The notes under the pieces were generated by a model. The model did no database searches and had not been told where the DNA came from. It saw nothing but the letters and a program-made list of their open reading frames with translations. Below are positions 1 to 64,000 of a stretch of DNA of 64,000 nucleotides, one piece after another. The DNA comes from Tubulanus polymorphus (Eukaryota; Nemertea; Palaeonemertea; Tubulaniformes; Tubulanidae). Positions within the stretch are counted from its first letter, which is position 1, and every line of letters begins with the position of its first letter. Both the position numbers and the translations under genes were made by a program. The DNA lies in assembly GCF_964204645.1 (NCBI RefSeq), contig NC_134026.1, positions 30,026,650-30,090,649 on the forward strand. Reading direction: 5' to 3'.

Positions 1-217
1 TTATATAGAAATACATACATCTGCCAAAAATATGGCCAACATAACTCATTAATGTGATATTAATTTTCATTAAACGTTATACGATGCGCATTCCAAAACC
101 TTTCTTCACAAACTTGTCGTACGTAGATTTTCAGATATCATCTGCACTGATGTCCGAACTCGATATTTCCACACGAGTTCTTTAAGATTGTAATATGTCA
201 AAGTGTATTTAACGTTT

Positions 218-1333
218 TCAGAACTGCGAGGATGTATCTTTAACGTTTGAGACATGATTGAGTTTGTTATTCATTCCAATGCGGCTTAAAGTAGAAGTTG
301 AACCTCGTCTTTTGCTGCTACGCCTTCGCTGCAGAGCAGAATTCAATCCTCTCCGCCAACTGCACAGTAAACGCAACACGTTTTTGTAGCCGCGTCTGAA
401 ATTTTTGTTCATGAAGCCGTAGACGATAGGATTAACACCAGTGCTACAATACGAGATCACGATAAAAACACGGGTTGCTTTTCTCAAATGATCAGTGTGC
501 TCGATGTAATTGTTTATGATACTACAAATTGTAAACGGATAAAAAAGTAAAACGAGCATCAGAAAAGCTATAAACAGAGTCATTATAGAACGCATTTTTG
601 TGGCTGTTTTCCGTGTCGTTCGGCTCGTCTGTCGGACGATCTGTTTGACGCTGTAAATGCGTTCTTCTGCTTGACGAATCGTGAGGAAAATCTTCAAATA
701 CAAAGCGAACATAACTATAGTAGGGATTAACAACGCCACTCCTAGAAAAACTAAGATACAGCTTTTTGGCTTTTGTGTATTGAAGAGACAGGATTTCATA
801 TGTTTATCATAACCGTAATAACAAACGCCACTGAACTGACTGATTGAAATTCCCGCTATACAGAAGATCCAGATGAAAATGCACATCAGAATTACGTTAC
901 GGAGTGTGTAGATTTTCGGATACGCGGTGTGACAACATATTCTATGATAACGATTGATAGCTATAACGCACTGTCCGTACAATGATACACCAAACGTGAT
1001 GCTAGCAAACATTCCAGCGGCCTGGCACAGCCCGGAGTACCCGAGCACGCTGCCCCTCAGCGCAGTAGAGGCCACCACAGTTGGATAGACGAGTAACGCG
1101 AGAAGAAAATCGGAGACGCTTACCGCGATGATAAATGCGTTAGAACTAGTTTGTAAACGTTTCGTCACAGCGAAAGATGAAATGATCAGAGCGTTTCCTA
1201 AAATGCTGATTATCGTTACTATAGTCATTAGAAATACGTCTAAGGACACCATCCATTCCGGAAATCTTATACCAATCGGAACAGTACCGTTCAAATCACT
1301 ATAATTTGACATTTTTGACATTAATTCCTTCAC
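218..1333 (-). CDS. Class A (rhodopsin-like) GPCR, melatonin-receptor-like
   Basis: Single open frame of 371 residues with seven hydrophobic segments, no intron. Two N-glycosylation sequons (NYS at 10, NGT at 15) lie before TM1. Visible class A landmarks are GN at 46-47 in TM1, D75 in TM2, C103 at the top of TM3, NRY at 127-129 in place of DRY, and NPIVY in TM7 followed by a basic helix-8 region. NRY, the following HRICCHTAYPKIY stretch and the TM7/helix-8 segment resemble melatonin-type and related orphan receptors, but melatonin receptors carry NAxxY where this has NPxxY, so the ligand is not predicted. The C-terminal tail has arginine/serine runs (RRRSSKRRGS) that look like basophilic kinase sites. 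The start at 1333 gives the longest frame; Met codons 5 and 8 are alternatives. It is expected in the plasma membrane. Intronless expanded receptors of this kind are common in molluscs and annelids. Confidence 0.85.
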   Translation of the reverse strand: MKELMSKMSNYSDLNGTVPIGIRFPEWMVSLDVFLMTIVTIISILGNALIISSFAVTKRLQTSSNAFIIAVSVSDFLLALLVYPTVVASTALRGSVLGYSGLCQAAGMFASITFGVSLYGQCVIAINRYHRICCHTAYPKIYTLRNVILMCIFIWIFCIAGISISQFSGVCYYGYDKHMKSCLFNTQKPKSCILVFLGVALLIPTIVMFALYLKIFLTIRQAEERIYSVKQIVRQTSRTTRKTATKMRSIMTLFIAFLMLVLLFYPFTICSIINNYIEHTDHLRKATRVFIVISYCSTGVNPIVYGFMNKNFRRGYKNVLRLLCSWRRGLNSALQRRRSSKRRGSTSTLSRIGMNNKLNHVSNVKDTSSQF

Positions 1334-3204
1334 CTCGATCCGATCTAAATCACCTCGGTATCAACTAACTTGTTTACGGATATAAGCCCAATTACAAACT
1401 ATTGAAATTTCGAAATTATAATTCATTGTAGAGTTAATTTATTGATATACCCGTATCTATTGATATAACGTCATTTTCATGTCACAATAAAACAACAAAG
1501 ACAAAATTGATTGAAAATACGGGATTTACTTCCTGTAGGAAGACTGGAACTGAAATACGTATGAATATATATCATTGTACATACACTTTATTAACCCATC
1601 CTGAGTACTGACCACACCCCACGCCTACCAGTACCGGCAACCGGTAGTTGAATACCGGACGTTAGTCAAGTATGAAGTAAGGAGAAGAGAGTTCAGAACG
1701 AGTTTGAATTTAAAGAAAATGCACTGTTTGATACAGAAATTGAGAATATTAGATAAGATCCCGCACAAGGCGGAAAAACGAGTCCGTAAAGTTGACTTGA
1801 ATGAGTACTTTATCCACTGTATCCTAACAGTATTATTGTATCATTTTACAATGACAATAGATTCATGATGTTGCGATATAAACCAGGGTTTTGGAAAAAG
1901 CAAGGCTCGTGTAAACTGAAACCATGAAAAGCAATGTTAGGTGAAGAATGTTAGTCTAGTTGGTCAACAGTATAACAAAATCATCTTCAGGAATATTGTA
2001 TTCCTGGATTCAGTATTCCTGGATTCAGTATTCCTGTCCGGACTATAGTTTTTCCTTTGTATTGTGGGAATGTGTTATACTGTCGCAACAACACGGAAGT
2101 AGTATTATTATACGTAAACTGAGTCATTTGTACAACTGTCGTCTTTATCGCTGTCGTGTACGCTTTCCAGCGAAAATGTGTGGCTAACAATTAGTAGGCG
2201 ATAACTATCAAAAGGAAATAAAATTCAGAAAATTATCTGCATCTATTATTGTGAGATTCAATTATTTATGATATACAATTAATGTTGACTAATGAAAATA
2301 TACGTTGTTAAACATGTGAACAGAGGCTGTAACTAAACGTCTCAAGAGGCAATTATAGCGACTGGCTTTTTCTGCCTGTCTCGTTTTATTTTTGACGTTT
2401 TCTCATCCAGAAATCAATGACACTGTGAAAAGAAAACACGCTACTGTCTCTTTACTATCTCCTTCCTGAACTTCGGCGAAAGGAGGCAATTTTAGAAATT
2501 CTTATATATTTATAAATATATCCGTGATTCATATCGAAGAATACGTTTATGTAATGAACGCTGTTATATATTTAGCGACTAGCTCACTTAACAATACGAT
2601 AAACCTGAATCACATCGAGTATACAATATCCGGATGACATCATCATTAAAACGCTACCTTTCTTCCGTACGAATATCCTGTAATTGCTTCAGCGGAGAAT
2701 CGAAATGAAAACGAGAAGCGCCAGCACCGTCGACATCGTCTGTAGCCACCACATCGTTGTCGATCAGTAAATCTATGCACGGACTTGTGTTCACTATGTC
2801 TGTGATGATGAGACAGTCTCTGCGAGAATACGTAGCCATAGCCCTTATTTACATATAGGGATATAAGTATTATCAGAAATTGTATGCAAAAGAAACGCGT
2901 CAATTACGTAAGTATCTTATCACGTTCAAACAAATTTATGTACTTAATACGCTGCAGTTTCACCATTGATATCTATTCGTTTCGTTTTTATTATGTGCAT
3001 CATTACGTAGCAATTTGATGTTCGGACGCGAATAAACAATAACAGCATCCGCGGTGCCCACGTGCTCAATACTAGAATAACGAAAAATCGAATCTTTCCC
3101 CGTAACTATAGTTTTTGTTGTTAAGTTTGAATTGGTCTAAGCTCATCGACATCGAGATTATAACACTCGACTATTTCCCAACGGTTATTTATTTTTGTCT
3201 TTAC

Positions 3205-3240
3205 ACCAACTCGAACTGATGATACTCGAGTTGGTTTTTT
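3205..3240. other. Perfect 10-bp hairpin followed by a T tract
   Basis: ACCAACTCGA at 3205-3214 pairs perfectly with TCGAGTTGGT at 3226-3235 across an 11-nt loop, followed by TTTTT. No gene adjoins it. It could be chance, or the end of a small polymerase III transcript. No A or B box was found just upstream. Confidence 0.35.
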
Positions 3241-6200
3241 GATGGGAGTACGTTTTATTGACAGATATACAGAAACATTCTATTGGCTCGTAATAATTCA
3301 TTATCCAGCAAAGCATAGTACATACACACACTTATAATACCGGTACCGAAACAATAGGAGCCAAATTCACCGTGAAGGCCTGATAACAAATTAAGATGCC
3401 GATACTACTATTGGCCATATGATAGAAAATTAATTTGATATATTTCATCGCAATGCAAACGACTAGATCATAACTCTTTCACTGAGGGATTCGAACCTAT
3501 ACTGTTGAAGATAGTGGTGAATGTTACACATAGATAACTCAAACGTTGAAGTATGGGGTTTGCTGATTATTGCATTCCGGGATCCCAGTTCTACGCCGGA
3601 CGTTGATCGAACCCCCAATAACCGAATGCTTCTTAAAAGGGTTTAATGCAAGTTGCATCCGAAACATGAAATTTCATAATAGCAGCGCCTGATTTTGTCT
3701 AATTTGAAGCTCGGGCATTTCCATCTTCCTGTCTTAACTCGAAAAATTACACCTGGCCTGGGACCAATTACCCGCAATCATTAACAACTGTGTTAATGGG
3801 GTACTAATAAAGCGTTTAGGTGGTGGCATCGTCAGCATGATTAGTCAATGATGGCTTAAGGACAAATCATACTGCGGGCATCGAGGGCCTTCAATATCGT
3901 TGTTCAGAGCATCTTAACTAAATAAACTACGTCATATAGAAATGATTGATTGAAGTCAGAAATTACAGATCAAACTCAAAACCAAACCACTTCAATTGCC
4001 TAATTCATGAATTTCACCTATATATATATACCTTAACTTCGAGTATAAAACTCAATAAGTTGATAAGATAGATATGAAAATCAATCGTTCACCAAGTTAT
4101 TAACAGTTTTATAGAAAAAGAGGTTTTCGTTGGTAGATTTTCGAATCTTTAGAAATTGTTTAACGTTGTCACTGGATTTTGAGCAGTAGATTTATTTCCA
4201 ATAAGCCACAGATGTTTGACTGATCTGCCCTCGTATCTCTAAAGAAACACAGTCCCGAAGACTGGGCAAAAATGCATGGAAACATGAAAGGAGAGATAGT
4301 AACAGATTCCAACCTTTTTTTTATCTTAGTCTCCCCCGAATACCGAGGATTGTTTATAAGACATGTCCCCCGCACTGGAGCCTTTCTTCGCCTTATCACT
4401 GTGAACAATATCACTTGCAGCAGCAACGTTTTTAGTTTTTTAGTTTATTTCAGCTGGCTTGGTATTTTGACGAGTGAACGAATGAATAATAATGATAATT
4501 CTTACTTGAATTCTGCAGACGTATTTGTCGTCGTGTGAGTCAAATGAGCAGAATGAATCCTAATGATGAATTCTACTAATCAACTAAACTAAAAATAGAA
4601 CAAGTGGTTCGTTAACATTTTCATGTTTCATGTGTGTATTCTTATATAAGATATGACTATAGGAGCGCAGGTTATTCTTGTCTTCGTTGTTTCTTAGCTG
4701 AATCCCACGCAACCACGTAAAAAATTCTAATTGATACGGCTTTCAACCCACGGTTGGCCTCGATGTTAGTTTGTAATGTAGTCACGACCACCAGCGTCGC
4801 TAGCTTAGCCTTATCTTCTGCGCATAAAGCGACGTGATCAGTGACATTCTCGAACATATTTTTCTTGAAATTCACCAGTATATCGCGCGCGCATCCAAGT
4901 CAATTTCAGTAGTTGCCGAAGTTTTCAAGAAACAAAGACTTCGCATATAGAATATCATGACAACATTTCATTGCCTTCATATCCACAGAATTCGTTTAAT
5001 AGGTTAAAACCCATGTCCCCAATTTTAGATTGATAATGAATATATGTCACTCCAGGTGGCAAACCCCGTTTGGTCAATATCGATAATGTGAAAATCATTG
5101 ATTCAAACATAATGCTTTATATGTTTTTAATAAACCATTAAATGATAAGCACATTATCCATATCTACATCAAAAGACTAAGAACTTGTCACCGTGTACTG
5201 AATAGAGTGAGGGGTCGTCCGTATTTTGACTTCTAATTTACACATATGAATTCGGATGAAGTTTGACACCATTTCTTGGAACCTCTTCATAACGATCGTT
5301 GAATATCATTTCATATTTATATACGTAATTTTTATTATTGAGATTACGAACGCGTGAATGGAATTCATATGCTGCAGATTATCCCCGTGTGACAAAACAG
5401 TTTGACGAGTCCGGAGATTCATTTGAACGAGTGGATTATTATAGCAATTCTAAAAACATCAAATGTAAGTAGGTTTTCTCAGGATAGAAATAGAAGTCAA
5501 TGACAATTTTGACGGTTAAATCATGCAAAAGTTGTTCTCTGTTTGTTTTTTCGATCGCGAACGTCGGGTCATTTACCTATTTGCGCAGTTTATTTCTATG
5601 TGAAAAAAATCTCATTCATTGGAAGTTCATGAAGGGCCGCGAATATTCAACCCGGTTGTGAAACGTCGTTGTACTTTATTCAATTCAATTTATTCGTAAT
5701 TGTATTGAATATCAGTTCGAACAACTCGCTAGTATATACATGTGAAACAGTGGCTAAAGTTTTGAGGCTTCGCTGATGATCTGTCGAATTAAAGCCCCCT
5801 TGACTAACTGCACCCAAATTCTTTATAACCGACCTCTCACTGATTTTAAGAACTGCCGCTGCTAACACAGAATTAACGGAATGTATGCGAATCATTATCG
5901 GGCTTCTAGAATTTCATTTGACGCACCAGACAACCTCTGTGGGAACATCTACTTACTCCCGCTATTAACTAATAAGTATTGACAAAAATGTGTAAACATC
6001 ATTTCATTTTATCTATGCGTTACGTTATGATATTGATGTTATAATCAAAGATCTAGATTTTGTGGTCAGATTTTTCTTCGCATGTTTTGATCTTGAATCT
6101 CAGTTTATTTTTGTATAGTTTTCGTGTGGTTAGCATCAAATGATTTCGTCCTTTCCATTTATTTTTTCCCATAAAAGCAATTCTTTTGGTTGCGATATTT

Positions 6201-9200
6201 CATTAATCGCGTCAAATCTTTTTATTATTCGTGGCTTGCAATCACAATAAAATGAAAAGTCGAGGATTAAAATTCTCTATATGTTTAAATATTCTCTTTA
6301 AGATAGGTCACGATATGAATTTATCTTTTTGTGATTTGCTTATCTTCTGTCCGCATTTTGAAACGTCTGTAAGCGATCAATCTCTTTATTCGACGAAGCA
6401 ATGACAAGCAAAGCGTGAAAGAATGCAAAAATTTTACGCGTTGAAAAAAGATACTTGACCCGTCTTGCGATACAAATATTCAAAACTATGTATCGTAATT
6501 TCATTCAAGAATCATATTTACAACGCAATTAGTCAACGTAGAATATTTGGCCCAGTTTGAAAAAAAGACGTTTAGATTTTGTCTGACGAGACGAAACTTC
6601 TTAAAAAACGAGAAATTCGCCATCTGATTTATAATGAAATTCTTTTGACTTCAATAATGAATAGTAAGAAAGGCAAACAAAACTACGTTCACATTTTCCG
6701 GGAACAGGTCTGACATTGGACGCTACAATTAAATTGACTTCCAACATTTCGCCTCCCGAGGCTCGCGACATTACTCAAAGCAAACACTTTTTAGGTTTAC
6801 ACTGCCGCCAGAAAGGTGACAATACTCGACAGACTTTGCCTATAACTATTTGTTGTTCGTACTAAATACAGCCTACTAAAAACGTCTACAGACGCCTGAG
6901 ACAAACAACAAAACCGTTTCAATTTACTGAATGATAATACGTTTTCAAACGCTTTCAATAAATCATTTATGTCGAGATTTTCTGGTCACCGCTTTCCCCA
7001 CCACACAATTGGAAATCAGTCAGTCAGATATAGCCGGAGAGCAGGAAGTTAAGAGAAGTTAATGAGTGTATCCTTGCAGGAATAATCTTTCTGACCGATT
7101 AGCTATGAGACAGAGACAATCTAAGACATATATACGATGCGTATATACGATGAAATTTTTGGCGCGGTGTCTCGTAATTATTCCAAATATTCGTTATTTA
7201 CATTGTTATCTAATATGAAAGGTTAGCCCCTGTCATTAAATTGCTTCTGGAATGACATTTTTCAAATTGTTCGAGTAAATTGACTGTTGGCGTTCTGACA
7301 AATTTAATCTGTTTAAACTAACACGTTTTACACGGCTTCAAAGTAGTTCATTTCTAAAAAAGGAACGATCGCGAAATTTCAATTGGCCCGTCCCAGAATT
7401 CTAAAATTCCTGTTACCTCAGATAGATGGTATGTAATAAATCTTAATATATATCATTTATTCAATGTCATGTTATTACGTTTAATACAGGATTGCAAGAC
7501 ATAAAACATTTAAACATTAATCGTGAATTCACTACAGTCACTATTTGGCTTTGTCCAAAGTTGTAACAGCCAGTGGGCTATGTGACTGATCCCTCCACTT
7601 ACTGATGTAAAAACTCTGCAATTCATAGTTTCATCTCTGTCTTTAGGTGAAAAATAAATTATCAAAAAATTCGATGGCATTTTCTTGTGTGCTCGGAATC
7701 TGATTCATTTTCTTTTGATCAGTTTCTTTTTGACCGAAACAATGACGGAATCAGATTTTATCTTTAGACGATAATTTCTAAATATAACTAATTTTGATGA
7801 TGAGCGGATATTTCTGGGAAGCGCAACACGCGTAAACAGCGCCTAATGACAGCGTGTCATCACTTTTTTTTTATAAATCAAGTTTCTTTTTCTGTGTCGG
7901 TGACGAAGGTAGCCGCCGACAAAAATATACACAGAAAACGTGAATAGATTTTCAACTGTGGAGAGGATAGTTGATTTGTTGTCGGTGTCTTTTCTTCTCT
8001 GTTTTCGTCCTTTCCGTTGATTCGTGCTCCAAATGCGGATAGTTGAAATATTTGTTCCCAGAAAGGTCAAGTTTATTAAGTAGTTTGTGTTTCTGGATTT
8101 ACCCATGTCAAACTTCGACTACTCGTTCTTTTCATACTGTCACAAGAGTACTCAGGCCGTACACTCTCGCACAACTTGGTACAATTTATTTTGCGTGCCA
8201 CATCAAAAGAAAGCGACATATCGCAGCAGTTGTCAATAAGACACGATTCTCTTACAGTACCCGTTATCTTCTTAGCATAATACGTCATGAATAGAAATTC
8301 TGTTATATTAATGTTCACGATCAGTCGCTGCAATGAACAGAATTTTTTTTTTTTTTCGAACTTCGTCCGAAAGGAAATTCGAAAGAAATGCATAGATTAA
8401 AAAATTTCTGGGAATCTTGAGTTCGATTGTCTTTCCCAGATCAGATACGGGGTTAGACCCCTGTGCCAGGTAAAACTTTCCACAACTGCGACCTCTGGTG
8501 GCTATATTGGAGTTTAATGCTAGTTTTGAAGTCACGCGTCGTCACAAACTATTATGATTAAGTTAAAAGAACAAGCGACAAAAATGTATTTATTTCATTA
8601 GTTAATTCTTTGATTCTTCGCATTATAGAAATAATGGAGTACTGCGTTACCCTTTCCGTAAAATATCTGATCTGTACGAATAAAACGGAAACTCGGGAAT
8701 ACAGATGATATTGGAATTTCCTTCTGTTTGTGGCAAAGGAAGTCAGGGTTAATTGATCAATACGCCTCGTCAGACTTATGAGATCTTATGAAAAATTCTT
8801 CGTTTGAAGTTAGTAAGTCAATATTGGCGCACGTGTTCAAGATACTATAAGATGTATGTTTATGAAAAAAAATGTATAAAAAATTCTTCTGTGTGTGTGT
8901 GTGTGACATAGTAAAAGATTAACTTGATATGTGAATCAAATGCACCTAATTTCACTTCTTGTTTTCTCCGATTCGGGACGAATGGAAATCATTTTACGCG
9001 TAAATATTATTGTGGAAATCGTCCCGTTTCATAATGATATTTCGAAGAATGAAGAATTCATCAAATCATCTATCTTTAACTGGAAAATAGTGATCGAAGA
9101 ATACGTACATACCGTTTAATATATGTATATATGCGTCCTTTGATATCGATAAAAAGAAATAGAATGACAAGAAACCACGCAAAATAGTTCTGATATTTTA

Positions 9201-11412
9201 GTATAAATCCGATCGACAAATTCCACTATCGAATTTGTATCTATTGGTATAAATTGCTTTCTGCCAGTAGTACAGTAAATTGATCGCTTTTCAAATAAAC
9301 ACTAGGGATATCGTGGATAATGTTCCTGAACCTATTGTTCCTAATAGATATTTAGATCATGTATATTTTTCAGATATTATATGATATAAAACTCTTGTGG
9401 TTTCGATTCATTAATTTCGTCGCATATTGATGAATGTTCGTCAATAGCCACCAATAGAAATAGAAATCATGTATAAAAACGATTATAAGTTTCATAATAA
9501 CGTTATTGTGAGCCTTTTGGGACTAGCATGCCACAGATGTCGGGGTTGTATGGCTCTATAAATCGCACACGCTTTGGAATTTGTGCTTTAGTATTTATAT
9601 AAAAGACGACGAACTTTTTATTATGAATATTGTAGTCGATTCCTTTAAAATAAAAACAAATCGTTGCACAAACTTTGGAAGTCGTGGTGTTTCTATATTT
9701 TCACTGCCTAGTTTCTGAACTTGTCTCTAAACGCATCTTTAGGTTTAGGAATTCTTTCTTACCGGTCATACCAATGTTTGCCGTATAAACGCGTGTAAAC
9801 AATTAACACTGTTGACAATAAACAATATATAAGTATATCTGAACGACCTGTCATTAGTATATAGGAATTCATAACATATTCAACACGCATGCGGGTGTGT
9901 ACTTCATAAATCTCACCCGTTAGCTAAAGATTCACCCGCTTATTAAACTGCAATTCGGTTTTTAATGACGAATGGGTTTTGTGATTGTAGACAAACGGAT
10001 GGGTAAGAACCTTCACATTTCGGTGAAGTGAGCTAGAAGGACTTGAAGGCACAAGACGCATCAACCACGAGTTTACTATTCGACAGTTTGTAACGTGTCG
10101 CATCGAGAGAGGATACAATTATGGCTTCAGTGTGAAAAACCATCGGATGCAGTCTACTAAAATAAACATGGATCGCAGACGTGGATGCATCTGCTTGTTA
10201 CGTCATGAAATTGCCTAAAATCGTGTCTTCATTAGGCAGACTGTTAGTCGTATCGAGGTAGGTCTCATTTCTTTTATCCTATATTTCACATTCTTCGACT
10301 TAATTTGTGCTATAATAACCTACATAATCAAATGCATTTGATGATGATACAATCTATTGGGTTAGGTGCAAAGAATTCAGTATGAAAAACATTTTTGTGC
10401 GACACTATTTGGGACAGTATGTCGAAATTTTTACGTTTGTGCGGATAATGAAATAGGGATTATGTTTCTCCTTGTGTTGCGCGCCGTGTTTTGCTTCGTA
10501 CAAAAGCCTGTGTCTTATAATCGTGTAATTTATGATACATAAGCAAGCAGTTTCCATAATCAGTTTTTGTCGGTGGTTCCTATTTATGTGGAAAAGATGC
10601 GTGTGGCATATAACAGTCGTTGTCGCGATATTTCCACTAGAACGGGTAGCAACAAAACATGAACAGGTTTTACACGGCAACTTCAAGTGTTAAAACACTT
10701 TTAAATAACCATCATCAAAACATAAAAGATAACTTTGAAGACGTTTGATTGACACAGAACCGAAAACCGATTCGATTAGGATTTTATTGTTAGTTCGGCC
10801 CACACGCAGTGTTAAAACGACTTTGGGATACGAATGAATTAACGGGTCTCTGATTTAATCGTTTATTTCTGGACGTGACTTCACTCAGTTTCTATCAACT
10901 TTCACCATCATCAGACGTACAGTCCTTAATTCAATACAGATCAGACTTTGCATACGGTTTTTGCTCGATTTAATACGAAAATAATTATGGGGCGTAGGGT
11001 GAAGATTGCGAAGGTGAATTTATAATCCTTTCTCAAACGTACTCCGCTATTTTGATGCATTGCTTTCGATGATTAGGATTATGCGGAGGATAGGGGAAGC
11101 CGCCGCCGTGCATCGGGGGAAATGTGACAAAATTAATTCCTATCGGTTTTAATCTAAATACTCTTCTGATGAACTGCAGTAACGTTACGGATGCCGACAA
11201 TCGATCGTTGCGTTGAGATGAGAGAAAACCTCATAAGCCGATGTTACCCCGAACTTAATTAAGGTCTGAAGGAAAAAAGTACCGCGAGTACAACGAAAGA
11301 AAGAGGTCTGTTTACACATACAAGTCACACTCCAGCCACATCGCTCCTCTGTCTCCCCCTCCCCCCTCTCTCTCTCTCCCGGTCTATCTTACTGAACAGA
11401 AGGTGTCTGTGG

Positions 11413-11470
11413 CCAATCAACTAAACACTTTATTTCTGCCCGGATCCAATTCTCTGAGTTAGTTGATTGG
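11413..11470. repeat. 12-bp inverted repeat with CCAAT boxes
   Basis: CCAATCAACTAA (11413-11424) and its exact reverse complement TTAGTTGATTGG (11459-11470) are separated by 34 nt in a comparatively GC-rich patch about 4.2 kb upstream of the FGF coding start. Each arm carries a CCAAT core in opposite orientation. Confidence 0.5.
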
Positions 11471-14400
11471 GTACATTGTCAGTTGAGGGCCCTCAACGTT
11501 CGTTCCTCGCCGAGCTCAAACAAGTAGATAGACCGTCATGGCCGCGCAAAACTAATTAGTAAAAACGTATGACATTACGTTAGAAGATAAAAATGACAAT
11601 TTCAGTGAAAGCTAATGTTAAATTTGAGGCTAATGCAAGTATTTTGGTCGTGCTGCGGTTCTTAACATGATGAAATATTCATCGTATTGTGTCTTTGATA
11701 TGAAATACGTAACCTTAAAATCGCTTGACATACAATCCATCATTTTGTCATCAAGTTTCTCGGAAGAATGGTAATTATTCTATACCATTTTATTGTATTG
11801 TTTATTTATTTATTTATTTCCTGAATAATTTACATCAATAAATAAATACCAGACAAAATTACAATAGATGATTAATTTGGTTCATACAAAATATATATAA
11901 ACTGATGTAAAATAACAGCAGGGCAACCAGAGGAAAGCAGAGCTTGTAATATATATTGTTTAAATGTCTATAGTTTATTCATCATTTCAACCACATTCCG
12001 ACAGTTTGGAATTTTAAGATTTATTTCGACGCGTCGGATCTTAAAATCAAACGTGCAATTGCTGGAATTCTGCCGGCCTCGTATTAAACAATCACGCGTG
12101 ACTTATTCGACGGTAAGCACTTTAGAAAGGGTAGATATGACAAAATGTCACACGAACTCAAAGCTGTGAACTCGTTGTTAGGAGAAGTATTCGCCGCGAA
12201 TTTCGACTGTCATTTCGTATACCGAATTAGAACTCGATAAAATAAGATACGCCTGTCTTCGCCAGAACACTGGGCCGACCATAAAATAATTCCCCATTAC
12301 TTGAGATAAACGTTGCTCTGGTTAATCCTGTTGTGTAAACTCGCGTGCCCGGTAAATATTCCACTGACTTTGACTAATGACACTTATTATCATTCGACTA
12401 TTTCATATTGTTGTATCGTGCTAATAAATGCCAGTTTTCTACACCATGGTTGGTCAGTTTGAAAGATTAGATCGCGGCATATATTGATTAATATATTATA
12501 TATATATATTATATGATTAATTATATTAATAATGAACATAATAATCACGTTCATTATATCGGTTATCGTTGTGACATTCCATAATCAGGAGTCTTACGAA
12601 AACCACGACTTTTATTATTTTTTCATTTTCAATAATTTCGAATTATTCTTTTTCAAATTTCTAAGTACATTATTTGCAAACAAAACCGGTAGCTGGGTAT
12701 TCTGCCATTGCTGTTATTTGAGGTGCTAACTGGTTAAAAAAAGAAAGGAGACTAAAATATATTTAGATATGCTATGATTTATATCATAAACTTCGGATAA
12801 ATATATTATATAGTGCCGTACATGGAATATGTTAAACACCGTGTGAGGTAACACAGATGATTTAAGAAGCTTAAAAACTTGAAACGTCTTTCAATAGGCA
12901 AACACTCAAATTCCTTGTCTTTTCATTTGCTGCGACGCTGCGTTTTTATTTTCCGCAATAACATTTTTGTAAATGTATTCTCTTGCAGTCTCGCTACTTG
13001 ACTTAAGAATGCAAACTGTCATGTGGCATACCACAGCAATTTTACCCTTACAAATACATTCACACACACAACATTCATAGTAGTTTCAAATACCCCGATT
13101 TTTTAGGTTTCTTCTGCTTAAAGGATACCGTACAAGAAATAAAGCATTAAGGTAGAAAATATAACTGCCCTTATAGTGTCTATTCTTAGTCAGGAATGCG
13201 CGCTTTATGCGTTATTTCGGGTTTTCAAAGAAATTAATAAATTGTTGATAGTGTTTGAAATTAATGAGAAAGCGCCTTTATAGGACCAACACGTCCAGTT
13301 GTCTTGTAAATCCGGTAAATTCGTGTTTACAAAGCGTTCGAAAATTATCGCAAAATGTCACCTCTGAGTTCTAGTTCTCAACTATATTTAATATAGCGTA
13401 AAATGCGATTTATCATATTCTAGAAGATAGATTGTTTTTGCCTGGTTGTAATGTTTTCACGACACTTTTCTCGTTATAGATCACGTATTATAAGAAAAAA
13501 AAACAGTTGTTACGGCTAATTCATTAACGTTGTTCGCAGCATTCATAATCAGTAAAATGGTTTCAGTAAAAATGCTCTTTCATAACAGATATGATAAATG
13601 TTCGTACTATGATCGAAATTTCACTGGGAACTCAAATCTGGATCAGTCCCGTATCCGTCCACAGCTTCCCGGGGAAGAGGAGCTGTGTTCTCTACCCATA
13701 AATTTCACTTACGAATTTCCTATTTCACGAATACTATCAGATTAATCATAATCATTATCATAATCATTACTGCTTATGAACTTATACAGCGCCGAATTCT
13801 AAGAAGGCTCTCAAGGTGCTGCAGATTGAAGTGTAAATCATAAGCGCTAATATGTTAGTAAATTACTAATCGGTGATAAGTAATCATGATTAGATGAAGT
13901 GTGACATTTTACGTACGTAAGTGAGATTCTGTGATATAACCGTTGGCGACAGAATGTCAAGACGTTATGCCCATAAACGGTAATGGTCGTGGAAATCATT
14001 TCACTTTAAAGAAACGGAAATCGAGAATTGTTGGCGACCGCAATTTGAACTGAACTGAATTTATTAGGTATCTCACGAATTTTAATTCTAGTCGCTGCGA
14101 ATATGTAAAGTATTGTCTGTGTGACAATAGAACTATTATTGTGGCGTTTTAAAACGGAAGATAACGCGATTTCTTTTCAATTGTGAATTTCGACAAAAAG
14201 TGTCTCGTTTAATAGAAAACAACAGTAACTTGTTTCCGCAAAAATCTTCAAACCGCACATTGTAGTTCGACAATTAATGATTCAAGGATCGCAAAAGTGA
14301 AGGTGAGAAATACATTACGAGACACGAGGATATTTCGTAGAATGCACTGTTAATTAGGTATATACCATTCACATTCTGTAATATACGAACTATTCTTCAG

Positions 14401-15681
14401 AAATTATATATTTTTGGTCGGTATATTAACAATATCGACGACGAGTGCCATCAGAAAGTCTATCTGACAAAAAAGAAAATTACAGCGTCAGTAGAAAATG
14501 CTTCTATAGATCGTGTGCAGATCACTTGAGAATTGAGAGCCCTTAGATGTAATTGGTCGACTCAGTGAGCGAAAAATGTCGATATATCGTTATAAATATG
14601 ACCCACTCGATCTATGACTTTGTGCCTGGTTGCTTTAGTATCGATACACGCATCGTTATTGGGCAAATCATCAATTCGTGATGCATATAATGGTGGCGAC
14701 ACCTCGTAGAAAACAGAAAGCGCACCAACCAACCAGAGAGATAACGACCCTGGGACACGTAGCGTTTCCCGCGAACACTATTCAATCGTAGTCATATTCA
14801 ATAGATAACTGGACGAAACAACTTCTCTTCTCGCCGCCAGCTATAGAGAAGTGCGATGATGGTTGTATTAAGTTTGAACCACCAATTAGTAATAACCAAA
14901 AATACGCGTCGAGTCTAAGAATTCCGTGTATTCATTATTTACTCGGATGTTGCGTGAAGTGTTTCTCAAGTCGAATTGAGTAATTGTAAATTTTTGTTAT
15001 CCAACGCACCGGGAGTTAATTATTAATCATTGTTACATGTGTTTGATTTTCTGAGACGTCTTGGCGAATTTGAACGACCGAATGTCTGCGAGAGATAGTT
15101 AGTTACAGACGGCACTCATTCCAACGTCGCGCGTCAGTCAACTCACCGCGGTCTGTATCGTAAACCCACGGATTTTTCGCCACCGAACCGGATATCATAT
15201 CTGTCCAATCGGCTCTCAAAACAACGGCCGAAGAAAAAGTATTGGCGGGTGGATAGAAAAGAAGGAACCACATTGTTGACACATAATTCTGGCTTATGTG
15301 TTTTACCTTGAATATGGCGGAAATAATTGTATTATTTACATGAGAAGTCGACTCAGTGGTTGTGTGTTCCGGTGGCGGGGAGTATCAAAATGTGTCTGTC
15401 ATTATCGGAGAGTTTAGGATATTTATATGCCCCTAAATGTTCAGCCATCGCACAAGAGAAAACCTAGCGTTAGGGAACACATCAACCCTAGAACAATCGG
15501 TAGTAGACACCTTAGTAGATACGCGAGCCGATTCGAGATATACCGACTTTACTTTGAGATTTGCGATCATCTACATTCATTCATCGATAAAAACACGAAC
15601 CGAGAAGACATTGTGTGGACAGTGTCAATTGTATCAGCCGTCAGTTCCCGGCAGGATAATGTTCTTGGTGTTAGGATTAAT

Positions 15682-18600
15682 ATGTACATGTTTTTCAGGT
15701 TGCTCGCACTGACCGTGCTTACACAGTTAACTATAAACGTGGTAAGTACTTACTTCAAAATCATTTTGAATCAATATTAACGTTCGCGATACCATTCACT
15801 AGCAGTTCAAGTGTCTAGAAAATACCATGTTTTTCGATAGTAGTCCGCAAAAAAATAATGACGTGAATAAACGTTAATGCGATGAAATTGAAATAGAAAT
15901 TCTCGAGAGTTTTTTTTTTCTGACTGTATTGTAATGATACTCCAAGCGCTGTCCGTATTCATTCAGACACAACATGTTTTTTTTCTACGAACTATATATT
16001 TTTTAGATCTGATAAGCCTCTTATTAATCATTATCATATTTGAAAGCTTTTACGCTATCGATCACTCGATGGTTTTTATTGCACAACATCTTATCATCTT
16101 ATCAGTAAATCGTAATATGATTTTTTTTCTCATGTTATAGATGTATGGAGCAGCTATGCAAATGGCCAGTTACGCCGATTTTTCACCAAAAGAGCATCAT
16201 GGAACGGTCAAACGTCCTTATCATTTACACGCGGAATGTAGCAGGCATAATGTTATAATAAGAGGACACAGAGTGTACGCTTCTAAACCACGAAGTGCTG
16301 ATAGACAATACGGTAAGTCTTATCAGTTACATCGTGATCTAACAGATCATTTCTCACTTAAACCGAAATCTGACCCGGGGTTGACGCCATTCACGTCCAA
16401 TCTGTAGGAAATCGAAATCGAAAGCGAATTTTGTTGAATATTTTATCTGAACTGTGAATATTACTGCTACAATAGTTATGTACGAGTAAAGAACACATGT
16501 ATAAATTGTTAATGAATTATCTTTCGCCATTCATCATGTTTTGTTCGTTACTCGTCGGACACTTTGTTTATTCAACATTACGTTCATCAAAATAAAACCA
16601 CCAAGATACAATACAATTATTGCTAAGATGCTCACTGAATCTTTGACATTAAACGCGGGTTTGTTAAGGTAACGGAAGCTAATCATAAGCGGGGTTGTTT
16701 GCTCTACCAGGGCACTGTCTTTCGATAACCTTGACATCACAGTTTACCTCTGCGGTTGTGTATTATAAAACAGAATAGTGGAGTTCGACGTCATTGGATC
16801 GGTTAATTGAATATTTCATTTCGGTGGCGGAAATATTATATCGCTAAAAACACACGATTCTAGTTTACTCGTACTGAAAACCTTGGTAAATAGTGTTTAT
16901 AAACGAAATACACACGTATTGTCGGTCGACCGTGCATCAATACATCGAGTTCCAGTACTTCCCCGAATTCTATATTCATTTTGTTTACACGTTAGTTTAT
17001 TATATATATATATATATGCATTCGATATGATTTTCAGGAAAAGAACAATTCTATTATTTGAAGTTTACAAAAATGTGGGGTTAAAAGTGTGAAGCTATAG
17101 TACTATATTCTACAAATTTTTAACCTTTTCGTGTTCGGGGTTAGCTTTTGAAACTTACTCAACCGCACATCCCAGAAATCTATTTCTATAATGGTTTTTA
17201 TGTAATGTATCCAGAATCGGGTGTCGTCGAGATTCCAGAAGTGTACAATGTGTGTTCTGCGCTTAAACTTCTATCTTGAAAATAATATTGGACAAGAAAC
17301 TAATAAATGTGACAGGGACAAAATATCGATGAGAAAAACAGCTCATTTAATGTGTCATTTCATCGTCAGTTATTGCATTTAATTAGTCGCTCTTTTCTAA
17401 TATAATTCTGACAGGTCACAACTAGTGATCAAACTACGGCTCTGTGTCTTTAGATAGATATTTGTCAGAACAGCAACGGAAAGGAATTCCTCATCTCACT
17501 TTGTCGATTTGGTTCGAAGACAAAAACAAACAAACTATCGAGTAAATAATGCCGAACATATTGATACTAATATATATGACCAATTTGAATATTTTGCGGT
17601 CTGGCTTGTCACGATCACAAATATTTGAGTAAGAGTAATTCACCATGCTAAACCGTATATGGAAATATATGTATAACATGACGTAAATATCGCTATAGGT
17701 TCTTTTGAAGTTTTAGAAGCTTAATTCTTATCAATTTGTGATAGCAGTAGTTTTGCTTTGATATAAAAGTATTTTTGTCGTTAAGGTTTTTGTGTATTTA
17801 CTGTACTCAGTGATACGGACCGGTATGTCCTTGTGTTTTTGTTAATAGTTTTCGTGAATGCTATGTGCCGCTACTTTTTAAGTTCAAGTTCAAGATAAAA
17901 ATTCCCACCACCCGCAAACCAGATATATTTGGTAATTGTTGCATAAATAATATCAGGAATACCTACTTTTATGTAGTCAGTGAATTCCAACTATGGTGGC
18001 ATAATTACAAAAATAAACCAGTTATTTTACCTTAGATCATCTTTTATTTGAAAAAAAAGAATTCTCTTCGGATTGAAGAGTTTTCATACATTTATCTTTA
18101 ATGAATGTACTCTTAACATAGGTTTCAGAAAGTGTCTACGATTTTCTAAACGAAACCTCTATATATTCATCCGGCGTGGTTTGTTCGCGAAAATAAAAGT
18201 ACCGCAAACTAACAGTTGTGAAGTCAAATTCCATAGAGGCGGTGGTGGCACGTGGATTAGATCGTTCATGGTCAATGACTGGAACGTTAAAATGACTGCA
18301 CGCAAAAGAAAAAACGAAACAGTCTAAGAATAACTGCCGAGAAATTCCGACTGAATTCTTTGAAATACACTTTTGTGAAAAAAATAACGTCAAAGATGTC
18401 AGAATACTTATTATGTAATTTTCAGATTGTCTGCGATGGTCACTGATCGCTTCGTCGATTTGTTGTTTATTCCGAAACGTGACCCATAAATGAAACTGAA
18501 ATGATATGACTTCCAGTCTATGAAGAGAATTCCTAGAGGTTATCCAGTTCGTAATGTCAATCATTACAACTATTTCAAAATTACAGTCAATGACAAATAT

Positions 18601-21600
18601 CCGTGTTATATCAACGTCCTTTCTTCGAATTCCCGGAGACGAGTTATAAATTTCATATTGAATTTCTATCTAACAACGTTATAATATCATCAATACATAT
18701 CTGAGCGATATAAAAGCTGTTCTTTTGCCGGCTTTAACTGGAAATAATATGCATATTCAAGTCAATTACCAAGTCACGCGTATAAGTCGTTAAAATACCA
18801 CGGTCAAACCATAGCCCGTGGTCAAACAAACGCAATAGTGAATAGGTCGCTTTTGAAAACTTTCTTAGAAAATTTAACAAGAGCAGATTTGACTAATTGA
18901 AGGACACCTCATTTGACGGTCGGTTTGAATGGTCATCGGTGTAGAAACTGTTGCGCAATGTCAGATGTGATTAATAATAAGTATAGTGGATTGAGAGCTC
19001 TCTCTCTCTATCTGTCTCTCCCTCTCTCTATCTGTCTACTTCGCTCTCCACCCGCGCGGATACCGACCGACTGACGAGGAAATGATGACACCCTTACTAT
19101 CATCAATCACACAGGTGACAATTAAGCTTGTCTCCTTCAGTTGTTTGGGGCTTAATTTAGGGGTAATGAAGGTAAATTGAATAATTGTGGGTTTATTTTC
19201 ATCTATAGACAAAACCCCGTAGTCGGGCGATGCCCAGACGGGTTCTATAGAAATTCTACCAGTTTATGGCTGCCTTTATTCATCTTTTACACACGACTTG
19301 TGATTTTAATTGGGCGATTGTACCTCATGTTGTATTCGGACTAATAATGTCGATTATAGCGTGCTAATTATGATAGTGACATTGCACACGATGGATATAA
19401 CGAGCTGAAATACACGAGACACTCGAATATAGAACTTTTTTTAGTTACTGCGATGATTCGGTTTTTAATGGCCTCTCTCTCTCTTTTTCATAAAGCCAAT
19501 TACATCAACTTTATAATCTGTAGATACTAATACTCTGTACCACGCAATGAAATGGACATTGAACCTCATTTATTAGAATAATCAATTCATTCAGCTATTG
19601 TCATTTTTTCGATAAGCTAATTGGTATTTTGTCATTTTGACTACGTTGAGCCCCAAACTTTGGAGTTTCACAGAATGAGTAACACTTCATTAAAGTTTAA
19701 TTAGTATCGTATTATCACGAGACTAATGGAACATTAAAGTGGTTCTGTGAACTGGCCGCGGGTTCTGTGAACTGGCCCCCAGAATCGAAGAACGAAATGA
19801 TAATTATATTCGCCTACTCCTGTACATAGGCCACCCACACTGGATGTGAACTTTTTACAATAAAGTTATCGGATTTTACGATAACGTTATTAACTAGTTA
19901 TAGAAATATTAGATATTGGAAACAGAGTGACATATTGTTCCCATGTAGCTCCGTACTGAGTATACCATTTCCTGCATTCTATGTGCGGGACATATAGCTC
20001 AAAATATCCAGACAAAACTTCCGGAAAACGCCTAGGAAACAAGCTCAGACCACTCTATCAAACATACATATTTTACAATGTAAAATAGAAAATGCTATTG
20101 GTAACAGTTTGCCGTGTTGTTGTATGTGCATGGTCAGGTTCGTTTTGAAGTCTAACCTAAAAAAACGTGTGAAGCATGGTCTTCTTTCTTGTTCATCACT
20201 AATCCGCAAGTTTGTCGTAAGAAAAAAAAAGATAATTGACAGTATTCTAAGTTCGTATTCTGGAGCCATCCCACGACGATTCGGTGAAGCGAGTAGATAA
20301 GGCCCGTCGAGATTCTGGAGAGAACGGTGTCTTGAATATTGAATGTCACCAATCATACAGAAAGAGAACAAACCTGTCAGTAGCTTTTATGAGAAAAGTT
20401 GTAATACAAGTCAATCTCAGTCAGTTTAAACCGTATCCACCGCAAGTCAGACAATATTGTTTATATTCACAAGTTACAGGTAGATATTATGCAAAAATAC
20501 CTAAAGATTCACAGCTTGCACTTATGAACAGATGAAAGAAACAATCGTCGAGTCAGTTTCCCGGGGAAATTCACTTACAATCGATAACAAATTATCTATT
20601 TGTAATTCATCTTTTTTTCATTTTAGACGAAATGGTTTTCGAATCGGAATCATTTAGTGGCCTGACGCGAATACGAGGTCGAAAAAGTGGACATTACTTA
20701 TGTTTTAATAAAAGAGGTCGCCTGATAGTGCGGGTAGGTAATAACCACATCATAATCTCCAAAAACAACCCGGTCATGCACCTATTCGCTGTCACCTCTG
20801 TATATTTGATATTTCATTGAGGTCAATATTGTCTGGATATTTTGACATTGATGAGGTCAATCCGGTGTTCTATTCTCAATCGCGATGCAGACCACCCGCC
20901 ACAAACATATATAACCGTGCCGAAAATACAAAATCAGTGCAGAAAGTGGCGATGATCTAGATTTGATTTAAGACCGAGAAGATTTGCATTTTCGGGGACC
21001 CTGGAATCACACGTGGTAGTACCGATTCACCTGGTTCAATATTAGCATCAGAATATTGGTGCTCTTCACCGCTGTGAAACCTGTGATATATACATTGTCC
21101 AGATATATTTAAGTGGTCTATTCTTTAACGATGAGAACTTGATCCTCGCTATGAGTGAATTACTCGCCATAGTTAATAAGAACAATATTTAATACAAGTA
21201 TCATCGCGTATACTTACACTATAAAAACAGATGAATGTGTGGTCCTCGTCCAAAGTCTGTACCAAATAGCCCGATTATTACTAGGGGTTTTTTACGATTC
21301 CTAGAAAAGTGTCGACTTATAGATCACCAAAATTAATAAATAATATCTGTATTTCCGTGTTTGAAATCACGATATCGGCATGAAATAACAAAAAGAAATT
21401 GCTATAGATCATATTCATTTCTGATCAACTCAGAAGAACTTATCAGTTCAGAAAATGGTTATCGTAAGTAAGGGGTAGGGATAATAATGATACGGTAGAG
21501 TTGGAAGACTGATATATCCCTGTCGTTACGTGTATATTCTGATTGATATCGATCGGAATTATTGGAGCGGATAAAACCAACGGCAAACTCACGCGCCACC

Positions 21601-24258
21601 AAAACCATATCGGAAATCGGTTTGGCGGTTACCGCGGCGCGTATTATTAGCCGAATAATACAACAAATTTATCGTTTTGAATTACAACCATTAGATGTAG
21701 ATAGGTAACTGGTGTATCACTGGTGCATCATCACTGCTTGTGTTCCCAGTACAATATAACGCCAACCTCAAAAATAGAATTGATTCAGTCTCTAATACGT
21801 AAACCAAAAGAAAAAATGCGTGACGTCACATCGGTTTACGATGACGTCAGTGCCAGTCATCCAGTATGTTTTGATGATCATGAAAAATATTTCAATATCC
21901 GATTCGTTGACCACAAGTTCGTCTAATTAAATACCTGATATCAGCTCTTAGTGTCATATAAAAAGTGTTATGATCGGTTATCAAAATTATAACTCATAAA
22001 TGGAATGTTGGTATGCGCTATAAATATCTAAAATCATGTAATCGTGACCACAAATCTGGTTGATATTTTAGTCGAGCGTAAATATTTATCATCCACGTAG
22101 TTTATCATAATCGGTGGCCTTTTGCCCTGTACGGAAACAGATAGAACACCTACATCAGCTACTGTATTCCGCTTTTCGGCGTACATCGATTACGTACAAA
22201 TTTCTTATAAGTGACTTTCCGCGGTGAATTCTTACATAACCTCATACGCGATGAAAGGAGTGAACATTCGGCGAAATTAACATTTACACCTTAATGAATG
22301 AATTACAGATTCAAATTGATAATTGAGATTTTTAATTCCGAACTGAGTTCCGCATTCGCGATTTCAGATTTCACGATAAATTTAGATAATTGAAAAAAAT
22401 TGTATTTAACTCTAAAATCAAATTTCAATCAACTACTATGAAACTGGGTCCTGGAATGGCGTATATAATGATGTACAAGAATGAAAATGTCGGATAAACT
22501 GATATTGCAAATCTATACACTTTATCTTTGAAATGCGGACGACCAATTATTCGATACATCTCTGATATCTCTTTATTTGGCTTTGTATGATGACATGTTT
22601 ATATATTTCCTGTTGTACTGGAATTCCACTATGTAAGATACGGCCGGTTAATTGCTTAAAAATGTACTACGTAATATACAGACGTCAGTAGCACATTACT
22701 GAGTGGCAAAAAAATTAAATGTATTGATTGATGTATACATTTAGCTTGATCAAAAATATCTATCCACTGAAAAATTCGAATTGTTAATTAGTCAATATCC
22801 AAGACTAAAGAGAGTAATTCCACCAGTTTCGAGAATTTTCTCGACGGTTTTGTGTTTCAAATATGAATTGTGTATGAATTGTATATGATTGATTCTAGTT
22901 TCCATCCACCGGATTTCCGCGTACAAAACGTATATCCGGTTCATCACATTTAACGCACAAACTATAGGTTCAACAAGGCTAGCGCAAACAACGATCAACA
23001 AACCCAGCCACTGGTCATTTTTATTCATCATTTTTTTGAATCCGTTTATTTCGAAGTCGCAACGTTTGATTATGTTTCAGTAAAAAAAAAGAAAATTAAT
23101 CCGAAGTTTTTTTTCTGTAGTTACTAAATTAGAAGTTTTATGTAATAGTCACGTTTAAGGTCATTTACTTCTACAAAGTTCGTGAAACAAATATAGTCAG
23201 AGTAGAGAAAATTACTATAGGTCTGTTAGAGATTTTTCCACCTCGCCATAGTTAGTAATAAATACCTCGTAAAAAGGATTTTTCTGCTCTGATTGAAATC
23301 TATTGAAGAACACATTCCAGAGGTTTGGGTGCTTTTCGGTGTTCTGTGCCTGCCCTGGAGCGTTGCTTAGCACGGTGACATACCGAGTTTCGGCTGCCCC
23401 TTTGTACGCGCCAAACACGACCCTCGTTATCAATGTATTGAAGAAAAAATGAAGTATCCACGGCATAAAAAGAAAGTTGAAATAGTGCAGAAGTTTTATC
23501 CAGATGACAAATAGGCCTTCGTCCAACTGAATGTATTTTCGATAAAGTTGAATGTTTTGTTGGACGAATCAGTTGTATACACAGAACTGCTGCCGAAGTG
23601 ATAAATACAATATGCCTTAGATTATTAGATTATTATATATGATGTATGAACAATCATTAGGGAAATTAACGTTATGATTTATTGATTTCTAACTAATGAA
23701 ACCGAGATGAAACTGTTTCTATAAATAGCTAGGATTAACGTTGTCTGCTCACAGAATTGTGTACGCTGACGTTGAAATGACGTCATTGGGATTAGCGAGG
23801 TTATCGCGGAGATTCATATATAGTTATATATTTATACTACTACATTATCGATTATCGATCCATGCATATTAAATCGTGTAATTTTTGTTTTCTATTTCTA
23901 GAGCGACGGAAAATCTTCGAAGTGTCATTTCTATCAAAAACTTACACCGGAAGGATTTTTCGAACTCGAGTCGCAAGCGAATGCGAATTGGTTTGTCGGA
24001 TTTAAGAAAAACGGCAAACCTTTGAAAGGATATGACGCGTCAAATCCGCACCGAGCGCGGAAATGCTTCCAATTTACAATCACATCGATGGCGAAACCCG
24101 ACTCGTTTAGGACTCAACAGGGCTCGCGTTGGGCCCCTGCTGGAAATTTCGGATTATTATGGCCTTTTAGATCCACTAAAAGCCAACAACGAACATCAAA
24201 TGGCCATCATCGGACGAATGTGCATAACAACCGTCGTTTTCTCTCAAACTCACCGTGA
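15682..24258 (+). CDS. FGF8/17/18-type fibroblast growth factor, five coding exons (one donor unresolved)
   Basis: Secreted signalling ligand. Exons read as 15682-15741, 16141-16312, 20447 to about 20480 (or further), 20627-20733 and 23902-24258. Exon 1 encodes only a hydrophobic signal peptide (MYMFFRLLALTVLTQLTINV), the usual FGF8 arrangement. Exon 2 gives a basic linker. Exon 3 carries RQYCLYSQVTG, matching the LYSRTSG strand. Exon 4 has FESESFSGLTRIRG and GHYLCFNKRGRLIVR. Exon 5 begins SDGKSSKCHF and holds NWFVGFKKNGKPLKG, followed by an RARKCFQF segment and a basic tail. The exon 4/5 border falls exactly where vertebrate FGF8 has its intron (LIAK|SNGKG). The frame is open upstream to 15427, but Met 15682 is preferred because it starts the signal peptide. 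Oddity: exon 3 lacks the expected splice donor. The only phase-compatible GT, at 20481, would drop about 20 core residues. FGF8-subfamily identity is firm; the exact exon 3 end is not. Confidence 0.87.
16534..16740 (-). CDS. Possible C-terminal exon of an antisense membrane protein
   Basis: An open stretch in FGF intron 2, on the opposite strand, encodes a charged lead, LVEQTTPLMISFRYLNKP, a hydrophobic segment of about 20 residues (SILAIIVLYLGGFILMNVML) and a short basic tail ending in a stop. The shape resembles the last membrane segment of TLC-domain proteins, where a TPF-like motif precedes the final helix, but this is a weak impression. It might belong with the antisense exons at 22792-23526. 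No intermediate exons were found. Confidence 0.3.
   Translation of the reverse strand: MMSRLSKDSALVEQTTPLMISFRYLNKPAFNVKDSVSILAIIVLYLGGFILMNVMLNKQSVRRVTNKT
19741..19777 (+). repeat. Two-copy 20-bp tandem repeat
   Basis: GGTTCTGTGAACTGGCC occurs at 19741-19757 and again at 19761-19777 inside FGF intron 2, separated by 3 bp. Confidence 0.7.
22792..23526 (-). CDS. Possible two exons of an unidentified membrane protein, antisense in FGF intron 4
   Basis: Two neighbouring open stretches on the minus strand look coding. Exon A, 23266-23526, follows an ACATTCAG acceptor and has 87 codons. It includes a hydrophobic segment (LLHYFNFLFMPWILHFFF) and a soluble part with PNLWNVFFNRFQ, and ends at a GTATTT donor in phase 0. 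Exon B, 22792-23010, starts in the same phase after GACCAG with a second membrane segment (WLGLLIVVCASLVEPIVCAL) and runs to a stop. Base composition here is less AT-rich than the surrounding intron. I do not recognise the family, and upstream exons were not located. It could equally be a transposon remnant or chance frames. Confidence 0.35.
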
Positions 24259-24406
24259 TAGTGAAATTAGCGTTTCATAGTTATGTGTATTCTAAAATCA
24301 CTGCCATTTCCTTAAAAAGGAATATCAAAGTCTGTCGTAAAAATGAGGAAGATCAGATCTTGGCCGGCTCGTGATACAACACGTCTGAGAGGTGTTTCTC
24401 CTCACC

Positions 24407-24452
24407 GCTCGTCAGCTCGCCAGCTTGCCAGCTCGTCAACTCGTCAGCTCGC
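24407..24452 (+). repeat. Short minisatellite of CAGCTCGY-like units
   Basis: The stretch is built from variants of an 8-bp unit (GCTCGTCA, GCTCGCCA, GCTTGCCA). It lies about 150 bp after the FGF stop codon, so it may sit in the 3' untranslated region. Confidence 0.6.
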
Positions 24453-27400
24453 CGTCGAGCTCCAGACAAATTCGAGGTTCGAACGCATCCTATAAATCTA
24501 AGCCGTACTTCATGCAGCTGATTATCAGTCGACGGTGGATTCAAAATGGCTTAAAAATATCTCGTGTATTTTTTCACGCAATATGACTTTTCTCATGCAT
24601 TTAAACAACGCCTAGAGAGGAATTGAGGAATTCTATGAAAATATCATAGAAGATTCGTCATTAGAGGCGAACGTAGTATAGTTATGCGTCACCTAGCAAT
24701 TATTTTGCCAAAAAAAACGAATCCTTGCGCTTTCTGACCACAAGAAGCAAGCAAAAGTTTCTTGACTGTAGCGAAAATGAGAAACTTGATATTACTACCT
24801 CTATATATAATATCCAAATACATAGAATATCGTGTATCTAAAAATATCACGTGTGGATGGAAAAACGCGGTTTCGTCGCAAGCACAACTTTCTGAGTGTA
24901 TGGAATAATACTTCGTTGAAAAAACTATAAAGAAAAAACTCTACGAAAAGAAGAACAGGACTGAACCAAGACTGAGGCCCCCTTAACATCAGTATTGCCT
25001 AACAGTATATATAACACGTCATGTAAGATATTGTTAGTGAAATTCATACAAATATCTATTCACGTTATATGTAATGTACCTAAAAACTGATTTGTTCTTC
25101 GGGTTTATAATGTGTACGTATATTTCACGTCTTAATCGGAAAATCAAAACTCATTAATATCGGTCGATTTTCAAAATGCCAGTATTTTCGTGCGGAAAAT
25201 TGTTATTGATAAGAATTGTGCGAGGCTATTTTCGTATCGAGTTGCGCCAATCATTAACGACGTCACTTTAATATTTCATATGAAGGAATATTGATTCGGA
25301 TAGATATAAAATTAGAACTTAGATAAATTTTACAAGTACACGTTTCAAGTATCTGTCGCTTTCAAAGCAAAATTTCAAAATTGATACCGTCAGAAATTGC
25401 GCTCGGTGCTAAATTTACGTGTTTCGGTTTTCTCCATTTTAATTCTAATAGAAATTGGTTTTAGTCTATTGTCGTTTGTAAACATCACTGTTAATCACGA
25501 ACACGATGAATCATATTATGTTTTGCATCAGTTTTTCTATCCGGTAGATGTGGCGTTGCTTCGTCGATCGTGTTTAAATCATTTTCTCATCAAACTGAAA
25601 AAAAATCGGGGGTACAGCGAATCTAAACACAATCCCATCGAAACTGCCCGGGCATTATAAGGCAGGTCTAAGTGTGGGTAGGGTGGGTATTTTTCCTGTG
25701 ATAAAGTTATTATTTACGTATTAAAAACGCTTTTGGATTCGAAGGGTCTCCGCATGTAGTGTTTCTGGTCTTTGTCGAACTGAACAAAAATGATGTTTAG
25801 GTTTATATTTTGATTTTCTAATGTTCTAACCCATTCTAACCATGCTTGCAGTGATTGATCGACTTGAGCGATGATATGTATATGTGTTTGTTTCAAATTG
25901 AATCGAATATCAAAATCGCCTCCGCAATGCTTCGGCCTGTTTCAATCAATCTCGATGTCTTGTACACTTTAAAGACCCGCTCAGAATTAATTTATCTCTC
26001 TCTAATACTCTAGACGAGTCCCTCGATTCGGGACAATTTAATTAGACTAACTTTTTAATTCGATAACGAGGACAAATTGTCTTGTCTTGAATGTCTATTC
26101 TTGAAGAGATTCTTTCTAGTCATTTATTAAATGATTTAATCAATACGTCATGTGTGCTGTAGATTATTTAAACACGCTAACTGGGTCTATCTAAAACTAT
26201 TGCAAAATGCTTATGATTCTGCAGCAAATCAGTAAACATGCATTCCGTGTTCAGTTCATTTCTGTTCCAGAAATACAACGGCCCACGATGCACCAATTGA
26301 TTATATATGGGATAGGGAAACGTTGCACCTGCTATCATAGAAAACATGAAAATAACTGGTCAAAGTTTATCAGATAAGATGTCATCTATTTAGAAAGTAT
26401 CTGTTATTTTGCACTGTTCGAAAATACGCAATAACATTGTAGTTTTTGATTAAGATAAGAACTAATATTGGCATCTATAATAATGGAAATCAAACACAGT
26501 ACGTAGGCATTTGGCCTATTTCAAAATATAACGACGGGAAGAATCGAAGATTGAAACACGATATGAAAACACAATAGATTGTGTCTGAATATTGTTCGAA
26601 TTTCACAAATAACACATAGCAGGTGTCCGTAAAAAGATGTGGTACTATCATTCAGACGTTTTCACCTCGGGCCGCCTTTAGGTTTCTTCAGTTATTACAT
26701 AGCCGCCCAAATATTTCTATATTTCTTGATATCTGTTCACGGAATGATAGTTTTCATAATTTCATTTAAAGACCAGAACGCTAAACCGTGGAGACTTTAT
26801 ATGCAAGAGAATGTGTATATATGTAATGTACAATATTTGTTATATATGCCAAAGATATATTTATTTAATAAAATGGTGTAAATAATTTCTATAAAAGCTG
26901 TGATTGTTCACTGATTATTTTCTGTTGATACTGAGAGGAATCTGTGGAAACGAATAAGGAATACAGGTAGAATGTGGCAGGAACGCAGATACAATGAAGC
27001 AGGAATAAAGGTAGGATGTAGTTAACTAGAGGGGCAGGTGGAACACTGTTGTATTGATACTGAATGGCTGCACTTCGTCAGATCAGTTTTCCAATTAACT
27101 GATAAATCGACTGTCACATCACTGCATCACATCGTTATTTTGTGTGTCACAATATCATTTTCTATGCCAGATAAAAATTTCGATTCATCGATGTGTCTCA
27201 AATCACGTCCATCTTTCATCTCCCTACATATTATCACATATTGCATGACGTGGATTTCATGTACGTCAAGCGCATCGAATCTAGAAGTGTTAATTTCAGT
27301 TTACGTAATTCCTAAAATTCCTTAAATTAATAGAATTACAAATTCCACTGAATCGAAATCCGCGATTTTCTAGAAATATCTCAAAAAGTGCTTTGTTATT

Positions 27401-27701
27401 TTTCATTATAAGAAGATTTGTTACACGCTTTGCTTTAGCTAATGTGAATAAGTCAGTGGAAATGATTAACCGATCTTATGATACGATACGATTCAAGGAT
27501 GGCTTAATCACTTAATCGTTTCTCCATAATTAATGTGCGCACCAGCAGAGCAGTACTATAATATCTGACGACGCGCTATATCGAGGGAATTTCGACTGTT
27601 CGACCAGGGCACTGAAATCAACAGCGTTTTAAATCATGACAACAATACGTCACTACAGTGGGCATTATAGAGTTAATTGGCACCTCGAGGAAGATATCAA
27701 A

Positions 27702-27724
27702 AGGATTAACTTGTCATTAATCCT
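27702..27724. promoter_or_regulatory. Inverted pair of GGATTA/TAATCC homeodomain-type sites
   Basis: AGGATTAA (27702-27709) and TTAATCCT (27717-27724) form a perfect 8-bp inverted repeat around a 7-nt spacer. CTCGAG motifs flank it on both sides at about equal distance. TAATCC is the known core of K50 homeodomain proteins (Otx, Pitx, Goosecoid). Function as an enhancer is inference. Confidence 0.35.
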
Positions 27725-29007
27725 CCCTCGAGCTAGTGACACTAATTTTAACCTTATATATACAGTTATTTTAGTAGCAAGTCGAATATAGTTCGAAACT
27801 AGCGGAATTTGTAACTGTATTTCACGTATCAAAACCTGCAACACGACGACTTGGCAAAGATGAAACGAATTAATCTTTTTTAAAGCGACGATATCTTTTC
27901 TTATTTAATGAAAAACCCGATAACCAGTAAATTATGAAGAAGTGTATTTCGATTGATTAATGGGCGCAATTAAACTACGATTCAATTCATTTATGCTGTA
28001 GAGATATAACCGAAGCAGCGCGTTTATGTAAATCATAATAGAACAGCAAACATAATGCCATTTGAATACACACAAGTATGTCTTTAAGCGCATCATTTAC
28101 TTTATAAACAAACTCTTATGGTCACTATTATGTATGACTAAAATGTACTCGGTAAGTAATATCATTAGTGAAACAAACATGACCGGAACAACACAAAACG
28201 ACATAAATAGTGTATCTGGCTCGTCAGAAATTCCTTGCCACTAGCTGGTCGTTGTTTGTAGTTATTTACTTGTTAAATGCTTGTTTTTCTGATGGACAGT
28301 TTTATTGTCGGCTAAATTTGTCTCGAATTCCGTTACGCAAAGCACTTATGACGTGGTTTGGTGCCTGGAAAAAAGTCTATTCGTCGAATTGAACGGTTGA
28401 CCGCTATCGAACCCTGTTCCTCGCGTTCGATTAACGTCATGCGAAATGATAGATTTTATGTAGAATATCAGAAAGGAAATCATCGTTTTTTATAGCGAAA
28501 TAAATAATCAAAACAACTGCAGAATTGGCCAGTTTTAACCCTCGATCTCTTCGTCCTTCATCTATAGTACAAGCCGTATTATTCTGCTATATTATTTTCC
28601 GTGTTTTGAATTGACATTTTAATTTACTCATTTTTCCCATTCGCCACCTACTGGAAAAATGAAAAATCCTCAATTCGTAACAAGATGCCTGCGAAAAAAA
28701 ACCCAAAAACTAATGCGAAAGACAATAACTCAATCAATATGTTATACAAATACTATTCTTTTATTTGTTTTAAATCAACGAAAATGTCGGATATATATTT
28801 TAAGTACAGGGAGGGAGCACATGTCGAACACTATTTTCCTTCCGATGTTGCTAATCTTTCCTCGTTTATTTCGCTCGTCCTTTTTTAGATTTCTTAATCG
28901 GCGATGGCGACTTCGTGCCCTGAAAAATAACCCCGTAAAAAGTAACAGAACTTATTCAAACAAAGTCGAGTTTCTGGCGGTTTTATTTTTGGACACTTTT
29001 TGCTACA

Positions 29008-30863
29008 TCAAAATACCTTTTTAGCTTTTATTTTCTTAGCAGTTCCGTTTGCTTGTTGTTTCTTGGCGTTTGACTTGGCTTTCTTCTTTGGTCTATAAAA
29101 AGACAGAATTATAGAGCTAAATTCAGAAAACCCTTTTGTGGAACAAGGCCAAGATGGATATTAAAGACCGATGAATATTAAATACAGAAAGCTTTACCGA
29201 TTAATTAATTCACTTTATGAAAGCTGATTCTAAATCATCTTAGAAATGCGTATTTTTGTTTCACTCTGCATTCATCCTTATGTAATTTTTGTTTTATTCT
29301 CTAAGCAATTGCAATTTTGGTGGAGTATTTGTTAGTTCGAATTCTAATTCCACTAATGGCGATTGATAGCTGCAAACCGAACTTACTTCTCCGGAGAATC
29401 CTCGTCATCTTCCTCTTCTAATTCTTCATCCGATATTTCTTCCTGAAAGAGAAACGAGCAAAAGATGAAGATTCCTCCTTTTCAGCAGCCATAATTTACA
29501 ACGACTTTACCTCTTCACTTTCTTCTTCTGCTTCCTCGTCCTCCTCATTGTCCTCGTCCATACTTTCATCGTCTTCATCGCTTTCGCCCTTTTTCTCTAG
29601 TTTACCTCTCTAGAATATGAAACAAATCGTTGTAAACATTCGCTTATTTTCGGCCATTTGTAATTATACATGTACCATTTTCTTATGTTTTCCTTGTAAA
29701 TGTATTACACTGTAAATGACCTGAGTTTATAGGAAATAAAGTAAAGTAAAGTAAAAATGTAAAAATAATACACCGAAATCAGTAAGCTTTTAGTTGTAAC
29801 TGTAGCGTCGGTTTTACCTTGCTTTTCGGTTCTGGTGCCGTTTTGGCTTTTCGTTTTTTCGTCCCGTTTGTTGCATGTTCTATATCTTCCTCTTCCGTGA
29901 TGACAATTTCATCCATCGTATCTTCCATCGAGGATTCTCCTAACTGTTCATCCGGGTAATCTATCGTGTACACAAGATCTAGGTTACGTGAAATAAATGA
30001 ACAAATTCCACAATATAATTTCATTCGATAAAATTCATTAAAATGGAATAACGCTTTAGCAGTTAATAACAGCCGTCATCAGGTGGAATGCAACTTTCTA
30101 CTTTGATGGATGTTAGTCAACAGCCGAAACGTTGTGCTTTCATTTTGAATTCGATCGCATAAAACTCTATTGCGAGACTCCTTCATTTATACAGTTGACA
30201 CGGATGACTGATGATACGTGAGTGAACTTACCTACAACATGTTGACCAGAAAGATGTATTGGACCAGAACCTGATATAAGATGGAATTTGACCGGACAAA
30301 AATGATCCATACTTATATCAAGTAATGTCTGAAATTATGGACAAGACAAAATTAGAAAAAAATAGAATTAAGATGATTGATGATTAATCTGAAGCAATGA
30401 GTACGTAATTACCATGTTGTTTTTTCCGGGGATTAATGATAGAATTGGTTGTTTAATGGGTTTTCCTTCGAACATTTCGGTTTCAATTTCGACGACATTG
30501 TTTTCTCCCTCTTTGGCGTCCGGTCCACAAACGGCCTGAAACACGCAAAACTCAATTTATATTTATCAGTTATATAAAAAACGAATTGTATTACAACAAA
30601 AAAACTTACATGGCGTAAAAATAGAGTGTGCGCCATATAATCAGCGTCTCCTTCTTCCTCGAGGAATGTCCATTCTACAACTCTGTTTTCAGCATTCAAT
30701 GTACATCCTGGAAAACAATGAAGATATCAAATAAAACATGTATCAAACACTGAAGTAGCAAGAGACGAATAGTTGAGATGATGGGAGTAGTTGAATTACC
30801 CCAGAAATATTCCTTTGCGTCTCCTTTGGCAGCGGATATGCTTGGTTGTCTAGATGTACTCAT
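29008..30863 (-). CDS. Nucleoplasmin/nucleophosmin-family histone chaperone
   Basis: Eight coding exons in transcript order: 30800-30863, 30610-30707, 30413-30535, 30232-30328, 29818-29978, 29511-29609, 29387-29442 and 29008-29092. Phases agree throughout and give 260 residues. The N-terminal core (about residues 17-128) has the family signatures YFWGCTL, HTLFLRHAVCGPDAKEGENN, GPIHLSGQHVV and IPGKNN, predicting the pentameric beta-barrel that binds histones. Acidic tracts follow (EEEDIEH; then runs of E/D in exons 6-7), interrupted by a KKRKAK basic cluster. The tail is lysine-rich (PKKKAKSNAKK, KKIKAKK), suiting a nuclear localisation signal. It lacks the C-terminal three-helix RNA-binding fold of vertebrate NPM1, so it resembles nucleoplasmin more closely. 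It acts in the nucleus/nucleolus in histone storage and chromatin assembly. Its start lies 931 bp from the divergent SIL1 start. Confidence 0.93.
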
Positions 30864-31794
30864 TGCGGACTCTGCTATTGGTGTTCACTAGACGAGGTTG
30901 CACGCAGATCTGATATCTCTACCTCACACCTATCGGAGCAAACTTAATTCACGGTCAATTTCACAAATCACACATGTGCATCGCCGCGGGTCCCACTCTG
31001 GCCATGCTTAGATTATTTTGAATATAACCGGTCCTTTATGGAATAAAATGCCTCCTTGGGATTAAGAAGGATTCTATATCAAATGTTAAAGCTCGACGTC
31101 TCAACTGAATGAGTAAGATGTGCCTCACTAAACTCAGATCACCGAATCGGCTTTACTCAAGCCAGGGCTGCCCCGTCACAGGTGGCGGCCAGTTTTCGTC
31201 GGAGCAGCGCATAAACCATGAAGGTGCATCACATCCTTTTTGTGCAAACGTCCCGAATCTTTGATCTGCGATGGCAACCGAACGGAGAAATGCCTGTATA
31301 TTTTTCTAATACTGATCCTATCAGTCTGTTATCCCGGAACCCGGCCAGATCGTTCAATAGGCCAAATCCGGCTTTTATATATAAGTCCTATTCCGCGCTT
31401 TCCGGATATACACAGCTGTTGTTTACTTCCGGTTCTATAAGTTGACGTGTCGCAATGTCGTTAAAACACATCTTGTAACTGATGCAATGCCTAAAATCGA
31501 ATGTCTAGATAAAATCGAGAAGTTTCTGATTATAGACACAAACATTTAGATATTGTAGAATATACTCGTCGTGTTTGTGTGAATCAAAAATACTGTGTAC
31601 TGTAAATGTGCTGTTCTGGAATATCAATTAAATCAATTTATTGCCAATTGGTCATTTTTGGCTTGTTTTTGGATGATCGTTTTTTTATGGTAAGTTTCTA
31701 GTTTCTTTTTATTGTTTATACCTGTGAATTCGTGTCTCTAATTACTATAACTATCTATTTCAGAAAAGTTACAAATTCCAATAATTGTGAGAAA
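30864..31794. promoter_or_regulatory. Shared head-to-head interval between nucleoplasmin and SIL1
   Basis: The two genes diverge from this 931-bp stretch, so it should contain both 5' untranslated regions and promoters. The middle (about 30985-31220) is richer in GC than the flanks. An acceptor-like CTATTTCAG ends at 31763, so the SIL1 start codon may lie in a second exon. No TATA box was assigned. Confidence 0.55.
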
Positions 31795-34499
31795 ATGGAA
31801 CGGCTTCAATCGAAATATTTCAAACTGATGCTGGCACTTCTCTTCATTTTGATGTCAAATTGTCTTCCTGAATCAACAGAGGAGAAAATCGATGAAAATG
31901 AATCTAAACATGATGGTGCATTAGTAGCTGTTGAAACTGAGGAGGATGAAGGAAAATTAGACCCTGGTAAGTGGGGATTTTAATCAGTAGTAACTGTAGC
32001 TGTGACGTAGCTTTCATTGATATCCAATATGGTTTTTTGATTGGCAGGTGACAATTCTGAAGATGTATTAACGGGTGAAGTGTTTTATCCAACTCATGAT
32101 TGGCAAACTGTTAAACCAGGTAAATCTATCATATGATCCTTAGGTGTAGTCAGTTATGACAGGGTTTCACAGACACAGAGTTCTTACAATCAGGGAATAT
32201 CGAACCTCTCGAAAAGAGATAGCCCCCGCTAGAGATATCTCATGACTTAATCATAACGTAATCATAATATAACTTCATTTTTAGTTTATGGTCAGGGAAA
32301 GATAAGGAAATTTGGATTCCCTGATCTATAAAAACCCTGGTTCCACTGTGATCTCATTTTGTACAATGTTCTGTGTGGTTTTAAAGGACAAGCAATTCCA
32401 CAAGGTCTCCATGTTCGTATGAACTTAGAAACGGGACTTAAAGAAGCAAAACTAATGGAAGGAGACGATGGGATGAAATATTGGAAGAAAGGCGATAAAA
32501 AAGGTGATTATTTAACGATAAATCAGCAGCGATTCATGAGACTAATGCATCAGTTTATTTGATGTTATGTTTGGTTTCAGGAATGGTAAATACGGATAGT
32601 AAATCATTTACTATCAATGAACTGAAGAAAGCATTAAAGGATTTCAAAGCGGATTCCGACGACGTCCAAGATGAAAATGTAAGTTGCGTAAAAAGATTTC
32701 CACTTTGAAGTCTCAATCGGAAGTGAATCTCAATTCAAAATAGCTGTTTTTTATTGGTTGTAGATAAAAAATGAAGCTTTAAAGAAGAGTTTCCGAAGTT
32801 ACGACGAACTGAAGCAAGATTTCAAACAGATGAAACTCAATGTCAAAACTGATAATGAGATTATTAATGAATTAATGGCTCAATATCAATCAGCAAATAT
32901 CAATGTTGATGATAAATTAACAATTCTTGAAGATTTAGAATATCACTTGCATCAGGTGAGTTTCTGACATTTTGAATGCTCTTGTGGACCTTGTGCTAGA
33001 CCCTAGTTAATGTTTTGCGTTGCTTACTGCCTTATCCTATGGTATCCTATAAACATCTCTCCCATAATTGGTTGGATAAAGACAAGTTTTCCATTTGAAA
33101 ATGCTGTATCTCACTCTATCAACGAATTCCTTTATATGATACGTCGCTTAATATGCCTTTTCAATGATATAAATGCCCTCTGATGTATCACGAAACCTTC
33201 AAACGTAGATCTTGGATCACTAAACTGTTATTTTTCTAGATACTTACATTGAATTTTTTACTTCTAGATTGATAATGCTCAAGATTTTGTGAAGATGGGA
33301 GGTTTAGAACTTTTGATGAAGGATCTGAATAATACAGATGAATCAGTTCGCAGTCATGTTGCGTTAGTGCTTGGTTCCAGTATGCAAAAGTGAGTACATG
33401 TACATAGATAGACCTGATAGACGACTCCTGAGTGCTGAAAACAGTTGCTTGGATGTTATTTCTTTCTAGAGAGAGAGATGTCTGATTAGTTAAATGATTA
33501 GTTATGATGACTGATTAGTTAAAACAAACTAATGGAAGAATATCTGGGCAGCTTGGCTGTAGCACCATATAAGCTTCATCGTTGTTAAAATGTTTTTTCA
33601 AATCTGCTCTTATTACTGTGTAAACTATTTGTTCTCTATTTCGGTTTTATTTTACAGTAATCCACGAGTCCAGATAAGTGCATTACAAACAGGATTATTG
33701 CAACACCTCATACGAATGTTAGCTACTGAAAAATCCGTAAAACTCAGAAGTAAAATACTCTACGCGTTATCCTCGTTGGTTCGTCAATTTCCGTTCGCTC
33801 AGAAAAAAATGTTAGAACTCGGTGGAGTTCACGTTTTAGTTGCGCTCTTCAAAGAACGCAATATCGAAAAGCTTCAACTAAAAGGAGTGATTTTGATCAG
33901 CGATCTACTTGAAGAAAAGGTTAGATTTAGCCATAAAAAGATACAGTTATAACTAGTTATAACGCTAGAATGAGCTTTCACAGTAGTCTTGATTTCTGGG
34001 AGAAGTTCGTCGACAAAAATGGATTCATCTATCGTTATTTTTCATTTATTTTTAGCATTCACTATTAGAAAATCGAAACAAAAATCACGAAGAAAGAATT
34101 AAACAGTATTCAGAGTAAGTATCAATATACTGCGGAATCTGAGAAATAGTGATACTAATCCTAAATCCACTTTCATTTATATACCAGGTACAATGATTTT
34201 TTGTATTGTTTAGGGTGCTATTGCTGGAAGCTTTGATCGATCAGAATTGGTGCGATTTATTTCCGAATCTACTCAATATACCGGAACATGATAGTCGAGA
34301 AAAAGTCCTAAACGCTATGTCTACGCTAGTGAAACCGTGTAGGAATAAATTCAATAAAGTTCTTCCGTCGTTGACTAGACTTCGTACGGAGTATGAAAAC
34401 TTGGCAGCGCAAGATCAAGATCAGGATAGTTACTATACCGATGTATATGAAACAGTTAACAATGTGATCAATAGACTGGCTGAAAAAGATGAATTATGA
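31795..34499 (+). CDS. SIL1: SIL1, nucleotide exchange factor of the ER chaperone BiP
   Basis: Nine coding exons: 31795-31966, 32048-32119, 32387-32503, 32581-32678, 32764-32955, 33268-33389, 33658-33919, 34056-34114 and 34214-34499. All phases agree and give 459 residues, against 461 in human SIL1. The N terminus is a signal peptide (hydrophobic LMLALLFILMSNCLP). Next come an acidic segment, the conserved GQAIPQGLHVRMNLETGLKEAKL block and a coiled region. Armadillo-like helical repeats follow, with GGLELLMKDLN, VRSHVALVLGSSMQ and KLRSKILYALSSLVRQFP. The protein ends in KDEL, a canonical ER retrieval signal. SIL1 releases ADP from the Hsp70 BiP in the ER lumen, so it serves protein folding and secretion. 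An AATAAA at 34775-34780 fits the end of the transcript. Confidence 0.95.
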
Positions 34500-34774
34500 T
34501 AGAAATAATCGCATAAAAACCATTAGTCACAAATTCCACATTCCAGTATGAGGAACTACTGGTATATTCATATCAGAATCAAGTCTTTCTTTTGGGTGTC
34601 ATTCATAAATGACGTACACCTCTGGGGAGGTGGAGTCATGAAGTACCTACTTCTCATTATGTACATAATGCTTAAATAATTTTGCATACATACTTAATGA
34701 ATGACCACCAATATATTTATAGATGAGCAATTTTACGTATTTCAGAATTTACATGATGTAATCATTTGTATAAA

Positions 34775-34780
34775 AATAAA
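34775..34780 (+). terminator. Poly(A) signal of SIL1
   Basis: AATAAA lies 276 bp after the SIL1 stop codon, followed by a T-rich stretch. Confidence 0.6.
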
Positions 34781-34971
34781 GGTTTTTCAATATTCTACAT
34801 GTATAATCATTAGCTTTGAAGAGTTGTTGAGGAGCTGTGTTATCAAACTGTAGGACTATGCAGGATAGCGCATTTTGTAATATAAATTACAAGCTTTCAT
34901 AACTGCATAGTAGATTCATCAGGTAAGTTATTCACCTGAAGCTACTATTCCAAGCAGTGAAAATTCGTAAT

Positions 34972-35196
34972 TTAGGCCAAAAAAATTGATACCTTGTTTC
35001 TCCGCTCTGCTGAGCTTAAATGTTGACCCGGCCGGCCGCCTATCTACCCTATACATTACTTTTTTTTAAATCGTGATCAATTTCACCATAACAGACCCGG
35101 CCGCTATGGAAATGAACTGTTTATAAATTTTATCATATTTTACAAAAATGACCCGGCCGCTGCGGAGAAACAAGGTATCATTTTTGTTTAGCCTTA
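34972..35196. mobile_element. PIF/Harbinger-like MITE, copy 1
   Basis: Element body 34975-35193 (219 bp) starts GGCCAAAA and ends TTTAGCC. Its ends form a long terminal inverted repeat whose best part is GATACCTTGTTTCTCCGC against GCGGAGAAACAAGGTATC. It is flanked by TTA at 34972-34974 and 35194-35196, the 3-bp TWA duplication typical of PIF/Harbinger. The interior repeats the word GACCCGGCCG three times. There is no coding capacity. It lies between the convergent SIL1 and WDR54 genes. Confidence 0.85.
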
Positions 35197-35577
35197 GGAT
35201 AAAATCAGTGAACCTATAAAAACAAATGCAGCCACATCCTTTTTCCGTGAATACGCCATCTTGACAGCCAAATAGATCCTTGTAGGTAAGTATGAAGTCA
35301 TTGATTGAATTTTTTGCTTCCTAATTTCAAGTACGAGTCGGACGCTTTCAAAGAATGACAAAAAGAAGTATCATACACAGAGAATGAGATGGATAGCTTT
35401 ATTATGTAAACACGTATAAATCTATTTCTATCACAACTGAGAGAATGGCAGTGAAATGATTTTCTCTAATGATTCTATAAACTGTTATTAAAATAGATTC
35501 CTACTGTATCGATACAAAGGGAAATTACAACTTTTCATTTAAAACATAACAATGATGATATTAGTTATCAAACAGAT

Positions 35578-35761
35578 TACAGTCAACCCCCGATATACCG
35601 CCCTCCCATTAACCGCCACCCCCGCCTACCGCCAGGTCTTCCCGGATGTACATCTCAATACAATTACGTAGTTAAACACCCCCGATACACTGCCATACTC
35701 TCTATACCGCCAAAATCGTTCTGCACCGATGTGAGTGGTATATCAGCGGGGGTTGACTGTA
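35578..35761. mobile_element. Tc1/mariner/pogo-like MITE with TA duplication
   Basis: The body, 35580-35759 (180 bp), begins CAGTCAACCCCCGATATACC and ends with a near-perfect inverted copy, GGTATATCAGCGGGGGTTGACTG. It is flanked by TA on both sides. CAGT ends with TA duplication are typical of pogo/Tigger-type elements. It has no coding capacity. Confidence 0.75.
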
Positions 35762-36083
35762 TAATGAAATGAAGATTGTAGACTGGTTACTCTTTGCGCT
35801 TTAAGAGATTATATTTGCTCAATTAATTTGGACGGATTGAATAAACCGATGTGAATCTGCTGTCTGTAACCTGCACCCCTTTGCATATTATCGCCATCCT
35901 TCAAAAACCAATCATCAAGGGAAAACACGAGGCAATTAATTTGAGAATTATCTGCAGTTTCTTTACCTCAAGACTTCAGACATCAAAAGGTGTGACCGTC
36001 TGAAGGGGTCTAGGTACAGGCTGCACTAGTCATCCGATATCTTCATACACAACACGTAAACAGTTATAAATAATTGACTGAAT

Positions 36084-38151
36084 TTAACGAGTGAACATCG
36101 ATATTTCATTATTATCATAACCAGTAACGCAGAAACTGGAACCATCGGGTTTAATGAAGCTGGCTCCGACTAGTTGCTGATCAGTGATACAATCAGTGAA
36201 TCTATGTTCAATCTATAAAACGAAAATGATAACAATTTTATTTATGAATGAACGTATTGGAACGCTGAAGAGTATTAAATGTGTGGGGAACTTACGTGTG
36301 GAAGAGCTCCAGGTTTGATCAGCCAAACATTAACAAAGGAATCTTCAGCAGCTGACAATAACTACAATTATAAAACACTTGAATTTATGTGTTTATAGTG
36401 TTTATTCGACAACTAACTTGAATTTATATTTCCAATGTCTACTGAATAATGACGATTCAATTAATGTTATTCTATAGAAACTCAAATGTTTACTTACCAA
36501 GCCGGACGCGCGATTAAAACTAAGCGCTGTAATCCATCTAGCATGAGCGCTAACTTCGGCTCCTATTTTACCGGTATTTGAATTATAAACACGTATGTGA
36601 CCAGAACCATATCCACCGACAACAACATCGTCGGACAAGCATAACGACGAACACGGAGACCTGAATTAACAAACTTATAGTCAATAGTCGAAGGGATCTT
36701 CGGATCGCAGGGTACTTATCACAATTAATTGATCATTATTCATACTATTATCATCACATGTAACGAGTCCCCGTGTTTTATAGATATAGAATTGATAGTT
36801 ACCCAGATCCAGATATAGAGACTGTTTTAATCAATTTAGATCCATTCTGTTTCCACAGTATTATGTTACCCTCGCTATCGCTGCTGGCCATTTTATCTTT
36901 ATACGAAGCCAAATCACATATTGGATACTGATGACCTGATATAGATATCATACATTACGACAATGATTTCTGTATTAATGAATTTCTCGATTGATGTTAT
37001 AACTGAAGGGTAGGAAATATGAAATACCTTTTAATTCTTCAGAAACAGTTATATTTGGGCCTTTAATAGGAACACGGAATGCAAGGATCAGAGATGAACT
37101 TGTACCTACGAATAATAGAATGAGCAGGCAGGGTCAAAATGAACTCAGAAATGTTCACATGTTTCGCATCCTTAAAACAGGCTTTTTTCACGGGATTTCT
37201 CATATTTTTTCATGCTGAGGTACAATAACATAAGCAGTAACTGATCTGAAGGCATATAGTTCCATAGCATGTAGCATAAAAACCAGGACTTTCCTAATTG
37301 TTCACAATTTGTTTAGCAGACGTCCATTTTTCACATCAATCTGACCTTGATCTGGTTGTATGATTGATATTACTACAAGATGTTGATTGAATACTCACCT
37401 ACACAAATGATATCATTGCCAACTGCACATATACCTCGTGCAAAACAAACTTGGGCTGAAAATAAAACGCAATCTCATAATTCGCTTGTTCCTTTTTCTT
37501 TAAGATTTTGATCATTGTATGGATATTAATTCTATGAAAAACTTTAGCTACCTGCCATATTACTAGGATCTGTTAATGCGTGCCAATGTAACATTACAGA
37601 ACCATCTCCTTCATACATCTATAATAACACAATATCACATTCATATATCAATGTATTGAACTGAAGGGCATTGTTCTCAAATTTATATGGTTCTTTAATG
37701 CAAACCTGAATTCCTTTTTGAGATGTAGCAACCAAAACTGTGCGTTCCCCTAACTGAATCAGTTTAGCCTTTAAATAGAAAGGTAAATAAAACAGATTAT
37801 TCCGACTGCTAAATAAAAGCGTGTTTGAAAAATTCCCAGGCAAGAATTGACTGGAATTTATAGTTTCTCCAAAAGGATTAAGTCATTGACATCAATATAT
37901 GGGGTGACATCTTGAAGCGTTCATACCTGCAAAACAAGTGGCTGACCGTGTGCAGCAGTTGGTTCTTTGAAAATGACTTGTTTGTGAGTTGGGGGTTCAT
38001 TTTCAGTGCCTGTAGTAACGAGTATTACAACTGCCTTGTAAACCACGGCATAAACAGATGGTCCATTAACATCTTTATTAATTACACTCAAGTTATTGCA
38101 CATAGATGAGGCACAGCCTCTGATGACGAGAGATTTATCTCTTCGATACAT
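36084..38151 (-). CDS. WDR54: WDR54, WD40-repeat protein
   Basis: Nine coding exons in transcript order: 37927-38151, 37706-37768, 37552-37618, 37399-37455, 37028-37105, 36803-36935, 36498-36660, 36296-36361 and 36084-36212. Phases agree and give 326 residues (human WDR54 has 334). The start at 38151 is chosen because MYRRDKSLVIRGCASSMCNN aligns with the human N terminus (MFRREKSIQLRGSAAALCNN); an upstream in-frame Met at 38211 is less likely. Conserved blocks include LVATSQKGIQMYE, HWHAL, FARGICAVGNDIICVG, KGPNITVSEELKGHQYPICDLA, GGYGSGHIRVYNSNTGKIGAEVSAHARWITAL, SAAEDSFVNVW and CVTGYDNNEI. Several are WD repeat strands. WDR54 is a poorly characterised cytoplasmic beta-propeller scaffold, reported in growth-factor receptor signalling. 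It is tail to tail with SIL1. Confidence 0.92.
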
Positions 38152-39371
38152 AACAACTGTCAAGTCTATTTCTACTTCCTGGTTTCTGTCAACTAGAGCT
38201 AACCCTGGCAAGTTACCAAGACTGGTTCCCGCTTACAAAATTCAATCAAATTAAAATATATTTCTCATTGCGGTATTCAGATGATTGTCTTACTTTTCTT
38301 GTTTCCTCCGCTTTTAACCATGTATCAGTCACAAATGGTAATTTGTTTATGCAACCGATTAACCACGTTATCTTGTCTAAATACCAGTCACCCCGATCTG
38401 TTCGGAACAACGGTCAGGTTGGCCGGAACGCTCAGATTCTTCGAAGTTCACATACTTTCGGGGACCTCAAGACTGACACGATCAAACATCGACGTTTTTC
38501 ATGAAAATCTCAGTAATAGTGTGTTCATAGGGTATCTTGGAAGAGTGGCCTACCAATATTTGACTTCTGGAAGGGTACTTTCAGGAAATTGGTCTGGAAC
38601 TCACTTTCTTCACTTCAGAACCAGTAAGTTAAAGACATTCACTTCAGAACAAAGTAAAGACAAACAAACCAATCTCATCCTACAATTTATTTGTCACGAA
38701 TTAAGTGCCATGTATACAATTTATTCCTCACAAAACAACTGCAAAATGTACCTTTTAGAAAGGGATTTTTTGTTCGAGAATTTAATGGTTCATTATTCAA
38801 AGAATTATCAACAGAAATGCTTGATCCAGATAAAAAATGCAAAATGAGACGCGTGTGTGAAAACCACTGATTAATTCCATAAACTAGAGTTTAATTTCAA
38901 ATTTTAAGTATTAAATGCCAAGTTCTAGCAGCAGCAGCAGTAGTAGCATAATACAAAGCACAAAATATCTGTCAAATATACACAGAAAAATACATTACAA
39001 TAACGAATGCTAAAGTACACGTGAAAATTTCAACTTCAAATTCTGAATATTGATAGATATTTTGTACCGATAAAACTCGTACTTTAAAGTCACAAACTTG
39101 AGTAAAATAAGCACTACAATTCCGGGGGGTCGGGGCACCGGTCTAAGTCTCATCGTTAATACTACAGTACATCAGCACCAAAAATACATTGACCGGAACC
39201 GAATCGGTTTTTAGGTTGAGACAGAATAGTGTAGTAGTCGACAATTTATTGTTCTGTAGTCGTAAATAATGCAGCGCCCCGAAAACTGTCTTGGATACAA
39301 AGCAAATGAAAGGATTATTTATACATGTGCATCATAACCATCCGTGGTCATCATCATAACCGATATGTGAT
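38152..39371. other. Interval between WDR54 start and cofilin stop
   Basis: This is expected to hold the WDR54 promoter and the cofilin 3' untranslated region. TTTATT at 39245-39250 is a reverse-strand AATAAA that suits cofilin. A plus-strand frame of 188 codons (38281-38847) is open, but its predicted protein matches no family I recognise and has no clear splice partners. I do not call it a gene. Confidence 0.5.
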
Positions 39372-40589
39372 CTAACGATCGTAGACAGCATCACCGCGGG
39401 ATACAGTCGCTATAGTCGCCGGCAAGTCCAACTCGTCGTAATCTGTCGCCTGACATTCACCAGCGATTCCGTCTAACTTTTTCTTTACGGTATCCTTCGT
39501 TGAAGCGAATAACATTTTATCCTTTATAGAAGCTTTATCGGGTGCCCTGAAATACATCGAAAAAATACTCGAATTTAATACAAGAAAAGTTTATCTACAC
39601 AATCACAGGGTCCGATCTAAGGAATGAAAGCCATTTGCCCGGGCAAGCATATCTGATATTTTGCTTGCCCCCCCCCCCAAAAGCTACTTGCCCTACACAG
39701 GCAATCCGATTGGTGGCATTATCATCCGTTGTATCGTGGGAAAAAAGTTTTATGACATAAAATTGCACTAGCCCGGGGGGAAAGTGATAATGATAACCTA
39801 CTAGCCCTGAGGAGAATATATACTTGTCCCGGGCAATAGGACAAGTGCTTAGATCGGACCCTGCAATTATGAGATGTATGTAAATCCAGGTGATTTCCCT
39901 ATGGTGAAGTTTTAGGTCTACTAGTCATCAGAACTGAATGCACTTTGGTCCGGAGACATTTCAGTGTTGGCCATCTTGGAACTTGGTCCGAACTACAGCG
40001 AACATGTTCAGGTGCGTAGTCGACTATATTTCCAGGCAGTACACTTAGATCGCAAATATAGTTGACTAACTGCGATAACCGAAGTTTGCTGCAAGAATCT
40101 AACAGGGATCATGTCAGAGTCAATCGCTCGGATCTTACATGTTGGAACAGATCGCCAGATTATTTATTTGGGAATCAATCCAAATCATCTTAAGAGTCAG
40201 GCAATGGCGTACATTCTTCAAGCGCAATACAATATTACAATATCATCTATGAATCAATGACAGTTCTCATATAGTTTACATGATACAATGGCCCACATGG
40301 CTAAGCATTTGATCAGTAACCCATTTTATCAATACAAGGTGAAAAAGAGGGCGACCCCAGGCTGCCAGGGCCCCTAGCCCTAGTAGCCCAGGGCAAGTAT
40401 CAATGTATACATTTAACAGGACTTGGACATTAGCACAGATAACTTGGGTCTGTCATTGTTACTCTTTGTTTGTCATGACCAGACAGTCTAATAACAGTAG
40501 TGCATTACCTAACCACAGTAAAGTCCACAACTAATAACAATTCAAAGAAACAAAGAAAGTGACGTCATCATGAGAGGTGATGAGTAACA

Positions 40590-40625
<36 letters not shown>

Positions 40626-40991
40626 TTACCACGCGACCAATATCACTTTAGTTCGTAATCCTGATGATTTCATGTTGTAATATAAATCATATACCGCATA
40701 TCTACAATGTTTCTCTGGAAGACTTTCGCTTAATTTTTGCCAATCTTCTCTTTCCTTATCGTAATCAATCTCGCTGACTTTGTTCACGTCCTGCGACGGA
40801 AAAAGTGTCAGATCTTCATCTATCTCGATTTTTTCCAAATTCTTGGAAAATTTGAACGCCACAGCTTTCAGCCGCTGATCCGGGAATTTTTTTTTCATCT
40901 GATGCCCTTGTTCAGATTTACTAGATCCACCTTTGAGCTCTCTGAATAAACTTATAACATCATCATCGACCGTTACACCAGACATCGCCAT
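39372..40991 (-). CDS. ADF/cofilin, actin-depolymerising factor
   Basis: Two coding exons, 40630-40991 and 39372-39546, joined in phase 2, give 178 residues forming a single ADF-homology domain. The N terminus MAMSGVTVDDDVISLF matches the family pattern (M-A-S-G-V-x-V), including the regulatory Ser near the start. CRYAVYDLYYNMKSSGLRTKVILVAWAPDKASIKDKML is the diagnostic centre: the CRYA(V/L)YD strand and the WAPDxAxxKxKM(L/I)(Y/F)ASTKD actin-binding long helix. The start at 40991 is preferred; upstream Met at 41015 is also in frame. Cofilin severs and depolymerises actin filaments in the cytoplasm. Its only coding intron carries a (CA)n tract directly beside the splice donor and a MITE near its other end. 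Confidence 0.93.
39606..39863. mobile_element. hAT-like foldback MITE in the cofilin intron
   Basis: CAGGGTCCGATCTAAG at 39606-39621 is mirrored by CTTAGATCGGACCCTG at 39848-39863, a perfect 16-bp terminal inverted repeat. The 258-bp body contains a poly-C run and repeated TTGCCC/GGGCAA words. CAGGG ends suggest the hAT group, but I could not see a clean 8-bp target duplication, so the class is provisional. Confidence 0.7.
40591..40621. repeat. (CA)15 microsatellite beside the cofilin 5' splice site
   Basis: A pure 31-bp CA run, read as UG repeats in the cofilin transcript, begins 8 nt after the start of the intron's GTAAGT donor. Confidence 0.9.
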
Positions 40992-42171
40992 GTTGACGGT
41001 AGTATGTGTCAGCAACTCGCTCCTCCGCCGGTGAGAAATTGAAAACTGGGAGGACCGGCTAGTAATTATTCACGACCCGATTACCATATATGGAAATGGT
41101 ATGCTCCAGCATAGCGAAATACGCACGCACGATGGTAGCTGCTGCCATCTACTGGGTATGCAAATTCAAATCAGATTTTATTGAGACAAATCAGCAAATA
41201 AATACAACAAAACATAAATATGAAACACAAATTTATTTTCAACATAACTTTATAAACTCATTACGTTTAATATTTTCTCTTACTACAGAGTTTTTAGATT
41301 GCCAAAATTGTCGAACAGAAAGACTTGTAAATGTACATCAATTGATACTCATCATTAACTTAAAAAAATGAGTCACATGATGATTTCGCCAATAACTAAC
41401 ACTAGCAGAATCTACTGCAATTTTTGACTTTGCCACAATGGACTCCCTTCTTGCATAGACCAGCAAAAATACATTAAAAGATGTGTAGCCTAGCTAGTGT
41501 TCTATTCAAAGCCAATGCGAATTATTTGGTGAAATTATTTTAGTCAGGTCTGGATAGTTGATACTCCCAACAAATCTTTATCTATCAAACAACATTTATC
41601 GGTAGCAAATAAAGTGAATAAGGTGTAAATCATGAAGAGAAACTATGAGAAATAACTTTTCTATCTTAACATGCAATTTACCAGTAGCAGCTTCTAATAA
41701 ACCTGTATCAGTCAATTCTGAAATTGTGATATGTGATTATAGGAAGGAGATATAGGCGTGTTTGTATATTGAATCATTATGTGGACATTGGACCAGCCTG
41801 TTTATGTACATTTTACACTTGTGGACACAATTCTATCCCTGAATTCCAATCAATTATATTTATTCCTTCAAAATTTCTAAGAACATTCACCTGCTTTGAC
41901 TCCTTATTACAGTAGACTCACGATCTAAACTGCACGAGTTGGTGAATTTTTCTAAAACCTTCGTTTTCCCCGATTCAGAATTCTGTACTGACCCTCGATC
42001 TGTATCATTCATTCTTTCACTGATTCTCTAACTTGTTATAGCACCATAACATAAGACTAATTGAATAACTCGGTTCAGGAGCCTCAGTATTCGTTCAACA
42101 CATTGAAACTCTCATTTTTCTGCGCTCAGTTAATGCTATTTTAAAACCTACAATAATGAGATTCATTGTTG
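40992..42171. other. Interval between the cofilin start and the TBC gene stop
   Basis: It should contain the cofilin promoter and the 3' untranslated region of the TBC gene (TTTATT at 41869-41874 is a reverse-strand AATAAA). A CTCF-like motif lies at 41141-41155. No additional gene was seen. Confidence 0.5.
41141..41155 (-). promoter_or_regulatory. CTCF-like motif upstream of cofilin
   Basis: The minus strand reads CCAGTAGATGGCAGC, a full match to the simplified animal CTCF consensus CCASYAGRKGGCRSY. It is 150 bp upstream of the cofilin start codon. Confidence 0.4.
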
Positions 42172-45100
42172 TCACGTAGTTCCGCCGTCAATGCTCTCTC
42201 GCTCCTTCTCTAACAACAACTGGTCTTTTTTTGCCGTCAGAACGTTCGAAAATCGTCGTTTATCGATCTGCATCTTGATGCAGTCGACATTTTTAAACAA
42301 TTGCTCCGCCGTGATATTCTCCGGTAGTTTCGTAAGAAACTGCGCCAAATGTATAAAATCCAAATTGTACAAAACTGCTTCGAACATCCTCAAAATTCCT
42401 GCAAAGACAAACATCAGTTTTTATCAATTCATCCATTATCAGAACGAACCAACATTCCAATTATAATCCAGGGTGGCCACTTTTATTTCCCCAAATTTAC
42501 CCTTATTTTCAGGTAAGTGGCCATGCTGTAATTAGGAGCCAGTTTCATAGATGTGGGGGCAAAACAGCCCCTGGGAACGATATGAGATTTTACAGAAACA
42601 GTGAAATTTTGTCTAACTCTGACAAACTGGGACTGGCAAAATTAGTCCCAGGCCAAGTTTAAGAACATTTAAGTGAATTCTCATAACTAGGTTAAAGATA
42701 AATTGGTCACCCGATCTATGAAACCAGCCCCAGATATTTATGTTCGATTTATACCTAATGCTGTCCTAAACAAGAATTCCTCTCCATCGCGACAGAACAC
42801 GTCCCAAACCCGACTAGCAACATCTAGTGGCAGTGATTTGCTATATAGGGTAAAAATCCTACAATAATAATTGATTCATCATCATTAAATCATATACTTA
42901 TCACAAGGGAAATGAGGACAGACTATATCATCATTGTCATCCTACCAGCATGAACTTACCAATCAATTATATACAGATCTGGCGAAAGGTTATGCTTTTT
43001 AAAATGTTTGTATAACTTCGGGAGATTCTCGAGAAAGAAATCTTCATAAACTTGAAAATATGCTTTCATCTAAAATAGAACACAATTGAATAGTACTTCA
43101 TATGTAGGACATGTTTTTGTGTTGATGAATCGATTAAAACTATGAACAGTACATACCAGTGTTTCATCAATACGAAAGAATGCTACTTGACATGGTTTGT
43201 TTAAAAGATTGGCAAAACAGATAAAAGCATCGGCAACGTCCATGTTCAGTAACAAAACAGCAGCAAGGAATGACATACCCTGAACCTAAAGATGATAATA
43301 ACACTGTGTTTAATTACAAATAATGATAGAAATGACTACAGAAGACTGATTCATATACAGGATCCAGTTCTCCATAGTCGTGTGTTTGACTTTGAATTAG
43401 TTAATTTTCAGTGAGTTAACTCCGAGTCAAATTTTCACTGACAACCGTGGAATCGGGTCCTGTAGAATGAGCTGATTGCCAGAGAGGATAATGTAGTTTC
43501 CTGTAAATAACTTACATAACCAACATCAGGTCGATAACTGGTGTAGGCTCCCAGTAAACTATGCAACATGTCGTAATATGGTCCACCCTAAAATATAATT
43601 ACAAATTCATTCGATAACTTTTAAAATCTTCATTTTGACAGTAGTTTAACCCGTGGATCAGTTGTCACATTACTGAATTCTTTATTTTTCAGTCACAATT
43701 TACTAAGTGCATAAGTCGATAAGATCAATAACGATCATCCTAACAATGGCGACTTTAAGCAAGTTTGAGCGTGAAGCAGTTTGCAAAATATATTCCACCT
43801 TTTGAAAGACTTTGAGTTGAGGGAATGTTCGAGATACGTCGAGTCTAATCACGTCAACGCTTGCTTCTTTACTGTTACAACGAAAATCTTCACCATTCTC
43901 GCAACATTGCTGTAATAACTTCAGATAATCCTGAGCTCGACCGAGACATATTTCATACAATTCTACAAAGATAGAGCAACGTTTAAAAGAATCGATAAAA
44001 GAACAGCAGCGTAAACAATGACCTAAATCAATCGTGATAAAACGTCTCGTCAATTTTGCTCATTTCAGACACACGACTATTAATCATAAAGATTTCACAG
44101 TTCATGAAAAGTTTGACTCTAATTGATAAATACGTTGTGTACTTATGTATTTTATTCAATTGTTACCTTGTGTTAAATTGAGATCATTTCCTATAGCGAG
44201 TTTCCATACTTTACCACGAACACTAGAAGGGATTCCTAACCACCAAAGATCTCGAGCTTTCTTAGATTCTTTACTGAAATTAAATCGTTACACATTACCA
44301 GTATGTAATATCGTAGGGAGACCACTATTTCTAAATTCTCGAATCCCTCTCGGATTTCGCTGAACTTTCTTCGTAAAAGGGAAATATTCCCTGAGCTAGC
44401 TAAAGGTTAAGCATTCAAAGTCTTTTTGCTAAGAAAAGTGAAAGATTCTTTAAAATGTCACATACGCTGGCTCTCGTGATTCGACATCAATAAAACTGCA
44501 CATCGAAACAACCTCAAATTTCCTGAGTTGTCCATGTTTCACAAAAATGTATCAAATTCCCAAAGATTTTTCAGGATTTGTTATCCAGGTCAGTAGCCAT
44601 GTGTTGAATTTAAATTCTGTACTCACGTATTATCCCAGTTTGGTAATATTTGATTGTTCCAGATTTGTAACGATGCGCTCAATTGATCTTCGATCTTCAA
44701 TTGATGTTGCATTTGTTTTTTCTTCATTTTTAATTCTTTCAGTTCTTTCTTTTTCGCCGCTTCGACCATCGCTTCGTATTCCAGTTTATGGCGTAGTTCC
44801 TCTTCAGGTGATTTACTCGGCAAATTCATCGGCCGATTTTCTAAAATCAACGCGGTCGTCGAGAGAACTTCGACGTCTTTTTTCCGGCATCGAATCGGTG
44901 ATAACATCTGTAGACGATGTCGTGCTTGATATTCTTCACTTATTTGAGCTGCATCTTTTAACGGAGTTTGTTTCGGTGGCACTTTGCCGAATAATTTCCA
45001 TCCCAATGGACTAGGCGGTTCATTGACCTTTGATTGGTCCTTAGTTCGCTTCGAAAAAAGGTTTCTGTAAAATAGTTTATGGATGATCAATATTTCACAA

Positions 45101-46764
45101 AGGAAATGTAACACATGTACAGAATAACTATGTAATAATACAATAATAGATGTACAGTGTGAAACTTAAACACCATGGCATGGACCCTAACACGAAATCC
45201 AAGCTTACACGGAAAAACAAACGAGGATTCAAAAACTGTATTCAAGACAACCTATGTAATATGACGACTTATTCGATGATAAAACTTTCAACTTTGATGT
45301 AAACCTGCTTTTTCCAAACATCCTTTTTAGTCCACTTTACCAAACAAATTTCTTCAAAAATCCCAAAAATATCAGGATTTTTAAAGCTAAATTCACCAGA
45401 TCAGTAGAAAACATCCATATACAACCTATACTTTAAGGAAACAAGTGTCTCAAGTGAGTTTGATGTATGAGTAATGTAAACCTGCTTTATCCAAACATCC
45501 TTTTTAGCCCTTTTCCAAACAAATTTCTTCAAAAATCCCCAAAATATCAGGATTTTAAAAGCTAAATTCACCAGATCAGTAGAAAACATCCATATACAAT
45601 CTATACTTTAAGGAAACAAGTGTCTCAGTTGTTACCTTTTGTTAGTGTCTTTCATTAGTAAAAATGTTCATAAATCCTGTTTATGTTCGCTCTGTTCACT
45701 GATTCACAGTCAAATGAATGAAGTCAGCACATGATAACATACGACGTGTAGATATATATGTCTCTGTACTTCGGTCTATAGTTATTTACCAGAACAATTA
45801 CACACTATACACTATACATTCATTGAAATGAGGACACGACTGCAAATCCGGTAATTAGTATCATAAGCATTAATTCAACCAAAGTTCAACTGATTGAATT
45901 AAGCAATAGAGACTAAACCAAAAAAAATACATGTTCAATAAAAAGGGATTTATCTGTATGAATTTGGAAGGAATATTTAATAACAATGTAAACAGCTTAA
46001 AATTCTCCTTTTGTTCCCGGTCTGTGTAATCGTTTGCCCTTGGACACATACTGATAAACTACCGGTCAACAACTAAATTTGAATGGATTACATTGAGAAC
46101 ATTCTAAATGATGAAGTGTGAACGCGACTTAACCCTTTCAGTGCTAACTAATAAACACTTACTACTACTAAAGTGCTGGAGATAATTTGAAAATTCAAAC
46201 CGATCCCTAGTTAGTTACCTAATCGTTTGTGGTAAGCTTTTTACAATCAGATGGGCTTATAGCAACATCCGATCGCGAAACTAAACCACAGACGGGTTAC
46301 TGACTACCCTATCCCCATCCCTGGTGTTGAAAATATACCAATACACCACTATGCAGTGTCCAAGAAAAGTCTATCACCGATTTATACATAGAATATCAAT
46401 AAACTCTAAAAGACCGAAATGCTGCAACTTACTTCGAAAGGAAACTGGAGAGAGCTTTACTGCGTTTTCCTTTAGCTGCCTGTTGTAATGAGACATCGTT
46501 ATCACTGGTCATCGGTTCACTGATCGCCGCTTTCTCAAACGTGTTTCTCGAATGGAGATTAATCTCGACGAATCCGGTATCGTCGGTTAAATCGATATCG
46601 GTTAGTTGAATATCGGTGGCGACCTCCTCCGCCCCGGCGGCGGTTGATATCGATAAATCAGTACCGGTACTTAAACTAGACATACTCGAATGAGACGACG
46701 CGTCGGTGGTCACTGAATTAACTCTTTCTATCGTAGATTGTGACGTGGTGTTTTCGGCGTGTTC

Positions 46765-46807
<43 letters not shown>

Positions 46808-47520
46808 AGATTCGATATTCCATCGTGATCGACTTGATGACGATCGTCGCGCTGTTGTACGTTTATTTCCGACGACTGCGCGACATCGTTTTGAACGCTC
46901 AGAACTCTAGTATGCGGTATATAGACGAGCGGGATGTTTTCTAAAACGGTCGAAAGTCGACTATTTTCCGGATTAACGTTGACGGTAACAGCCGCCCCCT
47001 GGTGGTGTAAGGTATTATTAGATCGAGTAGATTCTAACAGTATACTATCACAGATCGAATTATTCATTTCAACCGATGAGATTTTTCCCGCTAACAGATG
47101 ACAATCCTCCATCGAAGTCGCTAGATTATTCACCAGTTCATCGGATGAATTAACGCGTAATAATTGACTGTTTTCTTCCGCCTGTTCGATGCTTCCCGGT
47201 GAACAACACGGAGATGTTAAACGATCCGTTGAATTACAACTGTAGAACTTTTCGCACGGCGAACAATCGGAATACGAATCGGTGTTTGTCGTTAGATTCG
47301 GTAAACTCGAAGATCGATCCGTTTCGAATACGGACGAATCGCGATGATTCAATTGTTCGAGTTTCATTTTCGAATTATTCGCGTGGGGCGACGACGAGGA
47401 TTGATGATCGGCGATTGATGAAGTCGTTTTAGAGGCTGAAGCCATATTTCTCTCCAACGCTTCGTTAGATTTCAGTGATGATGCTGCATCAGTGATGATG
47501 TTATCAGATAAAACTGGCAT
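42172..47520 (-). CDS. TBC1D12/TBC1D14-type Rab GTPase-activating protein
   Basis: Nine coding exons in transcript order: 46433-47520, 44627-45064, 44167-44273, 43799-43962, 43516-43587, 43157-43285, 42960-43069, 42755-42858 and 42172-42398. Phases agree and give 812 residues (human TBC1D12 has 775). The N-terminal exon is a low-complexity Ser/Asn-rich region with a polyglutamine run. Then comes the subfamily-specific linker [47 protein letters not shown] and a coiled coil. The TBC domain starts at [27 protein letters not shown] (about 515) and has both catalytic fingers: [10 protein letters not shown] with Arg589 and YVQG with Gln625. It should therefore be an active Rab GAP. Vertebrate relatives act on recycling endosomes and autophagosome formation (Rab11, Rab1). 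TBC1D12 versus TBC1D14 cannot be separated; it is probably co-orthologous to both. Confidence 0.9.
42535..42731. mobile_element. Foldback MITE in the last intron of the TBC gene
   Basis: GGAGCCAGTTTCATAGAT at the left end is mirrored by ATCTATGAAACCAGCCCC at the right end, with two mismatches over 18 bp. It is non-coding and about 197 bp long. No clear target-site duplication was seen. Confidence 0.55.
43356..43464. mobile_element. Small TA-flanked foldback element in a TBC-gene intron
   Basis: The 105-bp body (43358-43462) starts CAGGATCCAGTTCTCCA and ends with the imperfect inverse TGGAATCGGGTCCTG, with TA on each side. It is a possible Tc1/mariner-type MITE. The inverted repeat is imperfect, so confidence is limited. 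Confidence 0.45.
45301..45627 (+). repeat. Tandem direct duplication of about 150 bp in TBC-gene intron 1
   Basis: A 152-bp segment (45301-45452, beginning AAACCTGCTTTTTCCAAACA) recurs at 45478-45627 with a few substitutions and small indels, separated by 25 bp. It shows no inverted ends, so it looks like a local duplication and not a transposon. Confidence 0.9.
46133..46392. mobile_element. Decayed piggyBac-like MITE interrupted by another element
   Basis: TTAA at 46129-46132 is followed by CCCTTTCAGTGCT, the same left end as the intact element at 58788. Shared words (GTGCTGGAGA, AATTTGAAAATTC, CCAATACACC, TATCACCGATTTATAC) run in the same order to about 46392. The middle is split by a TAGTTAG...CTGACTA element (46208-46306). 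The right terminus is eroded. It lies between exons 1 and 2 of the TBC gene. Confidence 0.6.
46199..46315. mobile_element. TAGTTAG-type MITE, copy 1, nested in the piggyBac-like relic
   Basis: The body 46208-46306 opens TAGTTAGTTACCTAATCGTT and closes GGGTTACTGACTA, so the ends form an imperfect inverted repeat of about 11 bp. The flanking 9-mers, ACCGATCCC and CCCTATCCC, agree at 7 of 9 positions, suggesting an old 9-bp target duplication like that of copy 3. Confidence 0.6.
46768..46803. repeat. Pure (CTG)12 trinucleotide repeat encoding polyglutamine
   Basis: Twelve uninterrupted CTG units on the plus strand are CAG codons of the minus-strand TBC gene. They give a run of about 12-13 Gln in the disordered N-terminal region. 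Confidence 0.95.
46991..47005 (-). promoter_or_regulatory. CTCF-like motif inside TBC-gene exon 1
   Basis: The minus strand reads CCACCAGGGGGCGGC, a full match to CCASYAGRKGGCRSY and to the vertebrate consensus core. The codons here encode part of HHQGAAV, so protein coding alone may explain the sequence. Confidence 0.35.
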
Positions 47521-49083
47521 GTTTTAATGCTGCCAATTGAGTTCATCATGAAACTACATTGATCCTCTCTTCACCTCACACGCACACCTCTGCCTCTATC
47601 TACAATTAGAAATATGATTTTTTTTCTATGAATTTAAGCTAAAGGTCATACAATGTTGATTTTGGAAAGTATATATGACTAGCCCAACCCCTGGATGCCG
47701 TGGTGGTGGTAATGATGTCGAGGCTTCAAGTGAAGTTCTTGCCATGCTAGTGAACAGACACAGTTTATTATATGATCAGATGACGAGTTTTTGGACAGCA
47801 GAGTTGAGTGAGTGAGGTCGAGGAGGGACCAGTCTCATACTCAACTTTTTGACACTTTGCTTGCTTGATGGGCTTGTTTTTGTGGTATATAGTAGCAACT
47901 AGTGGATAAGAAACTTGAATCCAATCAAGTCAGTCAACAAAAATGACTTGAACACTGTGTTGAATCTGTCATGATTGATTGAACTTAAGTGTCGTGTGTC
48001 TCAAGAGTAAGACTCGTTGTTGTGTGTGACGGACGGACGGTGTGTGTGTGGTGCATTGGGAATTTTTTAACGCCCAAACAAATTGAATATTACTCTCCAC
48101 GGTATAAACTAATTAGAATCAAAAATCATGTGAAGTATCACCTTTAATCAACACGGTCCATTAAGCGCACAGCGCTGAACAGCAGGTGTCATTATCTATT
48201 ATTAATCAGTTAATAACATCCCCGATTTTTTTCCAATTTGATGATACGCCATTTTGAAAATTTGTTTATACTCAAGTTATAAATATGAAACTGGGTCACT
48301 TCCTACTGAAATAACTACATCAATTCAATTTAGCGTGATTTTTATATACGTAGCTAGCACTTCTCTGCCGAAAACGAATACGTATTATTAGATATATCGA
48401 GGTAAAATAATTCTAAGAAATAGATAAAACTTTGCGAATAACTTCAGGTGTACGATATGATCGATTCGTCAATAATATATAATGTTAGTTCGACGTGCGG
48501 CGTAGAGTATCCGGTGCCACACAGTCTTCATACGGCGTCGAATACCCGTCCCGGTGCGTGTCGCGTGCAGCGCTCAATTTGAAGTGAAAGTTCGGTCGTC
48601 TAAAATGTAAATGTTAGGGAAATGAACCTGTGTCAACGCCTGTCAATCAATGAACTGTTTAGATATATATGTCTCTCATCTTGCTGAAACAATTCACATT
48701 TTCTCTTCATCCTCATCTTTCAGATGATAGATAACGTAAATTAAGACTTATCTCATCGCACTATTTACCGCCCAAAACCTACCAGAATCAAAGTCTTTAA
48801 TTATCGGCACTTATCACGTATTCACTACCCGTGTCTTTCAGCAGGGGCGCTTCTTGGGTGGTGGTTTTCGGGGTCCGGGTCCTATAGTTAGTTATCTAAT
48901 CGTTGGTGGTAAGCTTTTGTAATCTTGGCTAGGCTTTAAACCAATATATGTGGTGTATGAAAATATCCGCTTGTGAAACTGATAAGCCCCACACCAGGTT
49001 TCTGACAATCCGCTTTTGAAAATTTACTCATTTCTTCTGTTTTTCAGATATTGAGATAGAGATATAAACTTTGTATAGCGAGT
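47521..49083. promoter_or_regulatory. Head-to-head interval between the TBC gene and the RAP80-like gene
   Basis: The two genes diverge from this 1.56-kb region. A stretch at 48484-48600 is rich in CG dinucleotides and may be the core promoter or a 5' non-coding exon. A copy of the TAGTTAG element family lies at 48885-49007, and a GT/GACG microsatellite near 48020-48050. Confidence 0.45.
48885..49007. mobile_element. TAGTTAG-type MITE, copy 2
   Basis: It opens TAGTTAGTTATCTAATCGTT, shares GGTGGTAAGCTTTT and TGAAAATATCC with copy 3, and closes GGTTTCTGACA. Flanking 9-mers do not match, so this copy is probably older or truncated. Confidence 0.55.
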
Positions 49084-52000
49084 ATGGATCGATCTGGACG
49101 ATCTCGCAGATCAGTAATAGAATCTTCTACTAGTGATAATCATGATGATGTCAGTAGAATAAGTTGTGAATTAGTATTCATTTGATGGTTGGAAAATAAG
49201 AGTTTATATGTTTCTATTTTATAGGTTAATCTGATTCCGACCAAAAGATTAAAAAACAAAGGCAACAATGGGCAAACAAATAGCAATAATGATGATAGCA
49301 ACATTGATGAATTATTGGAAAGTATGAAATTCACGAGTGAAATCTGTGTGAAATTGATGTGAAAATTTATAAAAATACTTGAAATTTTATGAAAGTTTTT
49401 GTTTGCAGAAAAAATTTGATGTTCTTTCGTGCTGAATGTTGTATCTGTTTTACTTAGAGAGAAACATATGTGCATGTTAGTCTGAATACCGGACGTTGTT
49501 TATGGGTTCCCCTGTGGAGAACAATGGCTTGATACTAGACTAATGTGCATGTGTTTTATGCTCCTCCTCATTAAGGCCTTATGTTTTGAGTCTCGTAAAA
49601 AGTTTGTGAATTCCATATTTTAGGTTTTGGTTTTTACGAACCACATATATGTCAAGAAGAGAAAGAAAATTTGTTAAAGACTTTACGAGAATCAAAAGAT
49701 GTGGAGGTAAGTGACTACAGTGTTCCCTGAAAATCAGAAAAATTACTACCATTCAAATTTGTGGAAGTGTTTTGTTCTTCGTTATTTTTTCAGCAAGAAA
49801 AAGCTAAAGGTGAAAATTCGGTGGATTTTGACGAGATTCCAATTAATGAAAATGAACAGGTTAGTTTTACTAGGCTCCACTCGATACTGGTCAGATCCAC
49901 CGCAAAAAGTTTTAACTAATGGTATTTTGTCGGGTTTCACCCTGAAGTAGTCAGAAACATGTCTGTGGATATTTTCACAAACCACATTATCGTTGGTATA
50001 AGCTCATCCGATTGTAAAAAGCTTACCACCAACGATTAGGTAACTAATTAACCCTGAAGCTGATAGATGCATCTTCTTTTGAACATTTTCAGACGCAGGG
50101 CCTTAATTTAGAGGATAGAATTACTGATGATGATGATGATGATGAAGGTGATGTGACTGTCATACGTGAATTGAATAATTCCCAGATTAATGACTTTCCC
50201 TGGACAAACAACACAGATGCCAGTAAGCAGTCTGAAGGTAGTCAGGTAACTTAGGAAACAAGATCCAGATCGACATAGTTGACTTCGATATAGATTTAAA
50301 CATCGGAAATGAACTAATTTCAACTCTATCGTCAAACGTAATTGAAAATGTGGATCCTGAAGAATATGGTGTTTTTACAAATTTGATGTGCTTAGATTTT
50401 CACTGAATAACTGTAAGATTTGGTAAATTTCTACCGGTGAAAATTTTTGTATTAAGCATGTATTGATCTATTGAAAAATATGGTGCTTTGAGTTTACAAA
50501 GCGCTTTGACTGCATTTACGCTTCCATTGTAGCTTGAGTATGCAAAGCTGAATAATTTTGTCATTTTAGTGATCCAATAACTTGTCGCAACTGCATTGAT
50601 TCGGACAATTTTACCTCAAAATTATGAACTAATAAGGCTAAAAAAAATTGATACCTTGTTTCTCCGCTCTGCTGAGATTAAATGTTGACCCGGCCAGCCG
50701 CCTATCTACCCTATACATTACTTTTTTTAAAATCGTGATCAATTTAACCATAACAGACCCGGCCGCTATAGAAATGAACTGTTTATTAATTTTATCATAT
50801 TTTACAAAAATGACCCGGCCGCTGCGGAGAAACAAGGTATCATTTTTGTTTAGCCTAATTTCTGTACAGACATATTTTCAGAACGATGAAGTTGATGTAG
50901 AAATTGATGAGACTGATCAGAATGAAGATAATATTTATAGCACTGATTCGGTATCTCATTCCTCAAAACGAAGACGTCTTTCATCTGAACAAGCTCCTCA
51001 ACTAAAAAGAGGAAGAAACGAAAATGTAAAAGTGGTATGTGTTTGATTACTATCGGGCACATCTGCAGCTCAAAGTCCTCAATCTTAGTTCAGTTTGATA
51101 AGTGTTCAGTTTTTTCGTGGACACCAGAATTTTGTGATGATTAGTTCTTAGCTTAGTAAAATTTAACTAAAGAAACTGTGGAATGGAAACCCGGTTTCAC
51201 AGCGTGACGAAAGAGTTGAAACAGGTTCATTTTCAATGCTCTTTAACCCAGAGGGACTTGAACCCTTTGGAATTGGATCCTAATTGTTTTTGATTATTGA
51301 AATTATAATAAATGCATTTTTTGTTGCTTTTTAGGAAAAACGTTATCGTCCGATTTTTTCATTTGAAGAGTGGTCCGATGACGATTCGTCAAAATCACCG
51401 CAACCGAAACAGTTAAAACGCGTGTATAAAAGAAACACTTGTAACGAGTTCTCATATTTTACACCAAAGGGCGCTTGTCCGCGCAAACAAAGCCTTAGAG
51501 TATACAAACACATTCTCAACTATCATAGACATTTGTTTGAATATCAATCGCGTCTACGATCGCGAATATCGTGGGAAGGAATTGAATCTATAAAACCTGG
51601 TCCTCATATACCGGGCACACTAGATGTTTATCAAAGGGGGGAAACTGCTCAAAGCGATACAGACTCTGATGCGGAGGAGGGCAAGGATTTAGGACCTGAA
51701 TTCAGTTGTTTACCGTCGCAAATATCGGAAAAAAAACGTAAAATTAAACGCGCGTCATCATTGAAAATACCCGAAGAGAAAAGATTCGAAATCGCGAAGC
51801 AAATGGGAAGGATCGGAATGGATTCTAGCCGCGCTGAATCTCCCGATCTTGACTTTCAGGCTAATACGAAACAACGTTTATTAACGGAAGAAAAAGAGAT
51901 TGATTTCAAGGAAAGTGAGACGTGGGAACTGCCTTTAAATCAACGAATAGCTCAACTACCGCAGCGGCGCCAGAGCGTTAACAATCGCGCAACAACAGAC

Positions 52001-53543
52001 AACATGTGGTTATCACCTTCATCCAGTGAAAATAAACCACAAATTACTACATGTCGGGGTCGAGGGAAGCGTTCATCTAATAATCAGTCGTCAGACGACG
52101 GAATACGTAGGAATCCGGTGAGGTTATCTCGGAAAAAAAAACCGCTAGTCGATGATATCTACGATTTTGAATCTAATATAGAAGAGGATAGAATAACGCC
52201 TCCGATGAAAGATAACCGTCTGAAAAATATCGAACCTGAAGTAATACCACCAGAGGTACTACAACATGTTTCAATTATAAACTCTGCATTTATTCGATAT
52301 ACAGTAGACTCTTTACTCTCGACGTCTCTCAAATCAGTGAATTTTACTAAAATCTATTTTGTAAAACCTTCAATCTCTCCAAATTCTCAGCTCGGTAATA
52401 TGGTCAACTCTGTGAGATATTTACAGCAGTGCCAACCAGTCTACTATATTCATCGATATCGATGTGTAATTGTTTTGATATCTCTGTTTAATTTTAGTTA
52501 CTACAAGATGAAATGGTAACCTGTCCAATATGTTATGATGAATACCCTCACAGTGAAATTACACATCATGCCTCTGGTTGTGAGGGAACTTCAGGTTAGT
52601 ATCGATTCTAAACTTATACCGCTAACTTAGTCAGCAAACTGCGACTGGCAGTAAAAGTCAGAGTAATTGAGTTCATATTGTTCTACATTGATTTGTTTTT
52701 CATTTATTTCAATATAGATTCATTGCCATCAATACACCAGTGGTAGGTTCAATTGCAGATCTCTTTACAAACAGTTTTTTAAAGGATAAGTTTTTTTATC
52801 AAAATGTTTTAACTCTTAGGCATCATCCACGTAAAAATCCACTGAGGGAAGTTCGAGAAAAAAAATCATCGGAGGTTGGAACACAAGGTGGGAAACCAGA
52901 AGCATCTATTGGGTAAGTCTAGTATCTTTTAATCCATCTGAAAAATAAATCGAATGAGTTTTACAAATCTTATAATATATATTCACTATGTTTCAGCACT
53001 CGACCACAAGAAACAGATGAAGGTATGTTAAATATCTCGTATACAATAAACAATGCTTAATTGGGATTAATCGGATCAAATGAAATTCATCTGATTTATG
53101 AGAAATCTGCTTTAATTCAACTAGTTTCATGTCCAAATTGAATGGTGTTCATGCACACCTACAATCTTTGAGATATCTGAATATCGGTGGGCAAAGCTTC
53201 CCTCATTCTAAATAACAGTCCTACAAGGATTTTTGATTGATCTTGATAACATGTGAATTGATGAATTGATAACATTTGATTAGGCTAAAAAAAATTGATA
53301 CCTTGTTTCTCCGCTCTGATGAGCTTAAATGTTGACCAGGCCGGCCGCCTATCTACCCTGTACATTACTTTTTTAAAAATCGTGATCAATTTTACCATAA
53401 CAGACCCGGCCGCTATAGAAATGAACTGTTTATAAATTTTATCATATTTTACAAAAATGACCCGGCCGCTGCGGAGAAACAAGGTATCATTTTTGTTTAG
53501 CCTTAATGATATATTTTAATATCTTACAGATATGTTTGGATAA
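49084..53543 (+). CDS. UIMC1/RAP80-like ubiquitin-binding DNA-repair protein
   Basis: Twelve exons: 49084-49149, 49225-49321, 49624-49706, 49794-49859, 50093-50245, 50882-51034, 51335-52255, 52498-52594, 52718-52742, 52820-52912, 52997-53022 and 53530-53543. Phases agree and give 597 residues. Features: a ubiquitin-interacting-like helix at 66-82 (EEKENLLKTLRESKDVE, Thr where Ala is usual); a SUMO-interaction-like VTVI at 125-128 after an acidic run; a basic KRRRL cluster; a YF-x5-CP...VYKHILNYH...YQSRL segment at 247-284 that matches the Abraxas-interacting region of RAP80 in spacing; and a UBZ/Rad18-type zinc finger CPICYDEYPHSEITHHASGC (Cys522, Cys525, His537, Cys541). RAP80 recruits the BRCA1-A complex to ubiquitylated chromatin. 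The first donor (GTCAGT) is weak. The last intron and one internal intron carry MITEs. The order of motifs is the main support; overall similarity is low. Confidence 0.65.
49939..50059 (-). mobile_element. TAGTTAG-type MITE, copy 3, with perfect 9-bp duplication
   Basis: The body 49948-50050, read on the minus strand, opens TAATTAGTTACCTAATCGTT and closes TTTCTGACTA. It is flanked by perfect 9-bp direct repeats ACCCTGAAG (49939-49947 and 50051-50059). A 9-bp duplication points to the Mutator-like group. It sits in an intron of the RAP80-like gene. Confidence 0.75.
50633..50858. mobile_element. PIF/Harbinger-like MITE, copy 2
   Basis: Body 50636-50855 (220 bp), nearly identical to the copy at 34975, flanked by TAA at 50633-50635 and 50856-50858. 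It lies in the RAP80-like gene intron just before the exon at 50882. The short open frames across it are by-products of its sequence. Confidence 0.85.
53280..53505. mobile_element. PIF/Harbinger-like MITE, copy 3
   Basis: Body 53283-53502 (220 bp), flanked by TTA at 53280-53282 and 53503-53505. It lies in the final intron of the RAP80-like gene. It differs from the other copies by only scattered substitutions. Confidence 0.85.
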
Positions 53544-53927
53544 AACAGTCAGTGGTGCTATAGAAGAATGATCATTATAGGCTTATCATAGGATTAATTG
53601 TCAGCAAGTCGCTCTGAAAAAAATTATTGTTAGAATATGCAAATTTTATAGGAAAGTATCACTATATAAATATGTGATTTATTTTTAGTGTAATTCCTCA
53701 ATGATGTTTGTATAAGAAGTAATGGATGTTGAACTGTTAGCGATCAAATGATTACATATATTTGGAAAAAGCAGCAAAATATATTCAGTTTCTTAATGCT
53801 GTATTAAATCGAGCTTCTAATTATTTGATCAGTTTTCATTCATGGCAATGATCCTGTTATTGTTTCTCATTTCTGTTCAGTTAAATACTAATTGTAAACA
53901 ATTTGTTACAAATTGCTAATAAATTGC

Positions 53928-53949
53928 AATAAAATATTTTTTCAATAAA
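53928..53949 (+). terminator. Poly(A) signals of the RAP80-like gene
   Basis: Two AATAAA hexamers, at 53928-53933 and 53944-53949, lie about 390 bp after the stop codon. Confidence 0.6.
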
Positions 53950-56115
53950 ATAATGTAGTAATGATTGTTTATTTGTGCCGATCTAATTGATACATGTACA
54001 TCAGCCTTTTGACAGTTAGAAGTATACAACAATACCATAGAAGAGAGTTTATATATATATGACAGTTGCAAGACATTCTCTGTACTAATTTAGTAGTGGT
54101 TCTCTCAATTTCGGCAAAATTAAACTGAAAACCTCCTACTAGCAGTTAGGAAAGTGTTGGAAAACGCCACTGTTCAACTTAGTTTCGAAATAAAATAGTC
54201 TAAATTTTAGTCCATTCTCATTCTGTGGCCGAAAAAGAAAAATTTGGGATTCGAATACGAGCAGTTGTGGATCATGGCATGGGGGCAGTGCCCTTTCCTT
54301 TGCCGCATTAGACCATCGAGGTATAAACTGACGTCACAAATTATTGGCCACTCATTGCCTGACCCTAACCGAGAACACCTACGTCATCAAGTAATCCGCC
54401 ATACAATGGCAAGGGGTTAATAGAATCGAGGCGTCCGACATTGGCAAGTGAGTAATCGTAAGTGCTGCCATCTGTAGTAATAATTATTTTCGTTAAGCTG
54501 TTGATTTTTATTAATAATTTCTAGAACACGTTAGCTATTTTGTATTTTTGAAATATATTTGTGTGCTTGTAATGTAAATCGTTTTCAATTATATCTGTAT
54601 ATTTTTACTATATGAATAAAGTGAAAATTGAATTGAATTGTTGAATGAACTGAAAGGCTGATAATTATCATGTTATTAATGATAATAAACAGATATTTCC
54701 TTTTAGATAATGAAATTATTGTTGAATTACAAACTCACGAGTAATCGAGGTAATTGTTAGAATATGATAAACTGTAAGATTTAATGAGGGGATTGCTGAA
54801 TATAGATAAGAAGATGAATGAATCTTCTTCGACTTCTTCATCGCCGATCGATTGGCGGTGGATATTTTGTATTTTTTTGGGATTCCTTGGACTCAAGCCA
54901 AGGCTAAGTCTCATCCTTAGGTGCGATTCAAGAATAGGGGACTATAGCAATATATATGTAGTGATAGTAATCAATTAATTAATAATATTAGTAATTGATA
55001 ATGATGATATATAATGGTAGTAATGTATATAGTAATTAATGATAATTAAGGAAATCCTAACCCTAATCCTAACCACTAGTCCCCTATTCTTGAATCTTAC
55101 CTTCTTCTAAAGGATAGGGCCTTGTTTAGACCACCAAAGATTATTATAGAATTAGTATTATTGATAACAAAAATATCAGCCTCATATGACTTAGAAAGTG
55201 GTTTCCTATATGACAGACACCCATGTATTGTGACATCATTGCGTACCAACCTATTCTTGGTGAAGTTGCCTGGTTTTTTTAACATGATGATTGATGCTCT
55301 AATTGACCTTTTAGCTTCTCATGTGCACTCAATCTAATAATATCAATTAATGAATGTAATTAGTTGATGAGTAATTGATGAATGCGGCATCACATGTTTG
55401 TATGTAATTGCTCTGCTTATTGCACATTTATCTATATGGAACAACATTTTGATTTGCAGTCTGTGAATTTTTTTAATCTAAAGCAGGATGTTGAAATAGG
55501 TCTAAATATATAAATAATGGTCGCAAATACCCCTATTTGAATAGCTAGAATTAATCGTTTTGGTTGATTAAGTATAGTTGTGTATGAAGGTTGTCATAAC
55601 TGGTATTTGTAGCCTATTTGTCGCAGTAATGTATGTTAGGAAAGTGCTGTAATTTAGGAGCTCATAATCAGTATGTTGTATGCGCAAGAAATATTACAGT
55701 TGTACTGCATTTATTTTACGGTGGATTATCGCGTTATAACAAACTTCAGGGTCAAGTTTCACGATAATGTCAAACTGAAACTTTTGGTTGAATCGCTATT
55801 GGTTCTTTCATTGTCGATGAGGAGACAAATTCAAATGTAACTTTGCGGAAAGTTTTTCATGAAACTAAACTCAGGAGGGGACAGAAAGTCTGTTCGTTTT
55901 AACTGATAGTTAGCGTTGTGATACGGAAATGAAATTATTTGAAACATTATTTTCTAAGATTGACCTCTTTTTAAAAGATATTTTCATTAATGTATGAAAT
56001 GCAAATGAATTAAAGTGCGTTTATATTGATTGCAATAGCGCTTTACAGCCATTTCTATGAATTTTCTATGACAAATGATTGTGATGAAACATCATTTTTC
56101 GGTTATTTTCAGAAA
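53950..56115. other. Interval between the RAP80-like gene and the RGS12 start
   Basis: It holds the presumed RGS12 promoter and 5' non-coding exons, which I could not place. A foldback element spans about 54925-55096, and a partial CTCF-like motif lies at 54464-54478. Small open frames near 54784-55337 fall in the foldback region and have no domain support. Confidence 0.5.
54925..55096. mobile_element. Foldback element with perfect 20-bp inverted ends
   Basis: GATTCAAGAATAGGGGACTA (54925-54944) has its exact reverse complement at 55077-55096, around an AT-rich core. Weaker inverted similarity continues outward to about 54885 and 55135. No target duplication was identified. Confidence 0.65.
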
Positions 56116-59100
56116 ATGCATCATCAGAAAAGACGAAAGAAGCGTCAAACTCACGGAGTAAAAACGGTAGAGATCGCGCGCGGGCGTAATGGATACGGGT
56201 TTACGATATCGGGTCAACAGCCGTGTATTCTGAGTTGTATCGTCGCGGGCAGCCCAGCCGAACGAGCCGGCCTAAAACCGGGCGATTTACTCCTCGCCGT
56301 GAACGGAGAGAATATTTCGAAATCTCCTCACGACGACGCCGTTCGTTTGATCGGCTCGTCAAGTGGCGTTCTCGTTTTACAGATCGCCGAGAGCAACAAC
56401 AGCTCGGATTCTTCCGACGACGACTATCACTATATACAAAAACCGCGCTCGAAATATCCGAGCAGAACGCGCAGTCGAAATCAGAATATATACAGAGCGG
56501 AGAAAGTGGTCGCCGATTTACAAGCGGGGGTTATATTTCACGATCGTCCGAGTCAGGGAGTGGCACCGTTACGGAGAACCGGTAGTCCGGCTGCGTTCAC
56601 CGTAGATAGTTCGATTCATACTCAATTGCCCGATGATGTCGCAACGCCTCCCGCTCCGCAGAGGAATCGAAACTCGTCTAGAACTAATCAGAGACACGAA
56701 CCGTCGCCGGTTCCGAGTCGACAATCACCGGCTGCGAGTTTTCACGAAGTTATTCACGTATTCGGTCCGCCCGACGTGGACGTCGCGTCGAATGAAGCAG
56801 CCGCGTTGAATACGATCGGACTCCGACGCGGAGGAGAGTTCGTTCAGAGTTTACCGAATTTAGTTTCGTCGTGTATGAAGCCGATATCGAACGCGCGTAG
56901 TTCGGCCGGTAATCTGGAGCTGTTAGCGACGTCGACGACGAACTCGACGCCTCTCGAACGTTTCATCGTCGGTTACGTCGGTTCGATCGAGATTCCGGTC
57001 GATGTCGGTCGTCCGAACTCTCAGATTCTAACGATTAAAAACGCCGTTCGTAGATTACGAGTCGAGCAGAGTCGCATTCATACGTTAGTATTATTAGAAG
57101 TTTACGACGATCGAATCAAACTGTTGAACGCGCTCGGTACGACGATGGCTGTTTATCCCACCGATAAACTGGCGTTCGGCGCCGTTTGTCCGGATGATAA
57201 GAAGTTTTTCGGGTTGATAACTCGTCAGCAGCAGCAGCCCTCACGCAGCGAGGACACGCCGAATAGCAGTTCGTGTCATATATTTATGATTGATATTGAG
57301 TTAGAATCTCACACGATTCACGCGGAACGAGCTCTCACGTTCGCGATAAGATGCACGCGTTCCATCGATCAGGAGCGATGTCAGGAGTTCCCGCGCTCGG
57401 CGTCACCCGTCGTACGCGCCATCGTTAACGCATTAAACATCGATGGTGGCGCCACCTCCGCCGCGGGATCGAACCTCGCCAATCGGAGTTTCAGTAATAG
57501 CAGTACGAATAGCGACAGCGGACTCGGTTTCGGTCGAGAAGAGATTCATCGCAATAACCAGGTTTACATCGTCGATTCACAGCTGAATCCGGCGGCGGCG
57601 ACGAGGAGCGTTAATTATCGGCTGATGCGTGAAGCTCGTACGTCGAGTCCCGTTCAATTACGACCAGCTTTTCATGCGCAGCAGAGAAGTTTAGATTCGG
57701 AATCGCAATCGGAATCGGTTTCAAGTGCATTTATAAGTTCGAGACCGGATAAAACTTCATCTCCGGTCACAGTCGGTGAGTATGACCAGACGTCTGATGG
57801 GTTTAAAGTGCCCCGAATACCGGACACAACTCGGAGCAGGTTTAACGCGAGTAATTCATCGTCGCCGCGAGATCAACTCGACCAACAGAATAGCGCCGAT
57901 AATCTACGTCGTAATACGCAGAAACTGATGTCCGTTCGTCATCGTTACTCGACAGACGTACACTCGGGAAGCAGCGACGCCGATTCAGTTCGTTCGGAGA
58001 ATCCGATGACTCCGCGATTCCATGCGGTCGACAGACGACCCGTTTCCATTCCGAACGATACAACGTTTTCAAGAACGCCATCGAGATCTGGCCAGCAACG
58101 AGAGACTGATAGCAGCAGTGCAGGACAGGGAGCTGGTGGCGCGGTGCTAGCCAGTAAACTCAGTCCACGAGCGATTACTCCTAAAACTGATACGGCAGAT
58201 AGAATTAAATATGAAGTTGATTTGCCGGATAAGAAATCACTTCATAACAGACAGGTAGGTTTTAAACTTGAATTTTAATTTTGAAATGTTGAAATTGAAT
58301 CAAGGCTTGATTTTAACAATTCTAGAGTATATCTTCTCTTCAGGATAGAAGATATTCTATTGTCAGTATCCCGCCACGTCAAAACTTGATAATCTCCCAG
58401 TTTGCCTTTGATTTAAGTTTCTAGAAAACAAAGGAAAGAATTGAATTTAATATCTTCGAAGTTGAAATCAAAATATTTCCTCTATCCTGTCAGGATAGTT
58501 TCATTTTAATACTAGTCTTGCGACAAAAAATTGAGTCCTTAGGACTCTGCCAAGATTGCGCCCTGTGAATATATGCAGTTTTTGTTGTGAATTTAGGTAA
58601 AGTAAGTTTTTAACCACCTGAAAATTTTGAATACCGGTATTTCAAGTACCCTGTATTTACTCAGTTCTCAGGACATTGTTACATGGAAACTATGTGAAAC
58701 AACGAATTCAGGGCACCAGAAAATCTGTTCGTTATAACCGATAGTTCGTTAAATCCAGTAGGCAATTATTGCGCATGTCCTATTTAACCCTTTCAGTGCT
58801 GACTAATTAATACCCTATAGTGCTGGAGAAAATTTGAAAATTCTAAAAAATTCCACCCTAGTGTGTTGAACAATGGGAATACCACTATAGTGCGTCTACA
58901 CCGCAGTGCGGTGTATCGTTAGTTACTAGTATTTCACTATGTTTGACACTTGCTGCCATTTTTCAATAGAGATAATTACAAATTACTAATTACATCAATA
59001 CACCGCAGTGCGGTGTACTAGCAAAATCCATCACTGATTTTATACACCGCACTGCGGTGTAGACGCACTGAAAGGGTTAAGAAAAAATTCTAGGTTTGTA

Positions 59101-62100
59101 ATAACCAATAAATCAGTATATCTGAGTTTGTTATAAAGAGGGTCCACCGTATAAAGTCATACTCGCCACATATTGTGAGTGGTGAATTTAAACAGGATTG
59201 ATTTAGACTAATAACAGTCTGTTGCCTGTATAAAAGTGAATCCACAATGATTAGGTATAATCAGTAGTTGTTGTTCTGCCGAATAGAAATATTTGCTGTT
59301 TATACCTTATGATTGCATGTTTGCATTCGTAGAAGCACATTTGAATTTACGTTAGTGAGGATACTTGCGTCATACGAATGATGATGGCGATTATTATTAT
59401 GATTACTATTATTATTATGATTATTATTATTATTATTATTATTATTGTTCTAGGTATCCGGATGCAGCGATGATACAAATCAACGAGTCGTGTTGAGAAA
59501 TTTAAATCAAACTTTATCGCCTCCGAATCAGATAAATAGACGCGCCAACATCAGTTTGAGTCATTCACACGAGGTAAGACACTCAAACGTTCATCTCTGT
59601 TTTTAGCAGAATTATCTCTCTTTTTTTTTACTTGAATTTGTGCTGATTTCGTCTCGTGAATCATGGTCAAAATTTTGTTTACAAAGACTAACCTCGGAAC
59701 ACCTCGGTTTCTTGCTTTTCGCGCTGCCTTCATCTGGGTGCCTCTAATGGCGCGAAAAGGTGCCCTACATATATATGTTGGTTCACCCAGAAATAACCCT
59801 ACATCTGTCCTTGATGTCACCTTCGCTTATTGTTTACGGTAAACAATAACGTCAGTGCTGGAAATTAGATTACCACATAGAATCCTTAATGGTTTTATCA
59901 TTAGTTGTCTTCCTTCATAGTCACATCAGAAATTACCCGTCGGCTTAAAACAGATACCAGGGAGTTATATTGATAACCGTAGGGAGAACAACATTTCATG
60001 GATATTCTCGCACAGCAGTTTTCACACATCCCGATAAACCCAATATTTTCAGTTCGAAGATCATCAAAATGAAGTTCGATTTTAAATGTCGAAAATTATG
60101 AATTTTTGATACAAAATACACTATTTTAGTGAATACTCACTATAACTGTCGATCCAAAATCTTTGGAGGCAGGCAGGGGTTGTGTACAATGCGCATTTTG
60201 GACCTGGTGAGTTCGGTCATGAATGTATATTTTCAACGTTTTAGATTGAACTTTATTTAGTCTGAGCGTTCACAACGCGGTTGAATTGATTAATATCTTA
60301 CTTATGTAAACATAACCCATTAGTTTTCGATAATCACGTTGTGCCGATTGATAAAGCGAATGTCACTGTATATATTTATGAAGTGTGAAATCTCGATTAA
60401 CACTTCACGAAAAATACATTGCTATTTTAGTTTAATTTCCATTTGTTAGCATTCATTGGCAGATATTATTATATTATCATGACGCGATTTTCCGAAAAGG
60501 GAAAAAGAAGACGTTTTTCTTTTGAAGTCTGAAAGTTGAAAAGGCTTCCCTTTATTTTCGATTATGGGAACTAATACTAGGACACGATTGTCGCGTACCG
60601 ATGACGTTATATTCTAGTTTAGTTCATAGGTCAGAGATTAGTGAATATTGAAATGTTGAGCACTATTTCAATGTTTTATGAATAATGGAACCGTACTGTT
60701 TAAGAGGTACCTATACATATCATCCTCATTTTGTTTATCAACTCTCTCAGACTCACACGCAGGTATGTTTCATTCACTTCGTTTCAATTTTAAAATCTAA
60801 ATTCATGAATCCATCGTTTGATGATGATGATGATGTGTTTTTTAATTTGAGCAGAAAATTTAATGGAAAATTTCTTATGAAATTTCTTCAAATTACTTTA
60901 GCAAATCCTATCTTTTAAAACCCCTGGGGCCAGTTGCACAGTCGTGACTTAAGTCCAAAAGTGGTCTTAAATCTTAAGACTGGTCTTAAGTTGTTAGATT
61001 TGCTATAGAACAAAGTTGGTCTTAGACTGGTCTTAAGTCTAAGTCATGACTATGCAACCGGCCCCAGAAGTGTTTAACTGAAGTAGGCGGGAATTTAACG
61101 GATAATTTCTATCAAAATTTCTGAAGATATCTGCAGAAATTATTTATATCATAGCATCATTAATGAATTTGATTAAACCCATGATGTGTTTAACTCGAGT
61201 ACAGACTGAAAATTTGATGAAAAATATTACTAAAAGTTTCTCCAAAAATGATTCAATTCCTATTCCTTCATTAGATAGCACGATCGACATTCATCATTAA
61301 TTAGGTGACAATGTGTAGTCAGACTATGTGAATGCTCGGGTCACTTATTGAATATTATTGACAAGGCGAAATACAGCTGGTTCATCTGATTATTGAATAT
61401 TCATCAATACACGTATTAGTACATGTACGTGTAGACAGTGGATGCTGACATTTTAAAGTCTCCAACGCACCAGAAAATATTCTTTGAAAATCTTCTGAGT
61501 TTAATTAGCGCGTTGAACAGAGAATTTTCACATATTTTAATTGTACTGGGTGAAACGGAAGCTGGTGTAGAGCTCACGTTGATTAACCTGTACTGCGTGA
61601 CAGAGACAGTAAGACAGTGACTGTCCACTGCGGCAGATGATGTGAATTCATTCCTCCTGCGTGAAATATGTACAGTCGCTGGAGGATTTTATTTCTGAAA
61701 AAGGCTAATAGTTTCCCAATTCAGGTAATAGATTATCGTGGTCCATTGTAGTTCGTGTAGAAATTGAAATCTTCAGTTATATCCATCATGAATGATGTAA
61801 TCATTGAGTTTACGGTTTTAGCACTACTGTATAGAATTGTAGGTACATGTATATGAATTACCGAGGTAAGCTATCTTTTGGAGAACAGTAGACATGAGGT
61901 GGATGTGTAAAATACTCTATCTATAGAATATTCGCATTCGCATTTTTCGCAGTGTTTGATCTGTTCGGGTGTGTTTGACCTGATGAGGTTTCCTGTAAGT
62001 GTTCGACCTGATGAGGTGTCCTGCAAGTGTTTGACCTGATGAGGTTTCCTGTAAGTGTTTGACCTGATGAGGTTTCCTGCAAGTGTTTGACCTGATGAGG

Positions 62101-63341
62101 TTTCCTGTAAGTGTTTGACCTGATGAGGTTTCCTGCAAGTGTTTGACCTGATGAGGTTTCCTGTAAGTGTTCGACCTGATGAGGTTTCCTGTAAGTGTTC
62201 GACCTGATGAGGTTTCCTGCAAGTGTTTGACCTGATGAGGTTTCCTGTAAGTGTTTGACCTGATGAGGTTTCCTGTAAGTGTTTGACCTGATGAGGTTTC
62301 CTGCAAGTGTTTGACCTGATGAGGTTTCCTGTAAGTGTTCGACCTGATGAGGTTTCCTGCAAGTGTTTGGACCTGATGAGGTTTTCTGCAAGTGTTTGGA
62401 CCTGATGAGGTTTCCTGCAAGTGTTTGGACCTGATAAGGTTTCCTGCAAGTGTTTGATCTGATAAGTTGTCCTGGAAGTGTTTGATCTGTTCAGGTGTCC
62501 TGGAAGTGTTTGATCTGTTCAGGCGTTCAGGAAGTGTTTAACCTGTTCAGGAAGTGTTTAACCTGTTCAGGAAGTGTTTGATCTGTTCAGGAAGTGTTTG
62601 ATCTGTTCAGGTGTTCAGGAAGTGTTTAACCTGTTCAGGCATTCAGGAAGTGTTTAACCTGTTCAGGTGTTCTATGAGTAATTGATCGATGTAGTTGGAT
62701 GATGTTGTTGTTATTATATTTCAGTCGTTGGTTAGCCCAGATTTACGCGACCAATCGGGAGGAAACTTAAACAAATCACGACTGGTTCCGGTCGGTAGTT
62801 TAGACGTATTAGAAAATCAAAATGATTTAGAAACGTCGACGAACAATGCATCGGGGTCTGCAGGACGTGCGGCGGGTTGGGCTGTATCTCTACACAGATT
62901 ACTGGATGATCGTTCGGGTCTCGATGCTTTTACGGTAAGAGTTTCATCGTGAATCATTTTACTAAATCTCTTAAGATAACGTGACTACAACAGTTATACG
63001 TATTGTTATTACAGTCGTTCTTGAAAAAAGAGTTCAGCGAAGAGAATATCGTATTTTGGACGGCGTGTGAAAATTATAAAAAAATTGAAAAACTAGACGA
63101 GGTTCGTGAAAACCGTGTGAACATTTATCGTTATGAACGGTGTTTGTAATTTCTGTTTGATGTAAAAAAATGAAAATCGCGTTTCGAATTTTAGCGTAAA
63201 ACGTTGGCTACGGAAATATTTGATAAGCATTTAGCAGTAAGAAGTACAGAACCGGTTAATATTGATAGTCACGCTCGCAAGATTACTGAAGAGAATCTTC
63301 ATAAATCTCATATTGATCTATTCAATGAAGCTCAGAGACAG
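56116..63341 (+). CDS. RGS12: RGS12-type regulator of G-protein signalling (5' part, runs off the window)
   Basis: Visible coding exons: 56116-58254, 59454-59573, 62725-62934, 63015-63101 and 63195-63341, all in phase 0 (901 residues so far). A PDZ domain spans about 16-93 (VEIARGRNGYGFTISG, with GYGF as the carboxylate-binding loop, then GLKPGDLLLAVNG). A PTB domain lies at about 279-440 (LERFIVGYVGSIEIP ... CHIFMIDIE). The RGS domain starts near 800 ([43 protein letters not shown]) and is cut before its last helices. PDZ-PTB-RGS order is diagnostic for RGS12 (fly loco); Ras-binding and GoLoco domains are expected beyond the window. The protein accelerates GTP hydrolysis on Gi/o alpha subunits and scaffolds receptor and MAPK signalling. 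Met 56116 follows a TTTTCAG acceptor; an upstream in-frame Met at 56026 is probably intronic. The first exon is distinctly GC-richer than its surroundings. Confidence 0.92.
58784..59080. mobile_element. piggyBac-like MITE with three internal palindromes
   Basis: The body 58788-59076 (289 bp) starts CCCTTTCAGTGC and ends with its exact inverse GCACTGAAAGGG, flanked by TTAA on both sides, the hallmark of piggyBac. Inside, a 19-bp palindrome (TACACCGCAGTGCGGTGTA) occurs at 58897-58915 and 58999-59017, and once more with a changed centre at 59043-59061. It is non-coding and lies in RGS12 intron 1. Confidence 0.85.
59389..59447. repeat. (ATT)n microsatellite near an RGS12 acceptor
   Basis: An interrupted ATT run ends a few bases before the TTCTAG acceptor of the exon at 59454, so it may supply the polypyrimidine-poor upstream tract. 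Confidence 0.8.
59827..59849. promoter_or_regulatory. 23-bp palindrome made of two convergent forkhead sites
   Basis: TTATTGTTTAC, one central G, then GTAAACAATAA: each half contains the forkhead consensus GTAAACA (reverse TGTTTAC). It lies in RGS12 intron 2, 254 bp after an exon. Confidence 0.5.
60924..61067. mobile_element. 144-bp foldback MITE (CTGGGGCC ends)
   Basis: The left end CTGGGGCCAGTTGCACAGTC is mirrored by GACTATGCAACCGGCCCCAG with a few mismatches. The interior is made of GGTCTTAAG-type words in both orientations. It is in RGS12 intron 2. Confidence 0.65.
61971..62665 (+). repeat. 28-bp minisatellite in RGS12 intron 2
   Basis: About 16 well-conserved units of GTGTTTGACCTGATGAGG plus TTTCCTGYAA run from 61971 to about 62450 and then grade into shorter, diverged units (TGTTCAGG, GGAAGTGTTT) up to about 62665. 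Two positions alternate between units (TTTGA/TTCGA and TGTAA/TGCAA). Because 28 is not a multiple of three and the unit lacks stops on the minus strand, all three minus frames stay open; these are not genes. Confidence 0.95.
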
Positions 63342-63416
63342 GTAATTTTATTGTTTCTCATTGATTGCGTTTTTAAACGAACGTAGCTGCTGCTGCTGCT
63401 CAACAAGACACAATCT

Positions 63417-63525
63417 CTACTCTCCCCTTCTCTCTCCCTCTCTCTCCCTCTCTCTCCCTCTCTCTCCCTCTCTCTCCCTCTCTCTCCCTCTCTCTCCCTC
63501 TCTCCCTCTCTCTCCCTCCCTCTCA
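63417..63525. repeat. (TCTCTCCC)n microsatellite in an RGS12 intron
   Basis: About a dozen 8-bp TCTCTCCC units follow the exon ending at 63341. Reading frames through it are artefacts of the repeat. Confidence 0.9.
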
Positions 63526-63719
63526 CTGATAGAATGTCTATATTATCTGATATTCAATTAGTATCACACACTGTTAATTAGTGCCTCGGAGAAAATAGCG
63601 ATTCACTCGTGCGGTTTTCTGAACATAAAATATAAATATGTACTGATTAATATCTCTGTCCGTCATGAAACCTGAAAATCTTCCAATTGTCAAATTTAGA
63701 AGAGTTTTACGTCCCAACT

Positions 63720-63935
63720 GCAATTAGTTACAGTGTAACCCTAGTGGGTCTTAAGAGACGGCCAGGGCCTTTTTATAGGCTGTTATGGCTCACAACCTGA
63801 CTAAGTTAGCAGAGCTTAGTCCACGTAGGTGCCTCGACAGCCAACGCCAGAGGTGGTTTCGAACTAGGGACCTCTGGGTTCCCAGTCCTTCACTCAACCA
63901 ACTGAGCTAACTGCACAGGACTGCTGTGCAGTTAG
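63720..63935 (-). mobile_element. tRNA-derived SINE
   Basis: On the minus strand an A-box-like TTAGCTCAGTTGG (complement of 63898-63910) is followed by a B-box-like AGTTCGAAACC (complement of 63855-63865) with tRNA-like spacing. About 130 bp of unrelated tail follows. The anticodon and T stems do not pair properly, so it is a SINE and not a working tRNA gene. The start of the element is mirrored: CTAACTGCACAG (63907-63918) and CTGTGCAGTTAG (63924-63935) form a perfect inverted repeat. Confidence 0.65.
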
Positions 63936-64000
63936 TGTCTTGTCAATTACTTGTTATTTGCCTCAACTTATTCGTATGAAGGGAATGACTTGCAGAAAGG

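Follow-up and report, generated by a model that had tools for sequence, protein, structure and literature searches.

RAP80 (UIMC1) is an adaptor protein through which the BRCA1-A repair complex reaches broken DNA. The question raised by the gene at positions 49084..53543 (+ strand) of the window, the whole 64,000-nucleotide stretch of Tubulanus polymorphus DNA analysed here, is whether this adaptor and its complex are older than vertebrates. A survey of 47 species traced the origin of UIMC1 and FAM175A (ABRAXAS1) to the root of the vertebrates (PMC3969565), and according to a later paper only RAP80 appeared in vertebrates (PMC6849265). No description of an invertebrate RAP80 was found in a search of largely open-access literature. 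RAP80-like proteins of invertebrates may already carry that name in automatically generated annotations of public databases. The initial annotation had described the gene as a divergent invertebrate RAP80/UIMC1, and this is still its best explanation: the product is quite probably a very divergent orthologue, a reading that draws on a zinc finger, the spacing of an Abraxas-interacting-like (AIR-like) segment, gene order and the presence of the corresponding partner genes taken together, none of them decisive alone.

The C-terminal CCHC zinc finger CPICYDEYPHSEITHHASGC (aa 522-541, 52522..52581, + strand) is near certain, from its sequence, to belong to the UBZ4 class of ubiquitin-binding fingers. 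It follows the Cx2Cx11Hx3C spacing of that class, and its local alignment score against finger 1 of human RAP80 (61) was reached by none of 1000 shuffles and was the highest among 2108 ORFs of the window. The CPxCxxxxPxxxIxxHAxxC finger reported at the outset is thus present, and human and mouse RAP80 (PDB 9sqy chain I, 6gvw chain E) share its more extended form CP.C....P...I..HA..C.G. The UBZ4 fingers of RAD18 and WRNIP1 (PDB 5vf0, 2mre, 3vhs) have the same spacing and equivalent Pro and Ile residues, but carry HL where the candidate and RAP80 carry HA before the last Cys. Since the candidate scores 54 against RAD18 and 50 against WRNIP1, with RAP80 ahead but not by much, and since phmmer against PDB ranks RAD18 above RAP80, the finger fixes the class and not the exact family. 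The sole NCBIfam match of the candidate is rad18 (E 5.6e-4, far below the cut-off of that model), which reflects a resemblance to UBZ4 fingers generally and not to one unrelated family. The second zinc finger of human RAP80 is missing from the candidate. A search of the whole genome (a 268-Mb assembly of 77 contigs) with the human zinc-finger region gave E 2 at best and missed the candidate itself, so that its silence is uninformative; the same holds for an AlphaFold2 model of the candidate finger exon alone (pLDDT 57.6).

Outside the finger, no significant alignment to human RAP80 was obtained by phmmer, local alignment or hhalign, and the whole protein had no match in PDB (phmmer) or Pfam. 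Overall alignment to the RAP80 comparison set, made up of human and mouse only with no bridging sequences, is weak (597 versus 719 aa). Both the candidate and human and mouse RAP80 are acidic, mostly disordered proteins in which an AIR-spacing motif is followed by a helix, a predicted one in the candidate. In RAP80, the AIR is the region through which the protein is integrated into BRCA1-A. In the candidate, the AIR-like segment spans aa 247-300 (51455..51616, + strand; YFx5CPx7YxxIL and a predicted helix, from a pattern scan and an AlphaFold2 model). Its core, YF...CP...Y...IL at aa 247-267, has the human order and the exact human spacing YF-x5-CP-x7-Y-xx-[VI], and in YFTPKGACPRKQSLRVYKHIL the residues Y, F, C, P and Y are spaced identically to those of human RAP80, the letters of which were confirmed at every residue with 9sqy chain I. 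The pattern was contained in none of 5000 shuffles and has no other occurrence among the 410,148 residues translated from the window and from fetched loci, the further matches listed being overlapping copies of the candidate; it was written after the segment had already been flagged and is not an unbiased test. In the same set of residues, the AIR and finger patterns are each confined to the candidate gene, and the first precedes the second, which is the right order.

Alignment scores do not establish the proposed Abraxas-interacting-like segment. A BLOSUM62 local alignment with human RAP80 is not significant (277/1000 shuffles scored as high) and hhalign against the human and mouse AIR returned a probability of <1%; in a semi-global alignment the segment falls in its correct place, a result matched or bettered by 1.6 to 8.6% of shuffles. 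Single-sequence AlphaFold2 of the AIR piece produced only a helix (aa 260-282, pLDDT 75-80 there), and phmmer of the candidate AIR against PDB produced no match. A canonical AIR was not found elsewhere in the genome by a type of search able to detect BRCC36 exons of 33-60 aa. Two further AIR-like matches were rejected. The first, at window 151-240, has a score of 55, above that of the candidate itself, and is attributed to chance: a TGA stands immediately before it without an intervening acceptor, and on the opposite strand a GPCR gene has its 3' end here. The second, which lies ~433 kb ahead of the window on the same contig and matches at 39% across aa 246-294, is the low-complexity sequence YIYIHICIYH; it is the single AIR-like match in a search that found no real paralogue of the candidate.

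Altered ubiquitin-reading modules, placed in the reverse of the human order, were also part of the original proposal. The pieces in question can be seen in the sequence. A UIM-like helix, EEKENLLKTLRESKDVE, was picked out by motif score at aa 66-82 (49656..49706, + strand); Thr does occupy the position of the key Ala, as noted earlier, and the UIM score of the helix, read as EEKENLLKTLRES, is equalled in 6.6% of shuffles. A SIM-like strand, VTVI, follows an acidic run at aa 125-128 (50153..50164, + strand), with a post hoc shuffle frequency of 1.3%. However, another SIM-like strand, VNLI, identified in a weak motif scan after SDNHDD at aa 23-26 (49225..49236, + strand), precedes the helix, as in human RAP80. 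An alternative UIM-like piece, (EEKR)FEIAKQMGRIGM, also from a weak motif scan, starts at aa 357 (51785..51820, + strand), with Ala present and Gly at the usual Ser; this Ala-bearing piece, EEKRFEIAKQMG, lies after the AIR-like segment and scores highest in local alignment with human UIM1, although not significantly. VNLI and VTVI are both possible SUMO-interacting motifs near the N-terminus, neither of them convincing. RAP80 has two tandem UIMs specific for K63-linked ubiquitin; no convincing pair of this kind was found in the candidate and the Pfam UIM is absent as well, which, given the divergence of the protein, is not decisive. Neither altered ubiquitin reading nor a reversed order is established, the UIM-like and SIM-like pieces being assigned too weakly and not uniquely. 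The candidate thus differs from human RAP80 in having one finger in place of two, no proven tandem UIMs and an uncertain SIM position.

The partner genes speak independently for RAP80. The absence of Abraxas and BABAM genes had been named as an argument against the identification, but BRE, MERIT40, BRCC36 and an Abraxas-type scaffold are all encoded in the same genome, together with RNF8 (parts in order at one locus) and BRCA1. BRCC36 has collinear exons, carries GWYHSHPHITVWPS and has a JAMM motif that is intact, histidines included. The BRCA1 BRCT region was detected with E 1.2e-20, and its phosphopeptide-pocket sequence CERTLKYF is conserved, which comprises R1699, T1700, K1702 and F1704. 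The human BRCC36, MERIT40, BRE, BRCA1 and RNF8 queries served for locus finding and alignment only. Queries with ABRAXAS1 and ABRO1 led to one and the same scaffold locus, and the protein assembled from its exons is about equally close to both human proteins (150.8 bits to ABRAXAS1, 146.1 to ABRO1), as would be expected of a gene from before their duplication. This scaffold ends in SSSPVF (L023 4004-4413; G000:C2, ~26.0045 Mb). The verified human C-termini are SRSPTF for ABRAXAS1 and NTQTSQI for ABRO1, and pSer406 in the SRSPTF end binds the BRCT repeats of BRCA1 (PMC12731174). By sequence, the scaffold tail thus matches the BRCA1-binding tail of ABRAXAS1, and the finding of such a tail on the one scaffold of an invertebrate tells as much as the RAP80 candidate does.

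From these elements, the candidate would be the RAP80 (UIMC1) subunit of an invertebrate BRCA1-A complex, an acidic and largely disordered nuclear adaptor recruited to breaks. The scaffold would hold the AIR-like segment of the candidate (aa 247-300) as it passes through BRE and MERIT40. On RNF8-marked chromatin, the UBZ4-type finger, perhaps together with one UIM-like helix, would recognise ubiquitin, and a SIM-like strand would recognise SUMO. K63-linked chains would be trimmed by BRCC36, and BRCA1 would be bound through the phosphorylated SSSPVF tail of the scaffold.

The candidate may also be a true RAP80 orthologue that serves a single ancestral BRCC36 complex in general, covering the later roles of both BRISC and BRCA1-A, with no dedicated DNA-break complex. 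This reading, which overlaps the preferred one so that the two are not mutually exclusive, is a tentative one: one scaffold gene answers both ABRAXAS1 and ABRO1 queries, and a review derives the separate BRCA1-A and BRISC complexes, and with them the scaffold split, from a vertebrate genome duplication (PMC7692841), whereas the BRCA1-binding tail of the scaffold and the presence of a BRCA1 with a matching pocket make a BRCA1 role also likely. The insect BRCC36-KIAA0157-BRE-MERIT40 complex (PMC4579573, PMC7692841) likewise has a single scaffold with BRCC36, BRE and MERIT40; the RAP80 candidate, BRCA1 and the SPxF-tailed scaffold set the present genome apart. Diptera are without BRCA1 and BRCA1-A (PMC6849265).

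Since the RAP80 candidate and its partner proteins are encoded in the same genome, the RAP80/BRCA1-A machinery probably predates vertebrates. There is an even chance that the history was of a more specific kind, in which an invertebrate with one scaffold, not yet duplicated, already possessed the complete BRCA1-A arrangement of a RAP80 adaptor and an SPxF-tailed scaffold. On this view the duplication in vertebrates would have divided an older complex that had served both purposes, the ABRO1 branch giving up the BRCA1 tail, and would not have created BRCA1-A anew; ubiquitin reading would have depended on a UBZ finger earlier than, or instead of, tandem UIMs. If true, an invertebrate RAP80 with a BRCA1-tailed scaffold implies an earlier origin of this repair-recruitment system and suggests that ABRO1 lost a BRCA1 link rather than never having it. 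The candidate would also be a divergent natural variant useful for learning which AIR residues matter.

A different lineage for the candidate itself is unlikely. Its product could be a nuclear protein whose UBZ4 zinc finger comes from elsewhere, for example a rearranged RAD18/WRNIP1 type, and whose AIR-like stretch arose by chance; such a protein would bind ubiquitin yet stand outside BRCA1-A. The near-equal finger scores, the weak rad18 match and the non-significant AIR alignment all fit this reading, but the catalytic or other domains of RAD18 and WRNIP1 that accompany UBZ4 (RING and SAP, or AAA ATPase) were not found in the full protein with Pfam, and it is also opposed by the unique AIR-spacing motif, correctly ordered relative to the finger, and by the gene neighbourhood. 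The next gene downstream of the candidate (56014..64000, + strand, continuing past the window) encodes a PDZ domain and then, within 7 kb further along the contig, an RBD and a GoLoco motif. This set of domains is typical of RGS12/RGS14, and the gene is classed by its sequence as an RGS12/RGS14 homologue. This parallels the human linkage of UIMC1 and RGS14, which are eight genes apart on 5q35 in the order UNC5A HK3 UIMC1 ZNF346 FGFR4 NSD1 RAB24 PRELID1 MXD3 LMAN2 RGS14 (PMC2997777; also PMC6542989). The chance that a random gene lies so near either human homologue was estimated from gene counts at ~0.2%, or under 1% allowing for all of the few identifiable neighbours, and the adjacency is therefore useful as independent support for RAP80 identity, a supporting rather than a defining feature.

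Elsewhere in the window, an FGF-domain exon lies at 23902-24255 (Pfam E 3.8e-7). Long open frames of a repeated RSNTCRKPHQVQTLAENL-like unit on the - strand at 61874-62537 probably represent a minisatellite. Intronless rhodopsin-family GPCR genes occur on the - strand at window 221-1360 and at L046 8835-9818, close together, possibly as a local cluster.

The gene model underlying this argument comprises 12 coding exons on the + strand (49084-49149, 49225-49321, 49624-49706, 49794-49859, 50093-50245, 50882-51034, 51335-52255, 52498-52594, 52718-52742, 52820-52912, 52997-53022 and 53530-53543), the ends of which, 49084 and 53543, are exactly those given by the initial annotation. Joined, they read in a single frame without interruption from ATG to TAA (597 codons), with GT-AG at all introns; exon 7 is open across 307 codons amid AT-rich DNA, and direct reading of the sequence places a candidate polyadenylation signal, AATAAA, at 53928..53933 (+ strand), ~390 bases 3' of the stop. 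On these grounds the model is very likely correct. That the locus is a gene-model artefact or a decaying pseudogene is highly improbable: the model is built on genomic sequence and includes two very short exons (25 and 14 bases), but twelve GT-AG exons in frame, the long open exon, a start, a stop and an AATAAA speak against it.

A small inverted-repeat element is present twice in the gene, in introns 5 and 11 (window 50632-50856 and 53279-53503), as copies of 225 bp with 96% identity. The element has terminal inverted repeats of 33-37 nt and flanking TAA/TTA duplications, features as in PIF/Harbinger-type MITEs, and a similar piece lies near window 35069-35320.
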